From a virus, in the IMG/VR virus record IMGVR_UViG_3300009068_000065, positions 1 to 45,811 of that record: a stretch of 45,811 bases of DNA; one strand, written 5' to 3'. The translations under genes were made by a program, and so were the position numbers. Positions 1 through 45,811 of this stretch are shown here, one piece after another (within the stretch, counting starts at the first letter, position 1; every line of letters starts with the position of its first letter). The notes under the pieces were generated by a model, which saw only the letters and a program-made list of their open reading frames with translations, had not been told where the DNA came from and did no database searches.

Positions 1-819
1 GAATTGTAAGAGCTTCAGTGCTTCCGTTTTGCAACATTGTACCAGATAGCCCTAGCGCATATTTAGAGTCCATACAATTTACAAGTATCTTCTTTATTGA
101 ATTTGCATTTGTGTGGTGCGCCTCATCTACGCAAACTGCATCAATCCCTTCAAAGAAAAAAGGTTCACGTTTTACCAAAGATTGATATGTTCCAATAACC
201 AGATGGACATCCTTTTTTGTCTTGTCCGTTCCTCCGTGAATTAGTTGCGTTACAAACTCTAACTTATCATTATTGTAAAGCTCAAAGTCTTCATTTGTTT
301 GAATAATAAGATTTGTATTTGGGACAATAATAAGCATTCGATTAGCCTTTCCCCTGTCAACCAAGTATCCGAAAAGCATAAACATGATAAGGGTCTTTCC
401 AGCAGAAGTTGCAATTTCACTAATACTTCTACGATATTTTAAGATAGGAATGCATGCCTCAATTTGGTAATCACGAGGTTTAATTTTTGGATGGTCGGAA
501 AAAAACTCCTCCACCCAACTACGAAAATCAGCCTCATCAAAGTCTTCATCAATAACACGAGAAAACCCATCCACTTCCAACTTAAAATGATACTTTGCGC
601 ATACCTGGTTTAACTCATTCCAAAGGCCTACTGGTATACGATTGTATTTGTCAATAAATGAAATGTACCCATCCCAGACTTTTTTTTTACAAGTGGATGA
701 AATCTCCAGTTAGATATTCTTTTCTTAAAAGAATGTCTAATTTGTTCAATTTCAAGTTCACTGCATTCTGTAATTTGTAAAAATCTATTGTCAGGTGTTA
801 TTTCAGCTTTCACTTCCAT
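1..819 (-). CDS. uvsW: UvsW-type ATP-dependent DNA helicase, N-terminal part (frame interrupted; runs off left edge)
   Basis: T4 UvsW is a superfamily 2 helicase that unwinds branched intermediates such as Holliday junctions, D-loops and R-loops. The visible part begins at the ATG at 819 (MEVKAEITPDNRF). It continues with an N-terminal domain whose RFHP...VWDGY spacing matches T4 UvsW (RFNP...NWDGR), then motif I (ATSAGKT, about residue 140), motif II (DEAHH, about 230) and motif III (LSGT, about 256). The rest lies left of base 1. The frame is not continuous. It shifts at an A9 run (680-688): upstream codons read GTA AAA AAA AAG and stop at 628 if unshifted, whereas the helicase frame needs one more A. 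This could be a sequencing error, a real mutation or -1 slippage. The start is the second copy of a duplicated 5' end and overlaps the stop of the homing endonuclease gene. UvsW identity is secure; expression of full-length protein is not. Confidence 0.9.
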
Positions 820-1618
820 TTTTATTTTTTTTAAGATGCCTAATATCACAAAGAGGGTCATTTACTTCTAATAACCACCCTTCTATGAGATTGTTTTTTA
901 CTCTGTGCCTTGACACATTAAAATGCCTGGCAGCCGCAGAGATGTTATTAAAATTTAATTCCATATTAGATTCTATACACAAAGCGGAAATAGTTCTTGA
1001 ATGAAGTTGTGTCTTATTAAGATTAGCACTTCGTAATCTTTCTTTTTGTTCTTCTGTATAAGTTCTGCCTTTGCCATTTTCGCTAATCTTTTGCCTATGT
1101 TCTACCGTAAGAGTTTTTCCTTTATGTGCTTCTGACAATTTTTTCTTTGTCTCATCGGATAGTTTTTTGCCAGTGTGTGCTTCTGACAATTTTTTCTTTG
1201 TCTCATCGGATAGTTTTTTGCCAGTGTTGCCTTTACTAATAGCGTCTTTGTGTTCTTCTGTTAATTTCATTCCGTATCTAAAAGCGTTTTCTCCAATGTA
1301 TTTACCTTTTAGCGTATGCGATATCTTTTCTTTGATCTCGTCATTCATGGTAAAGCAATTCCATCCGCCTTCTGCTATGTTATATCCAATCTCTTTATTT
1401 TGCGAGTCTAGACATTTAATCCAGTACTTTTCTTTCTCATCTAATTCTTCCTGAGTTGAAGCCTCATCAATGTATTCTTTTACAAAGTTTTCGGGCCCAT
1501 ATTTCTCTACGGCTTGCAATATTAAATTTCCACTACCTAGATAATTTTCTCTTTTGAAATGAGTTTGGCCTATGTAGATTTTGCCATTTAGCAAATTAGT
1601 AACTTTATAGATGAACAT
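803..1618 (-). CDS. GIY-YIG homing endonuclease with NUMOD3 repeats
   Basis: A free-standing homing endonuclease of 271 aa that would cut alleles lacking it and spread by gene conversion. The GIY-YIG domain is at the N-terminus (FIYKVTNLLNGKIYIGQT; Y4 and Y15 as the two tyrosines, basic residues around 20-23, and a Glu near 60 in DEKEKYWIK). It is followed by tandem NUMOD3-type DNA-binding segments (GKKLSDETKKKLSEAHTG and relatives, about residues 120-195) and a C-terminal helix-turn-helix of the NUMOD1/IENR1 kind (ISAAARHFNVSRHRVKNNL). Two NUMOD3 units are encoded by a perfect 51-bp tandem repeat. The gene ends 17 bases inside uvsW, with its TGA in the same sequence context as the stop of the nuclease gene at 1779, so it has taken over the junction with uvsW. 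An ATATATAAAG motif lies just upstream of its ATG. Domain assignment is firm; the target site is inferred to be the uvsW 5' region. Confidence 0.9.
   Translation of the reverse strand: MFIYKVTNLLNGKIYIGQTHFKRENYLGSGNLILQAVEKYGPENFVKEYIDEASTQEELDEKEKYWIKCLDSQNKEIGYNIAEGGWNCFTMNDEIKEKISHTLKGKYIGENAFRYGMKLTEEHKDAISKGNTGKKLSDETKKKLSEAHTGKKLSDETKKKLSEAHKGKTLTVEHRQKISENGKGRTYTEEQKERLRSANLNKTQLHSRTISALCIESNMELNFNNISAAARHFNVSRHRVKNNLIEGWLLEVNDPLCDIRHLKKNKNGSES
1125..1226 (-). repeat. Perfect 51-bp tandem repeat, two units, in the endonuclease gene
   Basis: The units 1125-1175 and 1176-1226 are identical. They encode two successive 17-residue NUMOD3 segments (core KKLSDETKKKLSEAH). The lack of any silent difference indicates a very recent duplication or ongoing copy-number change of the DNA-binding repeats. 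Flanking NUMOD3 units are more diverged. Confidence 0.9.
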
Positions 1619-1634
1619 AAAGATTGTTTTTCTT

Positions 1635-1643
1635 TATATATCA
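1635..1643 (-). promoter_or_regulatory. Late-promoter-like AT motif before the homing endonuclease gene
   Basis: On the minus strand this reads TGATATATAAAG, ending about 14 bases before the ATG at 1618. It resembles the ATATATAG motifs seen before three structural genes in this window and, more loosely, the T4 late consensus TATAAATA. No Shine-Dalgarno sequence is present before the ATG; the leader is A-rich. Function is inferred from position and motif only. Confidence 0.35.
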
Positions 1644-1654
1644 TTCAATGCTAC

Positions 1655-1795
1655 CTATTTATTTGCAAAAGGATGGAACCGCCAGTTAGATATTCTTTTC
1701 TTAAAGGAATGCCTTATTTGATCTATTTCAAGTTCACTACATTCAATTATTTGTAGAAATCTATTGTCTGGTGTTATTTCAGCCTTCACTTCCAT
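1655..1795 (-). pseudogene. Orphaned 5' fragment of uvsW (original exon)
   Basis: An ATG at 1795 opens a 46-codon frame nearly identical to the start of the UvsW gene (MEVKAEITPDNRFLQI...NWRFHP), ending FANK and TAG. It overlaps the end of the upstream nuclease gene by 17 bases, in the ATG/TGA arrangement that was presumably the native nuclease-uvsW junction. I read it as what remains of the original uvsW front after the endonuclease gene entered. The substitutions between it and the live copy are mostly silent, so both spent most of their history under selection as coding sequence. It could still be translated as a 46-aa peptide, but there is no sign of an independent function. Confidence 0.8.
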
Positions 1796-2588
1796 GCGCG
1801 GTCATTTTAGATGCCTCAAGAGACTTTAAGTATTCAAGTATAGGTTTTTTATTCCAATTTTGATGATAGTTTTTGCAAAGTGCAATAAATTCACTCTTTG
1901 CGTCTTCAAGGTCGTTTCCTTCTAAAATAATTTCTTGGATGCCTTCTGTATAAGCAATCCACACCTCCGCACGCTTTACCTTTCGGCCTGTACGTTCCTC
2001 ATATGCAATAGAGTACGCCCCAAGTTGCTTTTTGTATTTTTTAACCTGCTCTTCATTTCTGGGGGAACTTGCACTTTTGAAGTCTCCAATTATGACTTCG
2101 TTTCCTCCTTGTAGCACCTCATAATCTTCATATCCAAAGTCTGCTGTGCCAGCAAACCCCCATTTGTTTGACCACAAAAACTTTTCAGAAAAAAGAGGTT
2201 TTTTCATTTGTTCAAAGAGTTTAGAGCCTAGCATTTCATAAAAAAGATTTCTCCCACGTTCCATGGTTTTCTCATCATAAATGCCTTCTAAGTCTTTGGC
2301 CGTCTTCTTTTGCGAATAGAGTAAACAGCCTTCGCCCGGACCTCTATAGCCTATGCATACAAGATAGTTTTCTAAATAGGTGTGCATTACAGTCCCGCGG
2401 TTTACTGCTCTTTTTGAAATTTTTGCCAACTCCTCTTCCCCGATATCAGAGGCAAGTTTTTCTAGCCAAGGCTGTGGCTCTGAAGAGAGAACCGTTGTAA
2501 CCGACGGATAGAGTTTTATTTCTCCACCGTCTTTTACCATGTACACTCTTCCGTGTGGCGTGTCTATTCTTTTTATTTTATCCATCAT
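1779..2588 (-). CDS. PD-(D/E)XK nuclease, RecB/Cas4/MGME1-like exonuclease
   Basis: A 269-aa single-domain nuclease. The visible core is H69 in RGTVMHTYLEN, E135 in FSEKFLW, D150 in GTADF, D169 and K171 in IIGDFKSAS, and the downstream QLGAYSIAY block (Q188, Y192). This is the complete metal-binding signature of RecB-family PD-(D/E)XK exonucleases. No helicase domain is fused. It lies between the UvsY-like gene (ATGA overlap at 2585-2588) and the uvsW fragment. That suggests a role in processing DNA ends during recombination-dependent replication, but the substrate cannot be read from sequence. MMD at the start offers two adjacent ATGs; the first is used. Confidence 0.88.
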   Translation of the reverse strand: MMDKIKRIDTPHGRVYMVKDGGEIKLYPSVTTVLSSEPQPWLEKLASDIGEEELAKISKRAVNRGTVMHTYLENYLVCIGYRGPGEGCLLYSQKKTAKDLEGIYDEKTMERGRNLFYEMLGSKLFEQMKKPLFSEKFLWSNKWGFAGTADFGYEDYEVLQGGNEVIIGDFKSASSPRNEEQVKKYKKQLGAYSIAYEERTGRKVKRAEVWIAYTEGIQEIILEGNDLEDAKSEFIALCKNYHQNWNKKPILEYLKSLEASKMTAHGSEG

Positions 2589-3046
2589 CCTCTTCTGTAT
2601 TCTTCTAAAGAAATTCTATGCTTTACGCCATAGCAAATTGTATCAATGCTACGAAGTGTTTCACGCATAAATTCTAAGTGATTTTGCAATATCTCTCTGC
2701 GTTCTACCAGGTCTGCCAAGTCTACATCAATAAATAGCAGTTTTGAGTCCTTTTCCAGACGCAAATCAAAATTTTGCGTATAGTGAAGGTATCGTTCACG
2801 CTTTCTTTCCCGGTAAACGCGATTGAGACGAGACGCATGGCTTACCAGTTCATGTACATAATCACCAGCTATTTGACGTTGGCTGTATAGGTCGGTAAGA
2901 AGCTCTGCAAGATCGTAAATGTTTTTTAGCCTCTCCGAAAGCGATGCCACCTTCTCTGTCCATCCAGTTCTTTCCGTAGAAAACCTGGTGTATAAAACGT
3001 CATTTTTAGAAGAGACTTCCTCTCTGTTTTCTGTTATTTCTGACAT
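2585..3046 (-). CDS. uvsY: UvsY-like recombination mediator
   Basis: In T4, UvsY loads the UvsX recombinase onto gp32-coated ssDNA. This 153-aa protein is mostly helical, with a basic arginine-rich centre (RLNRVYRERKRERYLHY, about 85-105). Its C-terminal part has the same order of features as T4 UvsY: a short strand (LLFIDVDLADL), then a long amphipathic helix region, then a basic ending (SIDTICYGVKHRISLEEYRRG compared with T4 AIKSRGFAIKHIQDM). T4 UvsY is 137 aa, a similar length. uvsY and uvsW are neighbours in T4 and lie two genes apart here. The assignment rests on weak similarity read by eye plus synteny. It ends in an ATGA overlap with the nuclease gene. Confidence 0.65.
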   Translation of the reverse strand: MSEITENREEVSSKNDVLYTRFSTERTGWTEKVASLSERLKNIYDLAELLTDLYSQRQIAGDYVHELVSHASRLNRVYRERKRERYLHYTQNFDLRLEKDSKLLFIDVDLADLVERREILQNHLEFMRETLRSIDTICYGVKHRISLEEYRRG

Positions 3047-3257
3047 CTGCTTTTATTTTTTCTTTCCGCTTTTGAGGTTCGCCTGTTTCAAAAGAGGACA
3101 GTATATTTATATCGGTTAAATTTGTGTTGAATTCTGCAATGCCTTTAAGAGGATGCTTCTCTTCTAACCAGATATCATCAGATCCAATAGGAGTCGTATC
3201 TGTCGGCTGAGAAGTATTCTCCGAGTCGTGGCAATCGGATGGCTTTTCTTTGTGCAT
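3006..3257 (-). CDS. Small hypothetical protein overlapping both neighbours
   Basis: An 83-aa frame from the ATG at 3257 (MHKEKPSD...) to a stop at 3006. It overlaps the end of the primase gene by 80 bases and the start of the UvsY-like gene by 41. It fills the only real gap (3047-3177) between them, which otherwise would be unusually long for this region. It is hydrophilic, with an acidic first half (DIWLEEKHPLKGIAEF) and a lysine/arginine-rich C-terminus (QKRKEKIKADVRNNRKQ). I recognise no family. A TTG 24 bases upstream could also start it. The deep overlaps make it less certain than other genes here. Confidence 0.5.
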   Translation of the reverse strand: MHKEKPSDCHDSENTSQPTDTTPIGSDDIWLEEKHPLKGIAEFNTNLTDINILSSFETGEPQKRKEKIKADVRNNRKQRGSLF

Positions 3258-4260
3258 ATATGAGTAGATCTGTAAGATCAATTTTTTTATTGTTGTGTGG
3301 TATGCCTGCGTCTTGTAGATATTTTTTCCAAAGAAATACCGGATAGCCTGCTGATAGCTTTTCCATTGCGGCCTCTCTCCCAGCTATGTCATAGTCATAC
3401 ATATAACGAATGCTGCCCATTTCTAGAGGGAAATCAATTTTGGAAGAACATGTAGCCACCGCATTTTTGAAAAGAAAACTATCAAGAGGGCCTTCAAAAA
3501 CCGTGATTGGCTTTTGGAAATCTAATGCCATAATTCCAAAGGTTGTTGAAATTTTATCAATTTCAATAGCCTCCTCAGAAGGTAAAACTCCTAAATCTTC
3601 ATAAATTCGCGTGAGTTTCCATGTCATATACTTTGGAGAAGACTTAAAGTTTCTTACCTGAAACCCAATCACCTTATCGGTATTAGGTATTATATGATAT
3701 ATGAAAAGTCTCTCTTTACGTTCATCCCAAGAAAATTTAGTAAATTCTGGTTGTATCCTCTTTTTAAGATACCAAAAGATCTTTTTTCCATCTATCGGTT
3801 CTGCTCCATAAAATTCATCCAACTTTTGTCTGCTAAATGAAACCTTCTCTATAAGTCCTTTATCCAGGAAGACGAATGGATCAATTGTTTTTGTTGTAGG
3901 GGAATAATCTGCCTGCTGGCTTTGCAGATAAATAAGCTCTTCTGGATTTAGTCTTTGAGAAAAATCCTTAAACATTCCACGAATGCTTGTGTGTTTTCCA
4001 CAGTTATAGCAATGATAGCCGTAATTTTCTAGATATACATTGCCACGTTTTTTATGAAGTTCGCTATATGAATCTCCACAATATGGACATGCAAAGTTTA
4101 ATCTTCCTGATTTTTCAGAAATTCTCCTTTTCTCTTGCTCCGAAAAACGTTTTTCAAGGATTTGTTGTATGCCCGAATAAATTTTGGCTTGAAGCTCTGT
4201 TGGGTTTACATCTTTCGGTTCAAAAGAAAAGGAGAACGAGTTTTGCCCGTTCTCCTCCAT
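3178..4260 (-). CDS. 61: DNA primase, T4 gp61-like
   Basis: Synthesises RNA primers for lagging-strand replication; in T4 it works with the gp41 helicase. The 360-aa length fits gp61 (342 aa). The N-terminus has a zinc ribbon with C58, C61, C84 and C87 (CPYC...CYNC). The central part carries a Toprim core: E256 in VFEGPLDSF and the acidic pair D289/D291 in YMYDYDIAG, followed by K326/D328 and LTDLL near 330. A helicase domain is absent, so the replicative helicase must be elsewhere. It sits 10 bases after gp32, as part of one replication operon. Confidence 0.88.
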   Translation of the reverse strand: MEENGQNSFSFSFEPKDVNPTELQAKIYSGIQQILEKRFSEQEKRRISEKSGRLNFACPYCGDSYSELHKKRGNVYLENYGYHCYNCGKHTSIRGMFKDFSQRLNPEELIYLQSQQADYSPTTKTIDPFVFLDKGLIEKVSFSRQKLDEFYGAEPIDGKKIFWYLKKRIQPEFTKFSWDERKERLFIYHIIPNTDKVIGFQVRNFKSSPKYMTWKLTRIYEDLGVLPSEEAIEIDKISTTFGIMALDFQKPITVFEGPLDSFLFKNAVATCSSKIDFPLEMGSIRYMYDYDIAGREAAMEKLSAGYPVFLWKKYLQDAGIPHNNKKIDLTDLLIYAQRKAIRLPRLGEYFSADRYDSYWI

Positions 4261-4270
4261 CTGTTAAAAA

Positions 4271-5197
4271 TTAAATTGAACCGTAAAGCTCGTCGTCAAA
4301 AGAGCCGCCATCAAAATCATCAAGATTCAAAGAATCGAAGACTTCACCAACTTTTGGTAGTGGCTCAGCAGATTTTTCGGTGATTTTTGTTGTAGCCGGT
4401 TGAGAAGAGGCTACAGATTCTCGATTAACTTTTTCAACGCTAGCAACTACTCGTCCGCCTGGAACAGTGTTGCGAATCACGTCATTTACAAAGTCCTCGG
4501 TTGCGTTATCCCACTCCTGGTAATCATATATACCAAGATCTGGTGATTGCTCCAAGAATGCTTTGATTTTTTCCATATCATCAGCAGACTTTTGCATTTC
4601 ATTGCCTTCAATAGAAATTGGAACTCGCTCATCAAGGAAACGACAGTTGTCGTAGTTGTTATATCCAGCCACTTTGGTAATATGAACCAAAAACGGTTTG
4701 CCTTCAAAAAGGTCAAACGGAATATGTGGCTTTCCAAACTCAGGCTTCATTTCTGCCTGTAATTTGTTAAAGATTTTTACGCCATAAGACCATACCATAA
4801 TCTTTCCAACGTTTTCAGGAGCATTGTCATCTTTAATGATCTGTACTAAAGAGGCAAAACGCTGACGGCGAGAAAAATTCTCAGCCATTTTTTGCTCAGC
4901 AACTGAATCAGATTTTTTGAATTTCCAGAACATATCCTGGAGTACAGATTTTTTGCCAACAGTTGATGGGCAGTCTACCATGCGTGCTTCGTCATTTGCT
5001 GGATTGGTTAACCAACAAGACCATTTTTTCATGACAGATTTTTTAGGATCTTTATGCCAAGGCAAGAATCGAACTACAGCTTTGTATACTCCGTCACGCC
5101 CAGAATTTGCATCAGGTTTGAAATTGCTGGTAGCTCTTTTTTCTTCAGTTTTGAAGTCGTCTACCGATAGGTTGAAAATGTCATTTAGATTTTCCAT
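4271..5197 (-). CDS. 32: Single-stranded DNA-binding protein, T4 gp32-like
   Basis: Coats ssDNA in replication, recombination and repair. The 308-aa length matches T4 gp32 (301 aa). The N-terminal part has basic residues (KTEEKRATSNFK). A core OB-fold region includes VYKAVVRFLPWHKD and a block on filament contacts (PENVGKIMVWSYGVKIF). The C-terminal tail is acidic (SLNLDDFDGGSFDDELYG), as expected for partner recruitment. The zinc site of T4 gp32 (H, C, CxxC) appears lost: H48, C61 and C76 are present, but the CxxC pair after CPSTVGKK is missing. It is the first gene after a 168-base non-coding leader and probably heads the gp32-primase-uvsY transcript. Confidence 0.92.
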   Translation of the reverse strand: MENLNDIFNLSVDDFKTEEKRATSNFKPDANSGRDGVYKAVVRFLPWHKDPKKSVMKKWSCWLTNPANDEARMVDCPSTVGKKSVLQDMFWKFKKSDSVAEQKMAENFSRRQRFASLVQIIKDDNAPENVGKIMVWSYGVKIFNKLQAEMKPEFGKPHIPFDLFEGKPFLVHITKVAGYNNYDNCRFLDERVPISIEGNEMQKSADDMEKIKAFLEQSPDLGIYDYQEWDNATEDFVNDVIRNTVPGGRVVASVEKVNRESVASSQPATTKITEKSAEPLPKVGEVFDSLNLDDFDGGSFDDELYGSI

Positions 5198-5365
5198 GTC
5201 TTTACTTTCTTTTAGTTTTTAGTGTTCTTTGAGGTACTTGAGTTATTGACTGACTTTTAGATTCTTAGGTCCTTTTCAGCTATACGGGTCCTTGCATGTA
5301 CCGTTGCAATTTTCCGTTTTGTTTATTTTTAATGTATCGCTTATATACTTTCACGGTAAAAGGTT
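5198..5365 (-). promoter_or_regulatory. Leader and promoter region of gene 32
   Basis: This is the longest gene-free stretch in the replication block (168 bases). On the minus strand it starts with GTGAAAGTATATAAGCG, a possible promoter. It then has an A-rich segment, two copies of AAGGACC about 20 bases apart, and a purine-rich run (AAAGAAAGTAAAGAC) directly before the ATG in place of a Shine-Dalgarno sequence. GGTAC and GTACC could pair across about 60 bases, and ACGG with CCGT locally. T4 gp32 represses its own mRNA through a leader pseudoknot followed by an unstructured stretch, so an equivalent control site here is plausible but unproven. Confidence 0.4.
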
Positions 5366-5638
5366 TTAGTCTTCTTTAGAAGCTGCTATATTAGATGCCA
5401 TCTTCTTTAGGGTTTCCGCTGGGATTCCCAATTCTTTAGAAGTATTGATAAAAAATATCTCTTCGTATTTTCTTATTTCTGTCAGGGATTCTACCACCTT
5501 TTTTTGTTCGGCTAAAAAGTGTTGTACCCAGGTTTCCAGTTCTTGCAAGTCTTTATACAAATTATTGTATGCTTCCACCATCTCCGCTATCTCTTGGAGA
5601 TGCTCCTCTGAAAATGGTATTTCTGTAATTTGTTCCAT
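5366..5638 (-). CDS. Small acidic helical protein, DsbA-like by position
   Basis: A 90-aa acidic protein predicted to be almost entirely helical, with a central coiled-coil stretch (AYNNLYKDLQELETWVQHF...) and a C-terminal segment LGIPAETLKKMASNI that resembles a short helix-turn-helix. I do not recognise a family with certainty. In T4 the gene directly upstream of gene 32 is dsbA (89 aa, a dsDNA-binding protein that affects late promoters), which has a comparable size and a similar DELG-containing turn. This is a hint only. It follows the RuvC-like gene by 12 bases and precedes the gene 32 leader. Confidence 0.75.
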   Translation of the reverse strand: MEQITEIPFSEEHLQEIAEMVEAYNNLYKDLQELETWVQHFLAEQKKVVESLTEIRKYEEIFFINTSKELGIPAETLKKMASNIAASKED

Positions 5639-5650
5639 ATAACTTTATAT

Positions 5651-6295
5651 TCACGCCTTTGAAATAGTTTTTTCTAGAGTACAAGCAACCCAATATGAAT
5701 CCACAATATCATCAAGCGGCTTTAACCAGCCTCCTTTTTTATTTTGAAATTCAGCAGGGGCGTCTCTTAGCATTCTAGCAAATTTACTGTCTGCCGGCGA
5801 GGCTTTAATAAACTCCTCAATCATTTCCTCCTTTTTGTAGTTTCCCTTTCCAGCAGTGGCCTTAACAGTCATTGGAGAAAACAACCAAATGTTTTCTATC
5901 TTAACACCCAACTCTCTAATAAGTCTTGTACGTAATGCCCATTGGTATCCACTAATCTGTGCAAGCCTATTTCCGGTAGAGGCAAAAGAAAAACCTTCAA
6001 TTGCTATGTAGGTTTCATCATCAATAGGATATTGTCGAAGGACCTCAACAATAGCGTCAATTTCCATTAGTGAGTCGTGCATAGAAGATCTCTCGCGGTC
6101 TGTTAAATTTGCACTTTTTGAAAGAGGTTTTTCGTCTTCAAGAACATGAAGCATTACGCCATACTTTTGAAGTGTTATTGCAAAATCTTCTTTGATAACC
6201 GACCTTCTGGGAAATGAATGATACCTAATTGTACCTAAATTACTTTTAACAGTAATGGCTGGACTTTTGATTGAAAAGTCAATACCTATAATCAT
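5651..6295 (-). CDS. RuvC-like Holliday junction resolvase (RNase H fold)
   Basis: Expected to cut four-way junctions during recombination and genome resolution before packaging. The 214-aa protein shows the RuvC acidic set: D6 in IIGIDFSIKSPA, E100 in IAIEGFSF, and the C-terminal D195/D196/D199 in KPLDDIVDSYWVA. The TGNRLAQISGYQWALR segment after the glutamate is also typical. T4 uses the unrelated gp49 for this job, so a RuvC-type enzyme marks divergence from T4. The ATG overlaps the stop of the upstream glycine-zipper gene (ATGA, 6292-6295). Confidence 0.85.
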   Translation of the reverse strand: MIIGIDFSIKSPAITVKSNLGTIRYHSFPRRSVIKEDFAITLQKYGVMLHVLEDEKPLSKSANLTDRERSSMHDSLMEIDAIVEVLRQYPIDDETYIAIEGFSFASTGNRLAQISGYQWALRTRLIRELGVKIENIWLFSPMTVKATAGKGNYKKEEMIEEFIKASPADSKFARMLRDAPAEFQNKKGGWLKPLDDIVDSYWVACTLEKTISKA

Positions 6296-6618
6296 TTTCC
6301 AATGTTTTTTCCAATTGCTGCACCTAACGCGGTAGACACCAATCGGGATGTAAGCATATCAAAAAGAATCCCCTTTTCAACGCCTAATGCATTTGCTATA
6401 ATTTTTCCAATAGTAGGTCCTATAATAAATCCGGCTGCGCCTCCAATAATGGAGCTGATGATGCCTTCATTGATACCGTTAATTCCATGAATTTCTACGG
6501 CTTCCTGTATTTCTTTGTAGATTCGTTCTGCTTCTAACTTTTCAGATTCAGTCAAATACTCTAAATCTACGCTTTCTTGTAAAAACGGCAGATTTCGTGC
6601 CTCGTCAAATGTTTTCAT
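6292..6618 (-). CDS. Small glycine-zipper hydrophobic protein
   Basis: A 108-aa protein of unknown function. The first half is acidic and helical (about 1-45). The second half carries two glycine-spaced hydrophobic stretches, IISSIIGGAAGFIIGPTIG (about 54-72) and LVSTALGAAIGKNIGK at the C-terminus, a pattern of membrane-inserting or membrane-active glycine-zipper helices. It could be a virion-associated membrane protein or a lysis helper. It lies between tail genes and the RuvC gene, preceded by an ATATATAG motif, so late expression is likely. No signal peptide is apparent. Confidence 0.75.
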   Translation of the reverse strand: MKTFDEARNLPFLQESVDLEYLTESEKLEAERIYKEIQEAVEIHGINGINEGIISSIIGGAAGFIIGPTIGKIIANALGVEKGILFDMLTSRLVSTALGAAIGKNIGK

Positions 6619-6631
6619 AGCGTTTCTTTTT

Positions 6632-6640
6632 CTATATATT
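6632..6640 (-). promoter_or_regulatory. Late-promoter-like motif AATATATAG
   Basis: It fills most of the 23-base gap between the tail-tube-fold gene and the 108-aa gene, ending 13 bases before the ATG at 6618. The same ATATATAG octamer occurs before the genes starting at 16670 and 31013. It would also drive the resolvase gene, which is coupled to the 108-aa gene. Inferred from motif recurrence and resemblance to T4 late promoters. Confidence 0.42.
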
Positions 6641-6641
6641 A

Positions 6642-7193
6642 TTAGTAATTCTGCAGTCTCTTCATGATATTGATGTAATTGTACTTGAAATTAACGGTAA
6701 AGTTACGGAACTCTGCAGTATTTGAAGCATAGTTAAGTTCCAGCTCGGAGATGCCAGTCATTGTAATTTGTTGGAAATTTACTGCAACAAACTCAAAACC
6801 AGTGTGGTCAAGAAAAGAAAGCGTTAAATCTGGCAGATATTTTTCCTTGTTGTCAAGATCATAGTAGGCAAACATTTGATCAAAAAAGATCCAATAATTG
6901 ATCCAGCCTTCGTATGACTTTAGAGTCATATTAATTGACCTATCAAGATACCGTTCAATTCGTTTTCCGCCTTTTGCTGTAACGGGCTCTTCATAAAGAA
7001 CCTGCTCAACAGTTTCTGCCGTTAAGGCTGGAAATGAAACTGATTGTATACTTGCACTCATGTAATCAGGAATGTTATCATAAGGAAGAGGTAGTCTCTT
7101 TAGATAGGTTGTGTACTTATCAACAACTGATGGATAAAAAAAGTTCTTTGGGAACCTTACCAAAAAATTGTTGTTCCGGCTATTTAATATCAT
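6642..7193 (-). CDS. Tail-tube-fold protein (gp19/gp54-like)
   Basis: A 183-aa protein. Its C-terminal half has the strand order and composition of myovirus tube proteins: a strand-turn-strand LTLSFLDHTGFEFVAV, then MTGISELELNYASNTAEFR and a final alternating strand FTVNFKYNYINI. T4 gp19 (163 aa) ends with the equivalent of SSTDEIAEFEVTFQYQYW. The N-terminus (NNFLVRFPKNFFYPS...) and FPALTAETVEQ also fit. It may be the tube subunit or a tube-like baseplate adaptor such as gp48/gp54; the sequence alone does not decide. It overlaps the upstream 718-aa gene by ATGA (7190-7193). Confidence 0.6.
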   Translation of the reverse strand: MILNSRNNNFLVRFPKNFFYPSVVDKYTTYLKRLPLPYDNIPDYMSASIQSVSFPALTAETVEQVLYEEPVTAKGGKRIERYLDRSINMTLKSYEGWINYWIFFDQMFAYYDLDNKEKYLPDLTLSFLDHTGFEFVAVNFQQITMTGISELELNYASNTAEFRNFTVNFKYNYINIMKRLQNY

Positions 7194-9346
7194 ATGCGTG
7201 TGTTACCTTGCGTTGTTGGGTTATTTGCTGGGTTAAAACCGGTTTTTGGTTTTGCCGGGTTTTGTACAGCAGGCGTAATGTTATTTATCAAACTAAAAGA
7301 GGATCCAGCACCCGTTCCAGGTATTTCTATAAGGTTTGGTCTAGTGCCAGTCTCTGCTGCTATTCTAATTGCTTCTTGCTGTGCTGAATATGCAGAATTT
7401 AGTAATTCTTGATTTTGTTGACTAATGATTGCCGCCTTTTGATTTTCGCCTTCCAACGCACTGGTGGCAGCAGAAGATGTGTTAGCGGGAGTCGGGCTAA
7501 CCACCGCTGTTGTATTTGGCCTGGCCGTATTTGCGGCAGCTAATTTTGCATTAATGTCATCTAATCTCTTTTGCTGTGAAGCGATTTGTGATTCCAATGA
7601 TTGAACTAAATTAAGCGCATTTTTTTCTTGACCACTGATGCGGTTTTCGATAGAATCAAACTTACCACTATAAATCACTGTTTCTGGATTGGTTTGGTTT
7701 ACAATAAAGTATTCCTTTTGTGGACTTGAGAGTATTTTAATTGAGGTTGACGAATCGATTCTAAATGACACTTCACCCATCGAAGGGTCTGCCAAATTTA
7801 TGTCAATGTATGCAGGTACACTCAAACGATTGTTATCAATAGTATTAAAACTTAAAACCACGTTACCAATAAAGGATGTCATATCCAGTGAAACGTTTTG
7901 CTTTTTATCCGCAGAAAGCGTAAATATCTTAAATTTAACCAGGTTGTCAAACTTGCTTAAATATATTGTGTTGGTTCCTTGTGGATAAACAGTTTCCCCT
8001 AAAACTGCGCTTAGTTCTGTTGTGCTGTCAACACTTACGTTATTAAACTCGTAAAAAACTGGAGTTACTATTTTTTGTGTTATTACCTGCTTTGGAATAG
8101 TAAGACCTGAAAGTTTTTCAGTGTCGGATTGTTGCATCTGCACTATTTTGTTATATACCTTAACCGGAGCAAAACCCTGTAACACATTAATTTTATCAAG
8201 TTGTCTTCCGTATTTTTTAACATCGGTTGATGTGTAGGAAGATTTGCGAATGATTTCACTGTTATCTACACGATTAAAGAACCGCATGGTGTAATCTATG
8301 GTGTACGAGAAGGCCAGAGATGAATTCAATATCACGGGTCGGTATATCGACGGTTGGTCGAAGTTGGTGTCCTGCAACATCGTCATATTGGCTGTTCTGA
8401 GTGAGCTTGTTCCAACTTGTTCATAAACATCTAATTGGTTAATTACCACCCAGTCTCCACCTACTGAATTTAGATCATTGATGTACGTTTCCAAAAAGCT
8501 TCCATTCCAGGTTGGATAGTATTCAATGTAATCGTTTTCTGCATTTTCTTGTATTACTAGGCCTAGTTGAGAATAATTGTCGGCAGGATTTACGGCAGCC
8601 TTAAAAGAATTTCCGGTTATCAGTTCTAGATTGCCATTTAGAGTTTCAGAACTATCAATCTCATAGAGATTAAACAAAACCTGAGAATTTTGTAAGAATC
8701 CTACGTTATTGAATGTGTAGTTAAAACCTATCGTGTTAGCCGCCGTAGGACTATTCCAAAAGTCTTGATTTACATCGTAAAGAGCAGGAATTTTAACATC
8801 AATGTATCGGTCATATAGCCTATCACCAAGAAACAGTGGTGTTGCGTTAAAATTAATTTGCTCTTGTCCTTTAAGATACACCTGATTACAGGCATCAAAT
8901 AAGGTATTTCCTTCAGATGAATTGAGAGACCATTGCTTCCACTGAACCTGTAATATCAATCCATCCAGGCCAGGAAAGTCAAACCCGGAAAGTATGTGAA
9001 GCCTTACTAAATCATACCTACCTGATAGCGAAGATAGATTTCCTGTTTGTGTTGTTAAGACAAAATTGCTGTTTGTTTGATAAACTGGCACCGCTGTATC
9101 AATGTCAAAGTATGACCACCTATTGGTATTATTGCCTTTTCTCCCCGCGCTGCGGTCTAAAACGTTTCCAGTAATGTCAACTGATTGACTTGTATTTAGA
9201 AACTGGTAAGTACCCATGTACTTATTTTCCATTCGTAAAGCGCCAGCACTTCCCGGAGAGGTTGTTAGCGGTATTAGTTCACTAGTGTATTGATACTCTA
9301 ATAGTGCATACTGACTGATTTGTATATAAGCCGAGGTACCTGCCAT
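7190..9346 (-). CDS. Virion structural protein, 718 aa, unknown
   Basis: No family recognised. The first 560 or so residues are rich in beta strands, Asn, Ser, Thr and aromatic residues, typical of phage tail or fibre proteins. A coiled-coil segment follows (SIENRISGQEKNALNLVQSLESQ..., about 570-600). After that comes a low-complexity Ala/Thr/Pro linker (about 605-640), a second helical stretch, and a Pro/Asn-rich C-terminal tail (PAKPKTGFNPANNPTTQG). Position between the fibre genes and the tube-like gene supports a tail or baseplate role. The start ATG lies one base after the stop of the upstream coiled-coil membrane protein gene. Confidence 0.85.
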   Translation of the reverse strand: MAGTSAYIQISQYALLEYQYTSELIPLTTSPGSAGALRMENKYMGTYQFLNTSQSVDITGNVLDRSAGRKGNNTNRWSYFDIDTAVPVYQTNSNFVLTTQTGNLSSLSGRYDLVRLHILSGFDFPGLDGLILQVQWKQWSLNSSEGNTLFDACNQVYLKGQEQINFNATPLFLGDRLYDRYIDVKIPALYDVNQDFWNSPTAANTIGFNYTFNNVGFLQNSQVLFNLYEIDSSETLNGNLELITGNSFKAAVNPADNYSQLGLVIQENAENDYIEYYPTWNGSFLETYINDLNSVGGDWVVINQLDVYEQVGTSSLRTANMTMLQDTNFDQPSIYRPVILNSSLAFSYTIDYTMRFFNRVDNSEIIRKSSYTSTDVKKYGRQLDKINVLQGFAPVKVYNKIVQMQQSDTEKLSGLTIPKQVITQKIVTPVFYEFNNVSVDSTTELSAVLGETVYPQGTNTIYLSKFDNLVKFKIFTLSADKKQNVSLDMTSFIGNVVLSFNTIDNNRLSVPAYIDINLADPSMGEVSFRIDSSTSIKILSSPQKEYFIVNQTNPETVIYSGKFDSIENRISGQEKNALNLVQSLESQIASQQKRLDDINAKLAAANTARPNTTAVVSPTPANTSSAATSALEGENQKAAIISQQNQELLNSAYSAQQEAIRIAAETGTRPNLIEIPGTGAGSSFSLINNITPAVQNPAKPKTGFNPANNPTTQGNTRI

Positions 9347-9347
9347 C

Positions 9348-10172
9348 TTAAAACTTGATTATGTTATAGTGTATGCCAAATGTGGCGCCAACACCTACAA
9401 ATAAGCCTTGTCCACCAATTCCGTATCCGTATGAAAAGTTAGGACCTACCGTAACGCCTAAACCCCAATTTTTAGGTTGATCAAAAAGCGGATTGTTTTT
9501 TCCTGGTATAATTGCCCCTTCAATGTTACTCACATTAAACCCAGGGTGGTCACTTTTTACAAATATCTGATAATCATCGCCTTCTTTTCGCAAACCTGTT
9601 ATGAGCTTAAATCCTTGAGTGTTTTCTGTAATGTCAGTCAATCCCGGTAAAAGAGTGCTATCATTCAAAAGACTAATTCGCGAAAACCCAGAAAGTTTTG
9701 TATAATTTCCTGCAGAATACGTACTATCATAAGACCAGTTTAATCGATATTTTTTTGGCCATCGCGGTGTTTCACCAAGATACACATAAGTAGTCTCAGG
9801 TTCTAAGTTAGTTTGCAATCCACGTATGGTACTACGCAGCTCTGCGTTGGTTGCCGTTAATTGTATGACAGTTCCTTTTTGCTTTTTAACCTCATCATAC
9901 AAACCTTTATTTAAGAGTTCCAATTCCTTTGCAGTTGCAATCAAGGTAAGTTTTTCCGCCTGCAATTCTCCTGCACGATTTTTTACCCGGCGTAGGCTAT
10001 CAAGTAGAGCCTTTTGGTTTTGTTTTCCGTTGGCTACCGCCTGTTTCAAATGTGCATTGCCATTACATTTTTGTAATAAGAACAATATGAGCACTATAAT
10101 TACAATAAACAGCACCAAGTTTAGATTTCGGCTTATCCAAGCCCAGTCTATTTTGTTTTCTTTTTTCATCAT
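9348..10172 (-). CDS. Membrane-anchored coiled-coil protein with C-terminal beta domain, spanin candidate
   Basis: A 274-aa protein with three visible parts. A single N-terminal transmembrane helix (LNLVLFIVIIVLILFLLQK, about 17-36) has positive residues before it. A long periplasmic coiled coil follows (about 40-125). The C-terminal region consists of alternating beta strands ending in glycine/aromatic repeats (GVTVGPNFSYGYGIGGQGLF...FGIHYNIIKF) with a terminal phenylalanine, as in outer-membrane beta proteins. The layout could bridge the inner and outer membranes, as spanins do in lysis of Gram-negative hosts. No endolysin or holin is seen nearby, so a virion or adsorption role remains possible. 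The SD-like GGAGG before its ATG is also the last two Gly codons of the upstream gene. Confidence 0.8.
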   Translation of the reverse strand: MMKKENKIDWAWISRNLNLVLFIVIIVLILFLLQKCNGNAHLKQAVANGKQNQKALLDSLRRVKNRAGELQAEKLTLIATAKELELLNKGLYDEVKKQKGTVIQLTATNAELRSTIRGLQTNLEPETTYVYLGETPRWPKKYRLNWSYDSTYSAGNYTKLSGFSRISLLNDSTLLPGLTDITENTQGFKLITGLRKEGDDYQIFVKSDHPGFNVSNIEGAIIPGKNNPLFDQPKNWGLGVTVGPNFSYGYGIGGQGLFVGVGATFGIHYNIIKF

Positions 10173-13100
10173 TTATCCTCCAGTTACTTCAGAACTTTCA
10201 TAGTACTGCGTTGGTTTATATTTTACGATTGCTTGTCCACGAACTGTTAAGTTGCTTAGCGGGCTTAAATATCCAATATCATTACTACTAGTACCATCAG
10301 TTACATAGGTTGCTCCACTAAAGAGTATTTGATTACGAACATGTTGTTTGTAATTTGCCAAATTTCCAGCGGTAACCGTACCGTCAGAGCAGTGATCTTC
10401 GGGATCTTTTGCATAAGAACCATTATTGTTGCCAAAGTCATAAATTTGGCGGCCGGAAACAAACAGCGGTTGGTCAAACATAACTTCAATTACAAATGTT
10501 ACATTGTCTGCGCTCTTTTCGGCGGTTCCTACACCAGTCTCTTGTGTAGCTGTGCCTTTCCCTGTTGGTGTAACTTTCCATTGCATATTTCCTGAACGAA
10601 CCCAAGCACGATCTCCAAAAGCCCTGTTAATGATGGCATCAAAAGATCGGGTATGTTCGGTATAGAGAAACTGTGGAGTGTTTAATGAAGATGATGGGAA
10701 AGCGAGGGACCAATTAAAAGGCTGCCACCATTTCCAAAGAAGCTTGTAAGCATATTGATTTATCCAAGGATTGTTTGGAGTGGTTTGGGATGCGGTACGC
10801 TCACCCGGAGTTGCGGGCCATACAAAAGAAGACGAAGAAATTGCTTCTGAATTGGTAAAAGTAGAACCAGCTCCAGAAAACCCAGGATACGCATTTTCAA
10901 ATGGCGTGTCAGGCGTAAAGAGATTTGTAGCATTTCCAGTATATATTGTGCCTTGAGAATCCCAGTTTGCCGATGGTGTTGGTGGTCCTGAAGATGTATC
11001 GGTTTGAATCCATCTACTGTAAAACCAATCATTGAGTCGCCCGTTCCAGTATTTTATGCATTCATCTAATTTATAGCTGGTTTCATCTAATGGTGCAATA
11101 CCAGTTGTCCAAGGAGAGTACGGCGTCCCATCAGTTGGTTGAACATATCCAGTTCCGCCAAAAGCTGGAGAAAGCGGAAAGTCGGTGGTTGATGTAATAG
11201 AATCCGTTTGATTGTAACCAAAGGCTCCCCATAAATTTCGGTAATTAAAGTCCAAAAAGGCGGATCCTCCAGACGCGCCAACAGTACCCGTTCCATGATA
11301 CCAGGCGCGATATTCATTCCAGTTATTAAATGCTGGCCCACCTCCAAATTCTCTTTCATAGTAGTACGGATCATCTACACCTGCGCTAAACGCATCATCT
11401 TGTACATTGTAAGAAAAACGCAGGTATTGCACCCAACGGGCATCAACGCCAACCCAAACATTTTTGGCAGCTTCTTCTGGACGGCCTTCAAGCGGGAAAT
11501 ATGATATTGATGATAGTAAATGTCCAGGCGCGTAAGGCGAATGTACATATGCCGCTAATGGATCTGTTACTGATGGAAATGCGGTGACTCTTGCACCTAA
11601 AATGGCACCAGTGTCTCCGTGATCATTCCACTCATCTTCCGCGGGGTTACAATTTATCAGTGTATCAAAAGCAAGCGCTTTAACATCAATGTTAAAGTCT
11701 AGCATTACATAATTGCTGTTAAGTCTTCGATATCGTATTTCGCTCTTATTAAATACTTCCTGCGTAGTTGTACCTGCATCTCTGTAAGGCGATTCAAATG
11801 TAGTGTTGTCTATGTCCCAATAAGATTCAAGGCTACGGCTGATTTGTGCACCATAGATATTAAGGGCATCACCGCCTCCTACAAGATTGGTAGGGTCATT
11901 GAGAATTTGCTCACATGCCAAATCTGTCACGTTTTTCCCGGCAACATAATGTATTGGTAATAATTCATAAGAAGTTGGATAAGCTATCCAATTTCCGGAA
12001 AAAATTGCACCTGGAATAAATCCTGGATCCGGCGTTTGGTCAGTTCTTAGTCTACCAGTTCTAACAACTTCATGCGCTACCACTTTTTCTAAAACTATTC
12101 TACCTTTTTCTAGGTTTTGAGGAAGCGCGGCTAGTCCCGGATCCGCCTTTTCAGTTTGCCCCATGTGGTCGGTAATAACCATAAAGGATCCACCGGTATT
12201 TGCAGTTTTTGGTATCGTATAAGTTCTCAGAGAGGTTTCATCCTGATCTGATTCAATGACAGTAGTTACCTTCATTAGCGGAGCAACACCCGCATTTACA
12301 AGAGTTTCTTGATTAATTGTAGATATTCCAGCAGCCGTCATGGATGCGTAATCAACTGAACCGTACGTGAGCACAAGTTTTGGTGATGAAGTTCTCTTAA
12401 GAAATATGTCAATTGTTGAAGACGAACTCCCGTCTACCACGTTGGTGGTTGCAATAGAATCACCACTTGATCTGATAAATTCATAACCATCACCGTAAAC
12501 AAAGTTATTAAGACGAACGTTTGCCGGTTGTAGTTCATCATACGCAAATGAAACTTCACTCAATAGGCCTTCTGCCGCGGTTATTTCTCCAGCCTCAGCA
12601 GCAACCGCTCCGGTAGGAATCCAGATTTTATTAGACCCTGACATGGTTACACCATTGATGCTTACACTCAGTGTCATACCGGTAGTCCACGGATAATCTA
12701 CTACGTTTAGCCCGGGTGTAAACGGACCATCCGGTCCAAAGTCTGCTGGGTGTGGAAGAGCAAAATTTGGATAGTTTGTATAAATGTTATACGTACCATT
12801 TGTCCAAGCAGTTGCCGTGGACGTATAGCTCATTAGGCGTCCAATGTTATCAAAAGTAAAGGTGTGTACTGCGCCACCCCAGCCAGCTGTTGAAGGTGCT
12901 ATTCCAATGTATCGATTGGCAAAAGAGTTTTGAGGGTTGTCTGTAATGATAACTACACCTCCAGTACCGGTAGGTAAATAGCCGGTCGTCATTAGCCACC
13001 CAGGATAACCGTATCCGCGTTTTTCTGGATGGTGACCAGGTCTACCAGTTGCCTTTTCGGCTGCAATTTCCATTCTTACGTACTCGCCTTGTGTAGCCAA

Positions 13101-16100
13101 CTTGTTAACCGTTTCCGAGCGATTATTTACTCCATATACAGCGGTGGTAGAATATCCATAGTAATCGTATGTTCCAGGAGTCCATGGAGCTAGCCCAAGA
13201 GAACCATAGCTGCCAGGGCCTACTAAATAAGGAAGGGCAGCTGCACCATTTGCATTTGGCAAGTAATTAATTTTCATAGTGGCAGGGTCCCAATACAGAG
13301 AAGGGTATGCATCTCTGTCATAACCTGCAGCATTGCCTATTCCTATATTACCATAAGAGTCAAATACAATCTTAACGTTATTAACAACGTCTCGGGTTCC
13401 TATTCCATGCTGCTCAAAACGACCGTAATTTCTACCACCATTTCGCGTATCTGGTATAAAGGTGAATCCCATCCGCCCTTTGGAATCGGTAAGAATTGCG
13501 CTACCACCATTGGTAGTATCACCGCTTTCAGCGGTCCCAAGCCTCCATGTGGAAGCATATTGGTCGGTGACACCGATGCGATTGTAATATGTAGTGTCTG
13601 ATAAAGACTCGCCCTTTTCATCGCCACGCGCTAAAAGGTCTCTAAATAGATTAAATCCTACATATTTATCAAGATCCCATGCTGCATTGTTAAGACCGCC
13701 GTGTAAAGCATTTGAGCCTACTAGAGTGGGAATGGTTGGAAACACGCTTTGATTAATTGACAGCGTGGAAATGTTATTTGTAGAGTTAAACGTACTTCGA
13801 GTAACACTTCTAGAAGTACCCGTGCCTAACAATGGTATATCAGTTTCTTTGCTTGGGTTATTTCGCGCATTTGATGACCATTGTGTAAATGATGAAACCG
13901 TTGAAAGTCTAACAGTATAATCGTATGAATAATCAAAGGCAGCAGCATTGTATATGTAGGTGTCTCCTAAATAATCAATTGTAATCTGGTTTGAACTTTT
14001 CAGGTTTTGCCAACTACTTCTGCTCATGGTAGAAGAAACTGTTGCATTAGATTGAACTAAACCAGGAGTGTTTGGTTCATCAAAGCGAAATTCCTGATAA
14101 ATGTTTTTACCAAAGACATGCAATCTTGTACGAGGGTATAAACTATGAACACCTACGCCAGTTATCATACTGTTTGCTGTAGGGTTGAGTGTTCCTGATT
14201 CATTTGAATAGAGCAAAGGAACCATGTGAAGTTGGAATTCTAAATTTTGATAGTTTGAATCTGTTCCAATTTCATCAAGACTATTTGGAACGCCTAGAGT
14301 ACCAGTATAACGTGAACTTGAGCCAAGTCTAAGAGCCCCCTTCCACTCCCATCCCCAATTATTGTCAGGACGAGCACGTTCAATTTCAATGTCTCCATCA
14401 TAATTAAAGGATTCATAGCGAATTGCTGCACTTGGTTTTAGATATGTAGTATTGGTTGAGCCTGGGAGGGAATTTTGATGATATGGAGAGTCTACCGAAC
14501 CCATCAAAATATCATTAAATACCCCTCTGTCATACCAATCAGCAAAAACTGAGGAGGCTTTGGCCAATGTAGGCCACTGCGTGGCATTCGAAAAAACACC
14601 ACCGCTTCCTATTCCATAAATCAATTCTGGAGAAGAGCGGTCAATAGTAAAGGCAGCAGATTTAAGACGTCTTTTTGGCACATAATTGGTATAAGTAAGC
14701 CAAGTCTTATTAATTCCAAAATAAGAACCTTGATTTATAGTTCCGGTTAAATCTTCGAGAAGAGCTTTTGTTTCAGCGGCTGGTCTCCAATCGGCATGAG
14801 TATGCAAACGTGCAATTGGCTCAAAAAGGCCTGCTTTATCTTGAGCTACTGTTCCAATACCAACATTTCTTGTAAACGAAAAATAGGCAGAAGGCAAACT
14901 AAGCAGGTGATTGGTTGCCAAGTAATCTATAATAGGACCGGTGGCAGAAGTTGGATAATCTGATGTAGTTGAACCGACAGAATTTGCGGTATATATGATA
15001 ACACCATCATAATTACCACCGCCTTCCACATCGCTATTTCCTCTAATCATCATACCAGCAGAACGCAGTAGCTCTTGTGTTCCAGTTCCCTGACCACCTG
15101 TTGTGTCATTATCCAGAAAATTTGGCAATTTTATAGGAATGGATGTACCGTACCACGACTGGCGGTTTTCATAAATCCATTGATCAAGAGTAAAGTTTTC
15201 AGTGGTTCCGCTACTCGCAGAATTGATTATTTTTTCTGCCGAAAAGAGTGAATGATAACCTTGAAAACCGTGCCAAGCATAAGGTTTGCCCCATTCAACT
15301 AGTGGTATTTGTGTTTGTGATATAGGTGCATAAGGCGTTCTCACCTCAGAAGGGCCGGTTGCCATCGATGTGTAATCTGGCGTGTCTTGCGGAAACGTAT
15401 TTACAAATTGGTTAGTGGTAAGAAGCCTTCTTACATCCCACACAGTTTCTGCAACATTGGTAGATCCCGTTAGTGGCTGTATAATGTCATTGATAAAAGG
15501 GTCATCAATACCCGCCCTAGTAGAAAAAAGGTGTACTTCTCCAAAGGCCTCTTGAAATGGAGAGTATTGGTAATATCCAAGTGTTGTTGCATTGTCCGGG
15601 GTTGCCTCATTTCTGTTTGAAAAAAACATAATTGGTGAATAGGCATCCAAAGAAACATTGTAGAGTGGTTGAGCAAAATTGGCCTGTAGTTTTCCGTATG
15701 CAATTACTGGATCGATAGTCGGAGTTGTGTCAGGCACGTCGATAAGCGTTCCTCCGCTATTAACCTGATAAGGATTTCCTACTATTAGAGATAAAGGCAG
15801 CTCGTCAAAACGGAATCCACGAGCCTTCATGTTATCAAAGTAACGTGGCCCATCAATACTCATCTTAAATAGGCTACGGTCAATACCGGAATTACGTCTA
15901 ACATTAAAGACATAGTCCCAGAAGTAGATTAAACTAGTATCATTGTTTTCCGGTCCTCCACCAGGTCCAGTTGCAAATGCCTCTTTGTCCATTGAGGAAA
16001 TCCACACGGTCCCAAATTTAGAAGTCATTCTTACATTTGGAATTCCAAATGGTTCTTGCGGTATAAAATTGGTAATACTGGCAGGTGACGAATAACCAGA

Positions 16101-16670
16101 AGCAATTCTACCCAAATAGTTGGTTTTGTCCAAATCCCAACCGCCTCCGCTACCGGTGAGAGAGGTTGCATTAAGAGGATAAAAATACCAATCGGGACCT
16201 GCCCAACCATTTGCTAAAGAATAGTTTGCCGTCCCCGGCTCAATGTCTCCACCAATGTCTGGATCAGATGCATCAGGATCGGGTACTATCAAATACTTCC
16301 ACCAACCCAGCTGATTGTTATCAAACCACACTTGATTATCAAAAGGGCCGGTAGGCCCCCATGTTGTATTGAGAGGGTTAGTTAAAAAATCGTATGATTG
16401 GATTGATTGTGGAATTCCTGCAATCGTGGTAAAGGTTGTACCGGTTATGAGCGAAAACGGAATGATGCCACCAAAGTTTGGACCAGTAGCACCGATAGGA
16501 CCTGTAGGTCCAGTTGCTCCTGGTTTTCCTGGCAATCCGGGAATTCCTTGTTCTCCACGTATGCCTTGAGGTCCTCCATTCGACAAAGAGATTGTTTGGA
16601 AGTTTGCGTTGAGTTTGGCTACCAGCGTGGATATCGAATCGCTATCCAGTATGTTTTGAAGTGTTAACAT
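10173..16670 (-). CDS. Giant tail-fibre-like protein with collagen-like segment (2165 aa)
   Basis: Probably a trimeric host-contact fibre. Residues 1-30 (LTLQNILDSDSIS...LNANFQ) form a short N-terminal module also found on the protein at 30204-31013, perhaps a virion attachment site. Residues 33-65 are 11 Gly-X-Y triplets (GPQGIRGEQGIPGLPG...), a collagen-like trimerising rod. The rest is a very long beta-rich region containing degenerate copies of the NVGIGT...LHV repeat: NVGIGTVAQ...ARLHTH (about 603), GVGVHSLYPRTRLHVFG (about 848) and NIGIGN (about 1110). That repeat is frequent in Bacteroidota phage fibres and adhesins. The C-terminus (NLTVRGQAIVKYKPTQYY) has no recognisable chaperone domain. 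A late-promoter-like motif lies 25 bases upstream. Confidence 0.88.
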   Translation of the reverse strand: MLTLQNILDSDSISTLVAKLNANFQTISLSNGGPQGIRGEQGIPGLPGKPGATGPTGPIGATGPNFGGIIPFSLITGTTFTTIAGIPQSIQSYDFLTNPLNTTWGPTGPFDNQVWFDNNQLGWWKYLIVPDPDASDPDIGGDIEPGTANYSLANGWAGPDWYFYPLNATSLTGSGGGWDLDKTNYLGRIASGYSSPASITNFIPQEPFGIPNVRMTSKFGTVWISSMDKEAFATGPGGGPENNDTSLIYFWDYVFNVRRNSGIDRSLFKMSIDGPRYFDNMKARGFRFDELPLSLIVGNPYQVNSGGTLIDVPDTTPTIDPVIAYGKLQANFAQPLYNVSLDAYSPIMFFSNRNEATPDNATTLGYYQYSPFQEAFGEVHLFSTRAGIDDPFINDIIQPLTGSTNVAETVWDVRRLLTTNQFVNTFPQDTPDYTSMATGPSEVRTPYAPISQTQIPLVEWGKPYAWHGFQGYHSLFSAEKIINSASSGTTENFTLDQWIYENRQSWYGTSIPIKLPNFLDNDTTGGQGTGTQELLRSAGMMIRGNSDVEGGGNYDGVIIYTANSVGSTTSDYPTSATGPIIDYLATNHLLSLPSAYFSFTRNVGIGTVAQDKAGLFEPIARLHTHADWRPAAETKALLEDLTGTINQGSYFGINKTWLTYTNYVPKRRLKSAAFTIDRSSPELIYGIGSGGVFSNATQWPTLAKASSVFADWYDRGVFNDILMGSVDSPYHQNSLPGSTNTTYLKPSAAIRYESFNYDGDIEIERARPDNNWGWEWKGALRLGSSSRYTGTLGVPNSLDEIGTDSNYQNLEFQLHMVPLLYSNESGTLNPTANSMITGVGVHSLYPRTRLHVFGKNIYQEFRFDEPNTPGLVQSNATVSSTMSRSSWQNLKSSNQITIDYLGDTYIYNAAAFDYSYDYTVRLSTVSSFTQWSSNARNNPSKETDIPLLGTGTSRSVTRSTFNSTNNISTLSINQSVFPTIPTLVGSNALHGGLNNAAWDLDKYVGFNLFRDLLARGDEKGESLSDTTYYNRIGVTDQYASTWRLGTAESGDTTNGGSAILTDSKGRMGFTFIPDTRNGGRNYGRFEQHGIGTRDVVNNVKIVFDSYGNIGIGNAAGYDRDAYPSLYWDPATMKINYLPNANGAAALPYLVGPGSYGSLGLAPWTPGTYDYYGYSTTAVYGVNNRSETVNKLATQGEYVRMEIAAEKATGRPGHHPEKRGYGYPGWLMTTGYLPTGTGGVVIITDNPQNSFANRYIGIAPSTAGWGGAVHTFTFDNIGRLMSYTSTATAWTNGTYNIYTNYPNFALPHPADFGPDGPFTPGLNVVDYPWTTGMTLSVSINGVTMSGSNKIWIPTGAVAAEAGEITAAEGLLSEVSFAYDELQPANVRLNNFVYGDGYEFIRSSGDSIATTNVVDGSSSSTIDIFLKRTSSPKLVLTYGSVDYASMTAAGISTINQETLVNAGVAPLMKVTTVIESDQDETSLRTYTIPKTANTGGSFMVITDHMGQTEKADPGLAALPQNLEKGRIVLEKVVAHEVVRTGRLRTDQTPDPGFIPGAIFSGNWIAYPTSYELLPIHYVAGKNVTDLACEQILNDPTNLVGGGDALNIYGAQISRSLESYWDIDNTTFESPYRDAGTTTQEVFNKSEIRYRRLNSNYVMLDFNIDVKALAFDTLINCNPAEDEWNDHGDTGAILGARVTAFPSVTDPLAAYVHSPYAPGHLLSSISYFPLEGRPEEAAKNVWVGVDARWVQYLRFSYNVQDDAFSAGVDDPYYYEREFGGGPAFNNWNEYRAWYHGTGTVGASGGSAFLDFNYRNLWGAFGYNQTDSITSTTDFPLSPAFGGTGYVQPTDGTPYSPWTTGIAPLDETSYKLDECIKYWNGRLNDWFYSRWIQTDTSSGPPTPSANWDSQGTIYTGNATNLFTPDTPFENAYPGFSGAGSTFTNSEAISSSSFVWPATPGERTASQTTPNNPWINQYAYKLLWKWWQPFNWSLAFPSSSLNTPQFLYTEHTRSFDAIINRAFGDRAWVRSGNMQWKVTPTGKGTATQETGVGTAEKSADNVTFVIEVMFDQPLFVSGRQIYDFGNNNGSYAKDPEDHCSDGTVTAGNLANYKQHVRNQILFSGATYVTDGTSSNDIGYLSPLSNLTVRGQAIVKYKPTQYYESSEVTGG

Positions 16671-16694
16671 TTATTACTTTTTGTGTTTCTTTTA

Positions 16695-16705
16695 CTATAT
16701 ATTTA
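16695..16705 (-). promoter_or_regulatory. Late-promoter-like motif TAAATATATAG
   Basis: Located in the 32-base gap before the fibre gene at 16670 and overlapping the last codon and stop of the 2573-aa gene. The octamer ATATATAG is shared with the motifs at 6632 and 31040. The leader after it is A-rich and has no Shine-Dalgarno sequence. Confidence 0.42.
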
Positions 16706-19700
16706 GACTCTTCTGAGTTTTGCACTGACGGTATATGCGTTGGGCGCCTTGGTGTCAAGTGTTTTTACAATTTCTATCATTAACTCAGAACGCTGTGTTA
16801 CCTGGGCTCCTTTATCCGCTCTGTATCCGGCAGCAATCTTTTCATCAAATGTAAGATTTGTAACAAAGAGCGGCAGTCCTTCTTGCGTATTTCCGTAAAT
16901 TACAATTTCATCTATTTCGTAAAGCTCTAACAAATTTTTCTCAATGTACTCTACTTTTAACGCTAACAATTCGGCAGGAGTGTATGTAATTTCTGGAATT
17001 CCTAATGTATTAAACCACTGAAACTCATCAAAATTATTTGTATCATTCATACCCGAGAGTATTGCATTTTTAAGCGTTTCCTGCAAATTTAGCATTACTC
17101 GAAGTATAGGTTTTGTTTGAAGTGACCGGCTCTCTGCGCTACTTGATGATGGCAATGTAGATGCTCCAATACTCTTTTTAGGCTCAATTAATTCAAATGA
17201 TGCCTCCGCGGTTGTAAATTCTTGAAAATCAAAAGTTTTAGGCACTATCATAGCCTTGCTGGCTAAAAATACTTTGGTTTCTTTCATTTCTTCGGTTCCT
17301 GGCAAATCTATATAAGATTTTGTGGTGGTAAATCTTCGATAAAACTTGGCATCCCATGAGCTTTCAATTGCACTTAGATTTCTATAATCAATTGCAACTT
17401 CTCCTATCAATGGATAAAGACTTTTATAGGAGGATGTTCTTGCTATTTCCAGTACCTCAAAATCAGAAACTTTGTTATAGAAATAGTTTCTGATTAAACC
17501 AGCAAGAGATGAAGATCCATCTATATGAGTATTATTCAAAACAAAATCCTTTTCATAATGTTTGGTAAAACTTTCGTCTTCCCGAGCCCAGAATGAAATT
17601 ACTTCTAAAGTTTTTGGTTCATAATTTCCACGATGTCTAAATTCATATTCCTGTTCACTCGTTCTTACCGAATCATATCCAATAAATTCCACATCTTCAT
17701 ATTCCAACGGCTTATCTACATCATCACGATAAAAAAGCCTACTTGTTTTCTTTATTTGATCAAAGTTTACAAATTGCAGCTGTAAATCAGGAGTGCTCAA
17801 AATACTAGCACCTGATGTTGTTATCTTTCTATAGAGTATATATTGGCTTTCCTGATTAAAAGTTTTAGATATATTGGCGTAACTCAATAAATTTTTGCGG
17901 TTCAGATAAAATAGAGTGCCTCCTCTAAGATTAAATGTTTGATTGACTCTAGAATTTAGTGGACTGGTTCCCAAAAAAGAATTTCGCACAGACCACCCAG
18001 CATTACTGTAAGGAGGGTACGGTGTAGGTATAGAGGATGGACCATAGTTAAATGGATCATTTATCAAAGCACGGCTCTGTTGTAAAGAGACTCCATTGTA
18101 GTAGAGATAACCTCCAGTGGAAGGAAACCTAACATAATCAAGTTTAATGTCTTCTGGAGAGTTAAGGCTATCATACAAGGAATATGAATACCTACGATAG
18201 CTGGCGGTTGGCCCAACATAATTGGAAACGCTAAATTCGCTTAAAGCTCCATCCACCGTCATTGTAGTAGGCTGGCGCGAAATACTGGAAGCAGTTAGCG
18301 GATATGACGTAAAAATATACGGAATTTGGCTGGTAATAGTGGATTCAATCGCACTTTTGTAATTGTCCAGCGCAGGAAAAATTTCCTTAAAAATTGGATA
18401 GTAATCTGCATTTCCTATAAAGTCTGGAAATTGTAGAGTAAGGTCTCCTATTGGACTCAGTGGTTGGAAAGTAATTCTCTTTAGCGGCGCCGTGTCATTT
18501 CCAACACGCCATGCTTTACCACCAAGTTTTGTATCGTCTAATTCCAAGCGCCCGCCTCCTAAAAAGAGTTGTCTTGGCCTCAGGGTATTAAGAGCTTTTG
18601 GAATGTCTTCTGCATAGAGGCTCCAGGAAAGCGTTGGGTTGGTATTGTATGTGTAATTTGCTTCCGTTCGATATCCATTGTATAGTGTAGCATCTGCTGT
18701 GTACGGTAGTTCCATCGGATATTTTTGATCCGGTGTAGTCAGACCGCTTATGTATGCAGACGGCTTTGGTGAGAAAAAGCTATCATATGTCCCATAACCT
18801 GTAAAGGTTTGTGTTTGCATAGAATTTCGCAATTGATCGATTGCATAGTAGAAAAAGGAGTAGTCTCCCAAACCTGCCTGTAAACGATAGTCCTGCTGAA
18901 ACAGTGTAACAATTATGAGCAGCGTCTTAAATTTTTCGTTTTCAACCAACTCAATTTGCAAAGGCTTTTCCTCCTCAAAGTTATTGTGAGCCACAAATCT
19001 TGCGATAGCCGCAAATCGATAGCCCTCAAATCTCTTTGACTCATTAATTGGAACTTTTGGCGTTACGGAAGTATCATAATCAACAATGTTAATCTTGGCT
19101 CCGCGGAAAAGCGTTTGTGAGAGATCTAAACCATCAATGTATTTGAAAAATGTATAGCGCTCTTCACGAGGCTTGGTTACTCTTTCGTCTTCCTGATTAA
19201 TTTCGGTTGGATATCCCACTACAAAGTATTTGGTAAACCAATCAAGAGTGTTGTCGGTAGTTAGTAATTCATACCAGCTTTTTCCATTATATGCGATATC
19301 ACTTAACTTTTGGAAAAAATAGGAACGGGAGCCTTCAAGAGTTTCTATTGGATAGTCTTTAGGAACCCCCGACAAATAAGGAAATTCATGAGTTAGGAGC
19401 AAAGGCTCGGTAAAGTCTACCTCTGGATCTGGAGAAAAGTTAGTTATACCAAAAGCGGTGGAATTGTTGAGTCTATAGTAGTTATCGCGTGCATCTGTTC
19501 CTTCCTGTACCCATTTAAGAATGCTGGGAACCACTTTTGATTTGACTGCTAAATCTTTTTGTTGGTTTTCCCGTAAACGGTCATACTCTGATAGCAGCAT
19601 TTGATAGGTAAACTTTTCAAAAGATTGTTTTTCTGAAAACTCTTGAATTTTTTGCAAGTCCTCAGTTGTTAAGAAGTCTTGCAAAGCCGAAAACCCCGCA

Positions 19701-22700
19701 AACCTACTAATGTTGGTGTCCTTGTAATAGTTTGATCCTTGAGCTTTAATGGAATAGTTAAATGAATATGTAACAAGTGTTGTAGATGACCAATTTCTCC
19801 AAATTTGTAAATTGGTTATTCTGGCCCGGGTGAGTTTGGCCTCTTCTGCGTTTAGATTAAACAGCAGCTTTCTAACATAATTTCGTGTTCCAATAGCTGT
19901 GTATTGCGGTCCTTTATTTGCCTGATCATTTGCCAGCGGAGCTGGCTCTGGATTCGCCGCATTGTAAGGTCCTTTATTTGCTGTTAGTGTTGAATCAAGG
20001 TAATCATTTGGAACCTCCATGAAATCATAAAAATACGGCGGGTATTGTGTATTGATTTGAAGAGTGCGCATACTGCTGATGCTTTCAGCCGATGGAGGTC
20101 CTGGTACGCCCACTGAAGTTGACCAATCTGATGGACTTACTGCAAAACGTGAAACTATGTTATCTGTTTTTTTCCATGTTTTATCGGTGCTATCATAAAA
20201 TTCCAAATCAAAAGAGAGATCAAATTGATCGACATTTGGTAAACTTGGTGGTGTTATCTCTAAAACAATATCGTAATTTTCACCTACGTTGAGATTAAGC
20301 TCGCCTTCAATGTTTGCGGAAAGAGTTGTTGGATCATATACTCCAGTTACTTCTTCACGATTATAGTACCTAAATAGCTCTATTGTCGGTGTGTATGAAT
20401 AATCAGAAAAATATGTGTCAACATCAAAGGTTTTTAGCGGAAGTAGAGAAAGTATTCCAAATTTTGGGCGATAAACATTAAATGATACAATCTTCTTATC
20501 AAATGTAAAGAAAAACTCTTCCGTTGGTTTTTCCACTTGCATAATAGAACGTTCTGCGTAATTTGGAATAGCGTCTCCTTGTAAATCTGGTAGAGAATAT
20601 ACATATTTTCCTTGAACGTTCCAGGTTTTTAGTCTTGAAAAATTTTCTTTTTGTACTTGAAACCAACTTTGAACAATCAACTCATCATTGAGTATTGAGA
20701 GTTCGCCGGCTATTAGACTTACACTCGTAGCAGTGGCGGTGGCGTTTGAATTGATGATGATGGTTGTTCCACCAGCCAACACTGATAAAACTTTTGAGTT
20801 TGCTGGTATGCCCGGGCCGTTAATAGCGGATCCCACATAAATCCCTGCGCCATTTGTTATACCGCTAATGGTATTGGAACCGATGGTGGTATTTCCAGTT
20901 ATGTCTACTTTGCGGTTTTGATAAAAGCGCTCGCCATCAACTCGCGATACGGATGCGCGTGCCCTTTTTCTTTTTACACCGCCTACAAAGTATTGTTCGG
21001 ATTGGCCAACCCACCAGGTAATTGCCAAGACTCCGGCATAGGTTACAAACGGAGAAAAAGTAAATGGTGTAAGATCGATGGTAAATTCCTGAACGCTAAA
21101 AATTGTGGTAGATGGCCCTACACCGTACCAAATTGGAATACCTGTTGTTGTTGGGTTTAGCGGATCTACATCATATCGAACAAGTACAGTCCATTGTGTC
21201 AATGATACTGGTGTTATTGTCACATAAAAGTTTCTTTGCTCGTAAATTTGAGTATACGGCTGTGGCTGTATAGTTATAGGTGATGTTGCGGTATATGTTA
21301 TTTCTCCTAAATCTACATTTGATTGTTGGTAATATCCTAAAGCCTCTGGGTAACTATTACCCTCAATGTAAACACGCTTAATTGAAATGTTATTTCCATC
21401 CTCCCAATCCTTTAGTGATTTCATATACACCGCGTTTCCTATTGGTGTTGCCTTAACTATTCCATTTGGAAACTTATTGATACATTCGGCGATTGCCCTT
21501 GCAACTTCTTCTGGCGTTCCTTCATTGTTAAATGTATTGAGATTGTCACGTCCATAAGGATCAACTACTGGATAGTCCCATGCTTCCCCGGGCTGAAGAC
21601 CTACTGAATTAGCCTCCATTACCCAGCGATATGACATATAATTTGATTCTCCATAAAAGGTTAATGCCATTGCGCCAGTATTGGAGGCAGTTGCATACTC
21701 AATGTTTCCATCAAATACTTTAACATCCCATGTGTCTGTAACAACAGCCGTTCCGATACCAGCGGTTGACCATTCAAATTGTAAGTAGCTATCGATAAAG
21801 GCACTTCCGCTAGTTGGAGCAAAATCCACAATTTTAGTTGCGTAATACTCGGTGGGTACCGTGGGAGTTAGGCCTGCGTAATCGGGTACAATAATATCAA
21901 AAGTAACAACGGTACCGACTATGTTGGTAATTTCAAGTTTATAGTAGTAGTCTCTGCGCTCGGTATTAAGTTTTTTATACTCAATGATGATCTTTTCATC
22001 TGCTGCTAGTGGGCTTCCATTTTGGGCAATGTCTTCAATGTATATTACCATTTGTGAATTGCCTCCATCCAACAGGTCTGCCTGTATTTGTGCATTGATT
22101 TGAGTCAAGCCTCCGTAATCAGAAATGTTTTCTTCCTGATCAAAAAGTTGCAATTCAGTCACTCTTCTAAAACTAGGAGCGCCTGGCGACCCGTAATCAG
22201 TTTCTGTTAGTCGATTAACACGCTTAAAGCGGTCAAATCTGTCTTTGACATAAAAAAAACGTAAAGGATCATCTACCATAAAAGGCAGAGGAAACTTTCC
22301 ATTCGTAAGCCCAGCAAATTCTGGAGTTGCGGTGATATTGGTAGGACCTCCTATCGGATTGTGGTAGTAGTGAACTGGTAAAACTATTCCGTTTGTATTG
22401 GTTTGAATAAAAGGTTGCAAATTATAGGGTTCACCATCCACGCCTGGTTTAGGAGATGGCGACTGTCCAGTTATTGCTCCTAAAATAGTAGGCTCTATTT
22501 CAAATTCTGCTAACTGACTCTCAGTTACATAAAACCCAAAATAGCGATTAAGTGTATAAAGAGTTGCCTCATCATCATTAAACAAAAACTCTAAATTTAT
22601 GAGATTTGTGCTAATTAGACCATTTCGTTCAAACCCTTGAGTGATGTACTCTTCAAAATCTAAAATCCGGTTATCGGTATTCCAAAATTCATACAAAAAC

Positions 22701-24424
22701 TCGCCTTTTCCAGTAATGCTACCCGATGAGTAGTCTACGCCAAACCAAGTTGATGGAGTGTCGTTATCAAAAGAAACCTGCAAAGGGCGCTCTACAAATC
22801 TCGAGTCATTTACTATTTTTCTCAAGTATGTACCAAGAGGCGAAGACTCACGCATATCGAAAGTCTTAATAATTCTTGCATCTCTAAAAAACTCTGAAAA
22901 TTTTTCTTCTTTTGTAGAGTCGTTGCTGTATGTTAGTGGATTCAGCGGGTGATCAAGTCTAAAAATAATAAAAAAATCCGGAACCTTTTTTCTTAGCCAA
23001 AGAGGAGCAAAAAATGTGAGACTTTCATCATAAAATTTACTATTAAGCTGCTCAACACCATAATTGTAAAAGTTATCATATTGCTCAGAGAGTGCGCGCT
23101 TTGTATTTAAGTACTGGTTATCTTTTTGGTAAAGTTGAAAAAGCGTTTGTGCTGGCAGTTTTCCTCTATCTAAAAATGCGTATAAATCTCTTTGAAAAGT
23201 TGAGTCTGAGCTAACTGCAAACTTCTTAAATCTTGAGTCGGAAAGCTCCTCAGAAGCATCGATAGTATTTAGCGATAAGGATCCACCGGAATCAACGGTA
23301 AGTTTAACATTTCCGGAAAGCTTGGGATTTGTTTTAAGCAAACCAAATGAATACAAATCGTCTTCAATAGCATTACCAAACATTTCATAAGAATTTTGAT
23401 AGATTGTTCTATCGGTTCTTATTGGCGTTTCAGTATATCCAAATAAATGCGTTTCTTCATAATCTATTAAATGCGGAGAAGCAATGTCCGGATCATTTTG
23501 AGCCAGTTTTTGTCCATAATTTACGCTAGTTTTTTGCAATTCGGAAAGAATTGTGCCTAACCAGGTGATGGGTTTATCAAGAGTGTCTACTTTTGCAATT
23601 AAGAAGTTAATTTTTAGATGTGAATTTCGTAAACCATCATAATCAATTCTAAAAGTTATTCTTGGCTGTACATTGGATGAGGCATCCCAATTAGAGGCTG
23701 GATCAATGGTTGCAAAATATGCGCGTTCAGCAAAATTTGCTCCAACGGGCCAAGAGCCTGTTGATATTTGTCCATCAAATTGATTACCCGCAGTTGCAGG
23801 TCTTAGGTAATTTAAGTTTGGGAAATTATTTGCATTGAGACTATCATACGCAACACCTTCTGCTGGTAATTGATTAAAGTACCAGTTAGAATCCTCTTTC
23901 CATGTTCCAATTTGAAGTAAAAACTCCTCGCCTAATGCCATTGCGGCAGCGCCAAGTGTCACATCTACGTAGTATACGCTTTCACCGTTTGGTAATATGG
24001 TGTTTCCTTTACCAGTTACCTCAGTTTCAAATTTAACACTATTTATTGGTCCATTAGTTGTTGATGGAGTTTCTCCCGGTAAAGTTCTACGATACATAGT
24101 TACCGCCTTAACAGAGTCACCAATTTCAATTGAATTCCACCCACCCAGGCCAAAAACGCCTGTTTTGGCAATATCGCTTGCTCTAAAATAAAATCTACCA
24201 GCAGGTGGTCCTGGAGTTACTCCATAGTAGGTCCATCCTTCAAATTTAGATGCAAATGTTTGAGGCTGTATGTACGGTATAACCCATAAGGTTTGCCCGG
24301 GAACCCAAATAGGTGGAACGCCACTTGGATTGGTAGCCTCCACGCTTAGAAATAGCGTGGTTCTGCCTTGAACAACTATTTCATTTTCAAAATTTACGCT
24401 ATAAAAGTCAGAATTTTTAGGCAT
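16703..24424 (-). CDS. Giant virion structural protein, 2573 aa
   Basis: No overall family recognised. Composition is that of a phage structural protein: beta-rich, high in Asn, Thr, Tyr and Phe, with no signal peptide, transmembrane helix or enzyme motif noticed. One module can be named by pattern. At about residues 1175-1240 the segment GNTTIGSNTISGI...GPGIPANSKVLSV...INSNATATATSVSLI follows the formula of a small beta module that recurs in many phage tail proteins and appears again in the 2822-aa protein. A helical stretch near 1600-1660 (FLTTEDLQKIQEFSEKQ...) may form a coiled coil. The start shares one base with the stop of the upstream gene (TAATG), so translation is likely coupled. Baseplate or side-fibre component is the best guess. 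Confidence 0.87.
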   Translation of the reverse strand: MPKNSDFYSVNFENEIVVQGRTTLFLSVEATNPSGVPPIWVPGQTLWVIPYIQPQTFASKFEGWTYYGVTPGPPAGRFYFRASDIAKTGVFGLGGWNSIEIGDSVKAVTMYRRTLPGETPSTTNGPINSVKFETEVTGKGNTILPNGESVYYVDVTLGAAAMALGEEFLLQIGTWKEDSNWYFNQLPAEGVAYDSLNANNFPNLNYLRPATAGNQFDGQISTGSWPVGANFAERAYFATIDPASNWDASSNVQPRITFRIDYDGLRNSHLKINFLIAKVDTLDKPITWLGTILSELQKTSVNYGQKLAQNDPDIASPHLIDYEETHLFGYTETPIRTDRTIYQNSYEMFGNAIEDDLYSFGLLKTNPKLSGNVKLTVDSGGSLSLNTIDASEELSDSRFKKFAVSSDSTFQRDLYAFLDRGKLPAQTLFQLYQKDNQYLNTKRALSEQYDNFYNYGVEQLNSKFYDESLTFFAPLWLRKKVPDFFIIFRLDHPLNPLTYSNDSTKEEKFSEFFRDARIIKTFDMRESSPLGTYLRKIVNDSRFVERPLQVSFDNDTPSTWFGVDYSSGSITGKGEFLYEFWNTDNRILDFEEYITQGFERNGLISTNLINLEFLFNDDEATLYTLNRYFGFYVTESQLAEFEIEPTILGAITGQSPSPKPGVDGEPYNLQPFIQTNTNGIVLPVHYYHNPIGGPTNITATPEFAGLTNGKFPLPFMVDDPLRFFYVKDRFDRFKRVNRLTETDYGSPGAPSFRRVTELQLFDQEENISDYGGLTQINAQIQADLLDGGNSQMVIYIEDIAQNGSPLAADEKIIIEYKKLNTERRDYYYKLEITNIVGTVVTFDIIVPDYAGLTPTVPTEYYATKIVDFAPTSGSAFIDSYLQFEWSTAGIGTAVVTDTWDVKVFDGNIEYATASNTGAMALTFYGESNYMSYRWVMEANSVGLQPGEAWDYPVVDPYGRDNLNTFNNEGTPEEVARAIAECINKFPNGIVKATPIGNAVYMKSLKDWEDGNNISIKRVYIEGNSYPEALGYYQQSNVDLGEITYTATSPITIQPQPYTQIYEQRNFYVTITPVSLTQWTVLVRYDVDPLNPTTTGIPIWYGVGPSTTIFSVQEFTIDLTPFTFSPFVTYAGVLAITWWVGQSEQYFVGGVKRKRARASVSRVDGERFYQNRKVDITGNTTIGSNTISGITNGAGIYVGSAINGPGIPANSKVLSVLAGGTTIIINSNATATATSVSLIAGELSILNDELIVQSWFQVQKENFSRLKTWNVQGKYVYSLPDLQGDAIPNYAERSIMQVEKPTEEFFFTFDKKIVSFNVYRPKFGILSLLPLKTFDVDTYFSDYSYTPTIELFRYYNREEVTGVYDPTTLSANIEGELNLNVGENYDIVLEITPPSLPNVDQFDLSFDLEFYDSTDKTWKKTDNIVSRFAVSPSDWSTSVGVPGPPSAESISSMRTLQINTQYPPYFYDFMEVPNDYLDSTLTANKGPYNAANPEPAPLANDQANKGPQYTAIGTRNYVRKLLFNLNAEEAKLTRARITNLQIWRNWSSTTLVTYSFNYSIKAQGSNYYKDTNISRFAGFSALQDFLTTEDLQKIQEFSEKQSFEKFTYQMLLSEYDRLRENQQKDLAVKSKVVPSILKWVQEGTDARDNYYRLNNSTAFGITNFSPDPEVDFTEPLLLTHEFPYLSGVPKDYPIETLEGSRSYFFQKLSDIAYNGKSWYELLTTDNTLDWFTKYFVVGYPTEINQEDERVTKPREERYTFFKYIDGLDLSQTLFRGAKINIVDYDTSVTPKVPINESKRFEGYRFAAIARFVAHNNFEEEKPLQIELVENEKFKTLLIIVTLFQQDYRLQAGLGDYSFFYYAIDQLRNSMQTQTFTGYGTYDSFFSPKPSAYISGLTTPDQKYPMELPYTADATLYNGYRTEANYTYNTNPTLSWSLYAEDIPKALNTLRPRQLFLGGGRLELDDTKLGGKAWRVGNDTAPLKRITFQPLSPIGDLTLQFPDFIGNADYYPIFKEIFPALDNYKSAIESTITSQIPYIFTSYPLTASSISRQPTTMTVDGALSEFSVSNYVGPTASYRRYSYSLYDSLNSPEDIKLDYVRFPSTGGYLYYNGVSLQQSRALINDPFNYGPSSIPTPYPPYSNAGWSVRNSFLGTSPLNSRVNQTFNLRGGTLFYLNRKNLLSYANISKTFNQESQYILYRKITTSGASILSTPDLQLQFVNFDQIKKTSRLFYRDDVDKPLEYEDVEFIGYDSVRTSEQEYEFRHRGNYEPKTLEVISFWAREDESFTKHYEKDFVLNNTHIDGSSSLAGLIRNYFYNKVSDFEVLEIARTSSYKSLYPLIGEVAIDYRNLSAIESSWDAKFYRRFTTTKSYIDLPGTEEMKETKVFLASKAMIVPKTFDFQEFTTAEASFELIEPKKSIGASTLPSSSSAESRSLQTKPILRVMLNLQETLKNAILSGMNDTNNFDEFQWFNTLGIPEITYTPAELLALKVEYIEKNLLELYEIDEIVIYGNTQEGLPLFVTNLTFDEKIAAGYRADKGAQVTQRSELMIEIVKTLDTKAPNAYTVSAKLRRV

Positions 24425-27400
24425 TAGCTAGTGAGGGTCTTTAATGATGATTTGCTGTAAGTGATATTTTCACGCGTTTTTACCAAAGAAGTTTGTATTT
24501 CATCAACCCGCTGTGCTAGCGATTCGCGCTTATACGTAGCTGATACTTGCACATCAAAAGAAAAAACTGTTTTGTCTTTTGCATAAATATCTATTCCTAT
24601 CTTCTTGGCATAGTTTATTTGCGTAGGCGGAGTCCATCCGGGAGTGGTATCATACCCACCAACAAATCCGGTACCAGTACCTGAGTTGTCTCCGGAATAA
24701 TCTGTCATACGAAATTGATAGATTAGCGGTATTTGAATTGCATTGGGCTCGCCAACTTCAACGTTTTTAACAGCTCTAAAGTCTGTGCCATCTACCAGCA
24801 ATTGATCAAAAGTTGCAGGGGCTAAAAACAAATATGAGCCACACGTGTTCTTTCCAATTAAGAACCTATCATTGTCAATAAACCCAAATTTATCCGGAAG
24901 CTCATCGATATTGGTTGGTATATAAGGTGCAATGATTGTTCCCGGTGCATTGAGTGTCCAGTTGTTTTGATATTCTAATTGTCTAACATCACTGGAATTT
25001 GTATTAAAATTAAAGGAGTGCCTAAAAGCAGAAACACTTTCAGGCGCAAGTGGCTTACCCAAAGTATTTACATTGAGTATTTGTGGATTTTGCATACCGC
25101 CAGGTGCAGCCAATTGAAATAGTGGTCTAGCAGTACCGTCATTGAGCACTGGATGCTGTGTGTGAATGCAAAAATCTGAAAGGGTTCCGCTTCCATCTGG
25201 AACAGTACCGGTATATGTGCCATCCCACACATAAGAAGTGGTACCTGGTGCAGGTGTGGAAGGTTCCAAAATTCTATTAGCCAACAGGGTTGGTTGAACA
25301 TATAGCTGGGTAGAAAGACCAATATCGGTATAACGCAAGTAGAGGAATTGCGATTTGAGTTGGCCACTTTGATAAAACGCGGACGCAATTTTATTTGCGT
25401 TGTTTGTATCCGCATTTGCTATAGAAATGTTAGCTGCTGGAGTAATGTCGTATCTACGTGAATTTGCATAGTCCTGATCCGGGTTAGCCAAACTCACTGG
25501 TAAATCTTCGCCTAAACCTCCCGGGAACCGCGATACAAGTTCCAACGTGGCTGCAACTGGATTTTCCAGAGAGATTACATACGACTTATTAATGATTGCG
25601 CCTCTTTGAGAAGATGCTGGAAGAAGATTTACAAAGTCCTGATAGTAGCCTGCAAAGAGATTAACAGTAGACCCATTTTGTATTTCAGTCTTGCTACTGT
25701 TATCGCGATCAATAACATAAACTCGCAATTTGCCTTTTGCACTCGCCAAATTATTTTGAATTTCCTGTATAGCAATGTCCAAAGACTTTAGCTTTTCATA
25801 TAGAGAAATTACTACGCCAGAAGAGTTGTAGAAGGATGACGAGATAACGTCTGCTGAATGAGCATAGTATTGTTCACCCGCATTAAATGATGAACTCAAG
25901 TGTATGTCCAGTCCTTTGGAAGCTAAATCAGCTTCAAATTGAACCCTTACAGATTCTTGCGATGCCTGATTAAGTGCAATTAAGGCCTCATCTTCACCTG
26001 TAAGATCTTGTGGAAATTCAATAGTAATGATATTTGAAGGCACAGAAAAAAGAGGCGTTTCTGGCCATCCTGCCTCAGAGATTGCAACCACATAAAATTC
26101 CACCTTTTCACCTTTAGAAATCGGAATGTCAACCTGATTGATATTTACTCTATCTGGATTTTCAATGTCTTCCGTGTCCCAGATGTATTTACCAGTTGCG
26201 GTATCATAACTTTTTGTTCTGATTTCTGACTTTATTTGCACCAAATTACTAAAAGCTGCCCTTCGGCTTTCACCGCTTTCCGATACATAATCAAATTGTT
26301 TCAGGTCTCCTGCATTACCGGCTGGATTTACATATCGGTAATACACATAGAATTGTATTACATTCTGAAAGCCGGTTTTTTCTGAGTATTTTGGAGCGGG
26401 TACATCAAAGAATCCACGAACTCTATATTTCGGAGTATCCAGTGCAGCTGGTGCGTCTTGTGCAGTAGCTGCAAGTTCTTTTACAATACTTGCATAGAGA
26501 GAGGATTGGCTATTTTTTTCACGTATCAGTGAATCCAATTCATTTTTGACGCCGCGTCTCTCGGTATCAGAAGCAAAGTTTGTAGTATTGAGCTGCTCCT
26601 TTTTATTGTCAATGGCAGTTTCCAACTTTGAAATGAGGGCTTCAAGTCTAACTTTATCAGCAGATTTTTTACGTATTGCTGCGATTGCTTCCTGATCTAA
26701 TTTATGGTCGTTAACCTGTACTACCTTAAAGTTTGTGGAATTGAGAACTGGTGCATCTGGGGTAAGGCCGTCAAGTACACTTACTTTTCCATTTTTAGAG
26801 GCTGCCAGTACTTGAGAGCCAAAATCAAGAACTCGGGTTCGGTAAAATTCCGCAAGAGTTTTTGTGCCCTCTGTTAATTCAATTAATAGGCTGTTTGAGT
26901 AAAAGCCAACTCCTGGAGACCACTGGGTAGAAATGAGATTAGCCTCGTCATCAACACTCTTAAAAAAAATTATTTGCTTTTCATCAAAGCCAACACCTAC
27001 ATTCGCCGTTTTTGGTGAAAACACTGGTGAATATATCTTGACAGGCTCACCGGCAATTAACGGCTCATAGCCTTGCAAACGTTTAACACCTACTTGCCGT
27101 GTTTGTAAGTTTACTTCGGTTACCTCATAAATTGTTTGTCCCTTTAGAAGTTGATCACCAACAGCCAATGTCATTGAACCTGTTTGAACAGTTAAATTGT
27201 CATTGTATTGCAGAGTATTAAATAGGTATCTGCGTTTGGTTACTTCTGTTCCGTCTTGTAGTATTACCTTTTCATCTTTGAATGAAACTACTAAAAAGTC
27301 TCCACTGTATCTTACTATAGAAAGTGGCAAATCAATTACATCCTCATCAATAAAGTATGATGTATTTTTCTTTTGCAAGTCAACCAATAACGAAACATAA

Positions 27401-27936
27401 TCAATGTCGTTTTTTCCGTTGTATGTTGCATCAAAATAATCAATTTTTTCTTGTGTATCAAGATTAAGTATCAAACGCTTTACCCCAATTTTAGATTCTG
27501 CTTGAGGAACGTATTGTGTAACATCAAAGCTTACCTTTAATGCGGGAGAAAGCATTGATTCAAAAAACCAATTGTTTTCCGCCATGAATTTTGCAGGAAC
27601 CGTTAAATTTCCTATTTTTGGTGGATCTACTGGTACTTTTGCCTGATAGATTCTTTTGAAAGAGCCGTCAGGCATTCTAACATAAGCCTCGGAACCATTA
27701 AGGCCCATAAGCGTGGTCAACGTTGTATTAATTCTTGAAAGTTCTCCACGAATACTGGAAAACGACGGTATGGTATACGTTGTTGAAGTTCCGTCCAGAT
27801 TAGTGGTTGAAACCGTGATGGCGTCTGCATCGGTTGTCATTGCTTGGGATTGCTTGGAAACTATTTCCAATGCATTGTTTTGCAATCTAACAAAATCTGC
27901 AAGTACTGTAGAAAAACTGTTGTTGGTCTCTGACAT
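24424..27936 (-). CDS. Virion structural protein with coiled coils and FN3-like region, 1170 aa
   Basis: Unknown function, probably tail or baseplate. The N-terminus is helical and ends in a short heptad region (IRGELSRINTTLTTLMGL). Two further helical regions are seen, about 415-490 (ALISKLETAIDNKKEQL...) and the C-terminal 35 residues (LAQRVDEIQTSLVKTRENI), both likely coiled coils for oligomerisation. Between them, at about 500-650, is a segment resembling fibronectin type III folds (VEFYVVAISEAGWPETPLFS). The remainder is beta-rich. Preceded by GATAAATAAAAC, a T4-late-like motif, within the 49-base gap, and followed by TAATG coupling to the 2573-aa gene. Confidence 0.86.
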   Translation of the reverse strand: MSETNNSFSTVLADFVRLQNNALEIVSKQSQAMTTDADAITVSTTNLDGTSTTYTIPSFSSIRGELSRINTTLTTLMGLNGSEAYVRMPDGSFKRIYQAKVPVDPPKIGNLTVPAKFMAENNWFFESMLSPALKVSFDVTQYVPQAESKIGVKRLILNLDTQEKIDYFDATYNGKNDIDYVSLLVDLQKKNTSYFIDEDVIDLPLSIVRYSGDFLVVSFKDEKVILQDGTEVTKRRYLFNTLQYNDNLTVQTGSMTLAVGDQLLKGQTIYEVTEVNLQTRQVGVKRLQGYEPLIAGEPVKIYSPVFSPKTANVGVGFDEKQIIFFKSVDDEANLISTQWSPGVGFYSNSLLIELTEGTKTLAEFYRTRVLDFGSQVLAASKNGKVSVLDGLTPDAPVLNSTNFKVVQVNDHKLDQEAIAAIRKKSADKVRLEALISKLETAIDNKKEQLNTTNFASDTERRGVKNELDSLIREKNSQSSLYASIVKELAATAQDAPAALDTPKYRVRGFFDVPAPKYSEKTGFQNVIQFYVYYRYVNPAGNAGDLKQFDYVSESGESRRAAFSNLVQIKSEIRTKSYDTATGKYIWDTEDIENPDRVNINQVDIPISKGEKVEFYVVAISEAGWPETPLFSVPSNIITIEFPQDLTGEDEALIALNQASQESVRVQFEADLASKGLDIHLSSSFNAGEQYYAHSADVISSSFYNSSGVVISLYEKLKSLDIAIQEIQNNLASAKGKLRVYVIDRDNSSKTEIQNGSTVNLFAGYYQDFVNLLPASSQRGAIINKSYVISLENPVAATLELVSRFPGGLGEDLPVSLANPDQDYANSRRYDITPAANISIANADTNNANKIASAFYQSGQLKSQFLYLRYTDIGLSTQLYVQPTLLANRILEPSTPAPGTTSYVWDGTYTGTVPDGSGTLSDFCIHTQHPVLNDGTARPLFQLAAPGGMQNPQILNVNTLGKPLAPESVSAFRHSFNFNTNSSDVRQLEYQNNWTLNAPGTIIAPYIPTNIDELPDKFGFIDNDRFLIGKNTCGSYLFLAPATFDQLLVDGTDFRAVKNVEVGEPNAIQIPLIYQFRMTDYSGDNSGTGTGFVGGYDTTPGWTPPTQINYAKKIGIDIYAKDKTVFSFDVQVSATYKRESLAQRVDEIQTSLVKTRENITYSKSSLKTLTS

Positions 27937-27950
27937 TAGTCCTGATTTTT

Positions 27951-27962
27951 GTTTTATTTATC
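27951..27962 (-). promoter_or_regulatory. Late-promoter-like motif GATAAATAAAAC
   Basis: Seven of eight bases (GATAAATA) match the T4 late consensus TATAAATA. It ends 14 bases before the ATG at 27936. The identical 12-mer lies directly before the HAD gene at 34690. Inference from motif identity and position. Confidence 0.42.
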
Positions 27963-27968
27963 TCAGAC

Positions 27969-27992
27969 TTTCTAAAAGGCAGTTTTTAGAAA
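27969..27992. repeat. 9-bp inverted repeat at the end of the 733-aa gene
   Basis: TTTCTAAAA (27969-27977) and TTTTAGAAA (27984-27992) are perfect complements around a 6-base loop. The hairpin overlaps the stop codon of the gene ending at 27986. It is AT-rich with a single G-C pair and is not followed by a T run on the minus strand, so it is a weak terminator at best. It could be an RNA processing or stability element. Confidence 0.4.
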
Positions 27993-30187
27993 ATGTCAAC
28001 TGAGAACTGATACGTTGTAGGATCTAAACAGATTAGTTCAATAATTGGGTTATCTCCTTTTGCAGCAAAATTTGTGTAAGTTACAAATCCAATTTCAGCC
28101 GAATATGGGAATCCTGTATTAAGTGAATCCAGTGCGTCGGAATAAATGATAAAGTTAAAATTGCCATTGGTATTTGACATGTCTATACCGTTTTCAAAAG
28201 CAATTCTTAATACTTCGCCTTTTTGCCATTTATTGAGAGTGTCATCCACATAAATAATGATGTCACGGTCGGCAATCGGTGGAGCAGATGGTGTTCCGCC
28301 TTCAATTTTCAAATAATTATTGTACTCTAACAACCTTCGTAAATAGCTATGGCTTGTAGGATTGACTACAAAATCTGTAGGATATGTAATTAGAGTTCTA
28401 TCGGTAACCGATGACTGATTTCCGATATTAAAAAGCTGTCTTGTATTGATAATCTTTACTTTCCCAGGATCTGATTTGTCTAAAAAGATTCCCGATCCTG
28501 CCTCTATTACATCCAAATTATATGCAACTTGAACGCTGGTTAGACCTTGATATATGTTGTTAATTTCTTGATAGTTTCTTTCAATGAGGTTTACCAAGTT
28601 ATTGTTATTCAAAAATACTGCTTGCGAACTCTCTATTAAGGTTTCAAGCTCAGTAATTCTTTGATTTATTTCTGCCGCAGACTCTGTACTTAAAATAGCA
28701 GATTGTAAATTTTCTATTTGCGATTTTAAGGTTATTAACTGCGATTGATTGGACTCTAAAATTTCCGAGGAGCCCATCAGCTGATTGATTGCCTCCATAA
28801 ACTGTTGTAGTGAATATGGATTGTAATCATTAATGCTGGTTTCTATTGCCGTGTCTTGACTGTTTACATCAAATTTGATATTTACACGGAATGCAAAAGA
28901 ATTTCCATTGTCTCCTGTAAGAGAGTTTGGCTTATATTTTGTGTATGTTGGTATAAAACCACCACCACCTGTTTTTGGATCTACATTGTCAAGAAAAAGA
29001 ATTCCAAAAAGATTTGTGGTAAACTGTGAAGTGTTATTTGGGTCATAGAGATCATAATAAAGCATTACCGCATTAAACTCAAAAGTTTGTGCGGTCGGCT
29101 GTTCATTAAAACGGCCAAACTCTGTTATGTTTTGATTAACCATGTCAGCGTACACAGTTTCATCATAAACAAGAGTTACTCCATCTAAACGATTTCTTAC
29201 AAACTCAACACTTTTATTAACGCTTTCAATCTTAAAGCGGTCATTTCCGCTATCATTAAATGTTACGCCTGGTTCTGTGTAGTATGTATTTGCAAAAGGA
29301 TTTGGAAACCACCACTGAAATCCTGGACTAGGTTGTTGAATGTAGGCAGCTGTTACCGGATCATAGTAATAGAAATCCGCGGTTGCACCAAATGGATCAT
29401 TTACTTGAAATGTATTAAGCACTGAGTCATAGTAGGCTTCAACGCTTAAACCAGAGGGCGACACTGTATTTACGTCTCGGCCATAGAGATAAGGTGCATT
29501 TATCGGATTTGCTGGATTGTGTTGGTATTCTCCTCCTTTAGGGTAGTTTTTATCGTCTACCGAGTTAAACAATACGGTTGGCGTATTGCCGTGTGATGTT
29601 GGAATGTAAACATAAACTTCAGAAAATGCGTTAAAATTGTTTCTTACCGAGTTAATGATACCTACATCACCAACATATCTAACAACTCTCTGATAAAATG
29701 GACTTTCGTCCTCCTCTACATACACTTTACCAGCAGGATATTTGGTAGGGTTAGAAGTGACTACCGAACCTACATACTCACTAGGGGCTGCATCTCGATA
29801 ACGAATAGCACCAAGTTCTTTCAGCCACTTAAAAAATACTCTTTCAGAAACCGTTCTATCCAAATTTGGGTCATATCCGCTTTGGCCTGTAAGAGTTGCT
29901 TCAATGTTTAGACAATAATTTTGAAATGATTCTGCAAAGTAATCATTCCAAGTTTTGCTGCCATCAATTTGTTCAAATCCGCCTGGCACATTTGATAGCC
30001 CCAGAGTGTTATTAAAAGAGGGTGAACTGTTTTCAATCGGAGGGAGATTAAGCAATGCAATCCGTGAAAACCGAAATTTCTTTTGCGAATCATTAAAAGT
30101 TAGCCCAAGGTCTTCAGATGCAGACGAAAACGTATAAAACGTCCCGCCTTGTAATCGAATGGGTCTTATGAGTGGAGCAACCGCCAT
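27986..30187 (-). CDS. Virion structural protein, 733 aa, unknown
   Basis: No family recognised. The N-terminal 440 residues are rich in aromatic residues, Asn and Pro (FQWWFPNPFANTYYTEP), as in tail structural proteins. A helical coiled-coil region at about 460-550 contains SQLITLKSQIENLQSAI and INQRITELETLIESS. The C-terminal 170 residues are beta-rich and end FSVDIF. The start is 16 bases after the 269-aa gene, in the same operon. A side-fibre or baseplate connector role is possible but cannot be shown. Confidence 0.85.
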   Translation of the reverse strand: MAVAPLIRPIRLQGGTFYTFSSASEDLGLTFNDSQKKFRFSRIALLNLPPIENSSPSFNNTLGLSNVPGGFEQIDGSKTWNDYFAESFQNYCLNIEATLTGQSGYDPNLDRTVSERVFFKWLKELGAIRYRDAAPSEYVGSVVTSNPTKYPAGKVYVEEDESPFYQRVVRYVGDVGIINSVRNNFNAFSEVYVYIPTSHGNTPTVLFNSVDDKNYPKGGEYQHNPANPINAPYLYGRDVNTVSPSGLSVEAYYDSVLNTFQVNDPFGATADFYYYDPVTAAYIQQPSPGFQWWFPNPFANTYYTEPGVTFNDSGNDRFKIESVNKSVEFVRNRLDGVTLVYDETVYADMVNQNITEFGRFNEQPTAQTFEFNAVMLYYDLYDPNNTSQFTTNLFGILFLDNVDPKTGGGGFIPTYTKYKPNSLTGDNGNSFAFRVNIKFDVNSQDTAIETSINDYNPYSLQQFMEAINQLMGSSEILESNQSQLITLKSQIENLQSAILSTESAAEINQRITELETLIESSQAVFLNNNNLVNLIERNYQEINNIYQGLTSVQVAYNLDVIEAGSGIFLDKSDPGKVKIINTRQLFNIGNQSSVTDRTLITYPTDFVVNPTSHSYLRRLLEYNNYLKIEGGTPSAPPIADRDIIIYVDDTLNKWQKGEVLRIAFENGIDMSNTNGNFNFIIYSDALDSLNTGFPYSAEIGFVTYTNFAAKGDNPIIELICLDPTTYQFSVDIF

Positions 30188-30203
30188 GCGTTAGCAGGTA
30201 TTT

Positions 30204-31013
30204 TTAGATGTAAAGCGCGTCTGTGTGAGCTCCAATTACTTTGTAACCGTTTGCTCCTACCGCAATGTCAATCCAAATTCCCTTAAATCGGGCATTTGTA
30301 AGAGAGTTAAATGTGTTGTTTAGTATGATATTTGCTCCTAGTGTAGCATTACTAAATGCAGGATCCCAGTTAGTAGTGTTATCAATTTCATATTGAAGGT
30401 TTGAAAGGGATTGGGTATCAAATACAAGTGTAAAGATTTGTCCTTGCGTAAGTGTTGCCGGGTTTGGTAAAACCAATATCTCATTAGGAGTAACTACCGA
30501 GGAAACGACTAAGTGCATTACCCTTGTGGATGTAGTAACCGGCAAAATACCCAAAACCGTTTGAACGTTTACGACGGGTGATTTGGTAGTAGCTGCATAC
30601 CACTGTGAATGCGCATAAGAATCGTCTTCAACATTCTGTAAATTGTTAGTAAATACAGCGCTTCCAGAAACATTGACAAAGTCTACGTTTTCGTCTACCG
30701 TTAAGTCTTCTGATACGGTTACAAACCCGGTAATACCAAGGGTGGCGTTATTTGTAGGCGTACCTAGTGATAAGTTTCCATCAATTTGGCCAGAAGCCTG
30801 CAATAGAAAAATGTTTTGTGTTACTGCTCGATTATACTTCAATATCTGAACGTCGCCAACATTTAGAGATCCTCCTGGTACGTATGATGTGTTTAGTCGC
30901 GTTTCAAGAGTGTTGATTGCGTTTTGAAGTAGAGTAAAGTTATTGTTAAGTACAATACGGGATGCAGCAATGTTATCGCCTCCAAGTATTTCCGTGATTG
31001 TTACAGTTGCCAT
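30204..31013 (-). CDS. Small fibre-like virion protein, 269 aa
   Basis: The first 35 residues (VTITEILGGDNIAASRIVLNNNFTLLQN) match the N-terminus of the 2165-aa fibre in pattern (IL.gD.I....lN.NF), which suggests a shared docking module. A short coiled coil follows (AINTLETRLNTS), then beta-rich repeats around GQIDGNLSLGTPTNNATLGITG and a globular C-terminal part (TLVFDTQSL..., GIWIDIAVGANGYKVIGAH). The design is of a short trimeric fibre or whisker. It is the first gene of the virion operon, with an ATATATAG motif 26 bases upstream and an A-rich leader. Confidence 0.82.
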   Translation of the reverse strand: MATVTITEILGGDNIAASRIVLNNNFTLLQNAINTLETRLNTSYVPGGSLNVGDVQILKYNRAVTQNIFLLQASGQIDGNLSLGTPTNNATLGITGFVTVSEDLTVDENVDFVNVSGSAVFTNNLQNVEDDSYAHSQWYAATTKSPVVNVQTVLGILPVTTSTRVMHLVVSSVVTPNEILVLPNPATLTQGQIFTLVFDTQSLSNLQYEIDNTTNWDPAFSNATLGANIILNNTFNSLTNARFKGIWIDIAVGANGYKVIGAHTDALYI

Positions 31014-31039
31014 GTGTTTATTCTTTTTTGATTTCTAAA

Positions 31040-31048
31040 CTATATATC
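31040..31048 (-). promoter_or_regulatory. Late-promoter-like motif GATATATAG
   Basis: Lies in the 48-base gap between the glycosylase gene and the 269-aa structural gene, 26 bases before the ATG at 31013. It shares ATATATAG with the motifs at 6632 and 16695, and it marks the start of the large structural operon. Confidence 0.45.
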
Positions 31049-31061
31049 AATGCTTTTATGA

Positions 31062-31907
31062 TTAGTCTTTTTTTGTTTTATATTGCTCTGGAACTTCGCA
31101 TTCCCATTGTGAATCATACCAAAAACGCCTTCCGGTTTTATCAATTACAGAGTTGCCTTTTCCGTAGGTTATCATCCAATCCTTAAATGAATCTGCACTG
31201 GTGCCGTGTGGATTTACCCAATCTTTAAGTTGACCACCACCCAGGTAATAGGCATCGCGGATACAAAAATGGATCATTTTAAGAAGTGCTTCTACCTGAT
31301 CGCGATTCATTTCTTTTGCAATCATAAAGGGTGAAAAACTCATTCTTGAAAGTATTTCTGCTCTCAAGTAGTTTCCAACTCCGTTAAAATAATGCTGATT
31401 CATAAGTACCTCATTAAGCGGCGCAGCAAAAGCTTTGGATGTTTGCCAATTTGCTCTAACGTCATTTGCAAATTCATTGTATTCGGTTAGCGGGCATGCA
31501 CCTCGGTCCTTCCCCCAAACGCCCCATCGCCACTTGGCAAAACGCCGAACGTCATGCAGTACCAAAAGATCTCCACGAACCGTAGAAAGCCTTAAATGTG
31601 AATGCTTTAATACACGTTCCTTTTCTGGGCTATCATTTCGGACAAAGGCCCAAGTACCACTCATTCCAAGAGTAACTACCAGGGTTTTAGTTTCTTCTCC
31701 GGAAGGGCCGCCACCAACAAGCCCTAATTCCAACATCATTTCTTTGCCACGGCTATATGACTTAACGGTAAAAACCGCGCCTTCAAAAGGATCAAGTTCT
31801 GTTTTTACTTTAGAAACCTCCGACTTTTCAATACTGTCAAAAAATTGGTTGGTGGCAACCGCATTAATAAAGTCGCTCATCAGTTTTACTTCCGCTAACT
31901 CAGGCAT
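31062..31907 (-). CDS. Fpg/Nei-family DNA glycosylase/AP lyase, apparently zincless
   Basis: Removes oxidised bases and nicks the abasic site. The 281-aa protein starts MPELAEVK, giving the N-terminal Pro nucleophile and the following Glu. A lysine near 55 (YSRGKEMML) fits the conserved beta-elimination residue, and LGMSG (80-84) is typical. The helix-two-turn-helix is clear (LMNQHYFNGVGNYLRAEIL, about 168-186, with the conserved Asn). The C-terminal finger lacks the four cysteines of bacterial enzymes but keeps the hairpin with arginine (YGKGNSVIDKTGRRFWYDSQ), as in zincless viral and NEIL1-type members. The start overlaps the end of the exonuclease gene by 8 bases, so the two are translationally coupled. 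Confidence 0.92.
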   Translation of the reverse strand: MPELAEVKLMSDFINAVATNQFFDSIEKSEVSKVKTELDPFEGAVFTVKSYSRGKEMMLELGLVGGGPSGEETKTLVVTLGMSGTWAFVRNDSPEKERVLKHSHLRLSTVRGDLLVLHDVRRFAKWRWGVWGKDRGACPLTEYNEFANDVRANWQTSKAFAAPLNEVLMNQHYFNGVGNYLRAEILSRMSFSPFMIAKEMNRDQVEALLKMIHFCIRDAYYLGGGQLKDWVNPHGTSADSFKDWMITYGKGNSVIDKTGRRFWYDSQWECEVPEQYKTKKD

Positions 31908-32628
31908 CGTAAATGTTTTCTTTAATAGTTACTGGGTTGTAAACCTGGTATATCTTTTCGGCCATAAGAATCATTCCCTTGACATCCTTTTCGCAATACG
32001 TGGCTATACGTGAGTGTTCCCCGTTCCAAAACTTTTCGTGAACCTGACTTCCATCAATATCGTCTTTGGGTGTTGGTACTCCCATACCAAAACACGCCTC
32101 TTCAAAAGTTACATCCAGAGATGAACCACTCTTCCAGTAGTCTTTCATATCAAAAATACCCATTTCCCAAGGTTTCTTTTCGTAAGTTGAAAGAATTTGT
32201 GGTACGGGAATTCCGTTAATTAGTAGTCTACGAACAATCCACGGAACATCGAAGTTTTTTATGTTCCAACCAGTTGGAATTAGGCCGCTTGCTCCTGCTC
32301 GATGAAAAAGATTTGCCACCTTTTTTAGAAGAGTTTTTTCGTCTTTCTCAATAATAGTAGCAATTTGCATTTCTCCATTTTTCCATAAACCATAGGAAAG
32401 ACAAGCAATTCTACCAAATTCTGGAAAGAGGGCTACATTATTAGGATAATCTGCATGTGCATCACCGGTCCAACCTTTTCCATTGTTAAGTCTTTGTGAT
32501 TTTTTGGAAAAGATTTCTTCTGCTACCGGGCTGGTATTGTCAACGTGATCCTGTAGGTTTGGATATTGTCCACAGGTTTCAATGTCAAAAAAGAGAAACT
32601 TTTCAAACTTTGATTTAGTATATTCCAT
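31900..32628 (-). CDS. DnaQ/PolB-like 3'-5' exonuclease
   Basis: A 242-aa DEDD-type exonuclease of the RNase H-like superfamily. ExoI is FLFFDIETCG (D15, E17), ExoII is WNIKNFDVPWIVRR (D127), and ExoIII is the YxxxD form TYCEKDVKGM (Y211, D215), giving a DEDDy set. It resembles the stand-alone predicted PolB-type exonucleases, not a proofreading domain fused to a polymerase. It is the first gene of a two-gene unit with the glycosylase, which suggests DNA repair or nucleotide salvage. It shares a 127-base intergenic region with the divergent plus-strand genes. Confidence 0.88.
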   Translation of the reverse strand: MEYTKSKFEKFLFFDIETCGQYPNLQDHVDNTSPVAEEIFSKKSQRLNNGKGWTGDAHADYPNNVALFPEFGRIACLSYGLWKNGEMQIATIIEKDEKTLLKKVANLFHRAGASGLIPTGWNIKNFDVPWIVRRLLINGIPVPQILSTYEKKPWEMGIFDMKDYWKSGSSLDVTFEEACFGMGVPTPKDDIDGSQVHEKFWNGEHSRIATYCEKDVKGMILMAEKIYQVYNPVTIKENIYDA

Positions 32629-32755
32629 GTTATTTACTTTAGTGTTATATTCATGCAGTGTAAAAGGTTTTCTAAAACTTTTTATTTCTGGTGTATAAAA
32701 AAGATATCAGAAGTAAGGAGGAAAAATACTTACTTAGAGCACTAAACAAAACAAT
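32629..32755. promoter_or_regulatory. Divergent intergenic region between exonuclease and plus-strand cassette
   Basis: 127 bases between two divergent starts; it should hold promoters for both directions. Rightward, TATAAAA (32694-32700) is the best -10-like box. Leftward, GAATATAACAC is a weak candidate. AAGGAGG at 32715-32721 looks like a Shine-Dalgarno sequence but lies 34 bases from the next ATG with no suitable start in between. Both genes have A-rich leaders (AAACAAAACAAT before 32756; AAAGTAAATAAC before 32628). Confidence 0.45.
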
Positions 32756-33004
32756 ATGGAACAAGACTTAAAGACTAGAATGGAGTTCGCGAATGCACCT
32801 TGGCACTCATGTGAGCAGGGCAATTACCTGTATGACAATGCTACAATGTACAAAAGAATTTCTCCACTGATTTCACCATCTGGAAGAGAAGAGTTTGCAA
32901 TGGCAGAAGTTATTGTATGCAAGCAGTGCGGGAAGATTCCACCTTTTTTAGCAGCAAAGATGGGAGATTGTCCGGAAGACTTAAAGCCAACATGCAAAAA
33001 ATAA
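32756..33004 (+). CDS. Small cysteine-rich (zinc-ribbon-like) protein
   Basis: An 82-aa protein, one of only two plus-strand genes in the window. The C-terminal half has VIVCKQCGKIPPFLAAKMGDCPEDLKPTC, where four cysteines (CxxC, then C and C) could bind zinc. A fifth cysteine and a histidine occur near residues 17-19 (WHSC). I do not recognise the family; small zinc proteins of this size in phages often act on transcription or as adaptors. Its end overlaps the SET gene by 13 bases, indicating coupled translation. Confidence 0.75.
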   Translation: MEQDLKTRMEFANAPWHSCEQGNYLYDNATMYKRISPLISPSGREEFAMAEVIVCKQCGKIPPFLAAKMGDCPEDLKPTCKK

Positions 33005-33405
33005 ATGCCGAGTTTTCGTTAGAATTAAGAGACACTCCTCGTGGTTGGGGAGTGTTTTCACTTCAACCTATACCAGCAAACTCCACCATTGAAACCGCGC
33101 CTGGCATAATAGTGCCTCAACAATTTTTGAATGCCTGTTATTTTGCAGCCACCGCAGACGGACTTAAACCATCTGAAATTGTTTTGGATCAATACGGTCT
33201 AGGTTGGACAGATAACAATGTTTTCTTTCCTTTAGGTTGGATAGGGCTTTACAACCACTCCGATGAGCCTAATGCAATTTTTGCAGTACACTCCGAAAAA
33301 ACTCTTTCGGTAATTTCGCTAAAGGCTATAGCAGCAGACGAAGAAATTTTGGTATACTATGGAGAGGATTGGTGGGCTAAGAAGCCTTTCCTCCAGAAGC
33401 TTTAG
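32992..33405 (+). CDS. SET-domain protein (putative lysine methyltransferase)
   Basis: A compact 137-aa SET domain with little else, like the viral and bacterial single-domain forms. Visible motifs are RGWGVFSLQPIPANSTI (17-33, the N-terminal SET strand), YNHSDEPN (87-94, the NHS pseudoknot that binds S-adenosylmethionine) and EEILVYYG (117-124, with the catalytic-side tyrosines). I chose the ATG at 32992 because the SET fold begins just after it; an upstream in-frame ATG at 32917 would add 25 residues lying wholly inside the preceding gene. It would transfer methyl groups to lysines of an unknown host or phage protein. Its 3' end overlaps the convergent phoH-like gene by 29 bases. Confidence 0.85.
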   Translation: MQKINAEFSLELRDTPRGWGVFSLQPIPANSTIETAPGIIVPQQFLNACYFAATADGLKPSEIVLDQYGLGWTDNNVFFPLGWIGLYNHSDEPNAIFAVHSEKTLSVISLKAIAADEEILVYYGEDWWAKKPFLQKL

Positions 33406-34126
33406 ACTCTTCATACTTTTCAAATTCCTCTTCAATCTCAATGATAATAGGGTTTCTAACGATGTCGGACTTGTTAAAACGCATTGTTCCAAATTTATCC
33501 TTGCCTTCAAAAATTTCCATTACAATTTCTAAAGAGGATTCGGCCTTTTTTCGAATGTCAATTTGTTTGGAATCGCCAATAAGAACCAACTTACTGTTGT
33601 CACCTATTCGTGTCATTGCAGTTCTCATATTTTTGAGAGTGACATTTTGAGCCTCGTCAAGAATAATAACCGTATCATCAATGCTCCGCCCTCGAATGTA
33701 TGCCAGGGGCAAAACCTGGATAACCTCTTGATCTAAGAGTTTTTGCGTAACCGTTTTCCCAATGATTTTATGAAAGTTATCAATGAATGACTCCATAAAA
33801 GGCTCCATTTTTTCTTTCATCGTTCCTTTAAGGAAACCAATCTCTTCACCTTCTGTTACGGTAACGCTTTTTGCAATAATGATTCTTTTGATAGGACTAT
33901 CAGAACTTATCAGCAATTTAAGAGCTTCCACGCATGCCACAAAAGTTTTTCCTGTACCTGCGGGGCCTCCGCAAATAACCACATCTTTAGTGCGGATAAG
34001 TTTGGAAAGATGTTTTTGATTTTCGTTTTTAGGCTCAAACTTAAAAGTTATTCGCGGTTGAGTTGGTCTAGGAGTCGGCCATGAATCAATGTCCTCTTCG
34101 ACTTGGCTTTGTTTTTTTCTTGCCAT
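33377..34126 (-). CDS. phoH: PhoH-like ATPase
   Basis: A 249-aa P-loop ATPase of the PhoH family, related to the N-terminal half of superfamily 1 helicases and common in large phages. Walker A is GGPAGTGKT (53-61), Walker B is IILDEAQN (154-161), and the family blocks GEEIGFLKGTMKEKMEPF (93-110) and KLVLIGDSKQID (179-190) are present. Its cellular role is unsettled; RNA metabolism under stress is usually proposed. It starts directly after the HAD gene (TAAATG junction) and its 3' end meets the SET gene. Confidence 0.93.
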   Translation of the reverse strand: MARKKQSQVEEDIDSWPTPRPTQPRITFKFEPKNENQKHLSKLIRTKDVVICGGPAGTGKTFVACVEALKLLISSDSPIKRIIIAKSVTVTEGEEIGFLKGTMKEKMEPFMESFIDNFHKIIGKTVTQKLLDQEVIQVLPLAYIRGRSIDDTVIILDEAQNVTLKNMRTAMTRIGDNSKLVLIGDSKQIDIRKKAESSLEIVMEIFEGKDKFGTMRFNKSDIVRNPIIIEIEEEFEKYEESKASGGKAS

Positions 34127-34690
34127 TTATACTTTGATTGTTTCGACTTTTACGCCACGTTCCACCTCTAACTCCTTTGCGTGATCCAAGTTTTCTTGGT
34201 TATCATCAAAAAATATAAAGTCTTTGTAGCCTTTGTCAATAAGTAATTGTAAGCCTTGAGATTTTCTCTGGGCTATGCTACCGCTAAATCCCCATTTTGG
34301 GTCATTTACAGCAATCACTAAATCCTTGTGTATGTCTATGCCACTTTCAAGGAAAAAGTTACGAATCATTGAAGAATCGGAGCGTGCTGTAAGAATACAA
34401 ACACTTACTCCGGATGAATAAAACTCTTTAAGTTTTTCAAGCACATGCACGATAAATTCGGATTCTCTAAGTATTTGAGCATCCTCAAACTCACCAAAAG
34501 AGAGACTGTGTTTTTTTGGATCGTGCTTGAAAAAATTAAACTCAGCAGGAGTAAGACTTTTAATTACCTTTCCTTTTTTGTTTAGAACCTGAATTTTAGC
34601 TTTTGAAATAATGATAGTGTCATCAAGGTCAAACACGGCAAGTTTGCCTTGTTGAGTACCTTTGACCAATGTTTCATGTACCTTTTCCAT
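34127..34690 (-). CDS. HAD-superfamily phosphatase
   Basis: A 187-aa HAD hydrolase. Motif I is VFDLDDTIIISK (nucleophile D21, acid D23), motif II is CILTARSDSS (about 97-106), and motif IV is FIFFDDNQEN (about 157-166). The cap is small. This type is widespread in large phages and resembles the 3'-phosphatase half of polynucleotide kinases and acid-phosphatase-like HAD proteins; the substrate cannot be told. GATAAATAAAAC lies immediately before the ATG. Confidence 0.85.
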   Translation of the reverse strand: MEKVHETLVKGTQQGKLAVFDLDDTIIISKAKIQVLNKKGKVIKSLTPAEFNFFKHDPKKHSLSFGEFEDAQILRESEFIVHVLEKLKEFYSSGVSVCILTARSDSSMIRNFFLESGIDIHKDLVIAVNDPKWGFSGSIAQRKSQGLQLLIDKGYKDFIFFDDNQENLDHAKELEVERGVKVETIKV

Positions 34691-34702
34691 GTTTTATTTA
34701 TC
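34691..34702 (-). promoter_or_regulatory. Second copy of GATAAATAAAAC, abutting the HAD start codon
   Basis: Identical over 12 bases to the motif at 27951-27962, and placed in the 14-base gap after the 2822-aa gene. If it is a -10-type element, transcription would start at or just inside the ATG and give a leaderless or near-leaderless message. It may instead be a translation-initiation A/T-rich element. Confidence 0.35.
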
Positions 34703-34704
34703 CA

Positions 34705-37700
34705 TTATTGTTCAGGTAAAAAGATCTCTATGTAATTGGTGTTGTATTTACTTTGTTTGTTTCCATTACTATCGGTAATTTCTAACTCCAAATCATACAG
34801 TCCTGTTTCCAAGAAAGTCCATAAAAAATCCTGGTCAATTAGGGTCACAAGTTTTGTGCCGTCTTCGCGATATAAATTCCATTTGTAGGAGGTTTTCCCT
34901 GCAATGTCGGAAGCGTCCGAGGTAAAGAGTATTGATGAGCCTATTGGTATTTTTCTCTCCCTAAGTGTTATTGTGGTGTCTTCCCACGTAAACGCGGAAT
35001 TAAAAGAGCGGTCATACAGAAGCCTCATAGAGTCCCATTGACGAGTTCTTGACCACACCTTTTCATTAGTTGGTTGCAGTTTGAAAGGAATCTCTAATGG
35101 TGAATATGCATAAAAGTTGTTTGAACTACCAGAAACAAGAGTATTTGGCGTAGAAAGCCTAATTGTTGACAATTCGTCGTCAACTTCCACAATTTTGGTA
35201 GAGAACGCTTGTTGAAACTGCAACGGTGAGGTTAAATTACCCACAACCATGCCTGGATAGAGTACCGCCTGTGGAGGAGCCACACCAGCAATGTTTGTAA
35301 GTTCAAATGATTGGTAATCATTTACCAAGGATAAATCTTGCGTAAAATCTGCTGAAAAATATGCAACGCTGTTAGCCAAAATACCTAAAGTGTCATGCGC
35401 TACTACACAATTAAATGTTTGCGATTGGCCGTCGCCATCAACATCTTCTAAATTAATTGTAAGATCCGCGCCATTTAATACACTCGCAGATGTAAAGTCA
35501 AACGGCTGATTGTTAAAGTTTGTGTATATGATAGCAACGCCGTCATACCATGTATTAAGTATAAGGAAGAGGTCACCGCCCAGAGGATCTAAAACAGGAG
35601 CACCAGCTATGTCAAATATCGTTACCTTTGTGATTGGTTTGTACAAATTTTCAAATCTAGTTGATCCAAAGTCGACAGCGCCATCCGGAAATCCAGCATA
35701 TGAGCCCCATGTTATTGATGGGTACCACCCTCCGCCATCGGCAGAGTATGTGCGGTTTTCTCCGCCTTCATAAATGTAGGTTTGTGCATTGCGGTACGGC
35801 TGTGAAAACTGTATGGTTGTTTTTTCTAGGCCGCCGCCATAAAAAATTTCAGGATTTCCTATCCAATCATAGTAATTTCCAAGGGGGAAGCTGTGGTTCC
35901 ACTCCACTGGGACACTAAAAGTTGAATCATATGAATGTGTAGGCCACCACTCGTATGATACGTATGATCCTGGTGTATTTTCATAATAACCACGAAGATA
36001 TCCAAGAGGAGCCGTGCCTGGGTTTTTGGCATATGCATACACATATATGTCAGAGCCGCTCGGTAAAAACGGATTGATAAACTGTACTGAACCGCTTCTT
36101 CTTGGATAAACTTCCAAGTGATAAGAAGAGGCTGTAAATGTTGCAGCAGTGTCCATTTCAATGTAGTAGACGAATCCACTGTTTTCCTCAATTGCTCCAA
36201 TACCTGGGCCAAATTCTCCGATAACTGCAGCAGTTGCCGGGTCATAAATCCATCCGCCTTGTGGAAAGTCAGCCTCAAAACCTTTTATATTTTGAAGTAT
36301 TTTACTGCCATTTACTAGATCTACGCTAATTACACAAGAGGGAATCCACGGAACCAGACCAACTGCTGAAGGCGACGCAATTAGTGTAACTGTGCCTGGC
36401 GCTACCGCTGAAACAAACCACCCTGGTTGTATAAAATTTGCATATTGATAGTAGCCAGCCACCAATCCCGTAGAAACGCCAAATAGATTAAAAACAGTAG
36501 GGTTTCCCCATGTGTAATTTCTTGTAATCGTATCAAGTCCTTGAGATACGATTGAAGTCACTGGATCTTGATAAACCGTTTGAATTCTATAATTAAACTT
36601 GGTAAGTTCGGGATTTTCGTTTCTTGCTATCGATGGCCCTGGCAAAGAAGGCGTTGGGTCATAAAAAGTATTGTTTAGCACAGAAACCAAGCGAGTAGCA
36701 ATATCCGCGGTAACACCTGTGCACGCAGATAAATCAACCACAAACCCGACATCCTCATTGAGGCGTATTGTATGTGGGTAGTTTGTATCAATTTCAACAA
36801 ACCATCGATAGTTTGAGTAAAAATTGTAAGGCCAATCCAGACTTCCCCATGTCTGTGAACAAAGAGACTTCCAATCTACATTATAGATTTCATCCCATAC
36901 AAGTTTTACACCTAAATGTGTCTCTGCATAGTCTTCGTCAAAGTCACGTGCCTTTTCCAAGAAAGTGGAATCGCATTGATAGAGCTCATTATCCGGATCC
37001 TTAACGGTTACCAGTGTCCAGCCCGGATTTTCTTCAAATCGCCCAACATTTGTAACCTCTACTGCAAAGTTTCCTTGCGAAATTGCATGATCATAATACC
37101 AACCGGTACCATCTACGATATTTGCTGGGAAAGCGGAACTGTTTTCAAACGCACCAAGTATTGGACGCGTGTTAAAGTCCATGTAGAGTTCTAAATTACC
37201 CGGAGACTGATTAAAATAGGTACGTGAAGGAAATACGTTATATTTGTACTCAATCCAGGCAAATGTAGTTGAAGGGCTTACTTGTGAAAGCTGCTCATAA
37301 ATTTCATCAAATTTCTTTCCATCAAGAGTTGCAACCTCAATTGCAATTATTTCTGAATTTGTAGGTTCGTTCCAAATGTCATACGGGTGACCCTGATTGC
37401 CTGTATCAGTGTACATGTTGATTGTACGAAAATGCTGTTGATAAATGGTATCACCCTCATAAAAATCTTCAACAGTTCCGCCAAGCTCCCTAAGAGAAAA
37501 GCTAAAAAAACTGTCAGTTGATGCAACTATTACCGTTTGTCGAAGAGGATCATAAGTCAAATCATTTGTTCTGAAAGTTTGACCTATTCCTTGATCAATT
37601 ATTTGTACAGGCGTGTATGTTGAATCATCTATTACAATAATAGAGGACTCATAATTTGGTGATGCTAACGTATTGGTAAACACATTATTTAGCCCTATCC

Positions 37701-40700
37701 AAATGGTATTGGACGACGGGTTATGCAAAAGACAATTTGCTGTTTGTGTTACCCCTAAACCAGGAGCATAAATGTTATATGTAGTAAGAGCAAAAGTATT
37801 TCCATCAATTCGATAAAACAGTGAGGCGTTGGAAGAATCGCTACAAACAACCGCATTGTCTGCTGGATTCCACATCATTTGTCTACAAAAGTTAACCGGC
37901 AACGATCCTGGTGCAGGCGTGTATATTGTAGTAAGATATGTACCGGATGTAGGATCACAGTCAATAACTCTAAAATCGCCTAAGCTGTTTGTAGTGTATA
38001 AATTTAGGTTAACCTCATCAAATGCCATAAAGGTATTTCGAGCCATTCCTGAGAAAAATTGGCCAGCAATAGTTAAGCTTGAAGCATTATATCGACGTAT
38101 TACACCGCTTGCTGTTGTTGATCGTGCAATAAGAACTTCATTAGATGCTGGGTTATATACCATATCACCAAGACCGCCATTTGAGAGACTTGTTATTATA
38201 CCAGTGGTTAAGTTATACACTCTAACAAGTCCAAAAGATCCAGGATTGTAGTCTTGTACCCACAATTGATTTAGCGATTGAACATAGAGAGTTTTCCCCT
38301 GACCAAAATATGTAGGTGGCGTAACATTAGTAGTTGTAAGTGTAGGTGCGGTAAAAGTTCCTAAAAGGGAAGGTAGAGATCCATAGCGCATATAAAAATT
38401 GCTATTTCCAACCGAAGAAATTGAATTGCTAATTACCGCAGCTGTCAGAGGGGCTTGACTAAGAGGCGTAAGCCAATTATAGCCACCTCCAGACCCAGTA
38501 TTTGTAACCCGGCCTATAAGAAGCGTAATTATTGTAAAACCCGGACGAATTTCATTGATAGGATCTGCCGTTGTTTGAAGCATACTACCAGCTGTGTTGT
38601 TGATGTATATCATTCCACGATTACCCCAATTTTCCTCTGTAGGTGATTCCAGTCTTTCAAGGTAAACCGTAGTTGGGCCATAGGAACTCACCGGAGAAAA
38701 CAAGGTAAGATAACCGTTTGTAGGCGAAGCGTTTCGATATTGATAAATTTGGCCATTTACCCATTCCCGAGTAAGAAAAGGATCTCCTACAAATCCAGAG
38801 TTAATTTCAATTCCAGCATCTGCACCAGATATCGGATCTGGAACTTTTGCCTCAATAGGAATTCCCCAGTGATATGGAGGCTGTAATAAATTCCAGCGGC
38901 TATCATTTAGTGGTGTTTGGTACGGCTTGTCAAGAGTTATGAACTGCCCAGGGACCAGGGTTTTTCCATTGCCAGGCGTGTATAAGTCATCTTCCACCAC
39001 AACTGTATTTTCAACCTCTCGATAAAATTTCCAGGCAGTTGGATTGTCTAAAAAGTTTTGCGGAAATGCAGTGGTACCTGATAGCGTGTACGTAACAGTA
39101 GGCAATGTTGTTAACACAGCAGTTACCTCCGCTTGAAAATAGAGCAAACTGTCGCGTTTGATGTACACCCATTCGCCCACTTGAACTTCTGGACGGTTAC
39201 TGGTATTTGCGACCGTTACTGTAACCGTAGGTGTTACTGGGTTAAAAGCGGTTATTGCCCCAACCAAATAATCATACGCAGAGACTCGATAAACTTCATA
39301 ACTTGGTGCTACCGGATAGTTCCAATTATTTTCTTCGCTTAAAGGAGTAACCTCTAGAGTAGCCCATTCCACGTCGCAGTCTGCCCACGTAGTCCAAGTC
39401 TTAAATGGGTTAACCCATCTTCCCCAATACTCATCCCATTGAAAAATCCCCTCTTCCCAGGTGTCTACGCAATTTTGTTGCAATTGCAAAATGTTTGATT
39501 GGCTGCCAGTCCCTCCCGTTAAAACTGGAGCGCCTGGTGGATACGATGGCCCCACATACCGGGTAATCATTGCAGCACTGGCCTCAGGCATAAAGGCTTC
39601 TACATAGTTTCGTTTAATCTCATTGATCCAATTATTGTCCGTGTCATACACAATAAGTTCTACTCGATAAAATCCTTTGAACGGAAGCTGTACTGTATGA
39701 TTAATAAGTTGATCAATACTTTTTTGACCTGAATCATATATGAAGTTTGTGGTTCCTGGTTCGCTATTAACCAACCATCTCATTTCATAAAAATTACCTC
39801 TTCCCATTTCATCCCATGTATAGAGAGTTATTGTATGGCCTCCAACAGTTTTTACATTAGGCTCACTTACATAGCTAGAACCGGCTGTAATCAGTAGAGC
39901 ACCTTCGTGAATTTTTACAGTAAAATTTCCTGGCGATGATACAAAGTTGGTAGTAAACATGTTAATGTCAATGTATGTACCTCCAACAAGATCAAGAGCC
40001 ACAATAACCGCAGGGACTGGAATCTGGGCGCCACTGGTGTCTTCTCCGAACACCATTGCACCAATGGTATACGGTACATTGGTTATAGAAAAAGGTGTAG
40101 CTAGAAGTAATCTAGTGGTTGTGGGGGACAGCGGAACGGCTGCTGTGACCACATCTTCAATTATTTGTAGTTTTCCATCAAATATCTTTGAAACCGCGGT
40201 TGCACCAGAACCGCCACCTCCAACAAATTGAATTGCTGGAGTTAAATTATAGCCACTGCCTGGGCTAACAATTTCCAAACCTAGTACAGAACCCGATCCT
40301 GCTGGTAGCGGATCCACATACGCTCGCAAAAGAGCATCGGATGCTCCTTGAAGCGCATTCCATGAAAATGTCATTTCATTCCACGTAACAGTAAAACCAA
40401 GAGCTTCAAGATTTAGAAAGCCTGCTACTGGAACATTAGGCTCATTTGTAAGAGCCAACAAGTCTTTGCCTTGTTCAAAATATCCAACCTTTGGACCGTT
40501 TACCTGTTTTACATCAAAGGCATAAACAGGCGTATAGGGTGCAGAGGTAATTGGATTGAAAACATTTAGTATTAGCGTGTCAAGAACTGGATAGCCTTTG
40601 CCGATTGTTGTAGTTTTTACCGCATGAATTTGGTATTGTATGTCTGTGTTTAGCAATTGAAATCCAGTACCAATACCAGAAAAATAAGTGTTGGTAAGCA

Positions 40701-43173
40701 AGTCTTCACTAATTACAGCAATCTGTGAAAAGGAATCAGGAAGTGAAAGATATCGATCTCCTTGATTAAGTCCTGATAGTATTTCAAAATTAGTAACAAC
40801 ACCGCCTGGTATTACACCAGTGACTCTTATGCGTATAGGTAGTGTAAATGCACCGCCTGCTAGTGTTATGATGTCTCCAACCAGGTATCCTAAACCTCCG
40901 TTGGAATTTACTCCCACAACATAGGTACCAGCAAGACCTCGAACAAATGCCTGGCCTGCCCAAATTTGTGAAGGGCTAGCATTTCCTGATAGAGTGCTAA
41001 CCGAGAGTAATGGAACTGACGGGACTGTGGCTGGCGTTGTAATTGTAACGCCATTAATTGTGTATGTTGAGTAAAAAGAATTGAGTGGATTGAGACCTGG
41101 TTCGTATACAAAAGCCTCGGCAGCATTGTCATACTCCCTGGCGTCAACTATTTGAACACGATCATTTTCGGCCGTAAAGTCAATTTGGCGAGTAAGGTCC
41201 ACTACAAATTGGTCTACTCTGTCATTCCACGTGTTGGCTGCGTATCTTTCGTAATAAACTCCCTCTCCTACAATGTCTACAATTTTAGCGCTTAAAGGCA
41301 AAAACGTATTTACTAGATATTGTTTTAACGCAAACAGCTTTATGAGAATTTCCTCGTTGCTAAACTGAAAAGAGTCTACTGTTAGCGGAACTCCATTTTC
41401 ATCTAAAACGCCACTCTCTTTATTTAAGTCATAAAAGAGTCCAAATTTGTTTGTTTTCTTGTAAACTTTGCTAGGCATCATATCAATGCTACTAGCTGAA
41501 ACTCCACGATCTTCTAATTGAAAAGGTATCTGTATTTGCTTATACTTTCCATAGTAAACGTCATCTTTATTAACATTTAGCCAATACTCTTTGATGCGCA
41601 TATCATAATAACCAAACCAATTGACTATATTAACAATACCTTTATATGAACCCATATACGGCCAGATCTGGTCTCCTTGCAAAAGCATCTCTTTGCGCTT
41701 TCGATTAAGAAGCCTGTAATCAGGTAGTGATTCATTAACATCGCTATCACGTAGTATAAGTTCTTGCTGTTCTGTTACATCCCTACCAAAGTTTTGTAAT
41801 AGTCTTGCTAGCCTGGGATCTTCATCTTCTGCTTCTCCGCGTAGAGAAATTTGTGAAATTAAAACAGGGGCATATGGAAATGTGATGTCTTCAAGAGCAA
41901 AAAGTCTAATGTAACTTCCTTCTGTTCCCGCAGAAAACCCCAGGTGAAACCGTAGCATTCTCTCTTCCAGGTTTTCCTGAACGGTCCGATACTGCAAATC
42001 ACCTGCCGGGTTGGATATGGTAACGCCTCCTTGATAGTAAATGTCTTGTAGCGCTAAAAGATCAACATCCAAAGGACTTTCGATAACATTTTCCACCTTG
42101 GTAATGACGGGATAGTCTTCTTCGTATGATACTGTAAACAAAAATATCTCTTCCTCCAAACCAACGATACGCCCTCTCCAAACAGGTGCTGCTCTAAAAA
42201 AGCCGCTGGGAGAGGAAAGTGTAGGAGGCAACGTAGGAACGCTGTTAGGCGTAGAAAAATAAACTCTTCTATCAGTTACATTTGTTACCGTATAGGTTCC
42301 TGCAAGAGGGTTTGATAAAATGGAGTCGCCCACACGAATAAGCATTCCACTAATAAATCCATGTGGTACATAAGCCTCGTAGGTACCACCTAAATTGGTA
42401 GAAACGGCTTTATTAGAAATTTGAATGGTTGTTGCATTAACAATCTCTATAATGGTGCTGCCTGTAAGAATTCCTGGGCCATCAATTCGCATTCCAACTG
42501 AGAGACCTGCAGTTGTAAGTAGGGAGTAAACTTTGTCATCATTAGCACTTACATTTCCAGTAAAGGATGCAATTGCTGCCTCTACCATGCCAACTCCTAA
42601 ATTTGTGGTTCCGCTTGGTCCAGCGGAGGCTGCTGAGTTTGAATAAAATCCCAGAGTGTTTACTGGGCCTTCTTCTCCTCTTGGATATGAATGATAAAAT
42701 TTATTGGAATCGACAACGGTGTTAACTTTTTCAAGTATAAAAATTTCCTGATTTTCAACAAGCCCAGTTGAAACCATGTCAAAATACATTTCACCTTTCC
42801 ACGTAACAGCCGGATACGGAAAATTAGAATTTTCTGGTACAAAATCGCCTGTGCCAGTAAACGATAAACCGGTAAATGCTGTAATCTCTCCTGTAAGTGG
42901 ATTGATTGTAAGATTTGTTGGTGAACTATCCCATACATATCCTGTAATAGCATTTGTAAAGCGCAAAAACGTTCCGGAAGAGCTGTAATTTTGGCCGCTG
43001 GAAACTATTTCTAAAACTTCGATGTTTCCACTTCGATTAGTATAAACGTTAAAAACCGCACCTCCACCGGCACCTATTGGGTCGATAACATCGACAAGTA
43101 TCCCTGGATCCGGCAAAAGATTTATTTCATTGCCAAGTTTATCAAAGAAATTTAGCCTATTTGTTAATAGCAT
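34705..43173 (-). CDS. Giant baseplate/fibre protein, 2822 aa (gp7-like by position)
   Basis: The longest gene in the window. N-terminal region: beta-rich, including a GPGI-type module at about 205-290 (GLSVGMRIDGPGILTGSTII). At about 470-700 is a helical/mixed domain with WFGYYDMRIKEYWLN and LKQYLVNTFLPLSAKIVD. At about 970 is a GSGY-type beta motif (GSGYNLTPAIQFVGGGGSG). PKD/Ig-like domains occur at about 1140-1200 (GFYRVELIVYDTDNNW) and at the very C-terminus (TGLYDLELEITDSNGN). A seven-bladed-type beta-propeller region lies at about 1610-1900, with repeated MVYNPASNEVLIA-like units. In T4, gene 7 follows gene 6 directly, and this gene follows the gp6-like gene with one small gene between, so a wedge protein with fused host-contact domains is likely. 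The start is TAATG-coupled to the 91-aa gene. Confidence 0.85.
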   Translation of the reverse strand: MLLTNRLNFFDKLGNEINLLPDPGILVDVIDPIGAGGGAVFNVYTNRSGNIEVLEIVSSGQNYSSSGTFLRFTNAITGYVWDSSPTNLTINPLTGEITAFTGLSFTGTGDFVPENSNFPYPAVTWKGEMYFDMVSTGLVENQEIFILEKVNTVVDSNKFYHSYPRGEEGPVNTLGFYSNSAASAGPSGTTNLGVGMVEAAIASFTGNVSANDDKVYSLLTTAGLSVGMRIDGPGILTGSTIIEIVNATTIQISNKAVSTNLGGTYEAYVPHGFISGMLIRVGDSILSNPLAGTYTVTNVTDRRVYFSTPNSVPTLPPTLSSPSGFFRAAPVWRGRIVGLEEEIFLFTVSYEEDYPVITKVENVIESPLDVDLLALQDIYYQGGVTISNPAGDLQYRTVQENLEERMLRFHLGFSAGTEGSYIRLFALEDITFPYAPVLISQISLRGEAEDEDPRLARLLQNFGRDVTEQQELILRDSDVNESLPDYRLLNRKRKEMLLQGDQIWPYMGSYKGIVNIVNWFGYYDMRIKEYWLNVNKDDVYYGKYKQIQIPFQLEDRGVSASSIDMMPSKVYKKTNKFGLFYDLNKESGVLDENGVPLTVDSFQFSNEEILIKLFALKQYLVNTFLPLSAKIVDIVGEGVYYERYAANTWNDRVDQFVVDLTRQIDFTAENDRVQIVDAREYDNAAEAFVYEPGLNPLNSFYSTYTINGVTITTPATVPSVPLLSVSTLSGNASPSQIWAGQAFVRGLAGTYVVGVNSNGGLGYLVGDIITLAGGAFTLPIRIRVTGVIPGGVVTNFEILSGLNQGDRYLSLPDSFSQIAVISEDLLTNTYFSGIGTGFQLLNTDIQYQIHAVKTTTIGKGYPVLDTLILNVFNPITSAPYTPVYAFDVKQVNGPKVGYFEQGKDLLALTNEPNVPVAGFLNLEALGFTVTWNEMTFSWNALQGASDALLRAYVDPLPAGSGSVLGLEIVSPGSGYNLTPAIQFVGGGGSGATAVSKIFDGKLQIIEDVVTAAVPLSPTTTRLLLATPFSITNVPYTIGAMVFGEDTSGAQIPVPAVIVALDLVGGTYIDINMFTTNFVSSPGNFTVKIHEGALLITAGSSYVSEPNVKTVGGHTITLYTWDEMGRGNFYEMRWLVNSEPGTTNFIYDSGQKSIDQLINHTVQLPFKGFYRVELIVYDTDNNWINEIKRNYVEAFMPEASAAMITRYVGPSYPPGAPVLTGGTGSQSNILQLQQNCVDTWEEGIFQWDEYWGRWVNPFKTWTTWADCDVEWATLEVTPLSEENNWNYPVAPSYEVYRVSAYDYLVGAITAFNPVTPTVTVTVANTSNRPEVQVGEWVYIKRDSLLYFQAEVTAVLTTLPTVTYTLSGTTAFPQNFLDNPTAWKFYREVENTVVVEDDLYTPGNGKTLVPGQFITLDKPYQTPLNDSRWNLLQPPYHWGIPIEAKVPDPISGADAGIEINSGFVGDPFLTREWVNGQIYQYRNASPTNGYLTLFSPVSSYGPTTVYLERLESPTEENWGNRGMIYINNTAGSMLQTTADPINEIRPGFTIITLLIGRVTNTGSGGGYNWLTPLSQAPLTAAVISNSISSVGNSNFYMRYGSLPSLLGTFTAPTLTTTNVTPPTYFGQGKTLYVQSLNQLWVQDYNPGSFGLVRVYNLTTGIITSLSNGGLGDMVYNPASNEVLIARSTTASGVIRRYNASSLTIAGQFFSGMARNTFMAFDEVNLNLYTTNSLGDFRVIDCDPTSGTYLTTIYTPAPGSLPVNFCRQMMWNPADNAVVCSDSSNASLFYRIDGNTFALTTYNIYAPGLGVTQTANCLLHNPSSNTIWIGLNNVFTNTLASPNYESSIIVIDDSTYTPVQIIDQGIGQTFRTNDLTYDPLRQTVIVASTDSFFSFSLRELGGTVEDFYEGDTIYQQHFRTINMYTDTGNQGHPYDIWNEPTNSEIIAIEVATLDGKKFDEIYEQLSQVSPSTTFAWIEYKYNVFPSRTYFNQSPGNLELYMDFNTRPILGAFENSSAFPANIVDGTGWYYDHAISQGNFAVEVTNVGRFEENPGWTLVTVKDPDNELYQCDSTFLEKARDFDEDYAETHLGVKLVWDEIYNVDWKSLCSQTWGSLDWPYNFYSNYRWFVEIDTNYPHTIRLNEDVGFVVDLSACTGVTADIATRLVSVLNNTFYDPTPSLPGPSIARNENPELTKFNYRIQTVYQDPVTSIVSQGLDTITRNYTWGNPTVFNLFGVSTGLVAGYYQYANFIQPGWFVSAVAPGTVTLIASPSAVGLVPWIPSCVISVDLVNGSKILQNIKGFEADFPQGGWIYDPATAAVIGEFGPGIGAIEENSGFVYYIEMDTAATFTASSYHLEVYPRRSGSVQFINPFLPSGSDIYVYAYAKNPGTAPLGYLRGYYENTPGSYVSYEWWPTHSYDSTFSVPVEWNHSFPLGNYYDWIGNPEIFYGGGLEKTTIQFSQPYRNAQTYIYEGGENRTYSADGGGWYPSITWGSYAGFPDGAVDFGSTRFENLYKPITKVTIFDIAGAPVLDPLGGDLFLILNTWYDGVAIIYTNFNNQPFDFTSASVLNGADLTINLEDVDGDGQSQTFNCVVAHDTLGILANSVAYFSADFTQDLSLVNDYQSFELTNIAGVAPPQAVLYPGMVVGNLTSPLQFQQAFSTKIVEVDDELSTIRLSTPNTLVSGSSNNFYAYSPLEIPFKLQPTNEKVWSRTRQWDSMRLLYDRSFNSAFTWEDTTITLRERKIPIGSSILFTSDASDIAGKTSYKWNLYREDGTKLVTLIDQDFLWTFLETGLYDLELEITDSNGNKQSKYNTNYIEIFLPEQ

Positions 43174-43448
43174 TATGAGTGTACTTTGTAGTTTTTGTCT
43201 ACCGTGTAATTAAATGACTTTTTGATGCTTCCTACTGAATTAATTAAAAACACTAGCATCTTTTGAAACTGTGCAAGAAAAAATTCTTTTCGTGGATCCA
43301 CAAAGTTATATGTTGACATTGTTTTTTCTAATAAGCGGTTTTCATAATCAAACCCTTGATTCTTCAAATTGTCTTGCTGATGAATCATCCAATTGTAGTA
43401 TGATGGCCTTTCTAAATGAGGTCCGGGTTTTTGATTGCTCTGTATCAT
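43173..43448 (-). CDS. Small conserved-context protein between gp6-like and giant gene, 91 aa
   Basis: A helical, basic and aromatic 91-aa protein (YYNWMIHQQDNLKNQ; FFLAQFQKMLVFLINSVG). Family not recognised. It is locked into the baseplate operon by overlaps on both sides, ATGA with the gp6-like gene (43445-43448) and a one-base TAATG overlap with the 2822-aa gene. This implies stoichiometric expression as a minor wedge component. A gp53-like role is conceivable but not supported by visible similarity. Confidence 0.75.
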   Translation of the reverse strand: MIQSNQKPGPHLERPSYYNWMIHQQDNLKNQGFDYENRLLEKTMSTYNFVDPRKEFFLAQFQKMLVFLINSVGSIKKSFNYTVDKNYKVHS

Positions 43449-45145
43449 AGTGTCCTTTTTATGTTATTGACTTCTACTCTATGAAGCTCCATGTTAAGTG
43501 ATTTAGGCGTGTCCTTTTTGCTGAATGTAATGTTTAGCGTTGAAGGTTTTCCACTGTCAATTCCCGGATTGAAGTATTCGCCATAGCGATTAGTCCACCC
43601 TCCACGAATTACAACAAGCTCGCCTCGGTCCATGATGATATCGCCAAACTCGTCTAACCCAATGTCAGGTTTTTCTGCATTTGCAGGAATCTTTTTATAC
43701 ACTTCATTTTTTTCTGAAACAAAATATACATTAACGCTATCCACGCCTTCCACCGTTTCAATCACGGATATCAAATCAGACTTGGGTATGCGGTCTCTTC
43801 TGCGACTACTTAAAAAATAATCAGAGCATTTAGAAATTATTTGCTGGCGAATAATGTCTTTATTAAAGCCTTCGTATGCTGTGATATTAACAAACATCAC
43901 ATATTTGCTAAAAAGAGGATCAATAATTTTATTGACAACTGTCATAAGCTTTTGTCCACTTTTTTCTATAAGATCGTAAATTTTTGTTTTTTCAGCCTCG
44001 GTTAATCTAAAGAGCTCAATTGGAACTGTAAAGTAGTTATCAGCGGAGCTTTTTCGTTTATTTACATCCGGTACAAGAAATAGGTAAACTGTGTTATCGT
44101 CTTCTAAGTTTTCATCACCAAGAGTATTAAACGCATCAATAACAGAAAAGAAATTAAATTTTTGTAGGAAGTAAACATAGTTATCAACGTTTGCCAATAC
44201 AAATGCACGGCTTACTTTTGGAGCAAGAAGCTTAGTCAAAAATACGGGTTCTGCATCAGTTCCAAATGACATTGGTATAGCAGTTCCTATTGTAATTATT
44301 TTGTTCAAATCCAACTCCTCGCCTGCAATGTCATAACCACTATCTACAAATTTGTATGCAGGTTGATCATCCGATATAATGTTGCCGGCATTTCCTGAGG
44401 TGGTAAGATATTCAATTCTAACAACCGCTCCAAGTGGCACCACTTTTCCAAAATAGCCGTTTCCAAAATAGATGTCAATTCCGTTATCAATGCCCGTTTT
44501 TACAACACAGCCAGGTGTTTCAAATGACATATCGTACAGGGATTCGTATTTTTGCCACTCTTCATTATTTACATAAACTTTTACATAAAAATTGTCGATG
44601 TTAAAGTTTTTCTTCGGGGCAGTGTTAAATGATTGTAGCTCTTCTCCAGAACCTGTAAATGATTGCGTTTCAATTGCTCCTTGGTATGCAACTACGTCAA
44701 TGCTATTTTTGCCGCTAAGTTCCAGAGCTACCGCCTCCTGATCCAATATGATAGTGTATGTTAGACCATTAGATCTACATAAAAGAGTGGTGTAGTTTGG
44801 AATAATAGCAGTATTTCCATACATATCAAGAGTACCACCATTGTATGAAAGTCTAAGAGTACCTGACGCCGCAATCGGTCTGGTTGGATTGTGACCCGCA
44901 ATTCGTGCTAAACCACGAATTGAATTAGGACGTTGCGCTGTTAGTATGTTGGTTTCTTGTAAACTGTCTTCAATGTAATAAAACATCAATCTGCCCAAGT
45001 CAAGCATCACTTGAAGAAGCTGTCCGTACGGTGAGGCTGTTGAAAATACCTGATCGGCCTGTTCGTACCGCGACTGCAAATAAGCTCTTGCGTCTTGGTA
45101 AAGCTGGTCAAAACGTATTCTGGTGAGTTTGAATATCTCGAGCAT
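43445..45145 (-). CDS. 6: Baseplate wedge protein, gp6/baseplate-J-like
   Basis: gp6 forms the inner ring of the contractile-tail baseplate and joins neighbouring wedges. The 566-aa protein has a helical N-terminus (FDQLYQDARAYLQSRYEQ). It is followed by the hallmark region of baseplate-J/gp6 proteins (ILTAQRPNSIRGLARIAGHNPTRPIAASGTL, about 85-115), a beta-rich centre (TIILDQEAVALELSG; FGNGYFGKVVPLGAVVRIEY), and a C-terminal domain with IDPLFSKYVMFVNITAYEGF and VEGVDSVNVYF. T4 gp6 is 660 aa. It lies directly after the gp25-like gene; gp25 and gp6 contact each other in the T4 baseplate. Confidence 0.87.
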   Translation of the reverse strand: MLEIFKLTRIRFDQLYQDARAYLQSRYEQADQVFSTASPYGQLLQVMLDLGRLMFYYIEDSLQETNILTAQRPNSIRGLARIAGHNPTRPIAASGTLRLSYNGGTLDMYGNTAIIPNYTTLLCRSNGLTYTIILDQEAVALELSGKNSIDVVAYQGAIETQSFTGSGEELQSFNTAPKKNFNIDNFYVKVYVNNEEWQKYESLYDMSFETPGCVVKTGIDNGIDIYFGNGYFGKVVPLGAVVRIEYLTTSGNAGNIISDDQPAYKFVDSGYDIAGEELDLNKIITIGTAIPMSFGTDAEPVFLTKLLAPKVSRAFVLANVDNYVYFLQKFNFFSVIDAFNTLGDENLEDDNTVYLFLVPDVNKRKSSADNYFTVPIELFRLTEAEKTKIYDLIEKSGQKLMTVVNKIIDPLFSKYVMFVNITAYEGFNKDIIRQQIISKCSDYFLSSRRRDRIPKSDLISVIETVEGVDSVNVYFVSEKNEVYKKIPANAEKPDIGLDEFGDIIMDRGELVVIRGGWTNRYGEYFNPGIDSGKPSTLNITFSKKDTPKSLNMELHRVEVNNIKRTL

Positions 45146-45158
45146 ACTTTGATTTATG

Positions 45159-45521
45159 TTATTCGGCGACTAGACCAAATGCTTTGGTCCCGTTAACATA
45201 TATATCTATGTATGCAAGATCCCTCACAGTCCCAGGAACAAAATTGACATCGATCTTTAAGTCAAAATCTGTCGCCTCTGGAATATATGAAGCAATTTGT
45301 TGGTCAAAGGCAAGTCTCAATTCGTTTGCACTAAAACCAAATTGAAATAGTAAGTCTTCCAAACTAATTCCAAAATTAGGATCTCCAAGTATGTCACCCT
45401 TTCGAGTAAACATAATCATTTTGATCTTTTGAACAAGTGCTTTTACCGAATCGCGTTCCTCGATTTTGAAAGCATTGTAGCTTGGTTCTAATTGATTGAT
45501 TATGTAAATTTCTCTGAGCAT
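45159..45521 (-). CDS. 25: Baseplate wedge protein, gp25-like
   Basis: A 120-aa protein of the gp25/GPW family, which nucleates sheath assembly and binds the gp6 ring. The family signature GDILGDPNFGISLEDLLFQFG (about 58-78) is complete. It is followed by a helix (ANELRLAFDQQIASYIPEA) and terminal strands (DLKIDVNFVPG; AYIDIYVNG). T4 gp25 is 132 aa. It lies 13 bases before the gp6-like gene and 34 bases after the truncated gene at the window edge. Confidence 0.92.
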   Translation of the reverse strand: MLREIYIINQLEPSYNAFKIEERDSVKALVQKIKMIMFTRKGDILGDPNFGISLEDLLFQFGFSANELRLAFDQQIASYIPEATDFDLKIDVNFVPGTVRDLAYIDIYVNGTKAFGLVAE

Positions 45522-45555
45522 ATTTTAGTAGATTTTTAATGAAAATACGCCAGAC

Positions 45556-45811
45556 TTACATAAATAATGAGCCTATAATTCCTGTGCTTACTATCCAAGG
45601 AGCAAAAGAATGAAATATGTAAAACCAATCAGGCGAGTTTTCTTCATCAATTTTGGTTAAAATTGCTTCCAATTCCTCTTTTCCTTCATCACGAATGCTG
45701 TCCGCATTAATGGTAATTCCGCCTGGCAGGTTGAATGTAAAAAATCCAAGTATTCTTCCTAAAGATATTTTTGCCTGTGCCGCTATGTAGCGCTGAAAAA
45801 ACCAATCGTCA
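45556..45811 (-). CDS. C-terminal 84 residues of a gene running off the right edge
   Basis: An open frame from the right edge to a TAA at 45556-45558. It reads DDWFFQRYIAAQAKISLGRI, then LPGGITINADSIRDEG, a helical KEELEAILTKIDEE, and a hydrophobic C-terminus WFYIFHSFAPWIVSTGIIG ending SLFM. The AKISLGR...LPGG...G pattern reminds me of C-termini of virion structural proteins in T4-like phages of aquatic bacteria, but this is a weak recollection. Its position before the gp25-like gene supports a structural role. Confidence 0.8.
   Translation of the reverse strand, partial: DDWFFQRYIAAQAKISLGRILGFFTFNLPGGITINADSIRDEGKEELEAILTKIDEENSPDWFYIFHSFAPWIVSTGIIGSLFM

Follow-up and report, generated by a model that had tools for sequence, protein, structure and literature searches.

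A small cysteine protein (P1) and a minimal SET-domain protein (SET) are encoded as a conserved two-gene cassette in one lineage of T4-like phages, and with a probability of about 0.42 we favour the reading that it is a modification cassette for the phage's core functions, in which P1 would bring SET to its own replication or transcription complex. This kind of enzyme is already known, from vSET among viral enzymes and from the SET proteins noted in phage Moby and in phage Ps15 (PMC9025141). What is new is the conserved pairing with a zinc ribbon of the clamp operon under a private promoter. For no phage SET enzyme was a protein target found in the literature searched, which was covered in part, and a conserved two-gene unit with its own promoter offers a small and concrete system for finding one. 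On a bolder and doubtful reading, the life cycle of a bacterial virus would be subject to an epigenetic-style control through a zinc ribbon on the clamp/clamp-loader or RNA polymerase.

The cassette and its SET protein

The window, i.e., the whole stretch of DNA that was analysed, is a 45,811-base IMG/VR viral contig that represents part of a T4-like phage and carries genes for baseplate wedge proteins, SSB, primase, exonuclease and resolvase. The coordinates, plus strand and 13-base overlap of the P1 and SET genes in the original prediction were exact, and the setting that it described, between a repair pair and phoH, was recovered with the glycosylase and exonuclease genes on one side and the PhoH gene on the other (Table 1). 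It had also called them the only two plus-strand genes, and no further convincing one was found in the 45.8-kb contig, where the other plus-strand ORFs are mostly antisense to long minus-strand genes. The convergent SET and PhoH genes overlap by 29 bp, a feature absent from that prediction. The overlap of P1 and SET suggests translational coupling, and overlaps of 10-13 bp also occur in the related loci L149/L151. The cassette is positioned within a structural gene cluster, with baseplate wedge proteins among its neighbours in the window. A homing endonuclease gene was also observed in the window.

Table 1. Positions of the cassette, its flanking genes and its regulatory sites in the window
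Feature	Position	Strand	Remarks
P1	32756-33004	+	82-aa small Cys protein; unnamed widespread phage zinc-ribbon family
SET	32992-33405	+	137-aa predicted minimal SET-domain protein-lysine methyltransferase; ATG at 32992
P1 stop/SET start overlap	32992-33004	+	13 bases
Fpg/Nei-like DNA glycosylase	31062-31907	-	Conserved flank
PolB-type 3'-5' exonuclease	31900-32628	-	Conserved flank
PhoH-like ATPase	33377-34126	-	Conserved flank
Cassette promoter, class A	32675-32699	+	AAACTTTTT-N8-TGTATAAA, 0 mismatches
-10 and conserved leader	32694-32721	+	TATAAAA..TATCAGAAG..AGGAGG, downstream of cassette promoter
Divergent exonuclease promoter, class B-like	32644-32670	-	AAACCTTTTACACTGCATGAATATAAC, 2 mismatches
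GIY-YIG homing endonuclease	803-1618	-	With NUMOD motifs

The identity of the SET methyltransferase, as originally proposed, lies far above chance, and the match to Pfam SET (PF00856) has an E value of 2.2e-11 and 44.6 bits against a cutoff of 22.4, covering profile positions 1-105 of 105. The single domain occupies residues 18-124 of the 137 aa, without pre-SET or post-SET zinc domains. The motifs GWG (18-20), YNHSDEPN (87-94, with NHSDEPN at 88-94) and YYG (122-124, with the catalytic Y123-G124) are all present; G18, G20, N88, H89 and Y123 are invariant across the lineage and the motif residues in general are invariant or nearly so. The AlphaFold model has a pLDDT of 90, and Foldseek gave an E value of 1.5e-9 to Set7, the best PDB folds being Set7, PFL0690c and vSET, which are also the top SET matches by profile. 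The full-length domain, the SAM-binding GxG, NHSxxPN and YG motifs, the SET fold and the minimal vSET-type size were all found together, and the loss of SAM-binding or catalytic residues on modelling, which had been named as a ground for abandoning the proposal, was not seen. The dN/dS ratio was about 0.07-0.30 (NG86, where dS was computable, with dS near saturation), and the gene, as judged from its sequences, is under purifying selection. We predict that SET is a SAM-dependent lysine methyltransferase, minimal and intact, of the same type as vSET and Set7, and it is very probably active because its motifs are intact, its fold is confidently modelled and its dN/dS is low.

Among these three best matches by fold and profile, vSET (A612L) of chlorella virus PBCV-1 (PDB 1n3j/3kma) is likewise a viral, minimal SET protein with no pre-SET or post-SET domain and with the same catalytic motifs. 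However, its virus infects a eukaryote and its name is that of a histone H3-Lys27 methyltransferase, whereas the SET of the window belongs to a T4-like phage and has a zinc-ribbon partner. To our knowledge, H3 would be absent from a bacterial host. Set7 of S. pombe (5h6z) and PFL0690c of Plasmodium (4rz0), the best PDB matches by structure and sequence with 27-30% identity, are eukaryotic, described as histone methyltransferases and without a zinc-ribbon partner gene.

In 66 loci of Bacteroidota and other bacteria, the small SET proteins are likewise single-domain, mostly of 120-140 aa, with the same motifs as the SET of the window, but most of them branch on the opposite side of the tree, with moderate support, and their neighbours differ, e.g., MgtE and lactonase genes. 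The SETs of the phage lineage are monophyletic (support 100/99) and branch apart from the bacterial SETs sampled. An acquisition from the sampled Bacteroidota SETs was considered and found unsupported, the lineage branching outside them. At L226, L229, L230 and comparable loci of freshwater Bacteroidota, SET was repeatedly observed between MgtE and lactonase-like genes on the opposite strand, the families of these neighbours having been checked in L226.

As to the claim that SET is rare in phages, only 8 of 50,697 INPHARED records were matched by tblastn with two SET queries, but at least 143 contig stretches of IMG/VR had a match. Short SET proteins are also encoded by the T4-like phages of Stenotrophomonas (Moby, Mendera, and Ps15 ORF62) and by megaphage LR756501; these are distant in sequence from the SET of the window, and no P1 was found beside them. 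In the megaphage (L028, 735 kb), SET was seen to be convergent with PhoH at 4974-6725, with one short minus-strand gene between the two.

The zinc-ribbon family of P1

P1 is a small cysteine-rich protein as predicted, with 5 Cys in 82 aa arranged as C19, C55-x2-C58-G and C80, the last being the probable fourth ligand. It has no Pfam or PHROG family, and its membership of an NCBIfam family was rejected because the weak match (E 0.0035) was far under the family's cutoff. A weak match to a Microcystis phage protein was the entry point to a large family with the core KRISPLxSPTGKE plus CxxCG, whose profile matches more than 120 phage proteins; the family was sampled by a pattern scan of IMG/VR with at least 120 matches. 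The family profile matched P1 of the window and of all lineage contigs with E values of 1e-31 or better. C19, C55 and C58 are conserved in the family, and the fourth Cys is located in nearly all members either in an N-terminal knuckle or near the C-terminus. Among 128 distinct members, with relatedness uncorrected, the tail Cys was present in 14 of the 14 in which the second knuckle Cys was lost and in 0 of the 102 with an intact CxnC knuckle; a further six, in which one N-terminal Cys was recognised, either are truncated or show a spacing of CC or C-x4-C, and six have no N-terminal Cys in the stretch scanned. An N-terminal Cys pair without the tail Cys also occurs within the SET lineage (L083 and ECCG types). 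These patterns point to a four-Cys metal site in the family, which would bind zinc. The AlphaFold model of P1 is moderately confident (pLDDT 77.7), and comparison with solved structures gave no match by fold and none by sequence, the best E value being 0.11 (RNAP subunit P).

In many T4-like phages the family forms part of the clamp/clamp-loader operon, because gp44 lies no more than three genes upstream in 84 of the 113 readable IMG/VR loci (L029-L148) and gp62 lies downstream in 63 of the 113. Most members are found between these two clamp-loader genes, without SET. The protein WWT39365.1 of Mel-JY01 and the 'Zn-finger protein' of Flavobacterium phage immuto are homologous to P1 over the full length and share the CxxCG core, but no SET adjoins these gp44-gp62 zinc ribbons, and their second Cys is in the N-terminal knuckle and not C-terminal as in P1. 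Since most relatives encode the family in a gp44-P1-gp62 operon, P1 probably has its binding partner in the phage machinery for replication or for clamp-dependent transcription. P1 of the lineage does not share this adjacency, gp44 being about 85 kb from P1 in two relatives, so we make no claim that it still acts at the clamp loader, and outside the clamp-loader operon the ancestral role may have changed. A gp62 query, run without a positive control, gave no match in the lineage contigs. The function of this family of T4-like phages, encoded in the clamp-loader operon and missing from Pfam and PHROGs, is worth finding in its own right.

This distribution does not support the original suggestion of a small protein that serves to deliver SET to a host target, and we reject dedicated adaptor of SET as the general role of P1 because most members of the family occur without SET. 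A host takeover, in which the P1 adaptor would deliver SET to a chromatin, ribosomal or RNA polymerase protein of the host, would agree with the intact SET and the conserved pair, and with the name given in the PDB to vSET, the closest viral solved structure. It is nevertheless unlikely in our judgement, given a P1 family that is older, widespread, usually without SET and located beside clamp-loader genes. A P1 that appears older than the pairing points to phage replication or transcription and not to a chromatin, ribosomal or RNA polymerase target of the host, and a target of SET in the virus's own replication or transcription machinery is more likely than a purpose-built device of host takeover.

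The target might also be P1 and nothing else, for instance the invariant K33 of its F/Y-K-R motif, with methylation switching its binding, so that the pair would be a self-contained regulator. K33 is indeed invariant in the P1s of the lineage, and every SET found of this clade is accompanied by P1. However, K33 is nearly as conserved in family members without SET, which implies another role for this residue, and no P1 lysine stands out as specific to the SET lineage; we regard the self-contained regulator as quite unlikely.

Pairing of P1 and SET in related phages

Single-sequence searches of IMG/VR with P1 and with SET gave no matches, and the relatives were reached via the exonuclease, DNA patterns and alignments. 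The exonuclease-, SET- and P1-seeded searches agree on the distribution of the pair. The conserved pairing, for which a search had been proposed originally, was found in 21 contigs including the window, all with the order exonuclease (-), P1 (+), SET (+) and PhoH (-) at the same place and in the same orientation; the L305/L396 fragment is counted here although its exonuclease side is cut off. Once we had grouped near-identical contigs, these represent about 14 distinct phages. A lack of joint conservation, the other ground that had been named for abandoning the proposal, was therefore not seen either. Each lineage contig has one copy of P1. P1 was present in all of the best 18 matches of the SET-seeded search, and no SET of this clade without an upstream P1 was found in the exonuclease-, SET- and P1-seeded searches. 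P1 without any SET match was found in six larger contigs (103-207 kb). Several contigs carry P1 of the same clade but no SET of this clade, and in the nearest such relatives P1 is at another locus. The syntenic locus of L399 reads PhoH, glycosyltransferase-like gene, P1 and Fpg on one strand with no SET adjoining P1, and the contig has a weak match to SET at another position.

In the P1 tree, the SET-less L104/L050 fall among the SET-bearing P1s, but a joint grouping of the SET-bearing P1s is not rejected (p-AU 0.59); either SET may have been lost in L104/L050, or it may have been gained once later. Because P1 is common without SET, SET of this clade is never found without P1 and the SETs of the lineage are monophyletic, P1 was probably there first and SET joined it later.

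The single origin of the lineage SET would also suit chance neighbours, with SET as a moron-like cargo (e.g., anti-defence) that settled behind P1 and was kept by vertical descent. In one phage, an inserted glycosyltransferase-like gene (L152:6841-7587, minus strand) separates P1 from SET, which shows that tight coupling is not essential, and SET is duplicated in tandem in one contig type; both observations would suit a cargo. On the other hand, the two genes remain adjacent on the same strand, and often overlapping, down to about 31-33% identity while the flanks take insertions, and chance neighbourhood is very unlikely.

Promoters and the proposed role of the cassette

The class A promoter of the cassette also precedes P1 in relatives and HSP20 in two relatives, and a promoter-like block upstream of P1 is common to the lineage loci inspected, except L124. 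In the group of the window, the class A promoter is followed by the leader TATCAGAA..AGGAG..GACT. Sites that combine the -10 with the leader number one in the window, three in a 202-kb relative and two in a 143-kb relative, with no more than 0.05 sites expected by chance (per mononucleotide shuffle). The three sites of the 202-kb relative lie before P1-SET, before HSP20 and divergent from SmpB, and the two of the 143-kb relative before P1-SET and HSP20. A class B promoter, AAACTTTTT-N8-TGAATATAAA, precedes the clamp loader, clamp, SSB, topoisomerase and sigma-factor genes, the clamp gene having been assigned by our own reading of the sequence, with no match in PHROGs. In the window, the exonuclease promoter stands back to back with that of the cassette. 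Because the cassette has its own conserved promoter-like block and leader on the opposite strand, it is, on this sequence evidence, an independent transcription unit, its timing being presumed. A T4 late promoter (TATAAATA) was considered for the cassette and rejected, the sole site in the window lying elsewhere.

Two genome-wide promoter classes with a common -35 box were observed in the 202-kb genome G005 (L206-L216) and the 143-kb genome G008 (L217-L224). The third class A promoter and leader of G005, at position 21479 (+) in L207, diverges from the phage SmpB gene, and no clear ORF was seen 3' of this site, which may mark a small RNA.

The one-way association of SET with P1, the clamp-loader context of the P1 family and the shared -35 box together favour a SET that works in a P1 complex. 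In one lineage, SET would have been placed directly behind P1, the unit being under its own promoter, and P1 would recruit SET to the P1-containing complex. There SET would methylate a lysine of a component, which may be the phage clamp, clamp loader, SSB, RNA polymerase or P1 itself, and the methylation would tune replication or transcription during infection. Zinc binding, the physical contact of P1 with SET, the target and the timing are the parts of this scheme that we infer. That the cassette is a lysine-methylation switch of the phage replisome or of clamp-dependent transcription, with the zinc ribbon docking and positioning SET, is doubtful.

The location of the cassette among baseplate and tail genes would fit a SET that modifies a virion protein, with P1 merely co-transcribed. 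This explanation is kept alive by second SET genes of a different clade in four relatives; in two of these, the gene adjoins the major capsid gene or is close to it. However, the cassette promoter is its own, on the opposite strand, of a class common to HSP20 and related to the promoters of replication genes, the second SETs examined carry a long N-terminal extension and form a clade of their own, and the one-way association of SET with P1 would be left unexplained. Modification of a virion protein therefore seems to us not very likely.

The second, longer SET clade was observed at L184:1492-2175 (-), L183:1495-2169 (-), G019:129072-129389 and G020:184871-185188. The gene in L184 lies directly 3' of the major capsid gene Gp23, and that in the L183 contig about 3 kb from Gp23.
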